From Anoxybacillus tengchongensis (GTDB lineage Bacteria; Bacillota; Bacilli; Bacillales; Anoxybacillaceae), in assembly GCF_014201585.1 (NCBI RefSeq), contig NZ_JACHES010000008.1, positions 62,001-126,000 on the forward strand: a stretch of 64,000 bases of DNA. Direction: 5' to 3'. The notes under the pieces are model-generated. The model saw nothing but the letters and a program-made list of their open reading frames with translations. It was not told the DNA's origin and did no database searches. This document shows, piece after piece, positions 1-64,000 of this stretch. Made by a program: the position numbers and the translations under genes. Every line of letters begins with the position of its first letter. Within the stretch, counting starts at the first letter, position 1.

Positions 1-224
1 AAGAAGGAACGACCATTCTTGTCGTTGAACAAAATGCGAATATCGCCTTGTCGATTGCCCATTATGGATACATTATGGAAAATGGTCGCATTGTAATGGA
101 TGGTCCGGTTGAGAGACTACTTGAAAATGAAGATGTAAAAGAATTTTACCTTGGCATGAGCGAGAAAGGGCGTAAAAATTATCGCGAAGTAAAGTCGTAT
201 AAACGGAGAAAGCGGTGGTTGTAA
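1..224 (+). CDS. ABC transporter ATP-binding protein, LivF type (3' end only)
   Basis: The reading frame is open from the left edge (first full codon at position 3) to the TAA at 222-224, so only the last 73 residues are present. The visible part begins EGTTILVVEQN, which is the strand and Q/H region after the Walker B motif of branched-chain amino acid ABC ATPases, and ends in a basic tail KSYKRRKRWL typical of Bacillaceae LivF-like proteins. The Walker A and signature motifs lie outside the window. The stop overlaps the start of the next gene by one base (TAATG), so the ligase-like gene is probably translationally coupled to this transporter. The substrate cannot be told from this fragment; aromatic or branched-chain acids would suit the neighbour. 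Confidence 0.85.
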   Translation, partial: EGTTILVVEQNANIALSIAHYGYIMENGRIVMDGPVERLLENEDVKEFYLGMSEKGRKNYREVKSYKRRKRWL

Positions 225-1354
225 TGGAAGGGTGGAAATCGTTCTTGATTGACGCATACGAACAGTCGCCAGCATTACGCGAGCGGTTAGACGCTGAAAA
301 TATCAATCCGTATGAATTGACAACGGTTGAACAGCTTAGTCGTATCCCTGTATTGAAAAAAGAACAACTACCTTTTTTGCAAAAACATGAGTTGCCCTTT
401 GGAAAGATGATTACAACAAAAACAAATGAACTTGCGCGCATATTTATGTCCCCTGGTCCGATTTATGACCCACAAGGAGACGACCAAGATGAATGGGGAT
501 TTTCAGAAGCGCTTCAAGCGGCCGGTTTTACGAAAGATGATATCGTTCAAAATACGTTCTCATACCATTTATCACCAGCGGGTTTTATGTTTGATAGCGC
601 CCTTCGCCAGATTGGAGCAACTGTCGTTCCAGCCGGTCCGGGCAATCGCGAATTACAAGTGCAACTTATGAATGATTTACAAGTTACAGGGTATGTTGGT
701 ACGCCAAGTTTTCTACATTTATTGTTGCAATATGCGGATGAAAAAAGGATACATGTAGCGGTGAAGAAGGCGTTTTTTACCGCAGAAAAACTAACAGAAA
801 GTATGCGTGAACAGTTTGAGCAAAGAGGTATTCGTGTTTTTGAAGGATACGGAACAGCTGATTGCGGTTGTATTGCATTTGAGGATCGGAAAGGCCCGGG
901 CTTAAAAATTAGTTCACGTGCGATCGTTCAACTGTGCGATCCGATAACGGGAGATTCGCTCGATGAAGAAGGGGAAATTGTTGTTACGATATTGGATCGC
1001 ACGTATCCGCTTGTTCGGTTTGGCACAGGGGATGTTTCACGTTGGGTAGAAGGTTATAAAGGTGAGCGCATCATCGGTGTGCTTGGACGTGTCGGTACGA
1101 GTGTAAAAGTAAAAGGGATGTTTGTTCATGAACAACAGTTAAAGCAAGTGATGGCTGAAGTAGGTTGCCCAATATTTCAAGCGGTTGTGACGAAGGAAAA
1201 TGATCGTGATCAATTAACGATTTACATCGAAAAAGAACTTGATGAAGAAGCGAAACAAAAAATTAACAACGTGATTCGTGTAACGCCAACATTCGTTTGC
1301 GTACATCGTGTAAACGAAGAGGAACGGTGTCTTGTTGATCGAAGAAAATGGTAA
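224..1354 (+). CDS. Phenylacetate-CoA ligase-like protein (PaaK family, degenerate)
   Basis: A 376-residue protein of the adenylate-forming superfamily, closest in pattern to PaaK phenylacetate-CoA ligases (normally about 430-440 residues). PaaK-like blocks are visible in order: an N-terminal helix with LSRIPVLKKEQLP near 39-50, GATVVPAGPGNRE near 131-143, VGTPSFLH near 158-165, EGYGTADCG at 207-215 (A5), RFGTGD at 265-270 (A7) and GRVGTSVKVKG at 288-298 (A8). The nucleotide-binding A3 loop, normally SSGTTGKP, is replaced by FMSPGPIYDPQG (74-85), and the C-terminus EERCLVDRRKW lacks the usual A10 lysine. Classical CoA-ligase activity is therefore doubtful. Start ATG 224 is chosen over the upstream in-frame GTG 215 because it overlaps the preceding stop. 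Confidence 0.75.
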   Translation: MEGWKSFLIDAYEQSPALRERLDAENINPYELTTVEQLSRIPVLKKEQLPFLQKHELPFGKMITTKTNELARIFMSPGPIYDPQGDDQDEWGFSEALQAAGFTKDDIVQNTFSYHLSPAGFMFDSALRQIGATVVPAGPGNRELQVQLMNDLQVTGYVGTPSFLHLLLQYADEKRIHVAVKKAFFTAEKLTESMREQFEQRGIRVFEGYGTADCGCIAFEDRKGPGLKISSRAIVQLCDPITGDSLDEEGEIVVTILDRTYPLVRFGTGDVSRWVEGYKGERIIGVLGRVGTSVKVKGMFVHEQQLKQVMAEVGCPIFQAVVTKENDRDQLTIYIEKELDEEAKQKINNVIRVTPTFVCVHRVNEEERCLVDRRKW

Positions 1355-1377
1355 AAAGAGGCGTTACGCCTCTTTTT
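1353..1377. terminator. Bidirectional intrinsic terminator
   Basis: A perfect 11-bp stem (AAAAAGAGGCG with its complement) around a TTA loop, with A- and T-runs on the two sides. It overlaps the stop codons of both the ligase-like gene and the convergent nadK, so it can end transcription from either side. Confidence 0.9.
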
Positions 1378-2179
1378 ACAAAAATGTTCGTTTTACTTTT
1401 TCCCAAAATGAGTTATCTTTTAGTTTGACGGTTTTAATGACTTTTCCGCTTAATGAAATATCAATTTTTTCGACATGTTGAATGCTTAATGCTTCATTAT
1501 CCATACCGATAATCGGATAATCGTTTCCGTCTTGTACTACTTTCAATGTAAGTTTGCGATTTCCGCTTAAAATAAATGATGAGCCGAGGGTACGATAACG
1601 ATTATTGTTTAATGACGCTAATTCGCTTACTTGAAAACAAGGGAGCATAGGATCAACGACTGCGCCATTGACTGATTTATTGTAGGCGGTACTTCCTGTA
1701 GGTGTAGCAATAATCATTCCATCACCACGGAATGTTTCGAAATGCAAGTTATCAATAAACACGTCCATGACAAACGTTTTAATAACACTTGAACGAATCG
1801 AGCATTCATTCAAACAATAAAATGATGTCGAGTCATTGACTGTGACATAAATCGTTGGATATTTCCGCACTTCAATTTGTTCCGTTGTCATCGCTTCAAT
1901 CATTTTTTTCGTATCATGAATATGAAAATCACAATACATACTTAATGAACCTGACGTTGAAATACCCGCATATAAGCAATCGTCACGAAAGCCTGTTTTT
2001 CTGACGGCTTGTAAAAATGTCCCGTCTCCACCGACGCTTACAATAATGTTTGCTTGTTTAGCATCGTCCACAACTTCAAACTTATACTGTTTAGCCAGTT
2101 CAATAAGTGGTTGTACTTGTTTTTTCGTTTCGTCGTCATGTTTATGAAAGAAGTACATACGATTGCGTCGTTCAGTCAT
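1376..2179 (-). CDS. nadK: NAD kinase (YtdI/PpnKB type)
   Basis: Phosphorylates NAD to NADP in the cytoplasm. The 267-residue protein carries the diagnostic GGDGT motif at 50-54, the NE motif (N124-E125) and the TPTGSTAYN block that lines the nucleotide pocket. Length and the N-terminus MTERRNRMYFFHKHD match YtdI, the second NAD kinase of B. subtilis, better than the housekeeping NadF. The start has a GGAGGG ribosome site a few bases upstream on the minus strand. It converges on the ligase-like gene and diverges from ytfI, so it is a single-gene unit. Confidence 0.93.
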   Translation of the reverse strand: MTERRNRMYFFHKHDDETKKQVQPLIELAKQYKFEVVDDAKQANIIVSVGGDGTFLQAVRKTGFRDDCLYAGISTSGSLSMYCDFHIHDTKKMIEAMTTEQIEVRKYPTIYVTVNDSTSFYCLNECSIRSSVIKTFVMDVFIDNLHFETFRGDGMIIATPTGSTAYNKSVNGAVVDPMLPCFQVSELASLNNNRYRTLGSSFILSGNRKLTLKVVQDGNDYPIIGMDNEALSIQHVEKIDISLSGKVIKTVKLKDNSFWEKVKRTFL

Positions 2180-2305
2180 CGATTTTCCCTCCGTTAAAAT
2201 GTCCTCACGTTTATTTTATCATTTATTTTCCATTCATAGCGAATTTATTCGTTTAATTTTCCTCATTTTTGTCGACAATGTCATCGGGAAGGAAGTGAAC
2301 AACCG

Positions 2306-2944
2306 ATGATTTTCGTTATTGTCATCATCCTTATAGCCTTCTTAGCGCTTATTCCTTTTTTATACGTGCGTATCACCATTCAATTTCAACATGCACAAGA
2401 TAATGATCAATTAACGATAGACATTCGCCTTCTTCGGTTTCTTCGTTATCGTTTTACTGTTCCGCTTATTGAAATATCGAAGAGAGAAGCAGGCATTGTG
2501 ACAGAACAAAAAACGAATACTGGAAAAGATGAAAAAACAACGTTTACTGTTACGGATGCTCGTGAACGTCTAGCCCAAGTGAGGCAGTGGTTAAATCGAA
2601 TCGTTCATTTACATACAATCGTAAAAAAGTTTTTACAAAAAGTTTCTGTTTTACAGTTTCACTGGCATACACAAGTTGGGGTAGGCGATGCCGCGAAAAC
2701 AGGGATGATTGTAGGGCTTGGTTGGTCGATTAAATATTATATAGTAGCCATGGTCAGTAAATATATGAACGTTTGTAGTCATCCTTCTATTTCAATTGTT
2801 CCTTTTTTTCAAGGAGCAGTATCACGTACGTCGTTTACATGTATGATCCGATTTCGAATCGGTTATGCTATATTAGCAGGACTGAAGGTCGTCAAACATT
2901 TGAAAAAAGGAACACGGGTCACGAACGACGTGGAAAGCTGTTAG
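2306..2944 (+). CDS. ytfI: YtfI, DUF2953 membrane-anchored protein
   Basis: A 212-residue protein with one clear N-terminal membrane segment (about residues 1-24, rich in I, V, L and F) followed by a soluble domain, as in the DUF2953 family. It lies directly upstream of ytfJ, 11 bases from stop to start, the same pairing as in B. subtilis, where the pair is linked to sporulation. The function is unknown. The ATG follows GGAAGGAAG. The intergenic region shared with nadK is about 125 bases; I could not assign a confident promoter in it. Confidence 0.85.
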   Translation: MIFVIVIILIAFLALIPFLYVRITIQFQHAQDNDQLTIDIRLLRFLRYRFTVPLIEISKREAGIVTEQKTNTGKDEKTTFTVTDARERLAQVRQWLNRIVHLHTIVKKFLQKVSVLQFHWHTQVGVGDAAKTGMIVGLGWSIKYYIVAMVSKYMNVCSHPSISIVPFFQGAVSRTSFTCMIRFRIGYAILAGLKVVKHLKKGTRVTNDVESC

Positions 2945-2955
2945 GAGGAATGAAA

Positions 2956-3381
2956 ATGAGTGGACATCCAATTGAAGGATTAATGACGACAGCGATGGAA
3001 AACTTAAAGCAAATGATCGATGTCAATACGATTATTGGTGATCCTGTGGAGACACCAGATGGAAGCGTCATTTTAACTGTATCAAAAGTCGGTTTCGGTT
3101 TTGCAGCAGGCGGTAGTGAGTTTATGTTGAATGATGGAAATGAACAACAAAAAGAAGCTCATCCGTTTGGTGGCGGAAGCGGTGGCGGTGTATCGATTAC
3201 CCCGATTGCCTTTTTAATTGTAAACAGTTCAGGTGTGAAACTGTTGCATGTTGATGAAAGTACGCATTTATATGAGAAAATTTTAGACTTAGCCCCGCAA
3301 GCGATCGAAAAAATTCAGCAAATGTTTGAGAAAAAAGAAAAACCGAAGCAACATAATGAAGCACCCGATTTTGATATTTAG
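2956..3381 (+). CDS. ytfJ: YtfJ/GerW family sporulation protein
   Basis: A 141-residue protein with the family core IEGLMTTAMENLK, VGFGFAAGGSEF and a Gly-rich stretch GGGSGGG, ending in a charged tail. YtfJ (GerW) is a conserved spore-former protein reported to affect spore germination; its biochemical role is not settled. Of the two in-frame ATGs, 2956 is preferred because the AGGAGG site at 2943-2948 is 7 bases away, whereas ATG 2950 almost touches it. The ribosome site overlaps the ytfI stop, so the pair is probably one operon. Confidence 0.88.
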   Translation: MSGHPIEGLMTTAMENLKQMIDVNTIIGDPVETPDGSVILTVSKVGFGFAAGGSEFMLNDGNEQQKEAHPFGGGSGGGVSITPIAFLIVNSSGVKLLHVDESTHLYEKILDLAPQAIEKIQQMFEKKEKPKQHNEAPDFDI

Positions 3382-3396
3382 TCTCAATCGAAATAA

Positions 3397-3425
3397 TTGA
3401 ATTTTTCATCTAATTACGTTATGAT
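3397..3425 (+). promoter_or_regulatory. Sigma-A promoter of tpx
   Basis: TTGAAT, a 17-base spacer, then TATGAT, placed 33 bases upstream of the tpx start. Spacing is ideal, and both boxes are close to consensus. Confidence 0.7.
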
Positions 3426-3458
3426 GAGCCTGTATCTTATATAAAGAGGAGGCTTACT

Positions 3459-3965
3459 ATGGCGAGTGTTACATTTAAAGGAAATCCTGTCACATTAATC
3501 GGTCAAGAAGTGAAAGTCGGTGATGTCGCTCCGAATTTCACCGTACTTGCAAACGATTTATCGCCAGTGACATTAGATGATACAAAAGGATTCGTTCGTT
3601 TAATTAGCGTTGTACCGTCGATCGACACGGGGGTTTGTGATGCCCAAACACGTCGTTTTAATGAAGAAGCAGGAAGCATTGAAGGAGTAAAAGTATTAAC
3701 GATTAGCGTTGATTTGCCATTTGCTCAAAAACGCTGGTGCGCAGCGAGCGGATTGGAAAACGTTGTCACATTATCTGATCATCGCGACGTATCGTTTGGT
3801 CAAGCCTACGGTGTGCTTATTCAAGAGTTACGTTTACTTGCTCGTGCTGTATTTGTTGTAGATCGCAATGATCGTGTGACGTATGTCGAGTATGTATCGG
3901 AAGCGACAAACCATCCAAACTATGAAGCAGCGATTGAAGCGGCAAGACAAGCGGCTCAACAATAA
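3459..3965 (+). CDS. tpx: Thiol peroxidase Tpx
   Basis: A 168-residue atypical 2-Cys peroxiredoxin that reduces peroxides using thioredoxin. The peroxidatic cysteine is C60 in [12 protein letters not shown] and the resolving cysteine is C94 in KRWCAASG, both at the usual Tpx positions. An AAGAGGAGG ribosome site precedes the ATG. The gene has its own promoter (3397-3425) and terminator (3973-4003), so it is monocistronic. Gene order ytfJ-tpx-ytxK-ackA is the same as in B. subtilis. Confidence 0.96.
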
Positions 3966-3972
3966 TTGTGAG

Positions 3973-4003
3973 AGGCTATCTCAAAAAAGGGATAGCCTTT
4001 TTC
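3973..4003 (+). terminator. Intrinsic terminator of tpx
   Basis: A 10-bp stem (AGGCTATCTC with GGGATAGCCT, one G-T pair) around an A6 loop, followed by a T-run. Confidence 0.88.
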
Positions 4004-4051
4004 GTTTACATTCTCTAAAATAAAATGTCGGACAGAAAGGAGTGAATGATA

Positions 4052-5026
4052 TTGGAAAAGCTATTTACAGTCATTGACGAAACAGCAACGTGGTTGCAAG
4101 AAGAATTAAAATGCTCTTATTTAGAAGCTGTCGCTGAAACGGGTGAAAACATATTTCATGAAGAAATTCTTCAAGAAGAAGTAAGTGAGTTTTTAAAAAA
4201 ACGGCTGAAAAAAGCGTATGAATCTATCAGTTTGCACGATTGGAAAAATGAACATATTCGTAAAGCGTTGCAATTAGCGATGTTAAAAGGAATGAAGGAA
4301 TATGTACAGCCTCACCATCAAATGACACCAGATGCGGTATCAGTATTTATCGGTTACTTAGTTGATGAATTTACAAAAACGTATTTTTCGCTATCGCTTC
4401 TCGATCCAGCCATTGGAACAGGAAATTTAATGACAGCTGTATTAAACCAACTGACGAATAAAAAAGTAAAAAGTTATGGAGTGGATGTAGACGATTTATT
4501 ATTGAAGCTCGCTTATGTGAATGCAAATTTACAACAACATGAAATGCAACTATTTCATCAAGATAGTTTAAAGCCATTGTTTATTGAGCCAGTTGATGTA
4601 GTCGTGTGCGATTTGCCGATCGGATATTATCTAGATGACGAAAATGCCAAGTCATTTCGCTTACATGCAAAAAGCGGTCATTCATATGCTCATTATTTGT
4701 TTATTGAGCAAAGCATTCGTTATACGAAAGAAGGCGGGTATTTATTTTTCTTAATTCCAAATACGCTGTTTACATCAGATGAATCAAAAGATCTGCACGC
4801 GTTCATCAAAGAAGAGACGTTTATTCAAGGCTTGTTGCAGCTTCCGCTTTCGATGTTTAAAAATGAAGCAGCAGCGAAAAGTATTTTTATTTTGCAAAAG
4901 AAAGGTACATATGCAAAAGCTCCAAAACAAGCATTGCTTGCTCAACTTCCTAGCTTTTCAAATAAGCAGGCGATGCAAGCAATGGTGTTGAAGCTCGAAC
5001 AATGGCTAAAAGAAAATCGTTCATAA
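4052..5026 (+). CDS. ytxK: YtxK, class I SAM-dependent methyltransferase-like protein
   Basis: A protein of about 324 residues with an N6-adenine methyltransferase-type fold: the SAM-binding motif DPAIGTGNL follows a helical N-terminal region, an acidic loop GVDVDD comes next, and DLPIGYY stands where DNA adenine methylases have (D/N)PPY. The DLPIGYY variant is typical of YtxK proteins, whose substrate is unknown. I prefer TTG 4052 (MEKLF) because AGGAG at 4038-4042 is 9 bases away; ATG 4046 is also in frame but only 3 bases from that site. It sits just upstream of ackA, as in B. subtilis. Confidence 0.85.
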   Translation: MEKLFTVIDETATWLQEELKCSYLEAVAETGENIFHEEILQEEVSEFLKKRLKKAYESISLHDWKNEHIRKALQLAMLKGMKEYVQPHHQMTPDAVSVFIGYLVDEFTKTYFSLSLLDPAIGTGNLMTAVLNQLTNKKVKSYGVDVDDLLLKLAYVNANLQQHEMQLFHQDSLKPLFIEPVDVVVCDLPIGYYLDDENAKSFRLHAKSGHSYAHYLFIEQSIRYTKEGGYLFFLIPNTLFTSDESKDLHAFIKEETFIQGLLQLPLSMFKNEAAAKSIFILQKKGTYAKAPKQALLAQLPSFSNKQAMQAMVLKLEQWLKENRS

Positions 5027-5051
5027 CCTTCTGAATATAACAAATATGTGA

Positions 5052-5065
5052 AGAAAACGTTTTCG
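5052..5065. promoter_or_regulatory. cre (CcpA) site of ackA
   Basis: AGAAAACGTTTTCG contains the 12-base palindrome GAAAACGTTTTC and matches the catabolite-responsive element consensus at about 12 of 14 positions. It lies upstream of the -35 box, centred near -57 from the predicted transcription start. That is the geometry known for CcpA activation of B. subtilis ackA. Confidence 0.75.
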
Positions 5066-5079
5066 TCAAGTTTGTGTAC

Positions 5080-5109
5080 TTGAAAAGAGCGACGAACGAC
5101 CCGTAAAAT
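5080..5109 (+). promoter_or_regulatory. Sigma-A promoter of ackA
   Basis: TTGAAA, an 18-base spacer, then TAAAAT, 75 bases before the ackA start. The cre site lies directly upstream. Confidence 0.65.
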
Positions 5110-5183
5110 GAGAGACGTACCGATGAAATTCGCATATTTGCATACAATAATTGTGAACGATGTTAAAGGAGCTGTTTAGTCAA

Positions 5184-6377
5184 ATGCCAAAAGTCATAGC
5201 GATTAATGCGGGAAGTTCTTCGTTAAAGTTTCAATTGTTTAACATGCCGAGTGAAGAAGTATTAACAAAAGGTGTTGTTGAGCGAATTGGTTTTGAAGAT
5301 GCGATTTTTAATATTACAGTAAATGGTGAAAAAATAAAAGAAGTAACACCGATTCCAGATCATGCGGTTGCTGTAAAAATGTTACTTGATAAATTAATTG
5401 AGCTTGGTATTATTCAATCGTTTGATGAAATCGAAGGAATCGGTCATCGCGTTGTGCATGGTGGCGAGAAATTTAGCGACTCGGTTTTAATTACAGATGA
5501 AACGTTAAAAGAAATTGAAGATTTATCTGATTTAGCGCCATTACACAACCCAGCGAACGTTGTTGGCATTAAAGCGTTCCGTGAAGTGTTGCCGAACGTA
5601 CCAGCTGTTGCGGTGTTTGATACAGCATTCCATCAGACGATGCCAGAGCAGTCGTTTTTGTATAGCTTGCCGTATGAGTATTACGAAAAGTTTGGCATTC
5701 GTAAATACGGATTCCACGGCACATCGCATAAATATGTGACACAACGAGCAGCTGAACTGTTAGGTCGCCCGATTGAGCAACTTCGTTTAATTTCTTGTCA
5801 TTTAGGAAATGGAGCGAGCATTGCAGCAGTAGAAGGTGGAAAATCGATCGATACGTCGATGGGCTTTACGCCGCTTGCTGGTGTAGCAATGGGCACGCGT
5901 TCTGGCAACATTGACCCGGCGTTAATCCCATACATTATGCAAAAAACAGGGAAAACAGCCGAGGAAGTCATTGACATTTTAAATAAGAAGAGTGGTATGC
6001 TCGGCTTAACGGGTTTTTCAAGCGATTTACGCGATATTGAAGAAGCGGCTGCTAAAGGTGACGAGCGTGCAGAATTAGCGCTTGAAGTGTTTGCAGGTCG
6101 CATTCATAAATATATCGGTTCATACGCAGCGCGCATGTGTGGTGTAGATGCGATTATTTTCACAGCGGGCATTGGAGAAAACAGCGATGTTGTGCGCGCA
6201 AAAGTATTGCGTGGTCTTGAATTTATGGGCGTTTACTGGGATCCAGCATTAAATAAAGTGCGCGGGAAAGAAGCGTTCATTAGCTATCCACACTCGCCTG
6301 TAAAAGTATTAGTCATCCCGACGAATGAAGAGGTTATGATTGCTCGCGACGTCATGCGATTAGCGAACTTAGCGTAA
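5184..6377 (+). CDS. ackA: Acetate kinase
   Basis: Interconverts acetyl phosphate plus ADP and acetate plus ATP, the last step of overflow acetate production. The 397-residue protein begins [16 protein letters not shown], the family N-signature, and contains [10 protein letters not shown], the HLGNGASI phosphate motif and [12 protein letters not shown] 5184 is chosen over the in-frame ATG 5160 because the family protein begins at this Met and AAAGGAG lies 12 bases upstream. A cre site upstream of its promoter points to CcpA activation during sugar excess. In B. subtilis moaB lies between ackA and argG; here that place holds an unrelated minus-strand gene. Confidence 0.97.
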
Positions 6378-6406
6378 AAAAAGGTGTCCGTATGGGCACC
6401 TTTTTT
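6377..6406. terminator. Bidirectional intrinsic terminator after ackA
   Basis: Stem GGTGTCC/GGGCACC around GTAT, flanked by A6 and T6 runs. It begins on the last base of the ackA stop and also serves the convergent gene at 6413. Confidence 0.88.
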
Positions 6407-6412
6407 ACATTT

Positions 6413-6727
6413 TCATTGATGTATGCGATTAGTCACCGTTTGGTTCATCCGATACCAAATCCATAAATCATTAATGATTGAAGCGAGGGACGCGATTTCA
6501 GAGTTGAGCGTACATGAACGAGCAAAATCATTTTCTTCCCCAAGCTGCCTTTGCTTTTCATTAATTTGCTGTTCTAGCTCGATTATTCGATCAGGGATTT
6601 TCCCACGGATCGTCTCCCACTCTAATAAAATCGCCGCTTGTTCTTCTTTTGTATACATCTCCCACGCCTTCTCTAAATGAGGCAGTCGAATGCCTAGCCG
6701 TTCATCATATATAAAATGTGTACTCAT
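6413..6727 (-). CDS. Uncharacterised 104-residue protein
   Basis: I do not recognise the family. The protein is soluble and strongly helical. It starts MSTHFIYDERLGIRLPHLE, has a charged middle likely to form a coiled coil (about residues 45-68, IIELEQQINEKQRQLGEEN), and ends with SEIASLASIINDLWIWYRMN, an amphipathic helix rich in Trp. A GGGAG ribosome site stands just upstream on the minus strand, codon use matches the neighbours, and the convergent terminator with ackA supports a real gene. The coiled coil suggests self-association, but no function should be inferred. Confidence 0.7.
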   Translation of the reverse strand: MSTHFIYDERLGIRLPHLEKAWEMYTKEEQAAILLEWETIRGKIPDRIIELEQQINEKQRQLGEENDFARSCTLNSEIASLASIINDLWIWYRMNQTVTNRIHQ

Positions 6728-6780
6728 TTTATTCTCCCATCCTTTTCAGTTATTAATTTTTATTTTAATCAAAATAGTTA

Positions 6781-6809
6781 TTGAAAAAAAGAAAAATAGT
6801 TGTTACATT
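6781..6809 (+). promoter_or_regulatory. Putative argG promoter
   Basis: TTGAAA, a 17-base spacer, then TACATT (4 of 6 matches to the -10 consensus). The two ARG boxes start 13 bases downstream, so repression would cover the transcription start. Confidence 0.5.
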
Positions 6810-6821
6810 ATTAATATGTAA

Positions 6822-6859
6822 AATGAATAAATATTAAAAAACGAGTATTTTTATTCTTT
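6822..6859. promoter_or_regulatory. Tandem ARG boxes (ArgR/AhrC operator)
   Basis: Two 18-bp boxes separated by 2 bases. The first (6822-6839) has TGAAT, four A/T bases, then ATTAA, matching the wnTGAATwwwwATTCAnw consensus at every position but one. The second (6842-6859) is weaker, with AGTAT, four T, then ATTCT. Adjacent paired boxes are the usual operator for the arginine repressor hexamer, here between the promoter and argG. Confidence 0.7.
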
Positions 6860-6873
6860 GAGGAGGAACGATC

Positions 6874-8082
6874 ATGGCAAATCCAAAAGTAGTGCTCGCT
6901 TATTCAGGAGGTTTAGATACATCAGTAGCTATTAAATGGCTGCAGGAACAAGGATATGATGTTGTTGCTTGTTGTTTAGATGTTGGTGAGGGGAAAGATT
7001 TAGAGTTTGTGAAAGAAAAAGCGTTAAAAGTCGGTGCTGTACAATCATACATGATCGATGCGAAAGAAGAGTTTGCGAATGAATATGCGCTTGTTGCTTT
7101 GCAAGCACATGCGCTGTATGAAGGAAAATATCCGCTCATCTCTGCGTTGTCCCGTCCATTAATTTCAAAAAAGCTTGTTGAAATTGCTGAATTAGAAGGA
7201 GCGGTTGCTGTGGCGCACGGTTGCACAGGAAAAGGAAATGACCAAGTGCGCTTTGAAGTGTCCATTCAAGCATTAAATCCGAATTTAAAAGTGATTGCAC
7301 CTGTTCGAGAATGGAAATGGTCGCGCGAAGAAGAGATTGAATATGCGAAACAACATAACATTCCGATTCCAATCGATTTAGATAGCCCATTTTCCATTGA
7401 TCAAAACTTATGGGGAAGAAGTAACGAGTGCGGCATTTTAGAGGACCCGTGGGCAGCGCCGCCAGAAGAAGCATACGAGTTAACAGTTGCACTTGAACAT
7501 ACACCAAATGAGCCAGATATCATTGAAATCGGCTTTGAGCAAGGAATACCGAAAACAATTAATGGAAAAGCGTATTCGCTTGCAGAGTTTATTCTTGAAC
7601 TGAATGCACTAGCTGGCAAACACGGTGTTGGTCGCATCGACCATGTCGAAAACCGACTCGTTGGGATTAAATCGCGTGAAGTATACGAATGTCCAGGAGC
7701 AATGACGCTTATTAAAGCACATAAAGAATTAGAAGACTTAACACTTGTTAAAGAAGTCGCTCATTTCAAGCCGATTATTGAGCAAAAAATTGCAGAAGTC
7801 ATTTATAACGGTCTTTGGTTTTCCCCATTAAAAGATGCGCTTGTGGCGTTTTTAAAAGAAACACAAAAAAATGTGACAGGCGTTGTACGAGTGAAATTGT
7901 TTAAAGGTCATGCGATTGTAGAAGGTCGGAAATCTCCGTTTTCGCTATACGACGAAAAATTAGCGACGTATACGGCAGAAGATGAATTCGATCATCAAGC
8001 AGCTGTCGGATTTATTTCTTTATTCGGCTTGCCGACAAAAGTGTATAGTATCGTCAACGGAGAAAAGAAGGTGAACGTGTGA
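6874..8082 (+). CDS. argG: Argininosuccinate synthase
   Basis: Condenses citrulline and aspartate with ATP hydrolysis, the penultimate arginine step. The 402-residue protein has the PP-loop [11 protein letters not shown] at 9-19, [13 protein letters not shown], and the conserved LWGRSNECG and [14 protein letters not shown] blocks. GAGGAGG precedes the ATG. It overlaps argH by 4 bases (GTGA), so the two enzymes are translationally coupled. Regulation by arginine is supported by the ARG boxes just upstream. Confidence 0.98.
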
Positions 8083-9455
8083 AAAAGTTATGGGGGGGAC
8101 GGTTTACAAAAACAGCAGCACAATGGGTCGATGACTTTGGCGCATCGATCCATTTTGATCAACAACTCGTCGAAGAAGACATTGAAGGAAGTATCGCTCA
8201 TGTGACGATGCTTGGTGAATGTGACATTTTGCCAAAAGAAGATGTCGAAACGATGAAAAAAGGGTTAACGAAGTTATTAGAAAAAGCAAAAAACGGCGAG
8301 CTCTCCTTTTCGGTTGCTTATGAAGATATTCATTTAAACATTGAAAAAATGTTGATTGATGAAATCGGCTCTGTTGGAGGAAAGCTTCATACAGGAAGAA
8401 GTCGAAACGATCAAGTCGCGACGGATATGCATTTATATTTGCGAAAACGGGTCACTGAGATCATCGAACTCATTCGTCAATTGCAACGTGTGCTTGTGGA
8501 AAAAGCAGAACAACACATTGAAACGCTTATTCCTGGTTATACGCACTTACAACGAGCACAGCCGATTTCATTTGCTCATCATTTGATGGCGTATGTATGG
8601 ATGTTTGAACGGGATCGAGAGCGGTTTACAGAATCATTAAAGCGGATTAACAAATCGCCGCTTGGTGCGGGAGCGCTGGCAGGGACGACGTTTCCGATCG
8701 ATCGTCATTTGACAGCCAAACTTCTCGGTTTTGATAGCATATATGAAAACAGCTTAGATGCGGTGAGCGATCGTGACTTTATTATCGAATTTTTAAGCCA
8801 TAGTTCCCTTTTGATGATGCATTTATCTCGCTTTTGTGAAGAGCTTATTCTTTGGTCGAGTCAAGAGTTTCAGTTTATCGAAATAGACGACACGTTTGCG
8901 ACAGGAAGCAGCATTATGCCACAAAAGAAAAATCCCGATATGGCTGAGCTCATTCGCGGAAAAACAGGACGAGTGTATGGGCATTTAATGGCGTTACTGA
9001 CCGTTATGAAAGGATTGCCGCTCGCTTACAATAAAGATATGCAAGAAGATAAAGAAGGCATGTTTGACACGGTTCAAACGGTCATCGGTAGTTTAAAAAT
9101 TTTCACCGGCATGATTGAAACGATGACGATTCGCACTGATGTGATGGAAAAGGCAACGAAACAAGATTTTTCAAATGCAACAGAACTAGCAGATTATTTA
9201 GCGAAAAAAGGTGTGCCGTTTCGTGAGGCGCATGAAATCGTCGGGAAACTCGTGCTTACATGCATTGAACGAGGTGTTTTTTTAGCAGATTTGCCGCTCG
9301 ATGTATATCAACAAGCGTCGCCTTTATTTGAAGAAGATATTTATAATGCTCTCGATCCATATACAGCAGTAAATCGTCGTACGAGTGCGGGTGGGACAGG
9401 ATTTACCGCAGTAAAAATAGCAATTGAGAAAGCTAAGCAAATGATAGAGGCATAA
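8079..9455 (+). CDS. argH: Argininosuccinate lyase
   Basis: Cleaves argininosuccinate to arginine and fumarate. The 458-residue protein starts [11 protein letters not shown] and contains [13 protein letters not shown] and the fumarase/aspartase signature [12 protein letters not shown]. The GTG start at 8079 overlaps the argG stop as GTGTGA, giving a two-gene operon that ends at the terminator 9446-9477. Fumarate from this step feeds the TCA enzymes encoded further along the window. Confidence 0.98.
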
Positions 9456-9477
9456 AAGCGTTCGCTTTTATGCCTCT
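9446..9477. terminator. Bidirectional intrinsic terminator
   Basis: A 15-bp perfect inverted repeat (AGAGGCATAAAAGCG and its complement) separated by only TT. It contains the stop codons of both argH and the convergent universal stress gene. The flanking T-runs are poor, so efficiency may be moderate. Confidence 0.75.
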
Positions 9478-9920
9478 GTTTGTTCAGGTGTGCGTACAAC
9501 AAGTACATCGCATTTTGCATATCGTGTAATATGTTCGGAAACGCTTCCAATGAAAAAGCGTTCGACTGCACTCATTCCTGTTGCGCCACAAACGATTAAA
9601 TCGACTTCATATTTTGGAGCGACTTCTTTTGAAATTTTTACTTTTGGGGAACCGTACTCAATATCTGTGACGACTTCTTTCACTCCTGCCTCGACAGCTT
9701 GTTTTTCATACGATTGTAACAATTCTTTTGCGAATTTTTCTGCCCGCTCTGCCACCGTTCGATCGTATGCTTCAATGGTTGCGAATGAACGAACGTCAAT
9801 AATGTGTGAAAGAACGAGTGAAGCGTCGTTGCGTTTGGCAATTTCAATTGCTTTTTTAAACGCCCATTCTGCTTCTTTTGAGCCATCGACTGCTACTAAA
9901 ATTTTTTTATACTTGTACAT
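9468..9920 (-). CDS. Universal stress protein, UspA family
   Basis: A 150-residue single-domain UspA protein. It begins with KKILVAVDGSKEAEWA (nucleotide-binding strand and Asp) and ends with GATGMSAVERFFIGSVSE, which fits the G-2x-G-9x-G(S/T) ATP-binding signature. ATG 9920 is chosen because GGGGGAG is 5 bases upstream; the in-frame GTG 9926 would overlap the spacing region. It is probably an ATP-binding stress protein, but its role here is unknown. I could not find a convincing sigma-B promoter upstream. Confidence 0.9.
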   Translation of the reverse strand: MYKYKKILVAVDGSKEAEWAFKKAIEIAKRNDASLVLSHIIDVRSFATIEAYDRTVAERAEKFAKELLQSYEKQAVEAGVKEVVTDIEYGSPKVKISKEVAPKYEVDLIVCGATGMSAVERFFIGSVSEHITRYAKCDVLVVRTPEQTEA

Positions 9921-10026
9921 AAACACTCCCCCAATAAAAAATTTTCCTTCCTATTCAAGTATATCATTTTTTGTAAAACAAACACTACGTATTGTCGAAA
10001 AATTTATGACGAAAGGGGTAAAAACA

Positions 10027-10155
10027 ATGCGTGAAAAGGAACAAAGAGAACAACTGTATTATGATGAAAACGGCGTTTCAGAAGTGACTGAGCAAATTAC
10101 GGATGCATACATCAGTGGGGTCATTGAACAGGAAGATGAGCAAAAGAGGCGATAA
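10027..10155 (+). CDS. Small 42-residue protein, possibly DUF4025/YozQ-like
   Basis: A short, highly charged protein with the core GVSEVTEQITDAYISGVIEQ. This resembles, from memory, the GL..THEQVSD.Y..G pattern of DUF4025 (YozQ-type) proteins. An AAAGGGG ribosome site precedes the ATG and a strong terminator overlaps the stop, so the gene looks real despite its size. In B. subtilis a small gene, ytzD, occupies the same place between argH and ytkK. The function is unknown. Confidence 0.65.
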   Translation: MREKEQREQLYYDENGVSEVTEQITDAYISGVIEQEDEQKRR

Positions 10156-10169
10156 CGCCTCTTTTGTTT
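10142..10169 (+). terminator. Intrinsic terminator of the small gene
   Basis: A perfect 10-bp stem (AAAAGAGGCG with its complement) around ATAA, then TTTTGTTT. It overlaps the stop codon of the 42-residue gene. Confidence 0.85.
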
Positions 10170-10247
10170 CTAACGAGCATAACAAGTGTTTTCCTCCGCC
10201 TATTTGTAGTACGATAAACATAGCAAAGCATGGATGGAGGGATGAGT

Positions 10248-11009
10248 ATGCGACATGCGATTGTAACAGCAGGGTCGAAAGGGCTCGGAAAAAAAGTGAC
10301 GGAACGATTTTTAGACAAAGGATATGCTGTTACCGTCCATTATCGAAGCGACGTACAAGCGGTTGAAGCATTGAAAGACATGTATCGTCATTGTCATGAC
10401 CGCCTTCATTTTGTACAAGGGGATGTGACGAACAAAGAAGATTTAATTCGTCTCGTGGATGAAGCGTTGGCGACATTCGGGCGAATTGACTACTTGATTC
10501 ATAATGCAGGTCCTTACATATTCGAGCGAAAAAAACTGGCGGATTATACTGATGACGAATGGTACGAAATGATTGAAGGGAACTTAAGCGCCATGTTTCA
10601 TTTGTTTAAACGGGTTGTCCCGATCATGCGCAACCAACGTTTCGGCCGCATTGTGACGTACGGTTTTCAAGGAGCAGATCACGCACCAGGGTGGATGTAT
10701 CGTTCAGCATTTAGCGCAGCGAAAGTGGGGCTCGTTTCGCTTACAAAAACGATTGCGCTTGAAGAAGCGGAGTATGGCATTACAGCAAATATGGTTTGTC
10801 CGGGAAATATTATTGGAGAAATGAAAGAAGCGACCATTGCATATGCTCGCCAGATAAAAGACGATATGACACCGATTGGCCGTTCAGGGACAGGGGAAGA
10901 TATTGCCCGCGTCGTTGAATTTTTATGTGATGATCACTCCGATATGATTACAGGGACAGTCATTGAAGTAACCGGCGGTCTAGACGTTATTCATCGGTAT
11001 CGAAAATAG
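10248..11009 (+). CDS. ytkK: SDR-family oxidoreductase (YtkK, FabG-like)
   Basis: A 253-residue short-chain dehydrogenase/reductase. The cofactor loop TAGSKGLGKKV is a TGxxxGxG variant. HNAGPY stands for NNAG, and the active-site region reads YGFQGADHAPGWMYRSAFSAAKVGL, so the Tyr-x3-Lys pair of classical SDRs is replaced by F-S-A-A-K. The missing catalytic tyrosine suggests altered or lost reductase activity. ATG 10248 is preferred over in-frame upstream starts because GGAGGG at 10236-10241 gives 6-base spacing. It lies next to argH and ytkL, as in B. subtilis. Confidence 0.85.
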   Translation: MRHAIVTAGSKGLGKKVTERFLDKGYAVTVHYRSDVQAVEALKDMYRHCHDRLHFVQGDVTNKEDLIRLVDEALATFGRIDYLIHNAGPYIFERKKLADYTDDEWYEMIEGNLSAMFHLFKRVVPIMRNQRFGRIVTYGFQGADHAPGWMYRSAFSAAKVGLVSLTKTIALEEAEYGITANMVCPGNIIGEMKEATIAYARQIKDDMTPIGRSGTGEDIARVVEFLCDDHSDMITGTVIEVTGGLDVIHRYRK

Positions 11010-11030
11010 GCTGCCATCGTGACAGCCTAT
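11006..11030. terminator. Hairpin between convergent ytkK and M24 peptidase genes
   Basis: An 8-bp stem ATAGGCTG/CAGCCTAT with a 9-base loop. On the minus strand it is followed by TTTT, on the plus strand only by a weak T tract. It overlaps both stop codons. Confidence 0.6.
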
Positions 11031-12121
11031 ATGATTTGTAGTTCTTTTGGATATGTTGTTAAAAGAAGCGGTCCTTTTTCAGTCATGTACACGTCGTCTT
11101 CAATGCGTACGCCACCGACTGATGGGACGTAAATACCAGGTTCAATGGTAAATACCATTCCCGCTTGAAGAGGCATTGTGTTTGTTGCGTTCATCGACGG
11201 ATATTCATGAACATCAATGCCGAGACCATGACCGATTCGATGCGGAAAATATGCTCCGTATCCTTCTTGTTCGATGAGCGAACGAGCGGTTTTGTCAATG
11301 CTTCCAATCGGTGCGCCAATTTGACACGTATGGATCGCCGCTTGCTGCGCTTGTAAGACGGTGTTGTATATGCGTTTTTGTTCTTCTGTTGGTTGCCCGA
11401 ATACAACCGTGCGCGTAATATCGGAACAATATCCATCAAGTACGACACCGAGGTCAAATAACACGAAATCGCCTGCTTGAATACGATTCATTCCTGGGAC
11501 ACCATGGGGATGTGCGCTATTTGTTCCGGTAAGAACCATCGTATCAAACGCCATCGTACGTACCCCTTGTTTTTTTAATTCATATTCAATAGTGGCGATG
11601 ATTTCTAATTCTGTTTTCCCTTCTTTCAGCGAACGGACACCGACATCGACACCGAAATCCGCTAATTCGGCTGCTTGACGAAGCATGTGGAGCTCTTTTT
11701 CATCTTTTGTCATACGTAGTTCATGGATCGTGTCGGTCAAATCGAAACATGATGCATGAGAAAAGAACGATTGAAGTTGCTCGAGACGGCTTACAGTGAT
11801 ATGAGATTTTTCGATACCGATTCGTTCTGTTTGTACATTTCGTCTATTTAACTCATTGTGCAACATATGCCACGGATCATGCACATCATCATAGCTGACG
11901 ATGGAATATGACCAGCCTGCTTGTTTTGCTTGATTCACATCCATTTCTGGACAAATGAGAAACGGTTCGTCATTTGGAAGGACGACAATAGCTAATAACC
12001 GTTCATGTGGGTTGCTGTAAAAGTTGCTAAAATAAAAAACGTTTGCTGTCGATGTAATAAACGCCCATGATGCGTTTGTTTCTTTCAGTTTTTGTTGGAG
12101 TTTACTTATTCGTTCCATCAT
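11027..12121 (-). CDS. M24-family Xaa-Pro dipeptidase/aminopeptidase
   Basis: A 364-residue cytoplasmic peptidase of the pita-bread fold. The N-terminal creatinase-like domain (about 1-130) is followed by the catalytic domain with all five metal ligands visible: two Asp in DLGVVLDGYCSDITRTV, His in HRIGHGLGIDVHE, Glu in TIEPGIY and Glu in GVRIEDDVY. It probably removes N-terminal residues before proline or cleaves Xaa-Pro dipeptides. The ATG at 12121 has AAAGGA 7 bases upstream; an in-frame GTG two codons earlier is too close to that site. Confidence 0.9.
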   Translation of the reverse strand: MMERISKLQQKLKETNASWAFITSTANVFYFSNFYSNPHERLLAIVVLPNDEPFLICPEMDVNQAKQAGWSYSIVSYDDVHDPWHMLHNELNRRNVQTERIGIEKSHITVSRLEQLQSFFSHASCFDLTDTIHELRMTKDEKELHMLRQAAELADFGVDVGVRSLKEGKTELEIIATIEYELKKQGVRTMAFDTMVLTGTNSAHPHGVPGMNRIQAGDFVLFDLGVVLDGYCSDITRTVVFGQPTEEQKRIYNTVLQAQQAAIHTCQIGAPIGSIDKTARSLIEQEGYGAYFPHRIGHGLGIDVHEYPSMNATNTMPLQAGMVFTIEPGIYVPSVGGVRIEDDVYMTEKGPLLLTTYPKELQII

Positions 12122-12226
12122 ATTCACATCCTTTCTTTTTCAGCTTATCATGAACGAAAAAAGAAGGAAATAGCGCAAAAATGAAGAAACAAGATCATGT
12201 AAAAAACGAGGAAAGGAGAATGAAAA

Positions 12227-12904
12227 ATGAAGCTGACTTACCACGGACATTCAGCCGTGAAAATTGAAACGAATGGAAAAACGATTTTCATTGATCCTTT
12301 TATTACAGGGAATCCGCTAACAGATTTAAAGACAGAGGACGTTCATGTCGATGTTATTTTATTAACACATGGTCATAATGATCATGTCGGAGATACAGTT
12401 GCATTAGCAAAGCAAAATGATGCCCTTGTTATTGCTCCTTATGAATTAGCTACATATTTAAGCTGGAAAGGTGTTCGTACCCATCCGATGCACATCGGTG
12501 GATCATTTACGTTTGAGTTCGGCAAAGTAAAATTGACGCAAGCGTTTCACGGTTCTAGCTATGTAGAAGAAAACGAAACGATTGTTTATACAGGAATGCC
12601 AAGTGGCATTTTATTCTATGCAGAAGGAAAAACGATTTATCATGCCGGAGATACAGCGTTATTTTCTGATATGAAACTTATTGGAGAAATGAATGATATC
12701 GACGTTGCCTTTTTACCAATCGGAGATAATTTTACGATGGGACCAGAGGATGCAGCGATTGCAGCGAAATGGCTAAAGGCGAAAACGGTTGTTCCCATTC
12801 ATTACAATACATTCCCTGTCATTCAACAGGATCCACAATGGTTCGTCGCAAAGATTGAAGGTGTTGGCCGCGTCCTGCATGTTGGGGAAAGCGTTGAACT
12901 GTGA
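12227..12904 (+). CDS. ytkL: YtkL, UPF0173 metallo-beta-lactamase-fold hydrolase
   Basis: A 225-residue metal-dependent hydrolase. The signature [10 protein letters not shown] (HxHxDH) and later histidines in [11 protein letters not shown] and VPIHYNTFP form a two-zinc site. Family proteins are annotated UPF0173; the substrate is not known. AAAGGAG precedes the ATG. The gene is followed within 75 bases by ytoI, which has its own promoter. Confidence 0.92.
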
Positions 12905-12913
12905 AAACGTTCA

Positions 12914-12942
12914 TTGAATGCAGTCATGCACACCCTTATAAT
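12914..12942 (+). promoter_or_regulatory. Sigma-A promoter of ytoI
   Basis: TTGAAT, a 17-base spacer, then a perfect TATAAT, 35 bases before the ytoI start codon. Confidence 0.8.
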
Positions 12943-12977
12943 AAGAGTAAGAAACTGTCGAAAAAGGGTGGGGCAAC

Positions 12978-14288
12978 TTGACGATTACGAAGCACGAACA
13001 AATTTTGCAATATATTGAGAGCTTACCGGTCGGAGAAAAAATATCCGTTCGCCAAATCGCAAAAGAAATGGGAGTAAGCGAAGGAACGGCTTATCGTGCC
13101 ATTAAGGACGCTGAAACAAAAGGATATGTGAGCACGATTGAACGGGTCGGAACGATTCGCATTGAACAAAAGAAGAAAGAAAATATTGAAAAGCTAACGT
13201 ATGCTGAAGTTGTCAATATTGTTGATGGGCAAGTGCTCGGAGGAAAAGAAGGACTACATAAAACGTTAAATAAATTCGTCATCGGTGCGATGAAGCTTGA
13301 AGCGATGATGCGTTATACAGGTGCAGGTAATTTGTTGATCGTTGGGAACCGAACGAAAGCGCACGAATTAGCGCTTGAAGCGGGGGCGGGCGTGCTCATT
13401 ACAGGCGGTTTTGATACAGAAGAGCATGTAAAAAAATTAGCGGATGAGCGGCAACTGCCCATTATTTCGACAAGTTACGACACGTTTACGGTTGCGACGA
13501 TGATTAATCGCGCCATTTATGACCAGTTAATTAAAAAAGAAATCGTGCTCGTTGAAGATATTTTAACGCCATTTGAAAAAACAGCATATTTGTATGTGAC
13601 AGATCCAATCGAGCGGTGGTATGAACTGAATCGCGAAACGAAGCATAGCCGTTTTCCAGTCATTGATCAGCAATTAAAAGTGCAAGGAATTGTGACGGCA
13701 AAAGATATTATGGGATATGAGCGTAACGTGCTGATTGAAAAAGTGATGACGAAACATCCGATTACAGTCAGTGGAAAAACGTCAGTCGCTTCCGCATCGC
13801 ATATGATGGTGTGGGAAGGAATTGAAGTGTTGCCGGTTGTCGATGAATACAATCGACTTCAAGGAATTATTAGTCGCCAAGACGTATTAAAAGCGTTACA
13901 AATGGTCCAACGTCAACCACAAGTTGGCGAGACGATTGATGATATTGTAACCACCCAGTTTTTAACGGAAACAGTTGATGGTGTTTTTCGTTGTAACATT
14001 ACTCCGCAAATGACAAATCATTTAGGAACATTATCATACGGTGTATTTACGACGATTGTAACCGAGGCGGCTACGCGTGCGCTTCGGTTACATAAACGAG
14101 GCGATCTCGTTGTAGAGAACATTACCATTTACTTTATTAAACCCGTACAAATTGATAGCGTCATCGATATTAAACCGAAATTGCTAGAAATTGGACGTAA
14201 ATTTGGGAAGGTTGACGTTGAAGTGTTTAATGAAGGGACGCTAGTCGGAAAGGCGTTAATGATGTGTCAATTGCTTGAACGACAATAG
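12978..14288 (+). CDS. ytoI: YtoI, HTH-DRTGG-CBS-hotdog protein
   Basis: A 436-residue multidomain protein: an N-terminal winged-helix-like region (about 1-65, ISVRQIAKEMGVSEGTAYRAIKD), a DRTGG domain (about 75-185), two CBS repeats (about 190-310, with PVIDQQLKVQGIVTAKDIMG and PVVDEYNRLQGIISRQDVL), and a C-terminal hotdog thioesterase-like domain (about 330-436). This suggests sensing of an adenine nucleotide coupled to DNA or acyl-CoA binding, but no function is proven. The TTG start at 12978 follows AGGGTGGGG and gives the N-terminus conserved in B. subtilis YtoI. Confidence 0.92.
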   Translation: MTITKHEQILQYIESLPVGEKISVRQIAKEMGVSEGTAYRAIKDAETKGYVSTIERVGTIRIEQKKKENIEKLTYAEVVNIVDGQVLGGKEGLHKTLNKFVIGAMKLEAMMRYTGAGNLLIVGNRTKAHELALEAGAGVLITGGFDTEEHVKKLADERQLPIISTSYDTFTVATMINRAIYDQLIKKEIVLVEDILTPFEKTAYLYVTDPIERWYELNRETKHSRFPVIDQQLKVQGIVTAKDIMGYERNVLIEKVMTKHPITVSGKTSVASASHMMVWEGIEVLPVVDEYNRLQGIISRQDVLKALQMVQRQPQVGETIDDIVTTQFLTETVDGVFRCNITPQMTNHLGTLSYGVFTTIVTEAATRALRLHKRGDLVVENITIYFIKPVQIDSVIDIKPKLLEIGRKFGKVDVEVFNEGTLVGKALMMCQLLERQ

Positions 14289-14308
14289 GCTGCGTACGGC
14301 AGCCTATT
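14284..14308. terminator. Bidirectional intrinsic terminator
   Basis: A 10-bp stem AATAGGCTGC/GCAGCCTATT with a 5-base loop, overlapping the stop codons of ytoI and the convergent ytpI. Confidence 0.8.
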
Positions 14309-14603
14309 TCGTTTCTTCCGCTTCTTTTACTGCAAGCGGAAAATAATAGCGATGGGCACGGTAACCTGCCCATATGCTTCCTGCACCGACAAGAAGAAAC
14401 ACAATACCAACGATGAGAGATACCGTTGACCGATGAATGAAAAATTGGTTGATCGCAAAGAAAAATACAAACGAGCCAAGCGCAATGCTTGATTTTGAAC
14501 TAATCCATTTTCGCTCCATCGGTTTTTTACTGCGGAAATATTTTATTTTGTAATACAAATAAAACGAAAGAGAAAAAATGATGAGTATAACAAATATTGG
14601 CAT
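14304..14603 (-). CDS. ytpI: YtpI family small membrane protein
   Basis: A 99-residue protein with three predicted membrane helices: about 1-19 (MPIFVILIIFSLSFYLYY), 36-56 (IALGSFVFFFAINQFF) and 63-84 (VSLIVGIVFLLVGAGSIWAG). The helices are joined by basic loops. It matches the YtpI family in size and layout and lies next to nrnA as in B. subtilis. The function is unknown. The ribosome site on the minus strand reads GGAGG. Confidence 0.85.
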   Translation of the reverse strand: MPIFVILIIFSLSFYLYYKIKYFRSKKPMERKWISSKSSIALGSFVFFFAINQFFIHRSTVSLIVGIVFLLVGAGSIWAGYRAHRYYFPLAVKEAEETK

Positions 14604-14640
14604 ATTCAGTCCTCCAAAAGAAAAATTGTTGCGTGATTAT

Positions 14641-14668
14641 TTTACATCTTTTCGAATCATAATAAAAT
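14641..14668 (+). promoter_or_regulatory. Putative promoter of nrnA
   Basis: TTTACA, a 16-base spacer, then TAAAAT, 33 bases before the nrnA start. Confidence 0.5.
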
Positions 14669-14701
14669 ATGTTTTAATGGAGAAAAAAAGGGAGAAGCGC
14701 C

Positions 14702-15649
14702 ATGGAACAAAAAGTTTTGGAAATTATTGATCATATTCGACAATTTGATACGATTATTATTCATCGGCACGTTCGGCCAGATCCCGATGCGTACGGTTCA
14801 CAAGGAGGGTTAGCCGAGATCATTCAAGCTTCGTTTCCAGAAAAACGAGTATATACAGTTGGAAAAGACGAACCATCGCTTGAATTTTTACGTAAAATGG
14901 ATGTTATTTCGGATGAAATGTATAACGATGCACTTGTGATCGTTTGCGATACGGCAAATGAAGAGCGCGTTTGTGATCAACGTTATAAGCTAGGGAAAAA
15001 AATTATTAAAATCGACCATCATCCAAATGAAGATCCATACGGTGATATCTTGTGGGTAGATACAAATGCAAGTTCCGTTAGCGAAATGATTTATGAGTTA
15101 TACTTAATTGGAAAGGAACATGGTCTTGTTTTAACGAAAGAAGCTGCTCGGCTTATTTATGCGGGCATTGTTGGTGATACAGGCCGTTTTCTTTTCCCAA
15201 GTACAAATCCGAAAACATTTAAATATGCAAGCGAGTTAGTTGAATACGAGTTTTCGTTTGTCGATTTATATGATCAACTGTATCGAACGAAATTATCGAT
15301 TGCACATTTAAGCGGATATGTGTTGCAAAATTTCGAGCTATCTGAACATGGAGTGGCTCATATTATATTAACAAAAGAGCTGTTAAAACAATATGATGCA
15401 ACGCCGTCAGAAGCTTCGCAACTCGTGAGTGTGCTTGGAAATATTGAAGGAATAAAAGCATGGGTATTTTTTGTAGAAGAAGATGATCAAATTCGTGTCC
15501 GTCTTCGTTCCAGAGGACCGATCGTCAATGAAGTGGCGAAAAAATATGATGGCGGTGGCCATCCGTTAGCCGCAGGCGCATCTATTTATTCGTGGGAGGA
15601 AGTTGAACACGTATTAGCAGATTTAAACGAAGTGTGCAAGCAACAGTAG
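14702..15649 (+). CDS. nrnA: NrnA, DHH-family nanoRNase/pAp phosphatase
   Basis: A 315-residue DHH-DHHA1 protein that degrades oligoribonucleotides and dephosphorylates 3'-phosphoadenosine 5'-phosphate. Metal-binding motifs appear in order: HRHVRPDPDAYGSQGGL (about 20-36), VCDTANEERVCD, IDHHPNE (the DHH triad) and GDTGRFLFPS. The C-terminal DHHA1 motif GGGHPLAAGA is near residue 290. GGGAG precedes the ATG. Both activities fit the B. subtilis orthologue YtqI. Confidence 0.95.
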   Translation: MEQKVLEIIDHIRQFDTIIIHRHVRPDPDAYGSQGGLAEIIQASFPEKRVYTVGKDEPSLEFLRKMDVISDEMYNDALVIVCDTANEERVCDQRYKLGKKIIKIDHHPNEDPYGDILWVDTNASSVSEMIYELYLIGKEHGLVLTKEAARLIYAGIVGDTGRFLFPSTNPKTFKYASELVEYEFSFVDLYDQLYRTKLSIAHLSGYVLQNFELSEHGVAHIILTKELLKQYDATPSEASQLVSVLGNIEGIKAWVFFVEEDDQIRVRLRSRGPIVNEVAKKYDGGGHPLAAGASIYSWEEVEHVLADLNEVCKQQ

Positions 15650-15657
15650 GAAGCTTT

Positions 15658-16158
15658 CTACTGTTGCTTTAATTTTAGTTCAATAGATATATGAGTGAAA
15701 AATAAAATGGTTTCGATATCGAGATGGTACGTTCGATTGTCGATAATGTACGTCTTATTTTCAATTGCTTTTTTTAATAGCTCTTTACTTTTATATACTG
15801 TTTCGATATCTTTGGCCGTTATATGTTGAATATCCCTTTTTATATCTTCTTCAATGCGGAAGGTTGTGTACGTATCGATGCCATACGATTGAGCGTTAAT
15901 GATTTTCACATCAATTGATTGAATCGTCAGTCGTTTTTTATTTTCTTTGTTTAGCTGAATGTAATCTTGTTGCCAAATGTTTAAATCATGTTTTAATTGA
16001 GCAATGATTTCTTGTTGGGTTTTGAGTTGACGTACTTGTTTTTCTTGTAAAATGCCAAAAATGTGTGTGAAAACGATCCAACTGATCATTGTTCCAATTG
16101 CCGCCCCAGCGAAAAAGCGTTGCCATCCTGGATCGCGTGAATATGGTGGAACCCTCAT
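15658..16158 (-). CDS. ytrI: YtrI, sporulation membrane protein
   Basis: A 166-residue protein with the conserved start MRVPPYSRDPGWQRFFAGAAIG, one membrane helix (about 15-37) and an extra-membrane coiled-coil-like domain (LKTQQEIIAQLKHDLN). It overlaps ytrH by 4 bases (ATGA), so the two are co-translated. In B. subtilis ytrH-ytrI is a sigma-E operon needed for efficient sporulation. Confidence 0.9.
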   Translation of the reverse strand: MRVPPYSRDPGWQRFFAGAAIGTMISWIVFTHIFGILQEKQVRQLKTQQEIIAQLKHDLNIWQQDYIQLNKENKKRLTIQSIDVKIINAQSYGIDTYTTFRIEEDIKRDIQHITAKDIETVYKSKELLKKAIENKTYIIDNRTYHLDIETILFFTHISIELKLKQQ

Positions 16159-16493
16159 GCGCCATGCTCCTGCGTAAACCAGCGAATGAATGTCATGCCT
16201 GTTTGTGCGCCACCAGTTGCCGATAAAATGAGTAAAAATTGTTTAATGACATCTCGTGTTTCTCCTTGGAAAAATCCGCGTTCGACGCTATAAAACGTAT
16301 CAAACGTACCACCAATGGCTGCAATTAACGCCCAAATTTTCAAACTGCTCGCAAAGCGATACATCATTGTCAGGGGCGGTTCGCCAGACAAAAAAGCCCC
16401 GAATCCCCCGATGAGAGCCCCTCCAACTAACACGCCTAAAGCAATGAAATAGCTTTGAATAAAAGCAGGTAAAAATGCTGTTTTCATCTCCAT
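16155..16493 (-). CDS. ytrH: YtrH, sporulation membrane protein
   Basis: A 112-residue hydrophobic protein with three likely membrane helices: about 10-35 (FIALGVLVGGALIGGFGAF), 45-65 and 85-103. The ATG at 16493 is chosen because AAGGAG lies 8 bases upstream; the in-frame GTG at 16502 would overlap that site. It is divergent from dnaE. The region upstream on the minus strand contains ACATA and CATATACAT in loose sigma-E arrangement, too weak to list as a promoter. Confidence 0.9.
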   Translation of the reverse strand: MEMKTAFLPAFIQSYFIALGVLVGGALIGGFGAFLSGEPPLTMMYRFASSLKIWALIAAIGGTFDTFYSVERGFFQGETRDVIKQFLLILSATGGAQTGMTFIRWFTQEHGA

Positions 16494-16547
16494 CCCTCTC
16501 ACTCCTTCTGTATACTATGTATATGGGACAAACGAACAAGGTATGTT

Positions 16548-16577
16548 TTGCTTTTCAGCTTTTACAGAGCCTATAAT
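16548..16577 (+). promoter_or_regulatory. Promoter of dnaE
   Basis: TTGCTT, an 18-base spacer, then a perfect TATAAT, 29 bases before the dnaE start. Confidence 0.6.
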
Positions 16578-16606
16578 AGAAAAAAATAGAAAAGGTGGGA
16601 GACACA

Positions 16607-19600
16607 TTGTCGTTTATCCATCTACAAGTGCGAAGTGGTTATAGTTTATTAAGTAGCACGGTCAAAATTGAAGAGCTTGTCACACGTGCACGCGAGCTTC
16701 AATTTCCAGCGATCGCATTAACGGATGAAAATGTGTTGTACGGCACTATTCCGTTTTATGAGATGTGTCAAGCACATGGAATGAAGCCGATCATTGGTAT
16801 GATAGCAACAGTCATTCATGAATATGGTCATACAGATCAGATTGTGTTGTTGGCAAAAAATAACGATGGGTATCGTCAACTTGTCCATATTGCTACAATT
16901 ATTCAAATGAATGATGGGAAAGGGATTTCTTTATGTGACTTATCTCGTTACACGAGCGAACTAATTGGTATCACAAGCGGGTTGGACGGGCGAATGGAAC
17001 AGCATTTGTTAAATGGCGAAATCGCCGAAGCAGAAGTGCTTGCTCAAAGGTACACTGAAATATTCCAGCAAGGCGATTTTTACATAAATGTTCAACAACA
17101 CGGATTGCAAGAGCAAGCAAAGTTATTGCCGCTACTTCTTGAATATAGTAAACGATGGAACATTCCGCTCGTTGCAACAAACGATGTACGTTACATCTAT
17201 AAAGAAGATGCGCTTGCATGTGAGTGTTTGCTTGCGATGAAGCATGGAAAGAAAATGAATGACACAAGCCGTCCACGTTTGGCAACAAATGAATATGATT
17301 TAAAAAGCGCAGATGAAATGGTCTCTTTATTTTCTATGTGTCATGAGGCGGTGGAGGAAACGATCTGTATTGCAGAACGATGCCATGTGACGTTTGAACA
17401 CGAACAATGGCATATGCCGCGTTACCCCGTTCCTTCAGAGACGACAGCGGATGAATATTTACAAACATGGTGCTTTACAGAGTTGACAAGACGCTTTCCA
17501 GAGCGTCCCCAAGCATATGTTGACCGACTACAATATGAGCTACAAATCATTCAACAAATGAACTTTAGTGATTACTTTTTAATTGTTGCCGATTTTGTCC
17601 GTTTTGCGCGTGAGCGAGGCATATTCATCGGACCGGGACGTGGATCAGCCGCAGGTTCGCTTGTTGCTTACATACTCGGTATTACCCAAATAGACCCGTT
17701 GCAATATGGGTTATTGTTTGAACGTTTTTTAAATCCAGCACGTTTATCTCTTCCAGATATTGATATCGATTTTGCGGATGATCGTCGTGAAGAAGTGATT
17801 CGTTACATTGAGCAAAAATACGGAGCTGATCACGTTGCACAAATTATCACGTTCGGAACTTTTGGGATGCGTTCTGCTATTCGTGAAGTTGGTCGCATTT
17901 TTGATGTTGATGAACACGAAATTCAACAAACGTTAGCAACGGGAAGCTTCAATCATACGCGGCCATGGCATTACGTTGTACAACGAATTGAAGGATTGCC
18001 GAAGCATACGTCCGTTCATGCTGCTGGCATTGTTATTAGTTCACGTCCATTAACCGATGTCGTTCCTCTTCAAAGCGGGCAAACGACAACATATGTGACG
18101 CAATATGCGATGGATGCGCTTGAACGACTAGGATTACTAAAATTTGATTTGCTTGCTCTTAAAAATTTAACAATGATTGAGCAAATGGTTCAAAGCATTG
18201 AACAGCGTACAGGTCGTCGCTTGAGTTTTGAAAACATGCCAATTGATGATCAAAAAACGTATGCGCTCTTAAGTCAAGGGGACACATTTGGTGTGTTTCA
18301 GCTTGAGTCAGGAGGAATGAAGCGGGTATTGCGCGAATTACAACCGACAACGTTTGAAGATATTGTTGCAGTGAACGCTTTATTTCGTCCAGGGCCGATG
18401 GAGCAAATTTCAACATATATTTCTCGTAAACATGGCCACGAACCGATCCGTTACATGCATGATGATTTGCAATCAATTTTGCAGTCGACATACGGCGTCA
18501 TCGTGTATCAAGAACAAATTATGAAAATCGCTGAACAAATGGCGGGCTTTTCGTTAGCTGAGGCAGATTTATTACGGCGAGCAATAAGTAAAAAAGACGT
18601 TGGACAAATGGAAAAAGAGAAAAAGCACTTCGTTGAGGGATGCATACAAAATGGATACGATGCCTATCTCGCAAACGAATTGTACGAACTCATCGTTCGC
18701 TTTGCTGGATATGGGTTTAACCGTAGCCATGCCGTAGCATATAGCTACATCGCATATATGTTGGCGTATATTAAAGCACATTATCCGCTTGATTTTTATG
18801 CGACATTATTAACAAACGTAAGTGGCCAAAAAGAAAAAATGATGCAATGTGTATACGAGCTTCGGAACAAAAAAATACGTTTACTTCCCCCTTCCATTAC
18901 GCAAAGCGAAGGGCACTTTACCGTTCATGACAACGGCATTCGTTTTGGATTGTTAGCGATTAAGCAAGTAAGCGCCGCCTTTGTCAAGCAAATAATCAAG
19001 GAGCGTCAAAAACGCCCATTTGCCGATTTTTTTGATTTCGTTTTGCGACTACGTATTGAGCCTTCGCAAAAAAAGATAATTGAAGCACTTATTTTTTCTG
19101 GCTGCTTTGATGAATTTCATATCGAGCGTGCCACTCTTTATGCAAGTATTGATGTTGCGATTGAGCATGCAGAGTTGATGAATCTTCCTCTGAATATACG
19201 GCCAAAATACGTCCACGCTGAACCGCTATCGCTCATCGATCAACTGAAATATGAGAAACAATGGCTTAATGTATACGTGTCCCCTCATCCTGTTGAATCA
19301 TTTTCACACTTTTACTCGATGTGGGGAGCAAAACGTATGTATGAATGGATTATAGAAAGGGCGAAGGAAGGAAAGGTGATTGTATATGTTGAGGAGGTGA
19401 CGAAAAAGCGGACAAAAAAAGGGGAAGAAATGGTGTTTGCTACAATTTGTGATGATAGTGATGAGTGGCATGCAATTGTATTTCCAACGAGCTATAGGCG
19501 GTTTCATGCTTTATTGCAACAAGGAAGCGTGCTTTATATGGAAGGAAAAATAGAGCAGCGACCGAGCGGTTGGCATCTTATCGTACAACAAGTAAGAAAG

Positions 19601-19828
19601 CCGGTATGTGTGTATGTCAAAATTGATGAACAACATGCATCACCAGCTGTATTAAAACGGTTAAAACATATATTAACCGCTCATCGAGGATATGCACCTG
19701 TTATTTTGTATTATGAAAAAGAACGAAAAAAAGTGCAGCTTTCTCATGAGTACGCAATATCTCCAAACGATGATATTATCCGTAAATTGACAACATTGCT
19801 TGGGGATGGGAATGTTGTTGTGAAATAA
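16607..19828 (+). CDS. dnaE: DNA polymerase III alpha subunit DnaE
   Basis: A 1073-residue C-family replicative polymerase, the DnaE partner of PolC in Firmicutes that extends RNA primers. Order of parts: PHP domain (about 1-260), catalytic palm with GPGRGSAAGSL and PDIDIDFADDRR carrying the metal-binding aspartates, finger region with FQLESGGMKRVLREL and VYQEQIM, tandem HhH motifs, then an OB fold near 910-990 (VIVYVEEVTKKRTKKGEEMVFA). The PHP motif reads HLQVRSGYSLL, with Arg where a metal-binding His is usual. TTG 16607 gives the conserved start MSFIHLQ and follows AAAGGTGGGAG; an upstream GTG would lie inside that site. Confidence 0.95.
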   Translation: MSFIHLQVRSGYSLLSSTVKIEELVTRARELQFPAIALTDENVLYGTIPFYEMCQAHGMKPIIGMIATVIHEYGHTDQIVLLAKNNDGYRQLVHIATIIQMNDGKGISLCDLSRYTSELIGITSGLDGRMEQHLLNGEIAEAEVLAQRYTEIFQQGDFYINVQQHGLQEQAKLLPLLLEYSKRWNIPLVATNDVRYIYKEDALACECLLAMKHGKKMNDTSRPRLATNEYDLKSADEMVSLFSMCHEAVEETICIAERCHVTFEHEQWHMPRYPVPSETTADEYLQTWCFTELTRRFPERPQAYVDRLQYELQIIQQMNFSDYFLIVADFVRFARERGIFIGPGRGSAAGSLVAYILGITQIDPLQYGLLFERFLNPARLSLPDIDIDFADDRREEVIRYIEQKYGADHVAQIITFGTFGMRSAIREVGRIFDVDEHEIQQTLATGSFNHTRPWHYVVQRIEGLPKHTSVHAAGIVISSRPLTDVVPLQSGQTTTYVTQYAMDALERLGLLKFDLLALKNLTMIEQMVQSIEQRTGRRLSFENMPIDDQKTYALLSQGDTFGVFQLESGGMKRVLRELQPTTFEDIVAVNALFRPGPMEQISTYISRKHGHEPIRYMHDDLQSILQSTYGVIVYQEQIMKIAEQMAGFSLAEADLLRRAISKKDVGQMEKEKKHFVEGCIQNGYDAYLANELYELIVRFAGYGFNRSHAVAYSYIAYMLAYIKAHYPLDFYATLLTNVSGQKEKMMQCVYELRNKKIRLLPPSITQSEGHFTVHDNGIRFGLLAIKQVSAAFVKQIIKERQKRPFADFFDFVLRLRIEPSQKKIIEALIFSGCFDEFHIERATLYASIDVAIEHAELMNLPLNIRPKYVHAEPLSLIDQLKYEKQWLNVYVSPHPVESFSHFYSMWGAKRMYEWIIERAKEGKVIVYVEEVTKKRTKKGEEMVFATICDDSDEWHAIVFPTSYRRFHALLQQGSVLYMEGKIEQRPSGWHLIVQQVRKPVCVYVKIDEQHASPAVLKRLKHILTAHRGYAPVILYYEKERKKVQLSHEYAISPNDDIIRKLTTLLGDGNVVVK

Positions 19829-19876
19829 AAATGCTTTACTATTTTTCATTTTTATTATATTTTTATAGAAGTTAAG

Positions 19877-19887
19877 TGGTCAGACCA
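19877..19887. promoter_or_regulatory. Perfect palindrome, candidate FadR/GntR-type operator
   Basis: TGGTCAGACCA is a perfect 11-base palindrome matching the TNGTNNNACNA pattern of FadR-subfamily GntR regulators. It is 30 bases before the malic enzyme start, and a FadR-type regulator gene follows that enzyme. Confidence 0.6.
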
Positions 19888-19916
19888 GTAACGGCCACTT
19901 CGTGGGGGGATTGTTA

Positions 19917-21170
19917 GTGTCGTTATTTGAAAAAGCGCTTCATATGCATGAGCGTTATCAAGGAAAACTAGAAATAAAAGCGAAAGTACCGTTAAAAAAT
20001 GCTTACGATTTAAGCTTGGCTTATTCTCCTGGTGTAGCAGAACCGTGCAAAGTTATCCATCATGAACCGAACAAAATATACGATTATACATTAAAAGCGA
20101 ATACAGTAGCTGTTGTATCGAATGGAAGCGCAGTATTAGGACTTGGAAATATTGGAGCCGAAGCAGCGCTACCAGTCATGGAAGGAAAGGCCGTGCTTTT
20201 TAAAAGTTTTGCGGGAGTTGATGCGTTTCCGATTTGCTTAAATACATCGGACGCAGAACAAATTATTCAAACAGTGAAGCTACTTGAGCCGACATTCGGT
20301 GGCGTTAACTTAGAAGACATTGCAGCTCCGCATTGTTTTATCATTGAAGAACGCTTAAAGAAAGAACTAAACATCCCGGTCTTTCATGACGACCAACATG
20401 GAACAGCGATCGTGACTGTTGCCGGTTTAGTGAATGCATTGAAATTAGTGAATAAGAAAATAGAACATATTCAAGTTGTGATTAATGGAGCAGGTGCAGC
20501 AGGAATAGCGATCATGAAGTTGCTTCGTTGTTATGGTGTAAAACATATAATCATGTGCGATTCCAAAGGGGCAATTTATGAGGGACGCCCGTACGGAATG
20601 AATGAGATGAAACATGAAGTTGCACAATGGACAAACCATGAGAAAAAAGCTGGCACGTTAGAAGAAGTGATCGTTGGTGCGGATGTATTTATTGGTGTGT
20701 CTGTTGCAGGAGCATTGACAGCTAGCATGGTTGAAACGATGAATCGAGATGCAATTATTTTTGCGATGGCAAATCCAACGCCGGAAATTATGCCGGAAGA
20801 AGCGTTACAAGCAGGGGCAACAGTTGTTGGCACAGGACGTTCTGATTATCCGAATCAGGTGAATAACGTGTTAGCATTTCCAGGTATTTTCAGAGGAGCG
20901 CTTGATGTGCGTGCAAAACAAATTAACGAACAAATGAAAATAGCGGCAGTTGAAGCGATAGCACATTTAATTGCAGAAGATGAGTTGCGTGCGGATTATG
21001 TGATTCCTGCTCCGTTCGATCCGCGCGTCGCTCCAGCAGTTGCTGCTGCTGTGGCAAAAGCAGCAATCGAAACAGGAGTGGCCCAAGTGATTGTTGATCC
21101 AAAAGATGTAGAAAAGCGAACACGACAATTAGCTTTGATTGCAGGTGAGGACATCGATGACTACTTCTAA
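19917..21170 (+). CDS. ytsJ: Malic enzyme, YtsJ type
   Basis: Oxidative decarboxylation of malate to pyruvate with NADP (the B. subtilis YtsJ cofactor) or NAD. The 417-residue bacterial-type enzyme has the catalytic region LSLAYSPGVAEPC, VFHDDQHGTA (metal-binding Asp pair) and the Rossmann loop INGAGAAGIAI. The GTG start at 19917 gives the family N-terminus MSLFEKALHMHERYQGKLE and follows GGGGGGA; upstream in-frame GTG/TTG codons overlap that site. It overlaps the next gene by 14 bases, forming an operon with the GntR regulator and probably accDA, which would supply NADPH and malonyl-CoA for lipid synthesis. Confidence 0.93.
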   Translation: MSLFEKALHMHERYQGKLEIKAKVPLKNAYDLSLAYSPGVAEPCKVIHHEPNKIYDYTLKANTVAVVSNGSAVLGLGNIGAEAALPVMEGKAVLFKSFAGVDAFPICLNTSDAEQIIQTVKLLEPTFGGVNLEDIAAPHCFIIEERLKKELNIPVFHDDQHGTAIVTVAGLVNALKLVNKKIEHIQVVINGAGAAGIAIMKLLRCYGVKHIIMCDSKGAIYEGRPYGMNEMKHEVAQWTNHEKKAGTLEEVIVGADVFIGVSVAGALTASMVETMNRDAIIFAMANPTPEIMPEEALQAGATVVGTGRSDYPNQVNNVLAFPGIFRGALDVRAKQINEQMKIAAVEAIAHLIAEDELRADYVIPAPFDPRVAPAVAAAVAKAAIETGVAQVIVDPKDVEKRTRQLALIAGEDIDDYF

Positions 21171-21759
21171 AGTGTACATTGAAACGTTTTGGCAAATTCA
21201 TCGCATGATTGAAGAAGCAGGGCTTCAACCAGGGGATCGATTGCCTTCTGAACGAGAGTTAGCGGACCGATTACGAGTCGGTCGCTCTTCCGTTCGTGAA
21301 GCGTTGCGAGCGTTAGAGTTGCTTGGATTAATTGAAACGCGTCGCGGAGAAGGAACATTTATGAAACCGTTTGGTGACCATCAGCTCATTCAACTACTCG
21401 GTTCGTTTATTTTGCAAGGAAATCGGGAAAAACGAGATTTAATCGAAACAAAACTGCTTATTGAACGAATATGTCTACAGCTTGCTTGCGAACGACTAAC
21501 TGATCAGAAGCTCGAGCATATAGCCCGTGCTGAGCATACGTATGATTTATTTTTTCAACGAGTTGTGGAAGCAACCGATAACTATTTATTGTTGCGCATT
21601 TGGCTTGTATTAAACGACTTTTTTGAACACGTATATACGTTGACTCTCCCTTCCGAGTTTTATGAACAAATGAGGACGGCGCTACAAAAACGGTCGTGTG
21701 AAGAAGCGACAGCGATTTATGAACAATACGTGATGCAAAAAATGTCGAAAGAAAACTGA
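21157..21759 (+). CDS. GntR-family transcriptional regulator, FadR subfamily
   Basis: A 200-residue regulator with an N-terminal winged helix (about 1-70: GDRLPSERELADRLRVGRSSVREALRALELLGLIETRRGEGTF in two parts) and a C-terminal all-helical FCD ligand domain (about 80-195). ATG 21157 follows GGTGAGG and sits inside the end of ytsJ. Position between malic enzyme and accDA suggests a regulator sensing an organic acid or acyl-CoA. Its likely operator is the palindrome at 19877-19887, which would make the regulator autogenous. The ligand is unknown. Confidence 0.88.
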   Translation: MTTSKVYIETFWQIHRMIEEAGLQPGDRLPSERELADRLRVGRSSVREALRALELLGLIETRRGEGTFMKPFGDHQLIQLLGSFILQGNREKRDLIETKLLIERICLQLACERLTDQKLEHIARAEHTYDLFFQRVVEATDNYLLLRIWLVLNDFFEHVYTLTLPSEFYEQMRTALQKRSCEEATAIYEQYVMQKMSKEN

Positions 21760-21828
21760 CACAATATGACAAACAAAGTTGTCTCCATTCGGTAAAGTAG
21801 AAGTGGACTAAGTAAGGGAGGGAAATAT

Positions 21829-22701
21829 GTGCTGAAAGATTTGTTCTCTAAAAAGAAAAAGTATGCCACGATTCCTTCTGAACAAGCGAAGCAAGATGTA
21901 CCAGAAGGCATTATGACGAAATGTCCGAAATGTAAAAAAATCATGTATACAAAAGAACTAGTGAAAAACTTACGCGTTTGTATATCATGCGGCTATCATC
22001 ATCCGATGTCTGCTCCCGAACGCATTGCGTGTTTGTTAGATGAAGGAACGTTTCAAGAATACGACCGTCACCTTCTTTCTAAAAATCCGCTCGATTTTCC
22101 TCAATATATCGAAAAAGTGGAGGAAGATCGTGAGAAAACAAAACTAAATGAAGCGGTCGTCACAGGAGAAGGAACGATTAACGGTTTTCCTGTCGTCATT
22201 GCCGTAATGGATTCTCGTTTTCGCATGGGAAGTATGGGATCGGTCGTTGGAGAAAAAATCGCACGTGCCATCGAACGAGCGATGGAAAAATCAGTGCCTT
22301 TTATTATTTTTACCGCTTCAGGTGGAGCGCGCATGCAAGAAGGTGTATTAAGCTTAATGCAAATGGCGAAAACGAGCGCAGCGTTAAAACTATTTAGCGA
22401 ACAAGGTGGGCTTATTATTTCAGTGATGACTCATCCGACGACAGGTGGTGTATCAGCAAGTTTCGCCTCGCTTGGAGATTACAATTTCGCTGAGCCAGGG
22501 GCGCTTATCGGTTTTGCAGGACGACGTGTCATTGAACAAACCGTTCGTGAAGAGTTGCCAGAAGATTTTCAAACAGCCGAATTTTTATTGAAACATGGAC
22601 AACTAGATGCTGTAATTTCGCGTCATGATCTAAAAGACGTATTAACGAATGTATTAGACATTCACCAATCGCGAGGTGGAGACGAATGGCGTACGAATTA
22701 G
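21829..22701 (+). CDS. accD: Acetyl-CoA carboxylase carboxyltransferase beta subunit
   Basis: Transfers carboxyl from carboxybiotin to acetyl-CoA together with AccA. The 290-residue protein has the N-terminal zinc ribbon C32-x2-C35...C51-x2-C54 and crotonase-fold motifs [10 protein letters not shown] and [10 protein letters not shown]. The GTG start at 21829 follows AGGGAGGG; the nearby ATG 21827 is out of frame and closes at once. accD and accA overlap by 16 bases, so they are translated together. A perfect inverted repeat GACAA-N6-TTGTC lies at 21768-21783 upstream. Confidence 0.97.
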
Positions 22702-23663
22702 AATTTGAAAAACCACTTGTAGAATTACGAAAAAAAATTAGTGAATTAAAAGAATTTACAAAGCATCGGGACGTTGATTTTTCTGATGAAATTAATAAAT
22801 TAGAAGCCCGACTTGAAAAACTTGAAAATGATATTTATGCTCATTTAAGCCCATGGGATCGTGTGCAAATTGCGCGCCATCCGAATCGCCCGACAACGCT
22901 TGATTATATTGAACGGTTGTTTACAAACTTTTTCGAATGTCACGGTGATCGTTGTTTTGGTGATGATGAAGCGATCGTAGGAGGAATTGCAAAATATCAT
23001 GGGCTGCCTGTGACTGTCATTGGCCACCAACGTGGGAAAGATACGAAAGAAAATATTCGTCGCAATTTTGGTATGCCACATCCAGAAGGATATCGAAAAG
23101 CGCTTCGCTTAATGAAACAAGCTGAAAAGTTTGGGCGTCCGATTATTTGTTTTATTGATACGAAAGGTGCATACCCTGGAAAAGCGGCAGAAGAAAGAGG
23201 ACAAAGTGAAGCCATCGCGCGAAACTTATTTGAAATGGCGGGATTGACGGTTCCGGTTGTATGTATTGTCATTGGCGAAGGAGGAAGCGGTGGTGCGCTT
23301 GCACTCGGTGTCGGAAACTACGTTCACATGCTTGAAAATTCAACGTATTCCGTTATTTCACCAGAAGGGGCAGCAGCAATTTTATGGAAAGATGCATCAC
23401 TTGCTAAAAAAGCTGCAGAAACGATGAAAATTACAGCAAAAGATTTAAAACAGCTTGGTGTCATCGATGAAATGATTCCAGAAGTGCGCGGTGGTGCCCA
23501 TCGAAATGTGGACGAACAAGCGAAATATATTGATGATGTGCTTAAACGTTCCTTGCGTGAATTGCTTCCATTACGTGCTGAACAGTTGATTGCGCAACGA
23601 TATGAAAAATATAAGAAGATTGGCGATTTTATTGAATCCGAACAACATGTTTCGGTTATGTAA
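22686..23663 (+). CDS. accA: Acetyl-CoA carboxylase carboxyltransferase alpha subunit
   Basis: Partner of AccD in the first committed step of fatty acid synthesis. The 325-residue protein has an N-terminal coiled region ([14 protein letters not shown]), the conserved DRPTTLDYI-like stretch here [20 protein letters not shown], and the oxyanion-type [22 protein letters not shown] precedes the ATG at 22686. A strong terminator follows at once, closing the ytsJ-gntR-accD-accA cluster. Confidence 0.97.
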
Positions 23664-23692
23664 AAAGGTCATCCATGTTAGATGGCCTTTTT
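23662..23692 (+). terminator. Intrinsic terminator after accA
   Basis: Stem AAAAAGGTCATC/GATGGCCTTTTT with one G-T pair and a 7-base loop, ending in a T-run. Confidence 0.9.
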
Positions 23693-23772
23693 CTTTACAT
23701 GAAATAGACGACTTTGGGCAAACTTTTTGTAGTGAAAAAAAATCAACGTTTTGTGAAACATTTCATTATGTA

Positions 23773-23801
23773 TTGTGTTCCATATACCTTCATGTTATCT
23801 T
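23773..23801 (+). promoter_or_regulatory. Putative promoter of pfkA-pyk
   Basis: TTGTGT, a 17-base spacer, then TATCTT, 51 bases before pfkA. The boxes are moderate matches; spacing is ideal. Confidence 0.5.
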
Positions 23802-23846
23802 AAAGTAAGAGGTCATACTTCTTATTTTATTTTTTTAAAGAGGTGA

Positions 23847-24812
<966 letters not shown>

Positions 24813-24860
24813 TGGATATTTGTGGTATCGTTTCCATATGCAAAGTGTAGGAGGGTATTT

Positions 24861-26621
24861 ATGCGCAAAACGAAAATTGTTTGTACGATCGGTCCTGCGA
24901 GTGAAAGCGTAGAAAAACTTGTGCAACTTATCGAAGCGGGAATGAACGTTGCACGCCTTAACTTTTCTCACGGAAGTCATGAAGAGCATGCTGCACGCAT
25001 TCGCAACATTCGTGAAGCATCAAAAATGACTGGGAAAACTGTTGCCATTTTATTGGATACAAAAGGTCCAGAAATTCGCACACACAACATGGAAAATGGT
25101 GCAATTGAGTTAAAAGCAGGTGCTGAAGTCACCATTTCGATGAAAGAAGTACTTGGTACACCAGAAAAATTTTCGATTACTTATGAAGGACTCATTGATG
25201 ACGTACATGTCGGTTCAACCATTTTATTAGATGACGGGTTAATCGGTTTAGAAGTATTAGCTGTTGACAAAGAAGCGAAAGAAATCAAAACAAAAGTGTT
25301 GAACGGCGGCGTATTAAAAAATAAAAAAGGTGTCAACGTTCCAGGCGTGAAAGTCAAATTGCCAGGCATTACGGAAAAAGATGCAGATGACATTCGTTTC
25401 GGTATTGAACAAGGCATCGATTTCATTGCTGCATCGTTTGTTCGACGTGCTTCCGATGTGCTTGAAATTCGCGAATTACTCGAAGAACATAACGCATTAC
25501 ACATTCAAATTATCCCAAAAATTGAAAATCAAGAAGGCGTAGACAATATTGATGAGATTTTAGAAGTGGCAGACGGTTTAATGGTTGCTCGCGGGGATTT
25601 AGGTGTCGAAATTCCAGCGGAAGAAGTACCACTTGTGCAAAAAGAGTTAATTAAAAAATGTAATGCGCTCGGAAAACCGGTCATCACAGCGACACAAATG
25701 CTTGATTCAATGCAACGCAATCCGCGACCAACTCGTGCAGAGGCAAGCGATGTAGCGAACGCCATTTTTGATGGTACAGATGCAATTATGCTTTCCGGAG
25801 AAACAGCAGCCGGTGCTTACCCAGTTGAGGCGGTACAAACGATGCACCGCATTGCTTTGCGCACAGAGCAAGCGTTACAATATCGCGATTTATTATCAAA
25901 ACGGAGCAAACAAAGCGGAACAACAATTACAGATGCAATTGGACAATCGGTTGCTCACACGGCGTTAAACTTAGATGTTGCAGCAATTGTGACACCGACA
26001 GTAAGCGGTCATACAGCACGTATGATTTCGAAATACCGTCCAAAAGCGCCAATTATCGCTGTTACATCAAATGAAGCTGTCTCTCGTAAATTAGCACTCG
26101 TTTGGGGTGTTCATCCGCGCGTTGCCCAACATGCGACGTCAACAGATGAGATGCTTGATATTGCTGTTGAGGCGGCTATCGATACAGGTATCGTGAAACA
26201 TGGTGATCTTGTTGTCATTACAGCAGGTGTTCCGGTTGGAGAAACAGGCTCGACTAACTTAATGAAAGTGCATATGATTGGCGATATGATTGCGAAAGGC
26301 CAAGGCATTGGTCGTAAATCCGCATTCGGAAAAGTCGTTGTAGCTAAAACGGCTGAAGAAGCGCTTGAAAAAATGATGGAAGGTGGCATTTTAGTCGCCC
26401 CAGCGACAGATGCGGACATGATGAAAGCATTAGAAAAAGCTGTGGCCATCATCACCGAAGAAGGTGGCTTAACAAGCCATGCGGCTGTTGTTGGCTTAAG
26501 CTTAGGAATCCCGGTAATTGTCGGTGTAAACAACGCAACAGCTATTTTAAAAGATGGACAAGACATTACGGTAGATGCGAGCTTCGGTGCTATTTATCGT
26601 GGTCATGCGAGCGTGCTATAA
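24861..26621 (+). CDS. pyk: Pyruvate kinase with C-terminal PEP-utiliser domain
   Basis: Converts PEP and ADP to pyruvate and ATP. The 586-residue protein has the TIM-barrel motifs [24 protein letters not shown] and TATQMLDSM, then an extra C-terminal phosphohistidine-like domain (about 475-586) with [20 protein letters not shown]. This extension is characteristic of Bacillus and Geobacillus enzymes. ATG 24861 follows TAGGAGGG. Shared operon with pfkA. Confidence 0.98.
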
Positions 26622-26654
26622 TAAAGAAGGGGACATCCCCTTCTTTATTATTTT
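26618..26654 (+). terminator. Strong intrinsic terminator after pyk
   Basis: A 16-bp perfect stem from ATAATAAAGAAGGGGA and its complement with only CA between, followed by TTT. It overlaps the pyk stop codon, and the fxsA ribosome site starts right after it. Confidence 0.92.
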
Positions 26655-26666
26655 GGAGGGATGTAT

Positions 26667-27059
26667 GTGCGAAACATCTTTTTTCTTCTTTTTATCGTGA
26701 TTCCAGCGCTAGAAATTGTCGTTCTTGTGTTGGCGGGAAAGGCAATTGGCATATGGCCAACATTTTCACTAATCGTTTTGACAGGCATGATCGGTGCATT
26801 TTTAGCGAAAAAACAAGGATTGCATACGGTGCAGCGGGTGAAATATGAGTTCAAGAATGGACGTATACCGAGCGATGCGCTATTAGATGGTGCTTGTATT
26901 TTAGTTGGTGGAACATTGTTGCTAACGCCGGGATTTATTACAGATACGGCAGGTTTTATTTTACTTCTCCCATTTGCGCGTGAAAAAATAAAACCGTGGC
27001 TTGTTCGCCTGTTTAAGAAGATGTTCTATACAAAAACATGGATTTATATTCGAAAATAA
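26667..27059 (+). CDS. fxsA: FxsA family membrane protein
   Basis: A 130-residue cytoplasmic membrane protein with hydrophobic segments at about 3-19, 28-45 (ATFSLIVLTGMIGAFLA-like) and 74-98, and a basic C-terminus. E. coli FxsA protects from phage T7 exclusion by F; the role in Bacillus is unknown. The GTG start at 26667 is chosen because GGAGGG ends 6 bases upstream; the ATG at 26661 directly abuts that site. Confidence 0.88.
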   Translation: MRNIFFLLFIVIPALEIVVLVLAGKAIGIWPTFSLIVLTGMIGAFLAKKQGLHTVQRVKYEFKNGRIPSDALLDGACILVGGTLLLTPGFITDTAGFILLLPFAREKIKPWLVRLFKKMFYTKTWIYIRK

Positions 27060-27060
27060 A

Positions 27061-27092
27061 AAGCATAAGCTTAATGGCTTATGCTTCCTTTT
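27061..27092. terminator. Bidirectional terminator between fxsA and ytvI
   Basis: A 10-bp perfect stem AAGCATAAGC/GCTTATGCTT with a 6-base loop; CC then T6 on the plus strand and TTTTT on the minus strand. It contains the ytvI stop codon. Confidence 0.85.
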
Positions 27093-28197
27093 TTCCGATA
27101 ATAAAGTTCCAAATATCTTGAAAAACGCCAGCATGATGTAGTGTTCGACCAATGACAAGTAATACAGGTCCAACGATTAAGCCGAGAAAACCGATCAATT
27201 TGAAACCGACAAATAAAGCGATCAATGTAGCTAACGGATCGAGTCCGATATTAGAGGAGAGAAGTTTTGGTTCCATCACTTGCCGTTGTACGAGAACGAC
27301 GAGATATAGAACACCAAGGCCGATAGAAAAGTGAGTATCGCCGCTCATCGCTGCGTAAACAATCCATGGAACGAACACTAATCCTGTTCCTAAATACGGT
27401 AAAATATCAACAATGCCGATAATAAGAGCGATTGTAATCGCGTATTCTACTCGCAACACAAGTAAGCCGACTAGTACGATCAGTGTTGTAATAGAAATGA
27501 GTGTCGCTTGCGCTTTAAGAAACCCAAATAGCGCCTTTTTTAATTCGGCAAACACTTTTGTCGTGCTCGTTTGCACTTTGTTTGGTAATAACTTTTGAAA
27601 CAATGTTTTTAGACGATACCAGTCTTTGCTTATAAAAAATGTGGCAAGTAACGAGAAAATAAAAATTGTTGCAAAATTAGGTAACCATCCAATGATAGAA
27701 GGTATATTTTGTAATATATTTTGGATAAATTGCCCTACCGTTGTAGCAATTTTTGTTCCAACAGATTGAATGTTTGACATAATCGTATCTTGTTGTGATG
27801 TGTCTAAATTTTTAAACAGTGTAGCTAGTTGGTTATAGAGCGGGATGATTTGGCTTGCCACAAACTGTTCCATATAAATAACGAGTTTTTGAAAATGATT
27901 TGGCACAACTGTTGCTAAGTATTGTGTTCCAGTCACAATTTCTGCAATAAGAAGGGTGACAAGTCCAGCAACGAGTGCAAGTAAAAGAATTAAAACAACG
28001 ATGACTGCCAACGCCCTTGGTATTTTCGTTTTTTTCTCCATTACATCGACAATCGGATTAATGAAAAAGGCGATCGCTAACGCAATTAAAAACGGGTACG
28101 TTAACGTGGACAAATAATATAAGCTTGTTAATCCAGCAATGATCACGACGATCACAAATAAAAAACGAAGGGAACTGTACAAATATCGATTCGACAT
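27079..28197 (-). CDS. ytvI: YtvI, AI-2E/PerM family transporter
   Basis: A 372-residue polytopic membrane protein with about eight helices and a soluble loop in the middle (about 115-160). Family hallmarks include ALAIAFFINPIVD near the N-terminus and the C-terminal pair LGTGLVFVPWIVYAA and PKLLSSNIGLDPLATLIALFVG. Members are proposed exporters of small molecules or ion antiporters; the substrate here is unknown. GGGAGGTGAGGG precedes the start on the minus strand. Confidence 0.9.
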   Translation of the reverse strand: MSNRYLYSSLRFLFVIVVIIAGLTSLYYLSTLTYPFLIALAIAFFINPIVDVMEKKTKIPRALAVIVVLILLLALVAGLVTLLIAEIVTGTQYLATVVPNHFQKLVIYMEQFVASQIIPLYNQLATLFKNLDTSQQDTIMSNIQSVGTKIATTVGQFIQNILQNIPSIIGWLPNFATIFIFSLLATFFISKDWYRLKTLFQKLLPNKVQTSTTKVFAELKKALFGFLKAQATLISITTLIVLVGLLVLRVEYAITIALIIGIVDILPYLGTGLVFVPWIVYAAMSGDTHFSIGLGVLYLVVLVQRQVMEPKLLSSNIGLDPLATLIALFVGFKLIGFLGLIVGPVLLVIGRTLHHAGVFQDIWNFIIGKKEA

Positions 28198-28284
28198 TCC
28201 CTCACCTCCCGTCTTTTGTCATTTACAGCTATTATAATATACAATGCAAAAGAAGAAAAAGTTTCAAAGAAGGAGGCATATTCT

Positions 28285-28740
28285 GTGCAACCATTTATTT
28301 TTTTATTTATTCTCCTTGTCATTGGTATGATAGCAAAAAATCATTCCCTTATTGTTGCTGTACTTTTTTTACTTGTTGTGAAAAGTATCGGATTAAACTC
28401 TAAAATATTTCCTTATTTAGAACAAAAAGGAATTAATCTTGGTGTGACGATGATTACGATTGCTGTATTAGTTCCAATTGCAACTGGAAAAATAGGGTTG
28501 AAAGAACTGACAGAGTCTGTTCGCTCAGTTTACGCTTGGATTGCAATGTTGTCAGGGGTTGCGGTCGCTTTGTTGGCAAAAGGAGGCGTTACATTGCTTG
28601 CGAAAGATCCACATATGACGACTGCGCTTGTTCTTGGGACGATTTTAGCTGTATCTTTATTTAAAGGGGTCGCTGTCGGCCCGTTAATAGGTGCTGGCAT
28701 TGCATATGTAATCATGAAAATAGTCGATGTATTTTCTTAA
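28285..28740 (+). CDS. ytwI: YtwI, DUF441 membrane protein
   Basis: A 151-residue membrane protein with four or five helices, matching DUF441 in length and in the blocks GVTMITIAVLVPIATGKIG and LAKDPHMTTALVLGTILAV. The function is unknown. The GTG at 28285 is the only suitable start, 8 bases after AGGAGG; there is no in-frame ATG near it. ytwI lies before citZ as in B. subtilis, but citZ has its own promoter. Confidence 0.88.
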   Translation: MQPFIFLFILLVIGMIAKNHSLIVAVLFLLVVKSIGLNSKIFPYLEQKGINLGVTMITIAVLVPIATGKIGLKELTESVRSVYAWIAMLSGVAVALLAKGGVTLLAKDPHMTTALVLGTILAVSLFKGVAVGPLIGAGIAYVIMKIVDVFS

Positions 28741-28787
28741 TTGATTACTTTTTTATAATAATATTTTTGAATTATGATTTCTTTTAG

Positions 28788-28816
28788 TTCACAAAAGTCT
28801 GATAATTGTTTATAAT
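28788..28816 (+). promoter_or_regulatory. Sigma-A promoter of citZ
   Basis: TTCACA, a 17-base spacer, then a perfect TATAAT. The predicted start is about 180 bases before citZ, leaving a long leader. Confidence 0.75.
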
Positions 28817-28895
28817 GGTAGTGGAGCATGTACGAAACTATCGTATATATTCCCCTGCTCGCTTTGTGAAGCGAATAGGTGAATATATAACAAAA

Positions 28896-28909
28896 TGTAA
28901 GCATTTTCT
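28896..28909. promoter_or_regulatory. cre-like site in the citZ leader
   Basis: TGTAAGCATTTTCT matches the CcpA consensus at about 12 of 14 positions. It lies about 75-85 bases downstream of the predicted transcription start, a roadblock position like that of the CcpA site in B. subtilis citZ. Confidence 0.65.
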
Positions 28910-29001
28910 TTGCATTTTTATTCAACTGTTTTGAGCAATCGCTCGACGACGCGGTTCAACATGGGAAAAGGGGAATAAAAGAAAAAAAGGAGAGATGTAA
29001 G

Positions 29002-30120
29002 ATGACAGTAACTCGCGGTCTCGAAGGGGTTGTAGCAACCACTTCCACAATTAGTTCAATCATCGACGATACGCTCACATATGTTGGGTATAATATCGAT
29101 GATTTAGCTGAACACGCTACGTTTGAAGAGGTCGTTTATTTGCTTTGGCATCGCAAACTGCCAAACAAGGAAGAGTTAGAAACGTTGACCAAACAGTTAG
29201 CGGAAAATGCCGATATTCCACAACAAGTCATTGATCATTTTAAAATGTATCCGCTTGATCAAGTTCATCCAATGGCAGCGCTTCGTACAGCAATTTCATT
29301 TCTTGGCTTATACGATGAAGAAGCGGAAGCGATGAATCCTGAGGCAAACTATCGGAAAGCCATTCGTTTACAAGCGAAAATATCAACAATTGTAGCTGCA
29401 TTTTCGCGCATTCGAAAAGGTTTAGAACCTGTGCCACCGCGCAAAGATTTAAGTTTTGCGGCAAACTTTTTATATATGCTAACAGGTAAAGAACCAGATC
29501 CGATTGCTGAGGAAGCGTTTAATAAAGCGCTTGTGCTTCATGCAGATCATGAATTGAACGCTTCAACGTTTACTGCGCGCGTCTGTGTTGCCACTTTATC
29601 AGATGTATACTCTGGCATTACAGCAGCGATTGGAGCGTTGAAAGGGCCACTTCATGGCGGAGCGAACGAAGCGGTAATGAAAATGTTGACGGAAATCGGC
29701 ACGCTTGAAAATGTAGAAACGTACATTCATAACAAACTAAATAATAAAGAAAAAATTATGGGCTTCGGTCATCGTGTTTATCGTCATGGAGACCCACGCG
29801 CTAAGCATTTAAAGAAAATGTCTGAAAAATTGACGAAATTAACAGGTGAACCACATTGGTATGATATGTCGGTGAAAATTGAGGAGATTGTCACATCGAC
29901 AAAAGGTTTACCGCCAAATGTTGATTTCTACTCTGCTTCTGTTTACCATAGTTTAGGAATTGATCATGACTTATTTACACCAATTTTTGCGATTAGCCGC
30001 ATGTCTGGATGGCTTGCGCACATTTTAGAACAGTACGAAAACAATCGTCTCATTCGTCCGCGTGCTGAATATACGGGACCTATGAGACAAGTATACGTGC
30101 CGCTTGAAGAGCGAGCATAG
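29002..30120 (+). CDS. citZ: Citrate synthase
   Basis: Condenses acetyl-CoA with oxaloacetate. The 372-residue protein is of the short Gram-positive type. It has [11 protein letters not shown], the signature [17 protein letters not shown] and [23 protein letters not shown] precedes the ATG. It heads the TCA gene set citZ-icd-mdh. A terminator-like hairpin at 30134-30163 separates it from icd, so downstream expression may be lower or independent. Confidence 0.98.
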
Positions 30121-30133
30121 TGATGGCTACAAG

Positions 30134-30163
30134 AGGTGGGAAACTCGCCTTTCTCACCTTTTT
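30134..30163 (+). terminator. Terminator-like hairpin between citZ and icd
   Basis: A 10-bp stem AGGTGGGAAA/TTTCTCACCT with a 6-base loop and a following T4-5 run, 13 bases after the citZ stop and 28 bases before the icd start. It could partly terminate transcription inside the operon. Confidence 0.75.
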
Positions 30164-30190
30164 ATACTACATGATTTGGAGGTCGTTATT

Positions 30191-31465
30191 GTGATGCAAG
30201 GTGAAAAAATTACGGTTACAAATGGAGTATTAAACGTTCCAAACTACCCAATTATTCCATTTATCGAAGGGGACGGGACAGGTCCTGATATTTGGGCAGC
30301 TGCATCTCGGGTGTTAGAAGCGGCTGTGGAAAAAGCTTATAAAGGTGAGCGTAAAATCGTTTGGAAAGAAGTGCTTGCTGGTGAAAAAGCGTTTAAATTG
30401 ACAGGTGAATGGTTGCCACAAGAAACGCTTGATACGATTCGTGAATACATAATTGCCATTAAAGGCCCATTAACAACGCCAGTAGGTGGTGGAATCCGTT
30501 CATTAAACGTTGCACTTCGTCAAGAGCTCGATTTATTTGTTTGCTTACGCCCTGTTCGTTATTTCAAAGGAGTTCCTTCTCCGGTTAAGCGCCCTGAAGA
30601 TACAGACATGGTTATTTTCCGTGAGAATACGGAAGATATTTATGCGGGAATTGAGTATGCCAAAGGAACACCAGAAGTGAAAAAATTAATTGATTTCTTA
30701 CAAAACGAAATGGGTGTACGTAAAATTCGTTTCCCTGAAACATCTGGTATTGGTATTAAGCCGATTTCAGAAGAAGGTACGAAACGATTAGTGCGCGCAG
30801 CAATTAAATACGCCATTGACCACGGTCGGAAATCGGTTACGCTCGTTCATAAAGGAAACATTATGAAATACACAGAAGGTGCGTTTAAAAACTGGGGTTA
30901 TGAATTAGCTGAGCAAGAATTCGGAGATCAAGTATTTACTTGGGCTGAATACGACCGCATCGTTGAAATGCAAGGAAAAGAAGCTGCAAACCGAGCACAA
31001 GCAGAAGCAGAAGCAGCAGGAAAAATTATTATTAAAGACTCGATTGCAGATATTTTCTTACAACAAATTTTAACTCGTCCACGTGAGTTCGATGTCGTTG
31101 CGACAATGAACTTAAACGGTGACTACATTTCAGATGCGCTTGCAGCACAAGTAGGCGGCATCGGTATCGCCCCAGGTGCAAACATTAACTACGAAACAGG
31201 CCATGCGATCTTTGAAGCGACGCACGGAACTGCACCGAAATATGCAGGATTAGACAAAGTGAACCCATCATCTGTCATTTTATCTGGCGTAATGATGTTT
31301 GAGCATCTCGGTTGGAATGAAGCAGCAAAATTGATTATTGACTCGATGGAAAAAACTATTGCATCTAAAGTGGTCACATACGACTTTGCACGTTTAATGG
31401 AAGGTGCAACAGAGGTGAAATGTTCTGAATTCGCGGATGCTCTCATTCGAAATATGGGAGAATAA
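30191..31465 (+). CDS. icd: Isocitrate dehydrogenase (NADP)
   Basis: Oxidises isocitrate to 2-oxoglutarate. The 424-residue protein is very close to the B. subtilis enzyme, with [12 protein letters not shown], the substrate loop [29 protein letters not shown] and [15 protein letters not shown]. The GTG at 30191 lies 7 bases after GGAGGT and gives MMQGEK, the same length as B. subtilis MAQGEK; ATG 30194 is the alternative. It is followed 23 bases later by mdh. Confidence 0.97.
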
Positions 31466-31488
31466 AATAAAAAAGGGGATGGAAGAAC

Positions 31489-32427
31489 GTGGGTATGAAA
31501 CGTAAAAAAATCTCAATTATCGGTGCTGGATTTACGGGAGCAACAACAGCGTTCATTTTAGCGCAAAAGGAGCTCGGGGACATTGTTCTTGTCGACATTC
31601 CGCAGTTGGAAAATCCAACAAAAGGAAAGGCGCTCGATATGCTTGAGTCAAGCCCGGTTCTTGGATTTGACGCCAACATCATCGGTACGTCGGATTATGC
31701 AGATACAGCTGATTCAGATATCGTTGTGATCACCGCTGGCATTGCGCGTAAACCCGGCATGAGCCGCGATGATTTAGTCACGACAAACCAAAGTATTATG
31801 AAGGCGGTCACGAAAGAAGTCGTCAAATATTCGCCGAACTGCTTTATTATCGTATTAACGAATCCTGTTGATGCGATGACATACACGGTGTTTAAAGAAT
31901 CCGGTTTCCCGAAAAACCGTGTGATCGGTCAATCTGGGGTGTTGGATACCGCACGTTTCCGTACATTTGTTGCACAAGAATTAAATTTATCTGTAAAAGA
32001 CATTACGGGATTTGTTTTAGGAGGTCATGGAGATGATATGGTGCCACTTGTGCGCTATTCGTATGCGGGTGGCATTCCTCTTGAAACGTTAATTCCAAAA
32101 GATCGTTTAGACGCCATCGTTGAACGTACCCGCAAAGGTGGCGGTGAAATTGTGAACTTGCTTGGCAACGGCAGTGCTTATTATGCGCCCGCTGCATCCC
32201 TTGCTGAAATGGTTGAAGCAATTGTGAAAGACCAGCGCCGAGTTCTTCCAGCCATCGCTTATTTAGAAGGCGAATACGGATATGAAGGTATTTATTTAGG
32301 TGTGCCAACCATTTTAGGTGGCAACGGAATTGAAAAAGTTATCGAATTAGAGCTAACAGAAGAAGAAAAAGTAGCGTTAGCAAAATCTGTTGAGTCGGTG
32401 AAAAATGTGATGAAAGTATTACAATAA
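31489..32427 (+). CDS. mdh: Malate dehydrogenase
   Basis: NAD-dependent malate/oxaloacetate interconversion. The 312-residue LDH-like MDH has the Rossmann motif [11 protein letters not shown], the substrate loop [21 protein letters not shown] and the catalytic [14 protein letters not shown]. The GTG at 31489 gives MGMKRKK, aligning with B. subtilis MGNTRKK; ATG 31495 is possible. A strong terminator closes the TCA cluster. Confidence 0.97.
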
Positions 32428-32429
32428 TA

Positions 32430-32457
32430 AAAATTCGGGGGGAATCCCCGAATTTTT
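32430..32457 (+). terminator. Intrinsic terminator after mdh
   Basis: An 11-bp stem AAAATTCGGGG/CCCCGAATTTT with a 5-base loop and a final T-run. Confidence 0.92.
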
Positions 32458-32486
32458 ATATATGGTCAAACAAAGGGGAGATGGGT

Positions 32487-32951
32487 ATGCTGAGCAAAAA
32501 ACGCAAACTTGGACGTTTAATTTCAGACATTTCCGTTGGTGAGAAGCTCGTATTAACGGAAGCGATCGAAGATAAGGATTTATTGTTATATTTAGGGCTA
32601 ACAAACGATGCCAATCCGCTTTATATTCAACATGACTACGCATCTCAAACGCCATGGAAACGTCCGATTGTACCAACCATTATGTTAACAGGTATCATTA
32701 CGTCGGCTGTTTCAAAATATTTGCCGGGACCAGGAAGCCACATCATTTCCCAAACGATTGAATTTAAACGACCGGTATATCATTATGAACATGTTGAATT
32801 TTTATTTGAAGTGACTGATGTGGATGAAGAAAATAATGAAATTCATATTTCGATTCAAGCTGCGCGAGATGGGGAAGAAATATTAGTTGGGGCATTGCGT
32901 GTCGTTCCGCCATATCCGTTTGTTGAAGAAAAAGCATTAGACAACTTTTAA
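32487..32951 (+). CDS. MaoC-like hotdog dehydratase domain protein
   Basis: A 154-residue single hotdog-domain protein of the MaoC/(R)-hydratase group. The typical region GLTNDANPLYIQHDYASQTPWKRPIVPTIM (two parts) resembles the D.NP.H.D..A hydratase motif, although the usual catalytic His follows as I-Q-H-D. It may hydrate an enoyl-thioester, but the substrate is unknown. ATG 32487 is chosen with AAAGGGGAG 6 bases upstream. It is flanked by terminators, so it is probably a separate unit between mdh and phoP. Confidence 0.82.
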   Translation: MLSKKRKLGRLISDISVGEKLVLTEAIEDKDLLLYLGLTNDANPLYIQHDYASQTPWKRPIVPTIMLTGIITSAVSKYLPGPGSHIISQTIEFKRPVYHYEHVEFLFEVTDVDEENNEIHISIQAARDGEEILVGALRVVPPYPFVEEKALDNF

Positions 32952-32975
32952 AAAAGAGGCGTTGCCTCTTTTTTA
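32950..32975 (+). terminator. Intrinsic terminator
   Basis: Stem AAAAAAGAGGC/GCCTCTTTTTT around GTT, directly after the MaoC-like gene. Confidence 0.9.
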
Positions 32976-33041
32976 TTTTTTTCTTTTTACATCATTCGTT
33001 ATAATAAAAATGTAACAAATTTACGTTGTTGGAGGATGGTT

Positions 33042-33758
33042 ATGTCGAAACGTGTGTTAGTTGTCGATGATGAGCAGTCGATTGTTACGTTGCTAGAGTA
33101 CAACTTAAAACAGGCAGGGTTTATCGTATTGACAGCTTATGATGGGGAAGAAGGGCTTCATAAAGCGTTAGAGGAGCGCCCTGATTTTATTATTCTCGAT
33201 TTAATGTTACCGAAATTAGATGGAATTGAAGTATGCAAGCAGCTACGGCAACAAAAAGTGATGACTCCTATTTTAATGTTGACAGCAAAAGATGATGAAT
33301 TTGATAAAGTACTTGGGCTTGAATTGGGTGCCGATGACTATATGACCAAGCCGTTTAGCCCACGTGAAGTTGTAGCACGCGTTAAAGCTATTTTACGCCG
33401 AACGACCGTACTAGGACAAGAAGAAAAACAAGAACATAGCGACGATTCGCTCGTTGTCGGACAACTAAAAATTTTCCCGGATCGTTATGAGGCTTATTTT
33501 GCACAACAAAGATTAGAACTCACTCCGAAAGAATTTGAACTATTAGCATACTTAGCGAAATATAAAGGGCGTGTATTGACACGTGATCAATTATTAAGCG
33601 CGGTTTGGAACTATGACTTTGCAGGGGATACACGCATTGTCGATGTGCATATTAGTCATTTGCGTGACAAAATCGAACATGATACACGAAAGCCTGTATA
33701 TATTAAAACGATACGCGGGTTAGGATATAAATTGGAGGAGCCGAAAGCGGATGAATAA
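33042..33758 (+). CDS. phoP: Phosphate response regulator PhoP
   Basis: An OmpR-type response regulator of 238 residues controlling the phosphate-starvation regulon. The receiver domain has D9-D10, phospho-acceptor D53 in LDLMLPKLDG and the Lys in MTKPFSPRE. The C-terminal winged helix contains ELTPKEFELLAYLAKYKGRVLTR (in two halves) and DTRIVDVHISHLRDKIE. ATG 33042 follows GGAGG at good spacing; ATG 33036 abuts that site. A perfect TATAAT at 33000-33005 may be its -10 box. It overlaps phoR by 8 bases. Confidence 0.96.
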   Translation: MSKRVLVVDDEQSIVTLLEYNLKQAGFIVLTAYDGEEGLHKALEERPDFIILDLMLPKLDGIEVCKQLRQQKVMTPILMLTAKDDEFDKVLGLELGADDYMTKPFSPREVVARVKAILRRTTVLGQEEKQEHSDDSLVVGQLKIFPDRYEAYFAQQRLELTPKEFELLAYLAKYKGRVLTRDQLLSAVWNYDFAGDTRIVDVHISHLRDKIEHDTRKPVYIKTIRGLGYKLEEPKADE

Positions 33759-35514
33759 ATTTCGCTCCCGACTATTGCTCGGGCTTATTTCCGTCATTTT
33801 ATCCGTTTTATTTGGCCTCGGTTTGCTATTAGGCCAATTGTTTCAAAAATTTTATGCAGATACTGTGCATGATCGAATGGAGAAAGAGGCAAGACTTTTG
33901 GCTCTATATATGGAAAGTAAATCACTCCATTCTGATATGTTTCGGCAGCGATTGAACGCCATTAGCGATATGCTATCTGCCCGCATCACAATTGTTGATC
34001 GAGACGGAAAAGTTCTGTTAGATACAAATAATTACGTATTGATTGATAAAAAACGTCATCAAAAGCTCATTCAAACGTTATTAAAAAAAGAAGATGAATC
34101 AGTTATATTTGAAGAAGAACAAGACTTATATTATTATGCAGTTTCATTTTGGCAACGTGATCAACAACTCGGATATATTGTCATAAGCTTGCCGATGGAT
34201 GCGATTGAGCGGGTAGACGAACAAATTTGGTTGTTGCTCACGTTCAGCTTAACGATTGCTTTTTTCATTATTCTTTTATTAGGTATTAAAATTACAAACC
34301 AGTATACAAAACCGATTGAAGCAGCAACAAAAGTGGCGATGGAGTTGGCGCGTGGCAATTATAAAGCTCGAACGTATGAAAGTCGGGAAGATGAAACGGG
34401 AATGCTTAGCCAATCGCTAAACATTTTGGCGCGAAATTTACAAGAAATGGTTCGTACACAAGAAATGCAGCAAGATCGCTTACGTGCTCTCATTGAAAAT
34501 ATGGGAAGTGGCTTAATTTTAATTGATCAGCGTGGGTACATTTCGTTAATGAATCGCGCATATAAGGAAATGTTCCATATTGATCCATTAGATTACATAC
34601 ATCGCTTATATTATGAAGCGTTTCCACATCAAGAAGTTATCGCCCTTGTAGAGGAAATATTTATGACAGAAATAAATGTAAGGAAACAAATGCTTCTTCC
34701 GATTGGTATTGAACGAAAACATTTTGAAGTGTACGGAACGCCCATTATTGGAACGAATGATGAGTGGAAAGGAATTATTATTGTGTTCCACGATATTACT
34801 GAGCTAAAAAAGCTTGAGCAAATGAGAAAAGATTTTGTGGCGAACGTTTCGCACGAATTAAAAACGCCGATTACATCGATTAAAGGGTTTGCTGAAACGT
34901 TATTAGATGGAGCGATGCATGATGCGCAAACGCTTGAATATTTTTTAACGATTATTTTAAAAGAAAGTGAGCGCCTTCAACATTTAATTCAAGATTTGCT
35001 TGATTTATCGAAAATTGAACAACAAGGATTTACGTTAAATATATCTGTTGTTGACTTGAATGACGTATTGAAAGAAGTCATTGTCATGCTTGAATCAAAA
35101 GCGAACGATAAACAAATTACCATTGAATGGACATCAAATACACCACTTTGTTACATGTACGGTGATTTACATCGACTTAAACAAATTTTCATTAATTTAA
35201 TTAGTAATGCGATCACATATACACCAGCTGGCGGACGTGTCACTGTTTATGTTGAAAAAGACGATAAAGAACTGCGTGTTCATGTAAGCGATACAGGTAT
35301 TGGAATTGAACAAAAGGAAATTCCACGTATTTTTGAAAGATTTTATCGTGTGGACAAAGCACGAAGTCGCAACTCAGGTGGTACGGGTCTTGGATTAGCG
35401 ATTGTGAAACATTTAGTAGAGGCGCATCACGGTACAATTTCTGTAAAAAGTGAAGTGGGGGTAGGGACGACATTCACCGTTCATTTTCGTGCAGATGCTT
35501 GCGCCGACGACTGA
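33751..35514 (+). CDS. phoR: Phosphate sensor histidine kinase PhoR
   Basis: A 587-residue membrane sensor kinase. Parts in order: membrane helix about 8-30, extracytoplasmic sensor domain about 31-157, membrane helix about 158-180, HAMP about 181-235, PAS about 240-350, HisKA with the phospho-accepting H368 in FVANVSHELKTPITSIKG, and a HATPase domain with NLISNAITYTP, DTGIGIEQ and GGTGLGLAI. It partners PhoP. The overlap of 8 bases with phoP implies coupled translation. Confidence 0.96.
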   Translation: MNKFRSRLLLGLISVILSVLFGLGLLLGQLFQKFYADTVHDRMEKEARLLALYMESKSLHSDMFRQRLNAISDMLSARITIVDRDGKVLLDTNNYVLIDKKRHQKLIQTLLKKEDESVIFEEEQDLYYYAVSFWQRDQQLGYIVISLPMDAIERVDEQIWLLLTFSLTIAFFIILLLGIKITNQYTKPIEAATKVAMELARGNYKARTYESREDETGMLSQSLNILARNLQEMVRTQEMQQDRLRALIENMGSGLILIDQRGYISLMNRAYKEMFHIDPLDYIHRLYYEAFPHQEVIALVEEIFMTEINVRKQMLLPIGIERKHFEVYGTPIIGTNDEWKGIIIVFHDITELKKLEQMRKDFVANVSHELKTPITSIKGFAETLLDGAMHDAQTLEYFLTIILKESERLQHLIQDLLDLSKIEQQGFTLNISVVDLNDVLKEVIVMLESKANDKQITIEWTSNTPLCYMYGDLHRLKQIFINLISNAITYTPAGGRVTVYVEKDDKELRVHVSDTGIGIEQKEIPRIFERFYRVDKARSRNSGGTGLGLAIVKHLVEAHHGTISVKSEVGVGTTFTVHFRADACADD

Positions 35515-35619
35515 TTTTTAACGATATATTTACAATTAGTTTACCATGTATTAAAAAAATATTGGTAACATAGCAAGTGAAAACCCCTTCATCCAAGAAG
35601 CCGATTGTCTTGGAATAGG

Positions 35620-35647
35620 CGAGGACAACGAATGTTCTCGTCTTTTT
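35620..35647 (+). terminator. Intrinsic terminator after phoPR
   Basis: An 8-bp stem CGAGGACA/TGTTCTCG with one G-T pair and loop ACGAA, followed by TCTTTTTT. It is 105 bases after the phoR stop. Confidence 0.75.
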
Positions 35648-35708
35648 TCTTTTTTGGCGGTGATCATGGTAAAATAAGCGTAAGTGAATGAAAGAGGAGG
35701 TTTTCGGT

Positions 35709-38336
35709 TTGGCGAACAAATTAGTCTTAATCGACGGCAATAGCATCGCTTATCGCGCTTTTTTTGCATTGCCTCTGTTACATAACGATAAGGGTATTCA
35801 TACAAACGCCATTTATGGTTTTACAATGATGTTAATGAAGCTCATTGAAGAAGAGAAGCCGACGCATATGCTCGTCGCGTTTGATGCAGGGAAAACGACA
35901 TTTCGCCATGAAGTGTATACAGAATACAAAGGTGGGAGACAAAAAACACCACCAGAATTATCGGAACAGTTTCCGTTTTTACGCGAACTGCTTGATGCAT
36001 ACAACATTCGTACGTACGAACTTGAAAATTATGAGGCAGATGATATTATCGGAACGATTGCTACGGAGGCGGAAAAAGAAGGATTTGACGTCGTCATTAT
36101 TTCGGGTGATCGTGATTTAACACAATTAGCCTCTGAACGCATTCATGTACATGTGACGAAAAAAGGGATAACAGATATAGAGCGATACACACCAGAACAT
36201 GTATTTGAGAAGTATGGGCTAACACCTGCTCAAATTGTTGATTTGAAAGGATTAATGGGAGATGCGTCAGATAATATTCCAGGAGTTCCAGGGATAGGAG
36301 AGAAAACTGCATTAAAATTATTAAAAGAATATGGAACGGTTGAACATGTGCTTGCCTCACTTGAACATATTTCTGGAAAAAAACTAAAAGAAAACTTGCA
36401 AACGTACCGTGAACAAGCGTTATTAAGTAAACAGCTAGCTACCATTCGTCGCGACGCCCCACTGACATTATCGCTCGATGAGTTAGCATGGCAGTCATAT
36501 GATGTCGAGCGAGTGACAACGTTGTTTCAAGAGCTCGGTTTTACATCGCTTATGGACAAAATTGGTCGGTCTTCACAAGAACAACGATCGTTAAAAGATA
36601 TTTCATTTGTTACTGTTCAAACGATTGACGAGCATATGTTGGAAAAAGAAAGTACACTTCTTGTTGAAGTGATGGATGCGAATTATCATCAAGCACCTAT
36701 TTTAGGCTTTGCGCTTGTCAATGAACGTGGACACTTTTTTATTCCAACGGACGTTGCTTTAGCGTCGTCTGTATTTAAAACGTGGCTTGAAGATGAGCAA
36801 TGCAAAAAAAGTGTATTTGACGCAAAACGAGCGATCGTTGCGCTAAAGTGGCACGGTATTGAACTCAAAGGTGTCGATTTCGATTTATTATTAGCCGCAT
36901 ATTTACTCAATCCGACAGATGCTAACGGCGATGTGGCGGCTATTGCAAAAACGAAACAATATACAGATGTACAAAGTGACGAAGAAGTATACGGAAAAGG
37001 GGCAAAACAAGCTGTTCCACCGACAAATGTATTAGCTGAACATCTCGTACGAAAAGCAAAAGCGATCGCTTCGTTAAAAGAAACATATATTCATGAACTT
37101 AAACAAAATGAACAATTTGAATTGCTTATTCACTTAGAGTTACCGCTTACGTTTATTTTAGCGCAAATGGAGTTTTACGGTATAAAAGTAGATGTAAACC
37201 GTTTACAAGACATGGGTAAAGAGTTTACTGCTCAACTTCAACAAATTGAGCAACGCATTTATGAACTAGCAGGTACGACATTTAACATCAACTCTCCAAA
37301 ACAACTCGGCGCGATTTTATTTGAGAAATTGCAGTTACCAATTGTGAAAAAGACGAAAACAGGTTATTCAACGTCGGCGGATGTGTTAGAAAAATTAGCA
37401 CCATACCATGAAATTATTGAGCAAATTTTACATTACCGTCAGCTTGGAAAACTACAATCGACGTACGTAGAAGGATTAATGAAAGTTGTCCGAAAAGATA
37501 CAGGAAAAGTGCATACTATTTTCCAACAAGCGCTCACCCAAACAGGGCGTTTAAGCTCTACAGAACCTAATTTACAAAACATTCCAATTCGTATTGAAGA
37601 GGGAAGGAAAATTCGGCAAGCGTTCGTCCCATCTTTTGATGATTGGGTGATTTTTTCTGCTGATTATTCCCAAATTGAGTTGCGTGTTTTAGCTCATATG
37701 GCCGATGATGAAAATTTAATTGCGGCATTTCATCATAATCTCGATATTCATACGAAAACAGCGATGGATATTTTTCATGTGAAGGAAGAAGAAGTGACTG
37801 CTCAAATGCGCCGTCAAGCAAAAGCTGTTAATTTCGGTATCGTTTATGGGATTAGCGACTACGGATTGTCGCAAAACTTAGGCATTACGCGCAAAGAAGC
37901 AGCAGAATTTATCGAACGATATTTCCAAAGTTATCCGGGGGTGAAACGATATATGGAAGAAATTGTCCAAGATGCAAAACAAAAAGGATATGTGACGACA
38001 TTGCTTCACCGTCGTCGTTATTTACCTGATATTACGAGCAGTAATTTTAATGTTCGCAGCTTTGCAGAGCGAACTGCGATGAATACCCCTATTCAAGGAA
38101 GTGCAGCCGATATTATTAAAAAAGCGATGATTGATTTAGCTAGCCGTCTACGGGAAGAAAGACTACAAGCCCGTTTGTTGTTGCAAGTACATGACGAACT
38201 TATTTTAGAAGCGCCAAAAGAAGAAGTACATTTGTTGAAAAACATTGTTCCTGATGTAATGGAAAACGCTGTCTCATTACGTGTTCCATTAAAAGTCGAT
38301 TATCATTTTGGGCCGACATGGTATGATGCAAAGTAA
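35709..38336 (+). CDS. polA: DNA polymerase I
   Basis: An 875-residue repair and Okazaki-fragment polymerase. The N-terminal 5' nuclease domain (about 1-290) has LIDGNSIAYRAFFA, the acidic YEADDIIGT and GVPGIGEKTA. The middle 3'-5' exonuclease domain lacks the usual DxE motif (LLVEVMDANYHQ stands there), as in Bst polymerase. The polymerase domain has SADYSQIELRVLAH, RRQAKAVNFGIVYG and LLQVHDELI. The TTG start at 35709, 8 bases after AGAGGAGG, gives the conserved MANKLVLIDG. Confidence 0.97.
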   Translation: MANKLVLIDGNSIAYRAFFALPLLHNDKGIHTNAIYGFTMMLMKLIEEEKPTHMLVAFDAGKTTFRHEVYTEYKGGRQKTPPELSEQFPFLRELLDAYNIRTYELENYEADDIIGTIATEAEKEGFDVVIISGDRDLTQLASERIHVHVTKKGITDIERYTPEHVFEKYGLTPAQIVDLKGLMGDASDNIPGVPGIGEKTALKLLKEYGTVEHVLASLEHISGKKLKENLQTYREQALLSKQLATIRRDAPLTLSLDELAWQSYDVERVTTLFQELGFTSLMDKIGRSSQEQRSLKDISFVTVQTIDEHMLEKESTLLVEVMDANYHQAPILGFALVNERGHFFIPTDVALASSVFKTWLEDEQCKKSVFDAKRAIVALKWHGIELKGVDFDLLLAAYLLNPTDANGDVAAIAKTKQYTDVQSDEEVYGKGAKQAVPPTNVLAEHLVRKAKAIASLKETYIHELKQNEQFELLIHLELPLTFILAQMEFYGIKVDVNRLQDMGKEFTAQLQQIEQRIYELAGTTFNINSPKQLGAILFEKLQLPIVKKTKTGYSTSADVLEKLAPYHEIIEQILHYRQLGKLQSTYVEGLMKVVRKDTGKVHTIFQQALTQTGRLSSTEPNLQNIPIRIEEGRKIRQAFVPSFDDWVIFSADYSQIELRVLAHMADDENLIAAFHHNLDIHTKTAMDIFHVKEEEVTAQMRRQAKAVNFGIVYGISDYGLSQNLGITRKEAAEFIERYFQSYPGVKRYMEEIVQDAKQKGYVTTLLHRRRYLPDITSSNFNVRSFAERTAMNTPIQGSAADIIKKAMIDLASRLREERLQARLLLQVHDELILEAPKEEVHLLKNIVPDVMENAVSLRVPLKVDYHFGPTWYDAK

Positions 38337-38352
38337 GGAAGGGTGAACATGC

Positions 38353-39174
38353 ATGCCAGAATTACCGGAAGTCGAAACGGTGCGACGGACATTACTTCCT
38401 CTAGTTGTTGGTAAAACGATCGAACGTGTGAACGTGCTTTGGGAGAAAATCGTTCAATACCCTGAAGTAGAGACATTTTGCGAACGATTGAAAGGACAGA
38501 CAATTTACGATATTCAGCGACGCGGGAAATTTTTAATTTTTCAATTGGATGATGTTGCTCTTGTTTCCCATTTACGCATGGAAGGACGTTATATATACGA
38601 AAAAGAAGATAAACCATTTGATCGGCATACGCATGTCTTTTTTACATTTACTGATCGTACGGAACTTCGTTATCGCGATGTTCGCAAATTTGGCACGATG
38701 CATTTGTTCGATAAAGGGAAGGAATTACACGTTCCTCCTTTGTCGAACATCGGACTTGAGCCACTTGACGAGCAATTTACTGTGTCATGGTTTACCGATC
38801 ACCTTCAACGGACGAAGCGAACGATTAAAGCGACATTGCTTGACCAAACCATTGTCGCAGGATTAGGTAATATTTATGTCGATGAAGTGTTGTTTCGTTC
38901 CTCCATTTCTCCAGAGCGTGTAGCAGCTACGCTAACTGTCCAAGAAATCGAAGCGTTACATAGAGAGATCATTCAAACGATACAAGAAGCGATTGAAAAA
39001 GGCGGAAGTACTGTTCGAACGTACGTTAATACGCAAGGGAAGACAGGGACGTTTCAAACGCAATTATATGTATACGGCCGAGCAGACAGGCCGTGCCGTC
39101 GTTGTGGGAACCTTATTATAAAGACAACTGTAGCTAACCGCGGTACACATTATTGTAGACATTGTCAAACATAG
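38353..39174 (+). CDS. mutM: Formamidopyrimidine-DNA glycosylase
   Basis: Removes oxidised purines such as 8-oxoguanine. The 273-residue protein starts MPELPEVETVRR, so the catalytic Pro2 and Glu3 are present, and has the H2TH region and the C-terminal zinc finger CRRC...CRHC. It follows polA by 16 bases in a repair operon that continues into ytaF and coaE, an arrangement shared with B. subtilis. Confidence 0.97.
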   Translation: MPELPEVETVRRTLLPLVVGKTIERVNVLWEKIVQYPEVETFCERLKGQTIYDIQRRGKFLIFQLDDVALVSHLRMEGRYIYEKEDKPFDRHTHVFFTFTDRTELRYRDVRKFGTMHLFDKGKELHVPPLSNIGLEPLDEQFTVSWFTDHLQRTKRTIKATLLDQTIVAGLGNIYVDEVLFRSSISPERVAATLTVQEIEALHREIIQTIQEAIEKGGSTVRTYVNTQGKTGTFQTQLYVYGRADRPCRRCGNLIIKTTVANRGTHYCRHCQT

Positions 39175-39241
39175 CGTAAGAACATTGCCTAGGTCTCTTC
39201 CATATACTATGGTAGCTTTTCAAAGGAAGGGGCGGGCGTAT

Positions 39242-39865
39242 ATGATTACGTGGTCTTTATTTTTGCTTGCTTTAGCTGTGAGCATCGATGGTTTGACTGT
39301 CGGTATTACGTATGGTATGCGGAATGTACACATTCCGCTTCGTTCGTTGCTTATTATTTCGTTTTTTTCATGCATGACATTTTTAGTAGCGATGGGCATT
39401 GGTCGCATGCTGTATATGTTTTTTTCACCAACCGTTGCCAATGCAATGGGTGGGAGTATACTAATCATATTAGGACTATGGATGATCATCCAATTTATGC
39501 TTAAAAGAGACGACAATGAAGAAAAGTTTTTAATGAACTTAGAAATTCGTTCGCTCGGCATTGTCATTCAAATTTTACGCAAACCGACGATGGCTGATTT
39601 TGACCGTTCAGGAACGATTACAGGGATGGAGGCGGTATTTTTAGGTATCGCCTTGTCGCTCGATGCGTTTGGGGCAGGCGTGAGCGCAGCGCTGTTAAAT
39701 TACTCTCTGTTGTTTACTACATTTCTCGTTTGTTTGCTTAGCTTTAGTTTTTTATTTAGTGGGTTAAAAATTGGAAAATCGTTCAGGAAGTATGACTGGC
39801 TACAAAAATACTCGTTTTTACCTGGGATTATGCTTATTGTTATTGGTATTTTTAAAATGAGGTAG
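39242..39865 (+). CDS. ytaF: YtaF, MntP-like sporulation membrane protein
   Basis: A 207-residue protein with six predicted helices in two repeats. Each repeat carries an acidic helix motif, SIDGLTVGITYG (about 14-25) and SLDAFGAGVSA, as in MntP-type manganese exporters. Between the repeats DFDRSGTITGME (119-130) fits the EF-hand loop pattern DxDxSGxIxxxE, which suggests metal binding. ATG 39242 is chosen with AAGGAAGGGG upstream. It stands 12 bases before coaE. Confidence 0.9.
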   Translation: MITWSLFLLALAVSIDGLTVGITYGMRNVHIPLRSLLIISFFSCMTFLVAMGIGRMLYMFFSPTVANAMGGSILIILGLWMIIQFMLKRDDNEEKFLMNLEIRSLGIVIQILRKPTMADFDRSGTITGMEAVFLGIALSLDAFGAGVSAALLNYSLLFTTFLVCLLSFSFLFSGLKIGKSFRKYDWLQKYSFLPGIMLIVIGIFKMR

Positions 39866-39876
39866 GGGTGAAGGCG

Positions 39877-40479
39877 GTGTTAACGATCGGATTAACTGGG
39901 GGCATCGCTAGTGGGAAAAGTACGGTCGCGGCAATGTTCCGTGACTTGCATATTCCTGTCATTGATGCAGATGAAATCGCTCATCGTGTCACATCACTTG
40001 GTGGTGAGGCATATCGGCCGATTATAGAAACGTTTGGGCGCGACATTTTAGATTCAAATGGTGCGATTGATCGACGTAAGCTTGGTGCGATCGTATTTTA
40101 TGATGAACAAAAGCGAAAACAGTTAAATGTCATTGTTCATCCACTTGTTCGCAAACATATGTTGCAACAAAAAGAGAAATATGCAAAAGAAGGGGAAAAA
40201 GTAGTTGTTCTCGACATCCCCCTTTTATTTGAAAGTAAATTAGAGCATCTCGTTGACCGTATTCTCGTTGTGTATGTTGATGAACAAACTCAACTTCGTC
40301 GCCTTCGTGAGCGTAATGGATTTTCGGTTGAAGAAGCATGGGCGCGGATAAAAGCACAAATGCCACTTGAAGAAAAAAGAAAAAAAGCAGATGAGATCAT
40401 TGATAATAATGGAACGATCGAAGAAACGAAACAACAATTGCACGCATGTTTAATGCGTTGGGGTGTCCTTGAAAAATAG
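39877..40479 (+). CDS. coaE: Dephospho-CoA kinase
   Basis: Last step of coenzyme A synthesis. The 200-residue P-loop kinase has IGLTGGIASGKST at the N-terminus, the substrate motif DADEIAHRV and a VVLDIPLLFES lid region. GTG 39877 gives MLTIGLTGG and lies 8-9 bases after AGGGG; GTG 39868 is in frame but inside that site. A terminator overlaps the stop, closing polA-mutM-ytaF-coaE. Confidence 0.95.
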   Translation: MLTIGLTGGIASGKSTVAAMFRDLHIPVIDADEIAHRVTSLGGEAYRPIIETFGRDILDSNGAIDRRKLGAIVFYDEQKRKQLNVIVHPLVRKHMLQQKEKYAKEGEKVVVLDIPLLFESKLEHLVDRILVVYVDEQTQLRRLRERNGFSVEEAWARIKAQMPLEEKRKKADEIIDNNGTIEETKQQLHACLMRWGVLEK

Positions 40480-40492
40480 GACGCCTTTTTTT
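40462..40492 (+). terminator. Intrinsic terminator after coaE
   Basis: An 8-bp stem GGTGTCCT/AGGACGCC with one G-T pair and an 8-base loop, then T7. The coaE stop codon is in the hairpin loop. Confidence 0.88.
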
Positions 40493-40519
40493 ATTTTTTT
40501 ATAGCATAAACACCTTAAA

Positions 40520-40564
40520 AATGTTATACTATTTTTGTATATAACGGATAAATAGTATAACACA
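40520..40564. promoter_or_regulatory. CcpN operator pair of gapB
   Basis: A perfect 13-bp inverted repeat, TGTTATACTATTT (40522-40534) and its complement (40550-40562), separated by 15 bases. Each arm contains a CcpN-type box (TRTGHYATAYW): 10 of 11 matches on the plus strand at 40520-40530 and 11 of 11 on the minus strand at 40554-40564. CcpN represses gapB and pckA in B. subtilis during glycolysis. A possible promoter (TTAAAA, 17 bases, TATATA) lies inside the repeat. Confidence 0.75.
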
Positions 40565-40585
40565 TATATTGAAAGGGGCTATATA

Positions 40586-41614
40586 ATGAAAGCGAGAGTA
40601 GCGATTAACGGGTTCGGACGCATCGGACGTATGGTGTTCCGAAAAGCTATTATGGAGCATGATCTTGACATTGTAGCGATTAATGCGAGCTATCCGCCTG
40701 AAACGTTAGCTCATTTAATAAAATATGATTCAAACCACGGTAAATTTGACGGAGATGTCATTGCGGTTGAAGACGGCTTAATTGTAAACGGAAAAAAAGT
40801 GCAATTGCTAAATTCACGTGATCCACGGCTATTACCATGGGGAGAACTTCAAATCGATATTGTTATTGAAGCAACAGGAAAGTTTAACGCAAAAGAAAAA
40901 GCAATGATGCACGTCGAAGCAGGAGCGAAGCGCGTCATTTTAACTGCACCTGGAAAAGATGAGGACGTAACGATTGTTATGGGAGTCAATGAACATATGC
41001 TTTCTCCAGAGCATGTCGTCATTTCAAACGCTTCATGTACAACAAACTGTTTAGCGCCTGTTGTGAAAGTGCTTGATGAAGCATTTGGGATCGAAAATGG
41101 ACTCATGACAACCGTCCACGCATATACGAACGACCAAAAAAATATTGACAATCCGCATAAAGATTTACGTCGTGCACGTTCATGCGCACAATCGATCATT
41201 CCGACAACAACAGGTGCAGCGAAAGCGTTAGCACTCGTATTACCACATTTAAAAGGGAAAATGCATGGTATGGCGTTGCGCGTTCCGACACCAAACGTTT
41301 CACTTGTTGACGTTGTTGTCGATGTGAAAAAAGACGTCACCGTCGATGAAGTAAACGAGGTGTTTATGCAAGCTGCGCGTGGATCTCTAAAAGGCATTTT
41401 AGACGTGACGATGGAACCGCTTGTGTCGATTGATTTTAATACAAATCCACATTCTGCCATTGTTGATGGGTTGTCCACGATGGTGATCGAAAATCGGAAA
41501 GTAAAAGTATTAGCATGGTATGATAATGAATGGGGCTATTCATGTCGCGTTGTCGACTTAACAAAGCTTGTTGCGAAACAATTGTTAAAAAATGAAACGG
41601 TTACGATGTCATAA
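40586..41614 (+). CDS. gapB: Glyceraldehyde-3-phosphate dehydrogenase, gluconeogenic GapB type
   Basis: A 342-residue NADP-preferring GAPDH used in gluconeogenesis. It has INGFGRIGRM at the N-terminus, the catalytic cysteine C151 in SNASCTTNC and the WYDNEWGYSCRVVDL block. Residues NASYPPE at 33-39 replace the Asp that binds NAD in GapA enzymes, as expected for a GapB. GAAAGGGG precedes the ATG. The CcpN repeat upstream and its place next to speD match B. subtilis. Confidence 0.96.
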   Translation: MKARVAINGFGRIGRMVFRKAIMEHDLDIVAINASYPPETLAHLIKYDSNHGKFDGDVIAVEDGLIVNGKKVQLLNSRDPRLLPWGELQIDIVIEATGKFNAKEKAMMHVEAGAKRVILTAPGKDEDVTIVMGVNEHMLSPEHVVISNASCTTNCLAPVVKVLDEAFGIENGLMTTVHAYTNDQKNIDNPHKDLRRARSCAQSIIPTTTGAAKALALVLPHLKGKMHGMALRVPTPNVSLVDVVVDVKKDVTVDEVNEVFMQAARGSLKGILDVTMEPLVSIDFNTNPHSAIVDGLSTMVIENRKVKVLAWYDNEWGYSCRVVDLTKLVAKQLLKNETVTMS

Positions 41615-41640
41615 CGCTGGGGGTTCCCAGCGTTATTTTT
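41611..41640 (+). terminator. Intrinsic terminator after gapB
   Basis: A perfect 11-bp stem from ATAACGCTGGG and its complement around GGTT, then T5. It overlaps the gapB stop codon. Confidence 0.92.
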
Positions 41641-41672
41641 CTACCCATTTTATAAAAAAACAAAAAACGATA

Positions 41673-41701
41673 TTGAAAAAAAAATATAAACGAAGTATAC
41701 T
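41673..41701 (+). promoter_or_regulatory. Sigma-A promoter of speD
   Basis: TTGAAA, a 17-base spacer, then TATACT. The predicted start near 41708 leaves a 150-base leader before speD. Confidence 0.75.
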
Positions 41702-41707
41702 ATTTTT

Positions 41708-41856
41708 CGTGAACTTCTTGAACGCGTGGTAATGTGACTACTTAAAGGGTTAGGACCTCTTTGGACTAACTTTCCCCCGTGGTAGTTATACATTCCAAAA
41801 AGCAAAAGAAATTCATCGTTTATTTTTTTTAAAATTCATAAAAGGGGGATACGATC
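41708..41856 (+). other. Possibly structured 5' leader of speD
   Basis: The leader can fold into a long-range stem: AATGT/ACAT (41732-41735 with 41790-41793) and ACTAC/GTAGT (41737-41741 with 41782-41786). This encloses an inner hairpin GTTAG/CTAAC (41749-41753 with 41766-41770). A C5 run at 41774-41778 is complementary to the G5 of the speD ribosome site (41844-41848). I do not recognise a known riboswitch class in it. A T8 run at 41822-41829 follows no GC-rich stem, so it is not an obvious terminator. Confidence 0.4.
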
Positions 41857-42231
41857 ATGGATACAATGGGTCGTCACGTTATCTCAGAACTTTGGGGATG
41901 CGATTTTGATAAGTTGAATGACATGGAGTTTATTGAAAAAACATTTGTTGATGCAGCGTTAAAGTCTGGTGCTGAAATTCGTGAAGTTGCGTTTCATAAA
42001 TTTGCACCACAAGGCGTTAGCGGTGTTGTCATCATTTCTGAATCACATTTAACCATTCACAGTTTTCCTGAACACGGTTATGCTAGCATCGACGTTTACA
42101 CGTGTGGACATTTAGATCCGACGATTGCAGCTGACTATATCGCAGAAGCGTTAGGTGCACAAACGCGCGAAACAATTGAATTGCCTCGTGGTATGGGTCC
42201 AATTGAAATTAAACAAGCAAAAGCTTTATAA
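41857..42231 (+). CDS. speD: S-adenosylmethionine decarboxylase proenzyme
   Basis: Makes decarboxylated SAM, the aminopropyl donor for spermidine. The 124-residue class 1B proenzyme has the self-cleavage site [12 protein letters not shown], with cleavage expected between E62 and S63 to form the pyruvoyl group. Catalytic H68 and C83 (DVYTCG) are present. AAAGGGGGA precedes the ATG. It follows gapB but has its own promoter and a long leader that may control it. Confidence 0.96.
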
Positions 42232-42246
42232 TAAAATGTAAGAGAG

Positions 42247-42276
42247 AAAGAGGTGTAGATTCTGCACCTCTTTTTT
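42247..42276 (+). terminator. Intrinsic terminator after speD
   Basis: A 12-bp stem AAAGAGGTGTAG/CTGCACCTCTTT (one G-T pair) with loop ATT, followed by T4. Confidence 0.9.
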
Positions 42277-42306
42277 ATCATTCATTGAAAAGCGAGGAGA
42301 CGAACG

Positions 42307-42699
42307 ATGAAATGGAAATATGTATTAACCAATCATAATGAAACATCTGAACGTCATCCGGATGAACAGCTAAAAAGCCGTTATTATAAAACAACACAAT
42401 CTGCTGCATTACAAGCAGTAAAAGAAATGTTTGAGCAAATGGATGGATGCTACATTGTGGCGATTTCAGCAGAACGCGGAGAAATAAGCGTATCACTAAC
42501 GAAAGGAAAAAAAGCATTTATTGTTGCAACAATCGTTTCTGTTCGTCCATTTGAAACAGCCATTGATTTTTCAGTAACGACAGAAACAAAATGGTTTCCG
42601 ATTGACTTTGGGTTTAGTCGCCAACTTATTATTCGTTTATACGATCAATTAGCTAAACGATTTACATATATCGGATCGGGAATATATAGCGATAAATAG
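42307..42699 (+). CDS. Uncharacterised 130-residue protein
   Basis: I do not recognise the family. The protein is soluble, mixed alpha/beta. It has a short charged N-terminal region, a helix [19 protein letters not shown], then alternating beta-like segments ([27 protein letters not shown]) and a C-terminal helix [21 protein letters not shown] precedes the ATG, and codon use matches the neighbours. It is a single gene between the speD terminator and the nrdR promoter. No membrane segment or catalytic motif is evident. Confidence 0.75.
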
Positions 42700-42728
42700 T
42701 TGTATATGCGCCTTTTTTTGTCTACTAT
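42700..42728 (+). promoter_or_regulatory. Putative promoter of nrdR-dnaB-dnaI
   Basis: TTGTAT, a 17-base spacer, then TACTAT, 33 bases before nrdR. Confidence 0.55.
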
Positions 42729-42761
42729 AAGGGTAAGATCATTGCTAGGGAGCTGATACAT

Positions 42762-43232
42762 ATGAAATGCCCGTCGTGTCATCACAATGGAACGCGCGTG
42801 CTTGACTCGCGTCCGGTTGATGAAGGGCGTTCCATTCGCCGTCGTCGTGAATGTGAACGTTGTCATTTTCGCTTCACAACGTTTGAGCGGATCGAAGAAA
42901 CACCGTTAATTGTTGTGAAAAAAGAGGGAACGAGAGAAGAATTTAGCCGGGAAAAAATATTACGCGGGCTCATTAAAGCGTGCGAAAAACGGCCGGTTGC
43001 GCTAGAACAACTAGAGGAAGTGACGCAACAAATTGAGCGAGAGTTGCGCAACAGCGGTATAAATGAAGTGAAAAGTGAAACGATTGGTGAAATGGTCATG
43101 GAACGGCTATCAAAAATTGATGAAGTTGCCTATGTTCGTTTTGCGTCTGTATACCGTCAATTTAAAGATTTAAACGTTTTTATTGAGGAATTAAAAGAAC
43201 TTATTAAAAAAGAACAAGGGGAAAGGGCATAA
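42762..43232 (+). CDS. nrdR: Ribonucleotide reductase repressor NrdR
   Basis: A 156-residue regulator that represses ribonucleotide reductase genes in response to bound ATP/dATP. The N-terminal zinc ribbon has C3, C6, C31 and C34 (MKCPSC...RECERC). The ATP-cone follows (about 47-137) with [20 protein letters not shown] in two parts. AGGGAG precedes the ATG. It is the first gene of an operon with dnaB and dnaI, linking dNTP supply and replication start. Confidence 0.97.
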
Positions 43233-43261
43233 TATGCTCTTTTTAGAAGAAGGTCGATAAT

Positions 43262-44659
43262 ATGGAATATAGCTGGAAAGAATTAATTGCCGTCGACCGA
43301 TATATTGTGCATGCGAATGGTGTTTTAAGCGAACTAGATCGAAAAGTATTGACGCTTTTATATCAACCGTTAATTGGTGCTCAAGCATATAGTCTATATA
43401 TGACGTTATGGAGCGAACTAGAGCAAGCACGTTTATGGAGCGAAGAGACGACGCATCATAGTTTAATGGCAATTATGCAATGCAGTTTGCCGACGATATA
43501 TGCTGAACGTTTAAAGCTCGAGGGCATTGGGCTGTTGAATACGTATATGAAGCGCACGAATGAAAATGATGAACGCGTATTTATTTATGAACTTTGCCTC
43601 CCTCTTACACCAGAACAATTTTTTACTGATGGTGTTTTAAACGTATTTTTATATGATCGTGTAGGAAAAACAAAATTTCAAAAGTTGAAAAAGTTTTTTT
43701 CTGATCGTGCCATCGATCGCACTTCTTTCATACCCGTTACTCGCTCATTTCACGATGTATTTTCATCGATCCAACCTGAAAAAATGATTCATAAGTTAAG
43801 CGACGAAGCGAAGCAAGAAGTCATGTTGCAAGACGGACAGCAGTATATAGGAAAAGAGCAAGCGATGTATACGATGCGAGATGATATATTTGATTTTGAC
43901 ACATTTTATGCAGGACTGTCCCATCATCTTGTTCCACGTCGTGCGATTACTGAAAAAGTGAAGGATGCGATCAAAAAGCTAGCCTTTTTATATGGCATTG
44001 GCCCGCTTGACATGCAAAAAATTGTGATGAGTGTTATAGATCCGGCTGAACAAATTGATATCGAAGCATTAAGAAAAGCAGCACAAGAATGGTATCAATT
44101 TGAACGTGGTGAGGCGCTTCCGCGTCTATATGATCGTGTGCAGCCGTTAGAGGAGCGGACGATAGCGCATGTCGAGCCAAAAAACGAAGAAGAATATTTA
44201 ATGAAGCAGCTTGAAACCGTTTCGCCGAGACAACTACTTATGGACTTTTCTGGTGGCGTTGAGCCAGCGCTAGCAGATTTGCAGCTCATTGAAGAGATTA
44301 TGTTTAAACAAAAATTGCCACCAGGTGTTATGAATGTGCTGATTTATTACGTCATGCTGCGTACAGATATGAAGCTTCCGAAAAAATATGTAGAAAAGAT
44401 CGCTAGTTCATGGGCGCGAAAAAAAGTGCGCACAGTGAAGCAAGCGATGGAATTGGCGAAAAAAGAAGCGCGTGAATACGAAACATTTATAAAAGAAAAA
44501 GAGAAAAAAGGTTCGAAAAAGCCGATTCGTACTGAGTTATTGCCAGATTGGTTACAAACAGATTATTCACAATTTGAGCGAAAACAAGTGAAATCGGAAG
44601 AAGAGCTAGAACAAAAACGACGCGAGTTGGAAGAACGGTTGAAAAAGCCGAAAAGTTAG
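43262..44659 (+). CDS. dnaB: Replication initiation and membrane attachment protein DnaB
   Basis: A 465-residue Firmicutes primosome protein that, with DnaD and DnaI, loads the replicative helicase. Its winged-helix N-terminal region (about 1-130) begins with WKELIAVDRYIVHANGVLSE (in two parts), and a DnaD-like C-terminal region (about 290-400) contains LIEEIMFKQKLPPGVMNVLIYY (in two halves), followed by a highly charged tail. It is not the helicase of Gram-negative naming. It ends 10 bases before dnaI. Confidence 0.94.
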   Translation: MEYSWKELIAVDRYIVHANGVLSELDRKVLTLLYQPLIGAQAYSLYMTLWSELEQARLWSEETTHHSLMAIMQCSLPTIYAERLKLEGIGLLNTYMKRTNENDERVFIYELCLPLTPEQFFTDGVLNVFLYDRVGKTKFQKLKKFFSDRAIDRTSFIPVTRSFHDVFSSIQPEKMIHKLSDEAKQEVMLQDGQQYIGKEQAMYTMRDDIFDFDTFYAGLSHHLVPRRAITEKVKDAIKKLAFLYGIGPLDMQKIVMSVIDPAEQIDIEALRKAAQEWYQFERGEALPRLYDRVQPLEERTIAHVEPKNEEEYLMKQLETVSPRQLLMDFSGGVEPALADLQLIEEIMFKQKLPPGVMNVLIYYVMLRTDMKLPKKYVEKIASSWARKKVRTVKQAMELAKKEAREYETFIKEKEKKGSKKPIRTELLPDWLQTDYSQFERKQVKSEEELEQKRRELEERLKKPKS

Positions 44660-44669
44660 GGGATAAATG

Positions 44670-45602
44670 ATGAAACCAATTCGGGAAACGATCCATCATT
44701 TAATGAATCGTCATGATTTTAAAGAGCGATATGAGGCGATGAAGCGCGATATTTTAAACGATCGACACGTTCAATCGTTTTTACGTGGTCATGATGTGAC
44801 GGATGCGATGTTGAATCGACATCTCGGGAAATTGTATGAGTTTGTGCAACAAAGTAAGCATTGTGAACGTTGTCCAAGTTTAGAACAATGTCCAAATTTA
44901 CTGAAAGGGTACACACCTCATTTAATTTGGCAAGGGAAAAACATTGATGTACAATACGAGCGCTGTGCTCGTAAAGTGCAAGATGATGAACGGAAAAAAC
45001 AACAGTCGCTCATTCGTAGTTTATTTATTCCGCGTGACATGCTACAAGCATCATTTGATCAGTTAGAGACGGACGATCTTGGAAGAATTGAAGCGATCGA
45101 ACTTGCGAACACATTTGCTTCAACGTATGAAGTAGGTAAACGAACGAAAGGACTGTATTTATACGGTTCTTTTGGCGTTGGAAAAACGTATTTGTTAGCA
45201 GCGATGGCAAATGAGTTAGCCCAAAGACATATTGCTTCATTTCTTGTGTACGTGCCGGAATTTGTTCGTTCATTAAAGTCATCACTTCAAACGGACGCGT
45301 TTCAAGATACGATTGAATATGCAAAGCAAGTGCCTGTTCTTATGCTCGATGATCTAGGGGCAGAACTAATGTCAAGTTGGTGGCGCGACGAGGTGCTCGG
45401 TCCGATTTTACAATATCGTATGCTTGAGCATTTGCCGACATGCTTTACATCGAACTTTGATTTGAAACGTCTTACCCATCACTTCGCTCACTCACAACGA
45501 GGTGAAGAAGAACAGGTGAAAGCGGCTCGAATTATTGAGCGAATTATTTATTTAGCTACTCCGATCGAGATGAAAGGAAAAAATCGACGAATCGAAATGT
45601 GA
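44670..45602 (+). CDS. dnaI: Primosomal helicase loader DnaI
   Basis: A 310-residue AAA+ ATPase that loads DnaC helicase. The N-terminal zinc-binding domain has C65, C68, H84 and C99 (CERC...YTPHL...YERC). The AAA+ domain has Walker A GSFGVGKT at 166-173, Walker B VLMLDDLGAE and sensor-1 TSNFD. The double ATG at 44667/44670 is resolved in favour of the second, giving MKPIRE and 7 bases from AGGGG. Confidence 0.95.
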   Translation: MKPIRETIHHLMNRHDFKERYEAMKRDILNDRHVQSFLRGHDVTDAMLNRHLGKLYEFVQQSKHCERCPSLEQCPNLLKGYTPHLIWQGKNIDVQYERCARKVQDDERKKQQSLIRSLFIPRDMLQASFDQLETDDLGRIEAIELANTFASTYEVGKRTKGLYLYGSFGVGKTYLLAAMANELAQRHIASFLVYVPEFVRSLKSSLQTDAFQDTIEYAKQVPVLMLDDLGAELMSSWWRDEVLGPILQYRMLEHLPTCFTSNFDLKRLTHHFAHSQRGEEEQVKAARIIERIIYLATPIEMKGKNRRIEM

Positions 45603-45665
45603 TAAACAGACGGTGTTCCCCATATATATAAAACAAGCATGTTTTTGGAAAAAGGGGGGGCACCG

Positions 45666-46520
45666 TTGATTTATATCGTATTTCAAGATGGACAAGATGC
45701 ACAACGGCTTTTTGTGGAATTGAATAAAGCACCACAACCATATGGAAAATTGCTTTACGACGACAAGACGATTACCGTCTTCTTTCATGAATCGAATATT
45801 GCCCATATGCGCGCATTGTTCATTCCGATTTTTACTTCATGTATCATTCAAGCGTTTGAAGCACGTTGGATTTTATCAATTATTTCTCGTACGTTCTTTT
45901 ATGAGAATGAAGAAGAGCAACAACAAATTTTACAGCTCACTTACTCGTTTATTGATGGAGAAAGGTACGACTATCGTCTCGGAAAAAAATTGACTACGCC
46001 ACGCGAGCAATTGATTGCCCAATCGCTATATGAATGTTTACATGAAGGTGTATTTTCGTTCGAGTCGCTTATGACTTTTCGGTTAAAGCCGTATTATGAT
46101 CGATTGATGCATTATGTTGAATTAGCCATTGACGAATACAAACTAGAACAAGAATATCAAGCGTTTATTCATATGTTGCGCGAAATTGTTGCATCACGTC
46201 AGCCGCAAATGAACGTGCTTCATTTAGTATATGAAAACGATACGTTCCAATTTTTTGATGAACATTTTTTTTCTTTGTCGTTTCAACAACTGAAGCAGTT
46301 GATTGATCGTCGCCTTATGGTGAGTCAGCCAATGTACATTGATACATCTGTATTAGCCCCGCTCGTATCGATCGCACCAGAAAAAATATATATGTATACA
46401 GATGTCACAGATGTGGGAATGATTCAAACGATTCAAAATGTGTTTCAAGAGCGAATGGAGCTTCGAACACCTCTTGATTTTCCAAAAAAATATGCTTATA
46501 ATGACATACATAATGAATAA
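45666..46520 (+). CDS. ytxC: YtxC, putative sporulation protein
   Basis: A 284-residue protein matching YtxC in length and position between dnaI and thrS. It has mixed alpha/beta structure with no membrane segment; a recognisable block is YDRLMHYVELAIDEYKLEQE (two parts). The role in sporulation is not defined biochemically. The TTG start at 45666 follows a G7 tract by 5 bases; no in-frame ATG is better placed. Its 3' end lies 10 bases before the T-box leader of thrS. Confidence 0.87.
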   Translation: MIYIVFQDGQDAQRLFVELNKAPQPYGKLLYDDKTITVFFHESNIAHMRALFIPIFTSCIIQAFEARWILSIISRTFFYENEEEQQQILQLTYSFIDGERYDYRLGKKLTTPREQLIAQSLYECLHEGVFSFESLMTFRLKPYYDRLMHYVELAIDEYKLEQEYQAFIHMLREIVASRQPQMNVLHLVYENDTFQFFDEHFFSLSFQQLKQLIDRRLMVSQPMYIDTSVLAPLVSIAPEKIYMYTDVTDVGMIQTIQNVFQERMELRTPLDFPKKYAYNDIHNE

Positions 46521-46530
46521 GGTCAAAAGT

Positions 46531-46796
46531 GATGATGAGGACATGGGTGTATGTTTACGGTTCACAGAGAGGGAAGGCATAGGCTGAAACCTTCCTAACA
46601 CGAAAGATGCACTTACCACCTCTAAACTTCAGCAGTGAACAATGGGACGATGCCCCGTTTAGTAATTGCTGACGGTTTGCGCCGTTATCGAAATGAAGCC
46701 GTTTATACGCTCATTGTATATATTTGTATAAACGGGAAGAAGGGTGGAACCACGAAGCCAACTCGTCCCTCATTTTTGGGACGAGTTTTTTTATTT
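46531..46796 (+). ncRNA. T-box leader of thrS (threonine-specific)
   Basis: The conserved T-box core GGGTGGAACCACG is at 46742-46754, followed by the terminator stem ACTCGTCCC/GGGACGAGT (46761-46769 with 46778-46786) and a T-run. At the base of stem I, GAGG/CCTC and GGGTG/CACTT pair around a loop whose 3' side is ACCA, giving the specifier ACC, a threonine codon (46615-46617). Uncharged tRNA-Thr would favour the antiterminator. The UGGA bulge in the T-box would pair with an acceptor end UCCA. Confidence 0.93.
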
Positions 46797-46817
46797 TTAA
46801 AAAAGGAGTGAATAGCT

Positions 46818-48749
46818 TTGGCGGATGTAGTAAAGATCACATTTCCAGATGGAGCAGTAAAGGAGTTTCCGAAAGGAGTGACAACAGAAGGCATTGCGGC
46901 GTCAATTAGTCCTGGCTTAAAGAAAAAAGCAATTGCAGGGAAGCTGAACGATCGCATGATTGATTTGCGCACACCAATTGAAGAAGATGGCGCGCTTTCG
47001 ATTATTACACAAGATATGTCAGAAGCGCTTGACATTTTGCGCCATAGCACAGCGCACTTAATGGCGCAAGCGATTAAACGACTATATAAAGATGTAAAGC
47101 TTGGCGTTGGTCCTGTTATTGAAAACGGCTTTTACTACGATATTGATGTCGATGTGCCAATTACAGCGGAAGACTTACCGAAAATTGAACAAGAAATGAA
47201 AAAAATAGTGAAAGAAAACTTGGACATCGTTCGTAAAGAAGTAAGTCGTGAAGAAGCGATTCGTCGCTATGAAGAAATTGGGGATCATTTAAAAATTGAA
47301 CTTATTCACGACATTCCGGAAGGAGAAGTTGTCTCCATTTACGAACAAGGAGAATTTTTCGATCTTTGTCGTGGGGTGCACGTGCCATCAACAGGAAAAA
47401 TAAAAGAGTTTAAACTGTTAAGTGTGGCGGGTGCATACTGGCGTGGCGACAGCAAAAACAAAATGTTGCAACGTATTTACGGAACAGCCTTTTTCAAAAA
47501 AGAAGATTTAGATGAATATTTACGCCTTTTACAAGAAGCGAAAGAGCGCGATCATCGCAAGCTTGGAAAAGAACTCGACTTATTTATGACATCGCAAAAG
47601 GTCGGACAAGGATTACCGCTTTGGCTTCCAAAAGGAGCGACGATTCGCCGAACAATTGAACGTTACATCGTCGATAAAGAGTTGTCGCTTGGTTATCAAC
47701 ACGTATATACGCCGGTGCTTGGCAGCGTGGAATTATATAAAACGTCTGGCCATTGGGATCATTATAAAGATGGGATGTTCCCACCGATGGAGATGGATAA
47801 TGAGCAGCTTGTATTACGTCCGATGAACTGCCCACATCATATGATGGTGTATAAACATAAAATTCATAGCTATCGCGAACTGCCAATTCGCATCGCTGAA
47901 CTCGGCACGATGCACCGTTATGAAATGTCTGGAGCGCTTACAGGTTTGCAACGTGTGCGCGGCATGACGTTAAATGATGCACATATTTTCGTGCGCCCAG
48001 ATCAAATTAAAGACGAGTTTAAGCGCGTCGTCAATTTAATTTTAGAGGTATATAAAGACTTCGGTTTAACTGATTATTCATTCCGTCTGTCGTATCGTGA
48101 TCCACAAGATAAAGAAAAATATTATGATGACGATGCGATGTGGGAAAAAGCACAAAGCATGTTAAAAGAGGCGATGGACGAACTCGGACTTGACTATTAC
48201 GAAGCGGAAGGAGAAGCGGCGTTTTACGGTCCGAAATTAGACGTTCAAGTACGCACAGCGCTAGGAAAAGATGAAACATTATCGACTGTGCAATTGGATT
48301 TCTTACTGCCAGAACGTTTTGATTTAACATACATCGGTGAAGACGGAAAACCACATCGTCCAGTCGTTATCCATCGCGGTGTCGTATCGACGATGGAACG
48401 CTTCGTCGCTTTCTTGATTGAGGAGTATAAAGGGGCGTTTCCGACATGGCTAGCGCCTGTACAAGTGCAAGTCATTCCAGTCGCTCCGTCTGTCCATATG
48501 GATTATGCGTACGAAGTGAAGCACGCGTTACAATCAGCAGGCGTGCGTGTCGAAGTCGATGAGCGTGAAGAAAAAATTGGCTATAAAATTCGTGAAGCGC
48601 AAATGCAAAAAGTCCCTTACATGCTCGTTGTTGGTGATAATGAAGTAAACGAACGAGCAGTGAACGTGCGAAAATACGGTGAACAAAAAAGTGAAACGAT
48701 GGGGCTTGATGCGTTTATTGATTTCATCCAAAAAGAAGTACGAAAATAG
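46818..48749 (+). CDS. thrS: Threonyl-tRNA synthetase
   Basis: A 643-residue class II synthetase. Parts: TGS domain (about 1-62, [14 protein letters not shown]), editing domain with [12 protein letters not shown], catalytic core with motif 2 region [19 protein letters not shown] (two parts) and zinc-site residues from [10 protein letters not shown], and an anticodon-binding domain (about 540-640). The TTG start at 46818 follows AAAGGAG and gives [12 protein letters not shown]. Expression is controlled by the T-box just upstream. Confidence 0.98.
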
Positions 48750-48806
48750 TTGCATTTTCTCTTCATGTTTGTTATAGTTTTATTTGTTGTGATGAATTGA
48801 CATCAG

Positions 48807-48836
48807 TTGACAATGTATTTTCGTTTATGGTATATA
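48807..48836 (+). promoter_or_regulatory. Promoter of infC-rpmI-rplT
   Basis: A perfect TTGACA, an 18-base spacer, then TATATA. A second TTGACA lies 10 bases upstream without a matching -10 box. Confidence 0.7.
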
Positions 48837-48842
48837 TGTTAA

Positions 48843-48983
48843 AGTAAAAGTAAATACTTGTTTGGAACAAGCAGAAGCACCCGCTTCTCACCTGATCGAC
48901 GCCATATTGGCTGTTAGCAGGTGCGTGACAAAACAAATGTTGTCAGCGAGACGTGTGGGTGTATTATGCCCACACGTTTTTTG
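48843..48983 (+). ncRNA. L20-type ribosomal protein leader of infC operon
   Basis: A long leader with successive hairpins: AGAAGC/GCTTCT (48873-48878 with 48883-48888), CACCTG/CAGGTG (48889-48894 with 48918-48923) and TGACAA/TTGTCA (48926-48931 with 48940-48945). Then comes a strong terminator, ACGTGTGGG with CCCACACGT and T6 (48951-48982). In B. subtilis and relatives L20 binds such a leader that mimics its 23S rRNA site and causes termination before infC. The assignment rests on position, the hairpin series and the terminator. Confidence 0.82.
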
Positions 48984-49039
48984 TTATGTGCGTTCTGCTT
49001 TGACAAACAAGTTTGAAAAAACCGTGGAGGTGGCTAGTT

Positions 49040-49555
49040 ATTAGCAAAGATTTTATTATTAATGAAAACATTCGGGCACGTGAAGTTCGTTTAGTCGATC
49101 CAAATGGCGAGCAGCTTGGGATTAAGACGAAACAAGAAGCGTTAGAAATTGCGGCGCGTTTAAACTTGGACTTAGTGATGGTTGCACCAAATGCGAAACC
49201 GCCGGTATGTCGCATTATGGATTATGGCAAGTTCCGCTTTGAGCAACAAAAGAAAGAAAAAGAAGCGCGCAAAAAGCAAAAAGTAATCAACGTGAAAGAA
49301 ATTCGTTTAAGCCCAACGATCGAAGAACATGACTTCAACACAAAATTGCGCAACGCGCGGAAGTTCCTTGAAAAAGGAGATAAAGTAAAGGCGACGATTC
49401 GTTTTAAAGGACGCGCGATTACGCATAAAGAAATTGGTCAGCGCGTGCTTGACCGATTTGCTGAAGCGTGCGCGGATATTGGTACGGTTGAGACGGCACC
49501 AAAAATGGATGGCCGCAGCATGTTTTTAGTGCTAGCACCGAAAAACGACAAATAA
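49040..49555 (+). CDS. infC: Translation initiation factor IF-3
   Basis: A 171-residue factor that binds the 30S subunit and checks the start codon. It starts at ATT 49040 ([18 protein letters not shown]), 7 bases after GGAGGTGG; no ATG or GTG fits. ATT starts are known for infC of E. coli and G. stearothermophilus and allow IF-3 to repress its own translation. Signature blocks [20 protein letters not shown] (two parts) and [12 protein letters not shown]-like [12 protein letters not shown] are present. Confidence 0.96.
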
Positions 49556-49574
49556 CAAAAGGGAGGAACACCTT

Positions 49575-49775
49575 ATGCCAAAAATGAAAACTCACAAAGG
49601 CTCAGCGAAGCGTTTCAAAAAGACAGGAACAGGTCAATTAAAACGTTCACACGCATTCACTAGCCACTTATTCGCAAACAAAACACAAAAACAAAAACGT
49701 AAACTTCGTAAAGCAACACTTGTATCAAAAGGCGATTTCAAACGTATTCGTCAATTGTTAGATAACGTAAAATAA
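49575..49775 (+). CDS. rpmI: Ribosomal protein L35
   Basis: A 66-residue basic protein beginning [20 protein letters not shown], the L35 signature. It lies between infC and rplT, 19 bases from each neighbour, with GGGAGG before the ATG. It is part of the 50S subunit. Confidence 0.98.
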
Positions 49776-49793
49776 TTTTAGGAGGGAAATGTT

Positions 49794-50153
49794 ATGCCAC
49801 GTGTAAAAGGCGGTACAGTCACACGCAGACGTCGTAAAAAAATTCTTAAACTTGCAAAAGGATATTTCGGTTCGAAACATCGTTTATATAAAGTAGCAAA
49901 CCAACAAGTCATGAAATCGTTAATGTACGCGTATCGCGACCGTCGCCAACGCAAACGCGACTTCCGTAAACTTTGGATTACGCGCATTAACGCAGCAGCG
50001 CGCATGAACGGTCTTTCTTATAGCCGTTTAATGCACGGATTAAAACTTGCAGGAATTGAAGTAAACCGCAAAATGCTTGCTGATTTAGCGGTAAACGATG
50101 CTGCGGCATTCACACAACTTGCAAACATCGCAAAAGAAAACTTAAACAAGTAA
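49794..50153 (+). CDS. rplT: Ribosomal protein L20
   Basis: A 119-residue basic protein beginning [19 protein letters not shown], with the L20 core [21 protein letters not shown] (two parts). It helps assemble the 50S subunit and probably binds the operon leader at 48843-48983 to repress its own synthesis. TTAGGAGGG precedes the ATG. The operon ends at 50161-50197. Confidence 0.98.
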
Positions 50154-50160
50154 TAAAAGA

Positions 50161-50197
50161 AATGGCCATTCTCCCTTGAGGGGATGGTCATTTTTTA
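50161..50197 (+). terminator. Intrinsic terminator after rplT
   Basis: An imperfect long stem with arms ATGGCCAT and ATGGTCAT plus CCC/GGG near the loop, followed by T6. Confidence 0.85.
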
Positions 50198-50213
50198 TAA
50201 GAGGGGGAGAAAA

Positions 50214-50702
50214 ATGAATTTACAAACATTATTTTCTATGCAACGACAATTAGATGAGCGAATTGAGACAGAACGAGGATTGAGCGGTGAACGTTTAATT
50301 GAACGTAAGTTGTTAGCTCTTCTTGTTGAAATTGGAGAACTCGCGAATGAAACGCGCTGTTTTAAATTTTGGAGCTCAAAGCCGAAAGCGGCGGACGAAA
50401 CGATTTTAGAGGAATATGTAGACGGTCTTCATTTTATTTTATCGCTTGGACTAGATCTTTCTTTTGATAAGCATATCGAATGGCCGAACGTGCAAGAAAG
50501 CGAACGGCTTGTTGAGCAGTTTTTACACGTATTTGAAGCGATTCATACGTTTCGGATGAAGTTAGACGCAGAGGCATATAACGAATTAGTATATGTGTAC
50601 GCCAAGCTCGGTCATGCGCTACAGTTTACTGCTGAACAAATCGAACGAGCGTATGTCGCGAAAAACGAAGTAAATCATGAGCGACAAAGTCACAATTATT
50701 AA
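50214..50702 (+). CDS. dUTPase-like dimeric NTP pyrophosphatase
   Basis: A 162-residue all-alpha NTP pyrophosphatase of the dimeric dUTPase/MazG superfamily. Two acidic helices carry the metal-binding residues: VEIGELANE (about 44-52) and EEYVDGLHF (about 72-80). KFWSSKP lies between them, as in dUTPase_2 proteins. It probably hydrolyses dUTP to dUMP, though MazG-like relatives act on other nucleotides. GAGGGGGAG precedes the ATG. Confidence 0.85.
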   Translation: MNLQTLFSMQRQLDERIETERGLSGERLIERKLLALLVEIGELANETRCFKFWSSKPKAADETILEEYVDGLHFILSLGLDLSFDKHIEWPNVQESERLVEQFLHVFEAIHTFRMKLDAEAYNELVYVYAKLGHALQFTAEQIERAYVAKNEVNHERQSHNY

Positions 50703-50727
50703 CAACTGTCAAAATGTTTAGTATAAT
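50699..50727 (+). promoter_or_regulatory. Sigma-A promoter of ysdC
   Basis: TTAACA, a 17-base spacer, then a perfect TATAAT, 30 bases before ysdC. The -35 box overlaps the preceding stop codon. Confidence 0.75.
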
Positions 50728-50757
50728 GAATAGCGTACATAGAGAGGAGTGACATAC

Positions 50758-51843
50758 GTGAAGAAATTAGATGAAACGTTAACGATGTTGAAAGCGTTAA
50801 CGGATGCGAAAGGTGTTCCAGGGAACGAACGAGAAGTGCGCGAAGTAATGAAGTCGTACATCGCTCCGTATGCTGATGAAGTGACAACGGATCGTCTTGG
50901 TAGCTTAATTGCGAAAAAAGTAGGAAAAGAAAATGGGCCGAAAGTCATGATTGCTGGCCATTTAGATGAAGTAGGTTTTATGGTGACGCAAATCGATGAA
51001 AAAGGCTTCATTCGCTTCCAACCGCTCGGAGGCTGGTGGGGGCAAGTGATGCTTGCTCAGCGAGTGACAATTGTAACGAAAAAAGGCGACATTACAGGCG
51101 TCATCGGTTCAAAACCGCCGCATATTTTACCTGCTGAAGCAAGAAGAAAGCCTGTTGAAATAAAAGATATGTTTATTGACATCGGGGCTTCTAGCCGTGA
51201 CGAAGCGATCGAATGGGGCGTGCGCCCGGGCGATGCAATCGTTCCGTATTTTGAATTTACGGTGATGAACAATGAAAAAATGTTGCTTGCGAAAGCATGG
51301 GATAACCGCATCGGTTGCGCAGTTGCTATTGATGTGTTGAAACAATTAAAAGATGTTGAGCATCCAAACGTCGTATACGGTGTTGGAACAGTGCAAGAAG
51401 AAGTAGGCTTGCGCGGGGCTCGAACATCTGCTTTTGCGATTGAACCAGATATTGCGTTTGCGGTAGATGTCGGCATCGCTGGTGACACACCAGGTGTATC
51501 CGAAAAAGATGCCATGGGGAAACTCGGCGGCGGGCCGCATATTGTTTTATACGATGCAACGCTTGTTTCTCATAAAGGATTGCGTGAATTTGTCATTAGC
51601 GTAGCAGAAGAAATGAACATTCCATACCGTTTTGACGCAATGCCAGGTGGCGGAACAGACGCAGGTGCGATCCATATGACGATGCGCGGTGTTCCGGCGT
51701 TAACGATCTCTATCCCAACGCGCTACATTCACTCCCATGCGGCACTTCTTCATCGTGATGACTACGAACAAACGGTAAAACTATTAGTCGAAGTTATTAA
51801 ACGACTTGATGAAGATAAAGTGAAAGAAATTACGTTTGATTAA
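50758..51843 (+). CDS. ysdC: YsdC, M42-family metallo-aminopeptidase
   Basis: A 361-residue cytosolic aminopeptidase of the M42 family (tetrahedral, glutamyl/leucyl aminopeptidase type). Metal ligands are in [39 protein letters not shown] and [10 protein letters not shown]. The GTG at 50758 lies 7 bases after AGGAG and gives MKKLDETL, matching B. subtilis YsdC. It marks the end of the conserved block; the gal cluster follows. Confidence 0.93.
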
Positions 51844-51878
51844 CAAAAAGCCGACTCGAATAGGGTCGGTTTTTTGTT
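51842..51878 (+). terminator. Intrinsic terminator after ysdC
   Basis: A long stem AACAAAAAGCCGAC with its near-complement GTCGGTTTTTTGTT around a short loop. It overlaps the ysdC stop. Confidence 0.9.
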
Positions 51879-51970
51879 GTTCTAATACTAGGTGAAAGTA
51901 TGTATAAACGCCCAATACATTTAGACAAAAAGTTCATGTATTGGAAAAATAGAAATATTTAAAAAAACAT

Positions 51971-51999
51971 TTGATAATATATTTGTTTTTTGTTATATT
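51971..51999 (+). promoter_or_regulatory. Promoter of mglBAC
   Basis: TTGATA, a 17-base spacer, then TATATT. The following operator-like repeat overlaps the end of the -10 box. The predicted start is near 52006, so the leader to mglB is about 135 bases. Confidence 0.7.
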
Positions 52000-52020
52000 T
52001 TACTTAAATATTAAGTAAAA
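51998..52020. promoter_or_regulatory. Candidate gal operator 1 (upstream of mglB)
   Basis: A 23-bp palindrome with arms TTTTACTTA and TAAGTAAAA around a 5-base centre AATAT, covering the -10 box and transcription start. It is 20/23 identical to the motif before galK (55936-55958). Probable binder: the LacI-type regulator at 61653-62672. Confidence 0.65.
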
Positions 52021-52099
52021 TTAACTAAAAAGAAGGGCGGTGATATTGCAATAGCTGGGGATATTGTTTCCAAGATGAGTAGATTTTTTCACTTATTTA

Positions 52100-52113
52100 T
52101 GAAAGGGTTTACA
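52100..52113. promoter_or_regulatory. cre-like site in the mglB leader
   Basis: TGAAAGGGTTTACA fits the CcpA consensus TGWAANCGNTNNCA except for G in place of the central C. It lies about 95 bases downstream of the predicted start and 27 bases before mglB. Confidence 0.5.
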
Positions 52114-52139
52114 TAAAGAAAAAAGGGGGAACTAAAGTC

Positions 52140-53192
52140 ATGTTTAAAGGAAAAAAAGGTTTAGCATTATCTTTAATAGTGGCATCTAGCATTTTCATGG
52201 CAACAGGATGTAACAATAACACAAGTGGTGGGGATAGTAAAGATGATTCTCTACCGATGGTTGGTGCTACAATTTATAAATTTGATGATAACTTTATGTC
52301 TTATGTACGTCGTTCTATGGAAGAGACAGCAAAAGGAAAAATTAATCTTATGCTAAACGATTCCCAAAACGATCAGTCAAAACAAATTGAGCAAATTGAT
52401 ACGTTAATAGCAAAAGGAGCAAAAGCGTTAGCTATTAACCTCGTAGATCCGAAGGCTGCTCAAACAGTTATTGATAAAGCTAAGGCAAAAAATATTCCGG
52501 TTATCTTTTTTAACAAAGAGCCAGATGCAAGTGTGTTAGCTAGCTATGATAAAGCGTATTATGTAGGAACGAACTCAGCAGAGTCGGGTATTATTCAAGG
52601 TGAATTAATTGCAAAGGCATGGGAAGCTAACAAAGATAAATACGATAAGAACAAAGATGGAAAAATTCAATACGTATTATTAAAAGGAGAACCGGGACAT
52701 CCAGACGCTGAGGCACGAACAAAATATTCTGTTGAAACTGTTAAAGAAAAAGGTATTGAAGTTGAAGAATTAGCAATGGACACTGCTATGTGGGATGCAA
52801 CGAAAGCGACTGAGAAAATGGATGCGTGGATCTCAAAATTTAATGACAAAATTGAATTTGTTATTTGTAATAATGATGCGATGGCACTTGGTGCAATTGC
52901 TTCTCTTGAAAAAGCTGGATATTTCAACGGGGATAAATTTATTCCGGTCGTCGGTGTTGATGCAATTCCAGAGGCTCTTGAGATGATTGAAAAAGGAAAA
53001 ATGATTGGCACGGTATTGAACGATGCGAAAAACCAAGGAAAAGCAACGATTGAGCTTGCAACAAACGCTGCAAATGGTAAAGATGTTTTAGAAGGAACTG
53101 AATGGAAATTAGATGAAACGAAGGCTGTTCGAGTTCCTTATGTCGCAATAACTAAAGAAAATATCCAAGTAGGTAAGGATTCTTACAAATAA
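52140..53192 (+). CDS. mglB: Galactose/glucose-binding lipoprotein MglB
   Basis: A 350-residue substrate-binding lipoprotein of the sugar ABC importer. The signal peptide ends in the lipobox MATGC with C24 as the lipidated residue. The periplasmic-binding fold (peripla_BP_4) follows, and DKNKDGKIQ near residue 172 matches the calcium-binding loop of E. coli GGBP. Sugar-stacking residues resemble GGBP ([11 protein letters not shown] near the start, [13 protein letters not shown]). A-rich GGGGGA precedes the ATG. Expected ligands are D-galactose or D-glucose; the gal genes downstream favour galactose. Confidence 0.93.
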
Positions 53193-53211
53193 GTAGATAT
53201 TGAAAGAAGGT

Positions 53212-53251
53212 AGCGCCTTAGTGCAACCGGATATATGGTGGCTAGGGCGCT
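53212..53251 (+). other. Intercistronic hairpin between mglB and mglA
   Basis: A 10-bp stem AGCGCCTTAG/CTAGGGCGCT (one G-T pair) with a 20-base loop, in the 118-base gap between the binding protein and ATPase genes. No good T-run follows, so it looks like an mRNA-stabilising or weak attenuating element that would raise MglB over MglA and MglC. Confidence 0.6.
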
Positions 53252-53310
53252 TTCTCAATAGAGATTTAAAACAGCCCCTTTTTAATAAGGTTTATGTAGG
53301 AGGGTTAATT

Positions 53311-54819
53311 ATGTCGTCGGCATCTAGCGCTAGTTACATACTAGAAATGAAAAACGTAACAAAGAGATTTCCGGGAGTAGTTGCTTTGCAAAATGTTACA
53401 TTAAAAGTTAAGCCAGGAACTGTTCATGCATTAATGGGAGAAAACGGGGCAGGTAAATCTACTCTAATGAAATGTTTATTTGGGATTTATTCGATGGATG
53501 AAGGTCAAATTTTATTAGATGGGAAAGAAGTGAAATTTGAAAATTCGAAGCAGGCGCTAGAAAATGGAGTTTCGATGGTACATCAAGAACTTAACCAAGT
53601 TCGCCAACGAAGTGTTATGGATAACATCTGGCTGGGGCGCTATCCGAAAAAAGGTGTTCTGATAGATGAAAAGAAAATGTATGAAGATACTTTAGAGATT
53701 TTTAAAGGATTAGATATTCATATTGATCCTCGTAGAAAAGTTAGTACTCTATCTGTTTCTGAAATGCAGATGGTAGAGATCGCAAAAGCGGTTTCTTATC
53801 AGTCAAAAGTGATTGTGATGGACGAGCCAACTTCTTCTCTGACTGAAAAAGAGGTAGAGCATTTATTTAAAATCATTGGAAAGTTAAAGCAGGAAAATAT
53901 AAGTATTATTTATATATCACACAAGATGGAAGAAATTTTAAAAATATCTGATGAAGTGACGATTATGCGTGATGGTCAATATATCACAACGAAGAGCGCA
54001 AAGGAACTAACAACAGATGAGATAATTAGGCTCATGGTAGGAAGAGAATTATCGCAACGCTTTCCTCCGAAAACAAATAAACCAGGAGATGTCATTCTAA
54101 GAGTAAAGGATTTGACTGCTGAAACCCAACCGTCTTTTTCTAATGTCAGCTTTGAATTAAGAAAAGGTGAGATTTTGGGTGTTGCCGGATTAGTAGGTTC
54201 AAAGCGCACAGAATTACTCGAATCATTATTTGGACTGAGGGCTATTCGATCTGGAACAATCGAGATTCACGGGCGGACTATTAATAATAAATCACCACAA
54301 GAGGCAATTGAAAACGGATTCGCACTTGTAACAGAGGAAAGAAGAACAACGGGGATATTTCCTGATCTAAGTGTTAGATTTAATTCTATCATTTCGAATT
54401 TACGGAAATATAAAACAAAATGGTTATTTGTATCTGATAGTGAAATGCATAACGATACAAAATGGGTTATTGATTCAATGAAAGTAAAGACTCCTTCGCA
54501 AAAAACACCAATTCGAAGCTTATCAGGTGGAAATCAACAAAAAGTCATTATTGGCAGATGGCTACTCACCAAACCAGACATTTTATTATTAGATGAACCG
54601 ACACGTGGTATTGATGTAGGAGCTAAATTTGAAATTTATCAGTTAATTAATGAACTAGCTAAAGAAGGAAAAGGTATTATTATGGTTTCTTCAGAAATGC
54701 CTGAGTTATTAGGGGTTACTGATAGAATTTTAGTGATGAGTAATGGGAAAGTTGCAGGGATTGTTGATACTGCTAAAACTTCTCAAGAAGAAATCATGCG
54801 ATTATCAGCATTGTATTAG
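53311..54819 (+). CDS. mglA: Galactose ABC transporter ATPase MglA
   Basis: A 502-residue double ATPase of the sugar-importing CUT2 group. First domain: Walker [10 protein letters not shown], signature region [17 protein letters not shown], Walker [13 protein letters not shown]. Second domain: Walker A-like [11 protein letters not shown], signature LSGGNQQKV, Walker [13 protein letters not shown]. The second Walker A is degenerate, as in CUT2 family members. ATG 53311 is used, 7 bases after AGGAGGG; the open frame upstream lacks a site. Confidence 0.95.
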
Positions 54820-54831
54820 GAGGATGAGGAG

Positions 54832-55851
54832 ATGACTCAAGATATAAAAAACTCAGCCGTTATAAAGTGGTTTGTCGATAATGTTATATACGTAGTTTTA
54901 GTACTTCTTGTGGCAGGAATTGTTGTTATATCTCCTGACTTTTTATCGATTACGAACTTAATTAACATACTAAGTCAGTCATCATCACGGATCATTATTG
55001 CACTTGGCGTGGCGGGAATTTTAATTACTGCCGGTACAGATTTGTCGGCAGGAAGAATGGTTGGACTTGCAGCAGTAATTTCTGCTTCTCTTCTACAAGC
55101 ACCAGATTATGCATATAAAATGTACCCTAATTTACCTGAATTGCCTTTATTTATACCTATTTTAATTGCTATGATAGCAACAGGGGTGTTAGGTGCGTTA
55201 AATGGTATTATCGTATCAAAATTTCATGTTCCGCCTTTTATTGCTACGTTAGGGATGATGATCGGGGTGTATGGAATCACGTCTATTTATTTTGATCGTC
55301 CGCCTTATGGAGCCCAACCGATTGGTGGATTAAGTGAAAGTTTTATCAAATTTGCGCAAAGAGGCATCCCTGTTGGTCAATATGAAGTTCCTTACCTTAT
55401 TATTTATGCAGTAGTTGTATCCATTATTATATGGGTTATTTGGAATAAAACAGAGTTAGGGAAAAATATGTATGCAATCGGTGGTAATCCAGAGGCTGCC
55501 AAAGTTTCAGGAGTAAATGTGACGAAAAACCTTATTATTATTTATACAATTGCAGGAATTCTTTATGGTTTTTCTGGAACATTAGAAGCTGGACGAGTAG
55601 GTAGTGCTACAAATAATACTGGAAATATGTACGAATTAGATGCAATCGCAGCTTGTGTAGTGGGAGGAGTTTCACTATCTGGGGGTATCGGGACCGTTTC
55701 GGGTGTAATAGCGGGAGTTTTAATTTTTCAAATTATTAACTACGGTTTGGCCTTTCTTGGGGTAAGTCCATATATCCAATTTATTGTGAAAGGTTTAATA
55801 ATCATTTTAGCTGTAGCATTTGATATGCGTAAGCACGCTAAGAAGAAATAA
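54832..55851 (+). CDS. mglC: Galactose ABC transporter permease MglC
   Basis: A 339-residue membrane permease with about eight to ten helices. Family blocks are VAGILITAGTDLSAGRMVGL (two parts), FIATLGMMIGVYG, and near the C-terminus CVVGGVSLSGGIGTVSGVIAG (two parts), where the ATPase-contact loop lies. AGGAGGATGAGGAG precedes the ATG, 12 bases after mglA. It forms the channel of the MglBAC importer. Codon use in mglBAC is visibly more A/T-ending than in galKET. Confidence 0.94.
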   Translation: MTQDIKNSAVIKWFVDNVIYVVLVLLVAGIVVISPDFLSITNLINILSQSSSRIIIALGVAGILITAGTDLSAGRMVGLAAVISASLLQAPDYAYKMYPNLPELPLFIPILIAMIATGVLGALNGIIVSKFHVPPFIATLGMMIGVYGITSIYFDRPPYGAQPIGGLSESFIKFAQRGIPVGQYEVPYLIIYAVVVSIIIWVIWNKTELGKNMYAIGGNPEAAKVSGVNVTKNLIIIYTIAGILYGFSGTLEAGRVGSATNNTGNMYELDAIAACVVGGVSLSGGIGTVSGVIAGVLIFQIINYGLAFLGVSPYIQFIVKGLIIILAVAFDMRKHAKKK

Positions 55852-55865
55852 TATGGTGAAAAAGT

Positions 55866-55900
55866 AAGGTGTCTCAGTTATACACTGAGGCACTTTTATT
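55866..55900 (+). terminator. Intrinsic terminator after mglC
   Basis: A 10-bp stem GTGTCTCAGT/ACTGAGGCAC (one G-T pair) with loop TATAC, then TTTTATT. It separates mglBAC from the galK operon. Confidence 0.85.
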
Positions 55901-55935
55901 GTACAAGTAAAACGAATTGAAAGAAAAACACTTGT

Positions 55936-55958
55936 TTTTACTAAAAAATTAACTAAAA
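55936..55958. promoter_or_regulatory. Candidate gal operator 2 and promoter of galK operon
   Basis: A 23-bp motif with arms TTTTACTAA and TTAACTAAAA, differing from operator 1 at three positions. It overlaps a possible promoter, TTGTTT (55932-55937), 16 bases, TAAAAT (55954-55959). A further TTTACTAT half-site follows at 55961-55968. Confidence 0.6.
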
Positions 55959-55993
55959 TATTTACTATAAAGGTATTTTAGGGAGTGAGAGTA

Positions 55994-57175
55994 ATGGATA
56001 ATGATTTAATAATGGATTTCATTAATCTTTTTGGCGATAACGATAAAAAACTCTACACCTTCTTCGCCCCAGGTCGTGTGAATTTGATTGGTGAACATAC
56101 AGATTATAACGGGGGATATGTGTTACCTTGTTCATTGCATATCGGAACGTATGCAGTTGCTCGGTTAAATGATGATGGGATTATTCGGCTCTATTCTAAA
56201 AACTTTCATGAAGATGGAATTGTCTCTGTGACAAAAGACGAACTGGCATATGACGAGCGCCATGGATGGGCGAATTATCCGAAAGGGATTATCCAAGCAC
56301 TTATGCCGAAAGGTGCACAAAATGGGATTGACGTCCTATACTATGGCAACATTCCAAACGGGGCGGGGTTGTCTTCGTCTGCGTCGATTGAGCTTGTTAC
56401 TGCCGTCATGTTGAACCATTTGTTTCAACTAAACATCGAGATGTTGGAATTAGTGAAAACGAGTCAACAAGTAGAAAACGAATATATCGGTGTCAATTGC
56501 GGCATTATGGATCAATTTGCGGTTGGAATGGGGAAAGCAGGGCATGCGTTACTACTCGATTGCCAAACGCTTCAATACGAATATTTGCCACTTTCTTTAG
56601 AAGATTATTCGATTGTGATTGCCAATACGAATAAAAAGCGCGGCTTAGCTGACTCAGCATATAACGAGCGACGCGCAACATGTGAACAGGCGCTTGCAAA
56701 ATTAAAGAACTATGTACGTATCCATTCACTCGGGGATTTAACGATTGAGCAGTTTCACAAATATGTGCACGTTCTGTCACCGCTAGAACAAAAACGAGTG
56801 CGGCATGTTGTTTCGGAAAATGAACGGACGAAGCAAGCGGCTTTGGCTTTACGACAAGGAGATTTGCATACATTTGGACAATTGATGCGCCAATCACATG
56901 AATCGTTGCGTGATGATTATGAAGTGACAGGAAAAGAACTAGATACGCTCGTTGAAACGGCATGGAAACATGAAGGTACAATAGGAGCACGTATGACGGG
57001 GGCAGGCTTTGGTGGTTGTACTGTAAATATTGTAAAGGACGATCATATCCCATCATTTATTGAGGAAGTTGGTCGAATGTATGAAATGGAGATCGGCTAT
57101 GCCCCGAGTTTTTACGTAGCGAAAATAGGTGATGGAGCAAAACGGCTTAAAAAAGAAGGAGAGGACATGCAATGA
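55994..57175 (+). CDS. galK: Galactokinase
   Basis: Phosphorylates alpha-D-galactose at C1. The 393-residue GHMP kinase has the galactokinase signature FFAPGRVNLIGEHTDYNGG, the ATP motif GAGLSSSASIEL and C-terminal TGAGFGGCTVNIV. ATG 55994 is chosen with AGGGAG 8 bases upstream; GTG 55985 lies in that site. It overlaps galE by 4 bases (ATGA). First gene of the galK-galE-galT-bgaB-galR operon. Confidence 0.97.
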   Translation: MDNDLIMDFINLFGDNDKKLYTFFAPGRVNLIGEHTDYNGGYVLPCSLHIGTYAVARLNDDGIIRLYSKNFHEDGIVSVTKDELAYDERHGWANYPKGIIQALMPKGAQNGIDVLYYGNIPNGAGLSSSASIELVTAVMLNHLFQLNIEMLELVKTSQQVENEYIGVNCGIMDQFAVGMGKAGHALLLDCQTLQYEYLPLSLEDYSIVIANTNKKRGLADSAYNERRATCEQALAKLKNYVRIHSLGDLTIEQFHKYVHVLSPLEQKRVRHVVSENERTKQAALALRQGDLHTFGQLMRQSHESLRDDYEVTGKELDTLVETAWKHEGTIGARMTGAGFGGCTVNIVKDDHIPSFIEEVGRMYEMEIGYAPSFYVAKIGDGAKRLKKEGEDMQ

Positions 57176-58158
57176 TTCTTATTTGTGGGGGAGCAGGATA
57201 TATTGGGAGTCATGCGGTATATCGTTTCATTGAAAAAGGAGAACAAGTGGTTGTCGTTGACAATTTGCAAACAGGGCATCGAAAAGCTGTTCATCCAGAT
57301 GCGCTTTTTTACGAGGGCGATATTCGTGATCGTCACTTTTTAAGCGACATATTTAAAAAGCATGAAATAGATACCGTGATTCATTTTGCAGCCAACTCGC
57401 TTGTTGGTGAAAGTGTGAAACAGCCGTTAGCTTATTACAATAACAATGTTTATGGGACAGAAGTGTTGCTTGATGTGATGAATGAACATGGTGTAACACA
57501 AATTGTTTTCTCATCAACGGCCGCTGTATATGGAGAACCAAAACAAATTCCTATTCAAGAGGAAGATGAGACAAATCCTGAAAGCCCATACGGTGAAACG
57601 AAACTAGCGATGGAAAAGATGATGAAATGGGTGAGCGTTGCACACGGGATTCGTTATATTTCTTTACGATATTTTAATGTTGCTGGAGCGTACGGAACGA
57701 TGATTGGCGAAGATCATCGTCCAGAAACACATTTAATTCCCCTTATTTTACAAGTACCGTTAGGAAAACGGGAAGAGATTCATATTTTTGGAGATGATTA
57801 CGATACGCATGATGGCACGTGCATTCGTGACTACATTCATGTGTTAGATTTAGTAGATGCTCACATGTTAGCGGTACAAAAACTAAGAAATGGTGGAGAA
57901 AGTGACATATACAATTTAGGGAATGGTAATGGCTTTTCTGTGAAAGAAGTCGTCGAAGCGGCACGGCACGTCACAGGACATTCAATTCCTGCGAAAATCA
58001 TATCGAGACGACCTGGAGATCCTGCGCGTTTAGTCGCTTCATCGGAAAAAGCAAAACGTGAACTCGGGTGGAAACCGATATACACATCCATCGATGAAAT
58101 CGTCGCTTCCGCGTGGGATTGGCATCAAGCGAATCCGAACGGATATGAAGAGGTGTAA
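57172..58158 (+). CDS. galE: UDP-glucose 4-epimerase
   Basis: Interconverts UDP-galactose and UDP-glucose. The 328-residue extended SDR has GGAGYIGSHAVYRFIEKG at the NAD site, FSSTAAVYGEP with the catalytic Ser/Thr, and the Tyr-x3-Lys pair in SPYGETKLAMEKM. It overlaps the galK stop by 4 bases and ends just before galT, so the three Leloir genes are tightly coupled. Confidence 0.97.
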   Translation: MILICGGAGYIGSHAVYRFIEKGEQVVVVDNLQTGHRKAVHPDALFYEGDIRDRHFLSDIFKKHEIDTVIHFAANSLVGESVKQPLAYYNNNVYGTEVLLDVMNEHGVTQIVFSSTAAVYGEPKQIPIQEEDETNPESPYGETKLAMEKMMKWVSVAHGIRYISLRYFNVAGAYGTMIGEDHRPETHLIPLILQVPLGKREEIHIFGDDYDTHDGTCIRDYIHVLDLVDAHMLAVQKLRNGGESDIYNLGNGNGFSVKEVVEAARHVTGHSIPAKIISRRPGDPARLVASSEKAKRELGWKPIYTSIDEIVASAWDWHQANPNGYEEV

Positions 58159-58161
58159 ATG

Positions 58162-59673
58162 ATGGTGAACATTTATGAAGAAATTGAAGCGCTTATTCAA
58201 TATGCGCTCCATCATCGTTTAATAGAACGAGAAGATGTCATTTATACGCGCAATCGTATATTAGCGTTGTTAAAATTGGACGAATGGCAACAAGTTGACA
58301 TGATGCCTTTCTCGAATCGCCCACTTGTGTCCATCTTACAACGTATAATCCATTGGGCTGAAGAACATGGACAGTTTGTTGGAAAAACCGTTACAGATCG
58401 TGATTTATTTGATACAGAAATAATGAATTGTTTTGTGGCGCGTCCATCAACGATCATTCAAACATTTTATGAAAAATACAAAAGCAATAAGCAGGAAGCA
58501 ACAACTTGGTTTTATGAGCTTAGTCAAGCGTCGAATTACATTCGCGTAGACCGAGTGAGGAAGAATAGACGGTGGAAAGCGCGTACGAAATACGGAGATA
58601 TGGATATTACGATTAACTTATCTAAACCTGAAAAAGATCCTCGGGATATTGCCCGCATGAAAGAAACAAAAGAGCAGCATTATCCTACTTGCTTGTTATG
58701 CATCGAAAATGAAGGGTACGCAGGAACAATTCGTCATCCTGCACGGGCGAACCATCGGATCATTCCTGTTGAGTTATGTGGAGAACGTTGGTTTTTTCAA
58801 TATTCACCTTACGTTTATTACAACGAGCATTGCATCGTACTTCGCGATAAGCATGTACCAATGAAAATGGAAAGAAAAACGTTTGAACGGTTGCTTCATT
58901 TTGTCGATCAATTTCCGCATTACTTTATCGGCTCCAATGCGGATTTACCAATTGTAGGCGGATCAATTTTATCACATGATCATTTTCAAGGTGGACAATA
59001 TACATTTGCGATTGAAAAAGCTCCATCTGATTTTACGTTTACATTGCCAGCTTATCCTCATGTACAAATGAGCATTGTTCGTTGGCCGATGTCAGTTATA
59101 CGTATACGTGGAGCAAAGCACGATGTACTACAAGCGAGTGATTTAATTTATAAAGAGTGGCAAACATATAGCGATCCTCAAGTGGATATATATGCACAAA
59201 CAAACGGTGTACCTCACAATACAGTCACGCCCATTGCTCGTCGACGTGGGGAGTTGTACGAGATGGACATCGTGTTAAGAAACAATCGCACATCCACGCA
59301 ACATCCGTACGGTATTTTTCATCCACATGAGGAGTTGCATCATATTAAAAAAGAAAATATCGGTTTAATCGAAGTGATGGGGTTAGCGGTATTGCCTAGT
59401 CGATTAGCGGACGAATTAGAAGGTGTAGCGCTATATTTGAAAAACAAAACAACGAAAGAACAATGGGAACCGTCATTACTGAAACATTGGGAATGGGTGC
59501 AAGACATCATGGAAAGACATTCTGTCATCGATGATGTGCATGAATTATTAAAAGAGGAAGTAGGGAAACGATTTGAGCAAGTGCTCGAGCATGCAGGTGT
59601 ATTTAAACGAACGGAAGAAGGAAAAGAAGCGTTTCATCGGTTTATTCGTCATATTCAAGAACGAAATCACTAA
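58162..59673 (+). CDS. galT: UDP-glucose-hexose-1-phosphate uridylyltransferase (Firmicutes type)
   Basis: Transfers UMP between glucose-1-phosphate and galactose-1-phosphate. The 503-residue protein is the long Firmicutes GalT class rather than the 350-residue E. coli type. Recognisable blocks are CLLCIENEGYAGTIRHPARA, NHRIIPVELCGERWFFQYSPY and GSILSHDHFQGGQYTF, where the histidine cluster of the active site lies (each longer block read in parts). ATG 58162 is taken, 6 bases after AAGAGGTG; ATG 58159 is adjacent. Confidence 0.94.
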   Translation: MVNIYEEIEALIQYALHHRLIEREDVIYTRNRILALLKLDEWQQVDMMPFSNRPLVSILQRIIHWAEEHGQFVGKTVTDRDLFDTEIMNCFVARPSTIIQTFYEKYKSNKQEATTWFYELSQASNYIRVDRVRKNRRWKARTKYGDMDITINLSKPEKDPRDIARMKETKEQHYPTCLLCIENEGYAGTIRHPARANHRIIPVELCGERWFFQYSPYVYYNEHCIVLRDKHVPMKMERKTFERLLHFVDQFPHYFIGSNADLPIVGGSILSHDHFQGGQYTFAIEKAPSDFTFTLPAYPHVQMSIVRWPMSVIRIRGAKHDVLQASDLIYKEWQTYSDPQVDIYAQTNGVPHNTVTPIARRRGELYEMDIVLRNNRTSTQHPYGIFHPHEELHHIKKENIGLIEVMGLAVLPSRLADELEGVALYLKNKTTKEQWEPSLLKHWEWVQDIMERHSVIDDVHELLKEEVGKRFEQVLEHAGVFKRTEEGKEAFHRFIRHIQERNH

Positions 59674-59690
59674 AGATGGGGGAGAGAAAC

Positions 59691-61634
59691 GTGTATATCG
59701 GAGTGGACTACTATCCGGAATATTGGCCAAAAGAAATGATTGAAGAAGATATTCAAGGAATAAAAGCGCTTGGAGCTAACATCGTTCGCATCGGGGAATT
59801 TTCTTGGCACTTAATGGAACAAACAGAAGGAAATGTGGACTTCTCTTTTTTTGATGAAATAGTAAAAAGGTTGAAAGAAAACGGGCTTTCCATTATGTTT
59901 GGTACGCCGACAGCGACATTTCCTGCCTGGTTAGCAAAAAAACACCCAGATATTTTATCAAAAGACGAATATGGACGTACTCGTGTTTTTGGAGGACGAA
60001 GACAATATTGTTTTAACTCGAAAACATATCGCTTATATGCAGCAAATATAACGGAACAGCTTGTTACACATTACAAAGATGAGGAAGCGATCGTTGCTTG
60101 GCAAATCGATAATGAATTTGGACATGAAGGAAGTGACATGTGTTATTGTGAACAGTGTCATCGTGAGTTTCAACAATTTTTGCAAGAAAAATATAAGCAC
60201 ATTGATGCGTTAAACGAAGCGTACGGAACAATTTTTTGGGGACAGACGTATAACGATTTTTCAGAAATTCCAATGCCAACAAAAACAATCACAACGCATA
60301 ATCCGTCTTTGCAGCTAGATTGGGCTCGTTTTCGTTCGTTTTCCGTCAATCGTTTTGCTCATGAAATGACAAACATTGTGAAAAAACATAAAGGATCACA
60401 TCAGCAAGTAACGACAAACGTATCTGGCGGATTTTTTTACAAATGGTTTGACCATGAAGAAAATGTGCGCCACATGGACTTCGTGTCTTATGATAACTAT
60501 CCGGTATGGGGAGGGCTAGACGAGCCAATTTCTCCTGCAGCGATTGCGATGAGCCACGATTTCAATCGTGGGTTGCTCGGGAAAAATTATTGGATTGTTG
60601 AAGAACTGATGGGAGCGCAAGGGCATGAAATGATTGGATATTTACCGCGACCGAATCAAGCAAAAATGTGGTCGTATCAGGCGTTCGCTCACGGATGTAC
60701 GAATATGTTATATTTTAGTTGGCGCGGAATGGATCGAGGAGCAGAGCAATTTTGTTATGGGATTGTAGATCATAGTAATATACGCGGAAGAAAATATAAA
60801 GAAGTACAATCTGTTTTTTCACATGTTCCGAAATTTGAACATGTGTTACAATCGCCTATTCAAGCAGATATAGCTGTCTTATATGATTACGACAATATTT
60901 GGTCGTGGCGCTTTCAGCCACAAAGCAAGGCGTTTGATTTTACAACGGAACTTCTTCGGTTATATGAGCCGTTTTATCGTTTAAACGCAAACATTGACGT
61001 CATTCCTGTGTCGCGTGATTTTTCAACATATAAAGTACTCCTCGTTCCAGTGTTACAAATCATCGATGAAACATTAGCCGAAAAATTGAAAACGTTTGCC
61101 CGATCTGGTGGGACGATTATATTTTCTTTCCGAACAGGATTAAAAAACAAACAAAACAACATCCATTTTAAACATATATTACCTGCATATGTGAGTGACC
61201 TTGTCGGTGCGTATATTCACGAAGTGGAATCGCTTGCACATCGTCATGTTTCGATTGTTGGTGAGGGGCGATGGAAAGGTCGAAAAGCGATGTGTTCCGT
61301 TTGGCGCGACTTGCTTGAGCCGACAACAGCCAACGTGTTATATCGATATGACGATCCATTTTATCCACTTGCTGCGATAACAGAAAATCAATATGGTGAT
61401 GGGAACGTGTATTATATTGGTGGTGGAATAGACCGCCATGTTCTTGATGATCTCGCCAAAGACATTGTGCAAAAACATCACATATGGCATGTACAAAGTG
61501 ACGAGGGTGTCGAAGTATATCGACGTGTATGTGATGATGGCGAGTATATGTTCGTCCTAAATCATACAGATCAAGAAAAACAATTTCGCGATTTGATTCT
61601 CAAACCGTATGATAGTCAAATTGTTAAAATTTAG
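59691..61634 (+). CDS. bgaB: Beta-galactosidase, GH42 family
   Basis: A 647-residue intracellular (no signal peptide) beta-galactosidase of glycoside hydrolase family 42. The start YIGVDYYPEYWP is typical. The acid/base glutamate is E142 in IDNEFG, and the nucleophile is E304 or E305 in IVEELMGAQ. Cysteines C107, C151, C153 and C156 (CYCEQC) match the GH42 zinc site. The trimerisation and beta-sandwich domains follow. GTG 59691, 6 bases after GGGGGAG, is preferred over ATG 59676, which has no ribosome site. Substrate may be lactose or galacto-oligosaccharides. Confidence 0.95.
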   Translation: MYIGVDYYPEYWPKEMIEEDIQGIKALGANIVRIGEFSWHLMEQTEGNVDFSFFDEIVKRLKENGLSIMFGTPTATFPAWLAKKHPDILSKDEYGRTRVFGGRRQYCFNSKTYRLYAANITEQLVTHYKDEEAIVAWQIDNEFGHEGSDMCYCEQCHREFQQFLQEKYKHIDALNEAYGTIFWGQTYNDFSEIPMPTKTITTHNPSLQLDWARFRSFSVNRFAHEMTNIVKKHKGSHQQVTTNVSGGFFYKWFDHEENVRHMDFVSYDNYPVWGGLDEPISPAAIAMSHDFNRGLLGKNYWIVEELMGAQGHEMIGYLPRPNQAKMWSYQAFAHGCTNMLYFSWRGMDRGAEQFCYGIVDHSNIRGRKYKEVQSVFSHVPKFEHVLQSPIQADIAVLYDYDNIWSWRFQPQSKAFDFTTELLRLYEPFYRLNANIDVIPVSRDFSTYKVLLVPVLQIIDETLAEKLKTFARSGGTIIFSFRTGLKNKQNNIHFKHILPAYVSDLVGAYIHEVESLAHRHVSIVGEGRWKGRKAMCSVWRDLLEPTTANVLYRYDDPFYPLAAITENQYGDGNVYYIGGGIDRHVLDDLAKDIVQKHHIWHVQSDEGVEVYRRVCDDGEYMFVLNHTDQEKQFRDLILKPYDSQIVKI

Positions 61635-62703
<1,069 letters not shown>

Positions 62704-62730
62704 GATATTAGTAAAAAGGAGTACAAAAAC

Positions 62731-63783
62731 ATGAAGCTTGTACAAGAGCGACGAACAGAAATCAACGGTCACCCGATCATCGCATTTACGCTTGCAAATG
62801 ATCATGGAATGGAGATCACTTGTTTAAACTACGGTTGTATGATTACAAGCATACTTGTTCCTGATAAAAATGGAAACTATGAAAATGTCGTTTTGGCATT
62901 TGATGAATTTTCTTCTTATTTGACAAACCGTCCATACTTAGGAACTGTCATCGGGAGGGTAGCGGGAAGGATAAAAAATAGTTGTTTTGAATTAAATAGG
63001 AAAAAATATAAGCTATATGAAAATGAAAACAAAAACCATCTACATGGTGGAAAGAAAGGCTTTCATCATGTTATTTGGCAAGCAGCAGGATTCTCAAAAA
63101 AAGAAGAAGTCGGTGTACGTTTTTTACATCGAAGTGTTGATGGAGAAGAAGGATATCCAGGAAATGTTGATGTACAAGTCACATATACGTTAAATAATCA
63201 AAATGAGCTCATCATTTCTTACCATGCCATTTCAGATCAAGACACTCCGCTTACATTAACAAATCATACGTACTTTAATTTAAGCGGTAACGCACAAAGA
63301 GATATTTTGCAACATGAATTGAAAATAAAAAGTGATCGATTTTTACCATTAGATCACGAATTTATCCCGACTGGAGAAATAAAGGATGTAGCGGGTACAC
63401 CTTTTGATTTGCGTCAAGGGAAAACGCTAAAAGAAGTCATCAATTCAACAGATCCGCAAATTTGTTTCGTCGGGCACGGATATGACCATCCATTCGTGTT
63501 AAATGCTCATTATGAGGAAGAAATCGTCTTGTTCGATCCGAAAAGCGGACGGACATTAGTAGTCGAAACAGACGAACCAGGGGTCGTAGTATACACAGGA
63601 AATCATCTTCCTAATGGAGAAAAGATGAACGGTGTACTTTCGAGAAAATATTTAGGCATTTGTTTAGAAACACAAGCGTTACCAGATGCGGTACATCATC
63701 CACATTTTCCGTCTTGCATTTTGCGAGCAGGAGAAGTGTATTCATCGACGACAAAATATGCATTTCGTGTGTCATATGAATAG
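62731..63783 (+). CDS. galM: Aldose 1-epimerase (mutarotase)
   Basis: Converts beta- to alpha-galactose, which GalK needs. The 350-residue beta-sandwich protein has NYGCMITSILVPD, NRPYLGTVIGRVAGRI, the NHLHGGKKGFH block with the first active His, the second His in TLTNHTYFNLSG and the catalytic Glu in CLETQALPDAVHHP. AAAAGGAG precedes the ATG. The galR terminator lies upstream, so it may depend on readthrough or a weak own promoter; a half-operator TTAGTAAAA is at 62708-62716. Confidence 0.95.
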   Translation: MKLVQERRTEINGHPIIAFTLANDHGMEITCLNYGCMITSILVPDKNGNYENVVLAFDEFSSYLTNRPYLGTVIGRVAGRIKNSCFELNRKKYKLYENENKNHLHGGKKGFHHVIWQAAGFSKKEEVGVRFLHRSVDGEEGYPGNVDVQVTYTLNNQNELIISYHAISDQDTPLTLTNHTYFNLSGNAQRDILQHELKIKSDRFLPLDHEFIPTGEIKDVAGTPFDLRQGKTLKEVINSTDPQICFVGHGYDHPFVLNAHYEEEIVLFDPKSGRTLVVETDEPGVVVYTGNHLPNGEKMNGVLSRKYLGICLETQALPDAVHHPHFPSCILRAGEVYSSTTKYAFRVSYE

Positions 63784-63796
63784 GGGCGACAATGTG

Positions 63797-63829
63797 AAAA
63801 TAGCCTTCAACGCGAAGGCTATTTTTTTA
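63797..63829. terminator. Bidirectional terminator between galM and sspI
   Basis: A 12-bp stem AAAATAGCCTTC/GAAGGCTATTTT with loop AACGC, then T-run. It overlaps the sspI stop codon on the minus strand. Confidence 0.9.
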
Positions 63830-64000
63830 CGGCTTCTTCTAATGTGGCAAGCATTGATTGTTTTTGTTCCTCTGTTGCGTGATTCCATAACGCTTCAAAT
63901 AAAACGCCAAGACCAGGTAAATATTTTTCTTCGCCTTGTTGAATCGCATCAACGATCGTATGCTCAAGCTGGTCTTTTGAGCTGTTTGCGACGTTTGCCA
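63819..64000 (-). CDS. sspI: Small acid-soluble spore protein SspI (3' part)
   Basis: Sixty residues from the right edge to TAG at 63819-63821; the N-terminus lies beyond the window. The sequence [20 protein letters not shown] followed by [20 protein letters not shown] matches SspI, a minor spore core protein of about 70 residues made late in sporulation. Only some ten N-terminal residues should be missing. It marks the conserved flank to the right of the inserted gal cluster. Confidence 0.9.

Follow-up and report, generated by a model that had tools for sequence, protein, structure and literature searches.

The S-adenosylmethionine decarboxylase gene speD of Anoxybacillus tengchongensis is preceded by a conserved leader that is probably a cis-acting translational switch, shifted by a signal of which the likeliest is a metabolite close to SpeD. 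Translational control of speD in cis by this leader is highly probable, and direct sensing of a metabolite by the RNA itself is plausible but short of probable. The step catalysed by S-adenosylmethionine (SAM) decarboxylase is the one that commits SAM to spermidine. The conservation of the leader far exceeds what one sequence could show. The leader would constitute a new family within a known kind of control, unusual in having two modules that are kept or lost separately.

The speD locus and the parts of its leader

The window, as the whole 64,000-nt stretch analysed here is called, belongs to a host assembly of 2.73 Mb in 29 contigs. Within it speD (41857–42231) is located 3' of a gapB-like gene (candidate gapB, 40586–41614, so named in this analysis) that is closed by a terminator at 41611–41636; speD is driven by its own promoter, and a leader of about 150 nt sits between. 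The first-pass annotation had proposed a structured leader of this length behind a promoter, with stems, an inner hairpin, a C5 tract and a G5 Shine-Dalgarno sequence (SD), all of which can be read in the window as follows.

41673–41701, + strand: speD promoter, with −35 TTGAAA (41673–41678), a 17-nt spacer and −10 TATACT (41696–41701); read from the sequence and a promoter scan
about 41707–41856, + strand: leader, followed by the speD start codon at 41857
41709–41719, + strand: 5' arm of the outermost helix, GTGAA (41709–41713) and TTCTT (41715–41719); from the minimum free energy (MFE) fold
41727–41735, + strand: P0 5' arm, TGG (41727–41729), a bulged T and AATGT (41731–41735); from sequence and MFE fold
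41736–41741, + strand: P1 5' arm, GACTAC (ACTAC at 41737–41741); from covariation in 73 aligned leaders
41744–41782, + strand: near-invariant apical core of 39 nt, AAAGGGTTAGGACCTCTTTGGACTAACTTTCCCCCGTGG; from conservation across related loci
41747–41749, + strand: GGG, an SD-like purine tract that can pair with C5 within the loop; from predicted pairing probabilities
41749–41770, + strand: P2 hairpin, GTTAG (41749–41753) with CTAAC (41766–41770), plus CC (41756–41757) with GG (41763–41764)
41774–41778, + strand: C5 anti-SD tract, present in 110/110 loci; from the association of tract and SD across lineages
41782–41787, + strand: P1 3' arm, GTAGTT (GTAGT at 41782–41786); from covariation in 73 aligned leaders
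41790–41797, + strand: P0 3' arm, ACATT (41790–41794) and CCA; from sequence and MFE fold
41806–41816, + strand: 3' arm of the outermost helix, AAGAA (41806–41810) and TTCAT (41812–41816); from the MFE fold
41844–41848, + strand: G5 SD of speD (G5 in 106/110 loci, G6 in 4/110)
41857–42231, + strand: speD, S-adenosylmethionine decarboxylase, 124 aa, with a PF02675 match at window 41875–42192 (G000:C8:103875–104192)

The promoter scan returned 6 sites against 4.6 ± 2.3 expected, and in 105 of the 110 related loci a TATACT is present no more than 90 nt ahead of GGGTTAGG. A motif proximal to the transcription start, TTTTTCGTGAACTTCTT (window 41702–41719 and its equivalents), is kept behind the −10 element and is CGTGAA-like in 87/110 loci. 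The outermost helix accounts in part for this motif, a protein site being another possibility. In the 61 dereplicated loci drawn from those 87 that have the 5' motif, the native partners of the outermost helix pair more stably than permuted combinations do (−6.70 against −6.07 ± 0.18 kcal/mol, with 0 of 2000 permutations as low).

The MFE fold holds the two-part stem, the inner hairpin and the outermost helix, and the stem is the one drawn in the annotation, AATGT/ACAT(T) at 41731–41735/41790–41794 and ACTAC/GTAGT at 41737–41741/41782–41786. The folding stability itself is ordinary, with a z-score of −1.28 for the window leader (24 of 200 shuffles are equally stable) and of +0.42 for a leader of the second form described below (L206). 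The window sequence alone is thus unexceptional, and it is the comparison with relatives that raises the leader above chance.

Conservation, spread and a second form of the leader

With a 171-nt leader query, matches at E ≤ 0.01 were obtained in 131 of the 150 genomes searched in the order, counting one weak match outside the core (G071) and two weak matches with no listed position (G081 and G133). From these genomes 110 loci were taken, and 73 were aligned after dereplication. The core is located 96–127 nt upstream of a SpeD reading frame in 110/110 loci, the distance running from the P1 arm to the start as extrapolated by tblastn. Among the 73 leaders 25 columns are invariant and the variable bases are those of the hairpin tip; a locus outside this alignment (L095) carries a paired tip change, C to T and G to A. 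A small leader peptide was rejected, as the core is conserved in all columns except the tip and the ATG-TGA at 41732–41737 is matched in 14/110 loci.

Covariation was the check that the annotation had proposed for its stems, and P1 does covary. The 73 leaders contain 43 two-sided cells, all within P1; shuffled controls give 13.7 ± 3.4 (0 of 500 as many) and slid partners up to 37, both controls ignoring shared ancestry. In P1 85.6% of the cells are paired, and pairing over the whole structure amounts to 93.5% against 15–54% with partners slid; a second pair count, with a shifted bracket string, served purely as a wrong-register control. P1 pairs that show change on both sides number 5, which does not exceed the control (5 is reached in 121 of 500 shuffles, and slid partners give 4–6), and the automatic consensus fold of alignment A1 sets P1 in a different register, with column 14 paired to 54 and not 57. 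P2 is invariant in the 73 leaders and so allows no covariation test there; by eye, a two-sided change (GTGGG/CTCAC) is seen in one other family and single mismatches in L172, L179, L188, L194 and L196. Taken together, the alignments point to a conserved structured leader with covarying helices, a description that fits P1 and holds more weakly for the other helices. One locus (L180, genome G169) has an insertion of about 50 nt at the variable hairpin tip with the core otherwise kept, and G188 has a model match with similar extra length.

The regions upstream of speD in 29 genomes that have no strong match to model R1 revealed a second, homologous form of the leader, which follows the same design in a different sequence and has an extra basal module. 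It consists, in order, of TAGGAACCAGGATTCACT, a variable apical loop, AGTGAATGACGYAGGTCCTAGC, the hairpin P4 and the SD, and a further predicted hairpin, CCGRAAG/CTTTCGG, encloses the ATG, its 3' arm being present in 103 of 104 distinct leaders. In speD2-type loci (for example L206, L212 and L231–L309) this 3' arm falls in Phe-Gly codons. The basal arms occur in at least 119 contigs of named genomes, mainly Paenibacillus, and among the 80 matches listed are also Brevibacillus, Cohnella, Aneurinibacillus, Tumebacillus, Thermobacillus and Chengkuizengella; SpeD follows in 79 of these 80 contigs, the DNA ending in the remaining one (L230). Covariation of the basal helices within the basal-module clade is limited to 1 of 12 pairs with two-sided change, with no measure clearly above shuffles, and the base of P4 is invariant. 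In a locus from outside the class (L350) the design of P0 and P4 is preserved although pairs have changed, with GGGAACC/GGTCCC in place of AGGAACC/GGTCCT and CCCGGC/GCTGGG in place of CCTAGC/GCTAGG.

Most of the loci L170–L189 are intermediates that join the basal module to a window-like apical core. The basal module and the apical core appear to have been kept or lost separately by lineages while the complementarity of loop and SD stayed. Since some lineages keep both modules and others one, the RNA may combine two inputs, and such a history of module swapping would show a switch keeping its function while its aptamer-like parts are exchanged.

At E ≤ 1, and with weak matches counted, model R1 has matches in 196 of 398 class genomes, and in the window's own genome it gives one match at E 6e-27 and two others at chance level. 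Over 299 genomes of the phylum strong R1 matches occur in five, all within the class; phylum-wide spread of the apical model was dropped, the 49 other matching genomes all having E ≥ 0.002. A tblastn search with the window's SpeD found no match in 25 weak R1 loci (L143–L167). Model R2 matches 88 of 200 class genomes and 2 of the 299 phylum genomes, one of them (L350) outside the class. The SpeD family PF02675 is present in 292/398 class genomes, and the window's own genome has a second PF02675 match, with no leader match there.

Co-occurrence at genome level was counted among the same-class genomes G150–G331, with cut-offs of E ≤ 4e-7 for R1 and E ≤ 1e-3 for R2. After nine genomes with only weak SpeD-family matches had been set aside (137 to 128, all assumed to lie within the R2 sample), 122 of the 128 with clear SpeD have an R1 or R2 match, and none of the genomes in this set has an R1 or R2 match without SpeD. 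With model matches that accompany SpeD so regularly, the question could be addressed directly in a laboratory strain. Of the six SpeD genomes with no model match, G173 (locus L211) has a divergent leader by eye. In the wider sample one genome (G392), in which no SpeD was detected, has a match at the end of a contig.

At the level of loci, a SpeD start lies behind the leader in 277 of 282 with flanks, near-duplicates counted, and the other five are four weak matches and L230, which is cut by the end of the DNA. Regions with speD and no leader are L200–L203 and L360–L364, of which L200 still has a G6 SD. High-scoring SpeD-family matches in Bacilli with no leader are seen in L360, L362, L363 and L366, some of which adjoin what by eye appear to be basic amino acid decarboxylase genes. 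Three speD loci of about 3 kb (L205, L209 and L218) contain an RNase P RNA gene, overlapped in L209 by a Bacillaceae-1 RNA match.

Proposed pairing of the loop tract with the Shine-Dalgarno sequence

In the window's clade the C5 tract is present in 110/110 loci and the SD is G5 or G6 in 110/110, which bears out the complementarity noticed at first pass, and the complementarity persists through changes of the loop tract. SDs of the GGGGG type are common in these genomes (by a crude count 9 of 49 window ORFs, speD included), so that complementarity in a single genome would be weak evidence, and the GGGGG SD was dropped as proof on its own. The comparison across lineages was made on the 277 leaders with a SpeD start, less L188 (too short) and L200–L203 (without the element), which leaves 272 leaders with 128 distinct cores.

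In the second form, tracts that are C-runs (CCCCC, CCCUC or CCCC) usually meet the SD AAGGGGG, and tracts resembling UCUCCU or CUCCUC meet GGAGAGG, GGAGGGG, GGGGAGG or AGGAGA. With tract and SD classes that were sharpened after a first table, 8 of 8 UCUCCU-type tracts go with an A-interrupted SD and 117 of 120 C-run tracts with a G-run (Fisher p about 1e-10, ancestry ignored); the three exceptions (L196, L259 and L296) are by eye complementary in their own way. UCUCCU-type tracts are present in five family groups (f58, f63, f65, f73 and f77), and a further locus, L365, sets TCTCCTC against GAGGAGA.

For the tract and SD alone, UCUCCU tracts favour their own SD (−11.46 kcal/mol, against −8.69 kcal/mol with G-run SDs), and C-run tracts discriminate little (−12.24 kcal/mol with their own SD against −11.32 kcal/mol with the other type). 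Permutation of tract and SD alone across the 128 cores is null (−12.19 against −12.14 ± 0.10, with 558 of 2000 as low), because most pairs are alike in type. An earlier duplex permutation had given −16.94 against −15.98 ± 0.16 and 0 of 2000, which is not reproduced with the SD alone; pairing next to the tract and SD, P4 for example, therefore contributes much to that earlier result.

Five genomes (G238, G258, G268, G298 and G328) have two speD copies, one with C5/G5 and the other with UCUCCUC/AGGAGG (locus pairs L206/L356, L355/L208, L191/L357, L190/L358 and L217/L359). The UCUCCU tract prefers its own SD over that of the other copy in 4 of the 5, the exception being L190/L358, and in 5/5 the C5 tracts bind the SD of the other copy at least as strongly as their own. 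The idea that paralogous copies keep mutually exclusive matched pairs is weakened accordingly, as only UCUCCU tracts discriminate, and in 4 of 5 genomes. Since C5 tracts bind either SD, the co-change of tract and SD is one-directional, and the energies in the two-copy genomes suggest that pairing strength is kept through tract changes while the copies are not isolated from each other.

Transcription attenuation was dropped, as the window scan found no terminator-like site between the leader and the speD start codon. The translational switch proposed at first pass therefore stands as regards translational as opposed to termination control, but draws no support from permutation with the SD alone.

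Proposed switch, alternatives and closest systems

In the proposed OFF state C5 (41774–41778) would pair with the G5 SD (41844–41848) as a pseudoknot and thereby block ribosome binding, and in the ON state GGG (41747–41749) would hold C5 inside the loop and leave the SD free. Both pairings would exist in the cell as alternative states, and a signal recognised by a conserved part of the RNA would shift the balance between them.

Folding predictions are consistent with such a competition. On average, the tract is predicted to pair with upstream loop bases at a probability above 0.4, a cut-off chosen afterwards, in 37 of 38 speD-type and 79 of 90 speD2-type cores (distinct cores, with the hairpin having standard arms); predicted examples are AAAGGG...CCC, CAAGGA...UCCU and CGAGAGA...UCCCUCG. 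This in-loop pairing gives a predicted competing state in which the SD is free. The second form uses one strand, GGTCCTAG, for both P0 and P4, which are thus mutually exclusive; P4 is predicted to prevail over P0 in 94 of 104 leaders, so that P0 would arise only with assistance. That a helix is conserved although energy alone disfavours it suggests such assistance, for example from a ligand, or early cotranscriptional formation, and the predicted competition can be read either way for the sign of regulation.

The likeliest signal would be decarboxylated SAM, spermidine or SAM, which would make the leader a riboswitch; that it is a metabolite, which one it is and the sign of the response are guesses. 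This reading is preferred because of the aptamer-like invariant loops, the metabolic enzyme that is the sole target seen and the Hfq data from B. subtilis described below; a spermidine riboswitch might also be expected before transporter genes or speE, which counts against it. A more specific version is possible but doubtful: an uncatalogued riboswitch class dedicated to SAM decarboxylase, occurring in much of the class Bacilli and in one or more genomes beyond it. Its ligand would again be decarboxylated SAM, spermidine or SAM, and sensing would involve two modules, one nested in the other and each open to separate loss. The basal module would be an internal loop, AGG/GACGYA, flanked by AGGAACC/GGTCCT and ATTCACT/AGTGAAT; the apical module would be the core GGACCTCNNNGGA, and the loop tract would supply the anti-SD.

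The main rival to the riboswitch reading is autoregulation: the conserved leader would be a binding site for SpeD (or another protein), which would stabilise the SD-blocking fold in the manner of ribosomal proteins acting on their own leaders. The presence of SpeD behind every strong match examined fits a pathway metabolite and equally fits autoregulation, since strong matches with known flanks always precede SpeD, as a dedicated site would, and the very high conservation of the core or the basal module suits a protein site too. However, loci with SpeD of about 45% identity to the window's (L171, L174–L187) carry both modules, so that leader type is not strictly SpeD type, and the basal module persists beside quite different apical loops. 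SpeD is not known to bind RNA, which also counts against autoregulation, and overall we consider autoregulation unlikely.

It is improbable that the leader is a constitutive attenuator whose pairing merely fixes a low translation rate. Such an element would have the advantage that SD pairing requires no ligand and no response to a signal has to be assumed, but a fixed weak SD would not need some 90 nt of conserved RNA, and the near-invariant core, the basal module and the predicted in-loop helix speak for an element that recognises a signal and switches.

General RNA-binding regulators (CsrA at GGA, or Hfq) or a small RNA on the C tract could in principle control speD instead, a reading credited with little probability. 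The core contains two GGA motifs, the SD ends in GGGGGA and csrA is present in 143 of 150 genomes of the order; yet the leader match is kept in 7/7 genomes that lack csrA (G022, G034, G052, G053, G066, G100 and G129), a count of presence that makes CsrA control unlikely, and conservation reaches far past the GGA sites. As regards Hfq, the B. subtilis leader is enriched according to Table 2 of PMC3574147, where a 79-nt RNA annotated as 'Unknown or speD leader region' co-purifies with Hfq at an RPKM ratio of 14.1. Enrichment in that study extends across leaders of all signal classes, for which its authors favour nonspecific association of stable aptamers. The peaks in known signal-responsive leaders fall, according to the same authors, almost exclusively on the aptamer domain.

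The B. subtilis peak shares with the speD leader its place between speD and gapB and its similar size of 79 nt; it stands in that paper as a bare table entry, and the part covered proposes no structure, conservation or function. From its position, it is presumably the same leader. Although the C-rich loop tract and the discrete 79-nt Hfq-bound RNA of that table would suit a leader whose main role is to give rise to a small RNA that acts in trans through a C-rich seed, this is very improbable, as the tract type tracks the SD type of its own gene and no terminator-like site follows the leader in the window.

Literature searches confined to published main texts gave no description of this speD leader beyond that table entry and no paper on post-transcriptional control of SAM decarboxylase in Bacilli. 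The main texts of three genome-wide motif surveys mention no speD or spermidine motif, one of them naming potE and odc1 motifs as polyamine-related. A spermidine riboswitch is described in the parts of PMC10853860 covered as a rare SAM-I aptamer variant, with 13 examples and acting as a genetic off switch, and the evidence for earlier polyamine riboswitches is judged unconvincing there. Like the speD leader, it is cis-acting, occurs in Gram-positive bacteria including some Bacilli and precedes polyamine genes (speE, speB, ldcC and speD are named); it has the SAM-I fold, whereas the speD leader has no SAM-I match, is far commoner and is seen only before speD.

A cmscan search of Rfam 15 assigned the leader to no family, whether in the window or at 20 divergent loci, in agreement with the earlier impression that no classified riboswitch has this sequence; the six matches in the divergent loci are RNase P, tRNA and Bacillaceae-1, all outside the leaders. 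The SAM-I model gave no leader match, and the Rfam SAM model may miss the rare spermidine variant. The SAM-III (SMK) covariance model likewise had no match in the window leader or the 20 loci. For the leaders of L206 and L171 at E ≤ 10 there were only chance-level matches and none to a SAM family, and membership of a known Rfam family was dropped on this ground.

The riboswitches SAM-III (the SMK box) and preQ1-II control translation by pairing a conserved loop strand with the SD. The speD leader would share this pairing of loop strand and SD with them but has no Rfam match and differs from them in sequence and fold. Ribosomal protein leaders, such as the L20 leader (RF00558), are tied to one gene or operon. 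They resemble the speD leader in this one-gene tie, but the speD locus has no ribosomal protein gene and no family match. The window does contain an L20 leader (RF00558) elsewhere, at 48863–48987 on the + strand, which at 72.2 bits is its sole Rfam match at gathering level.
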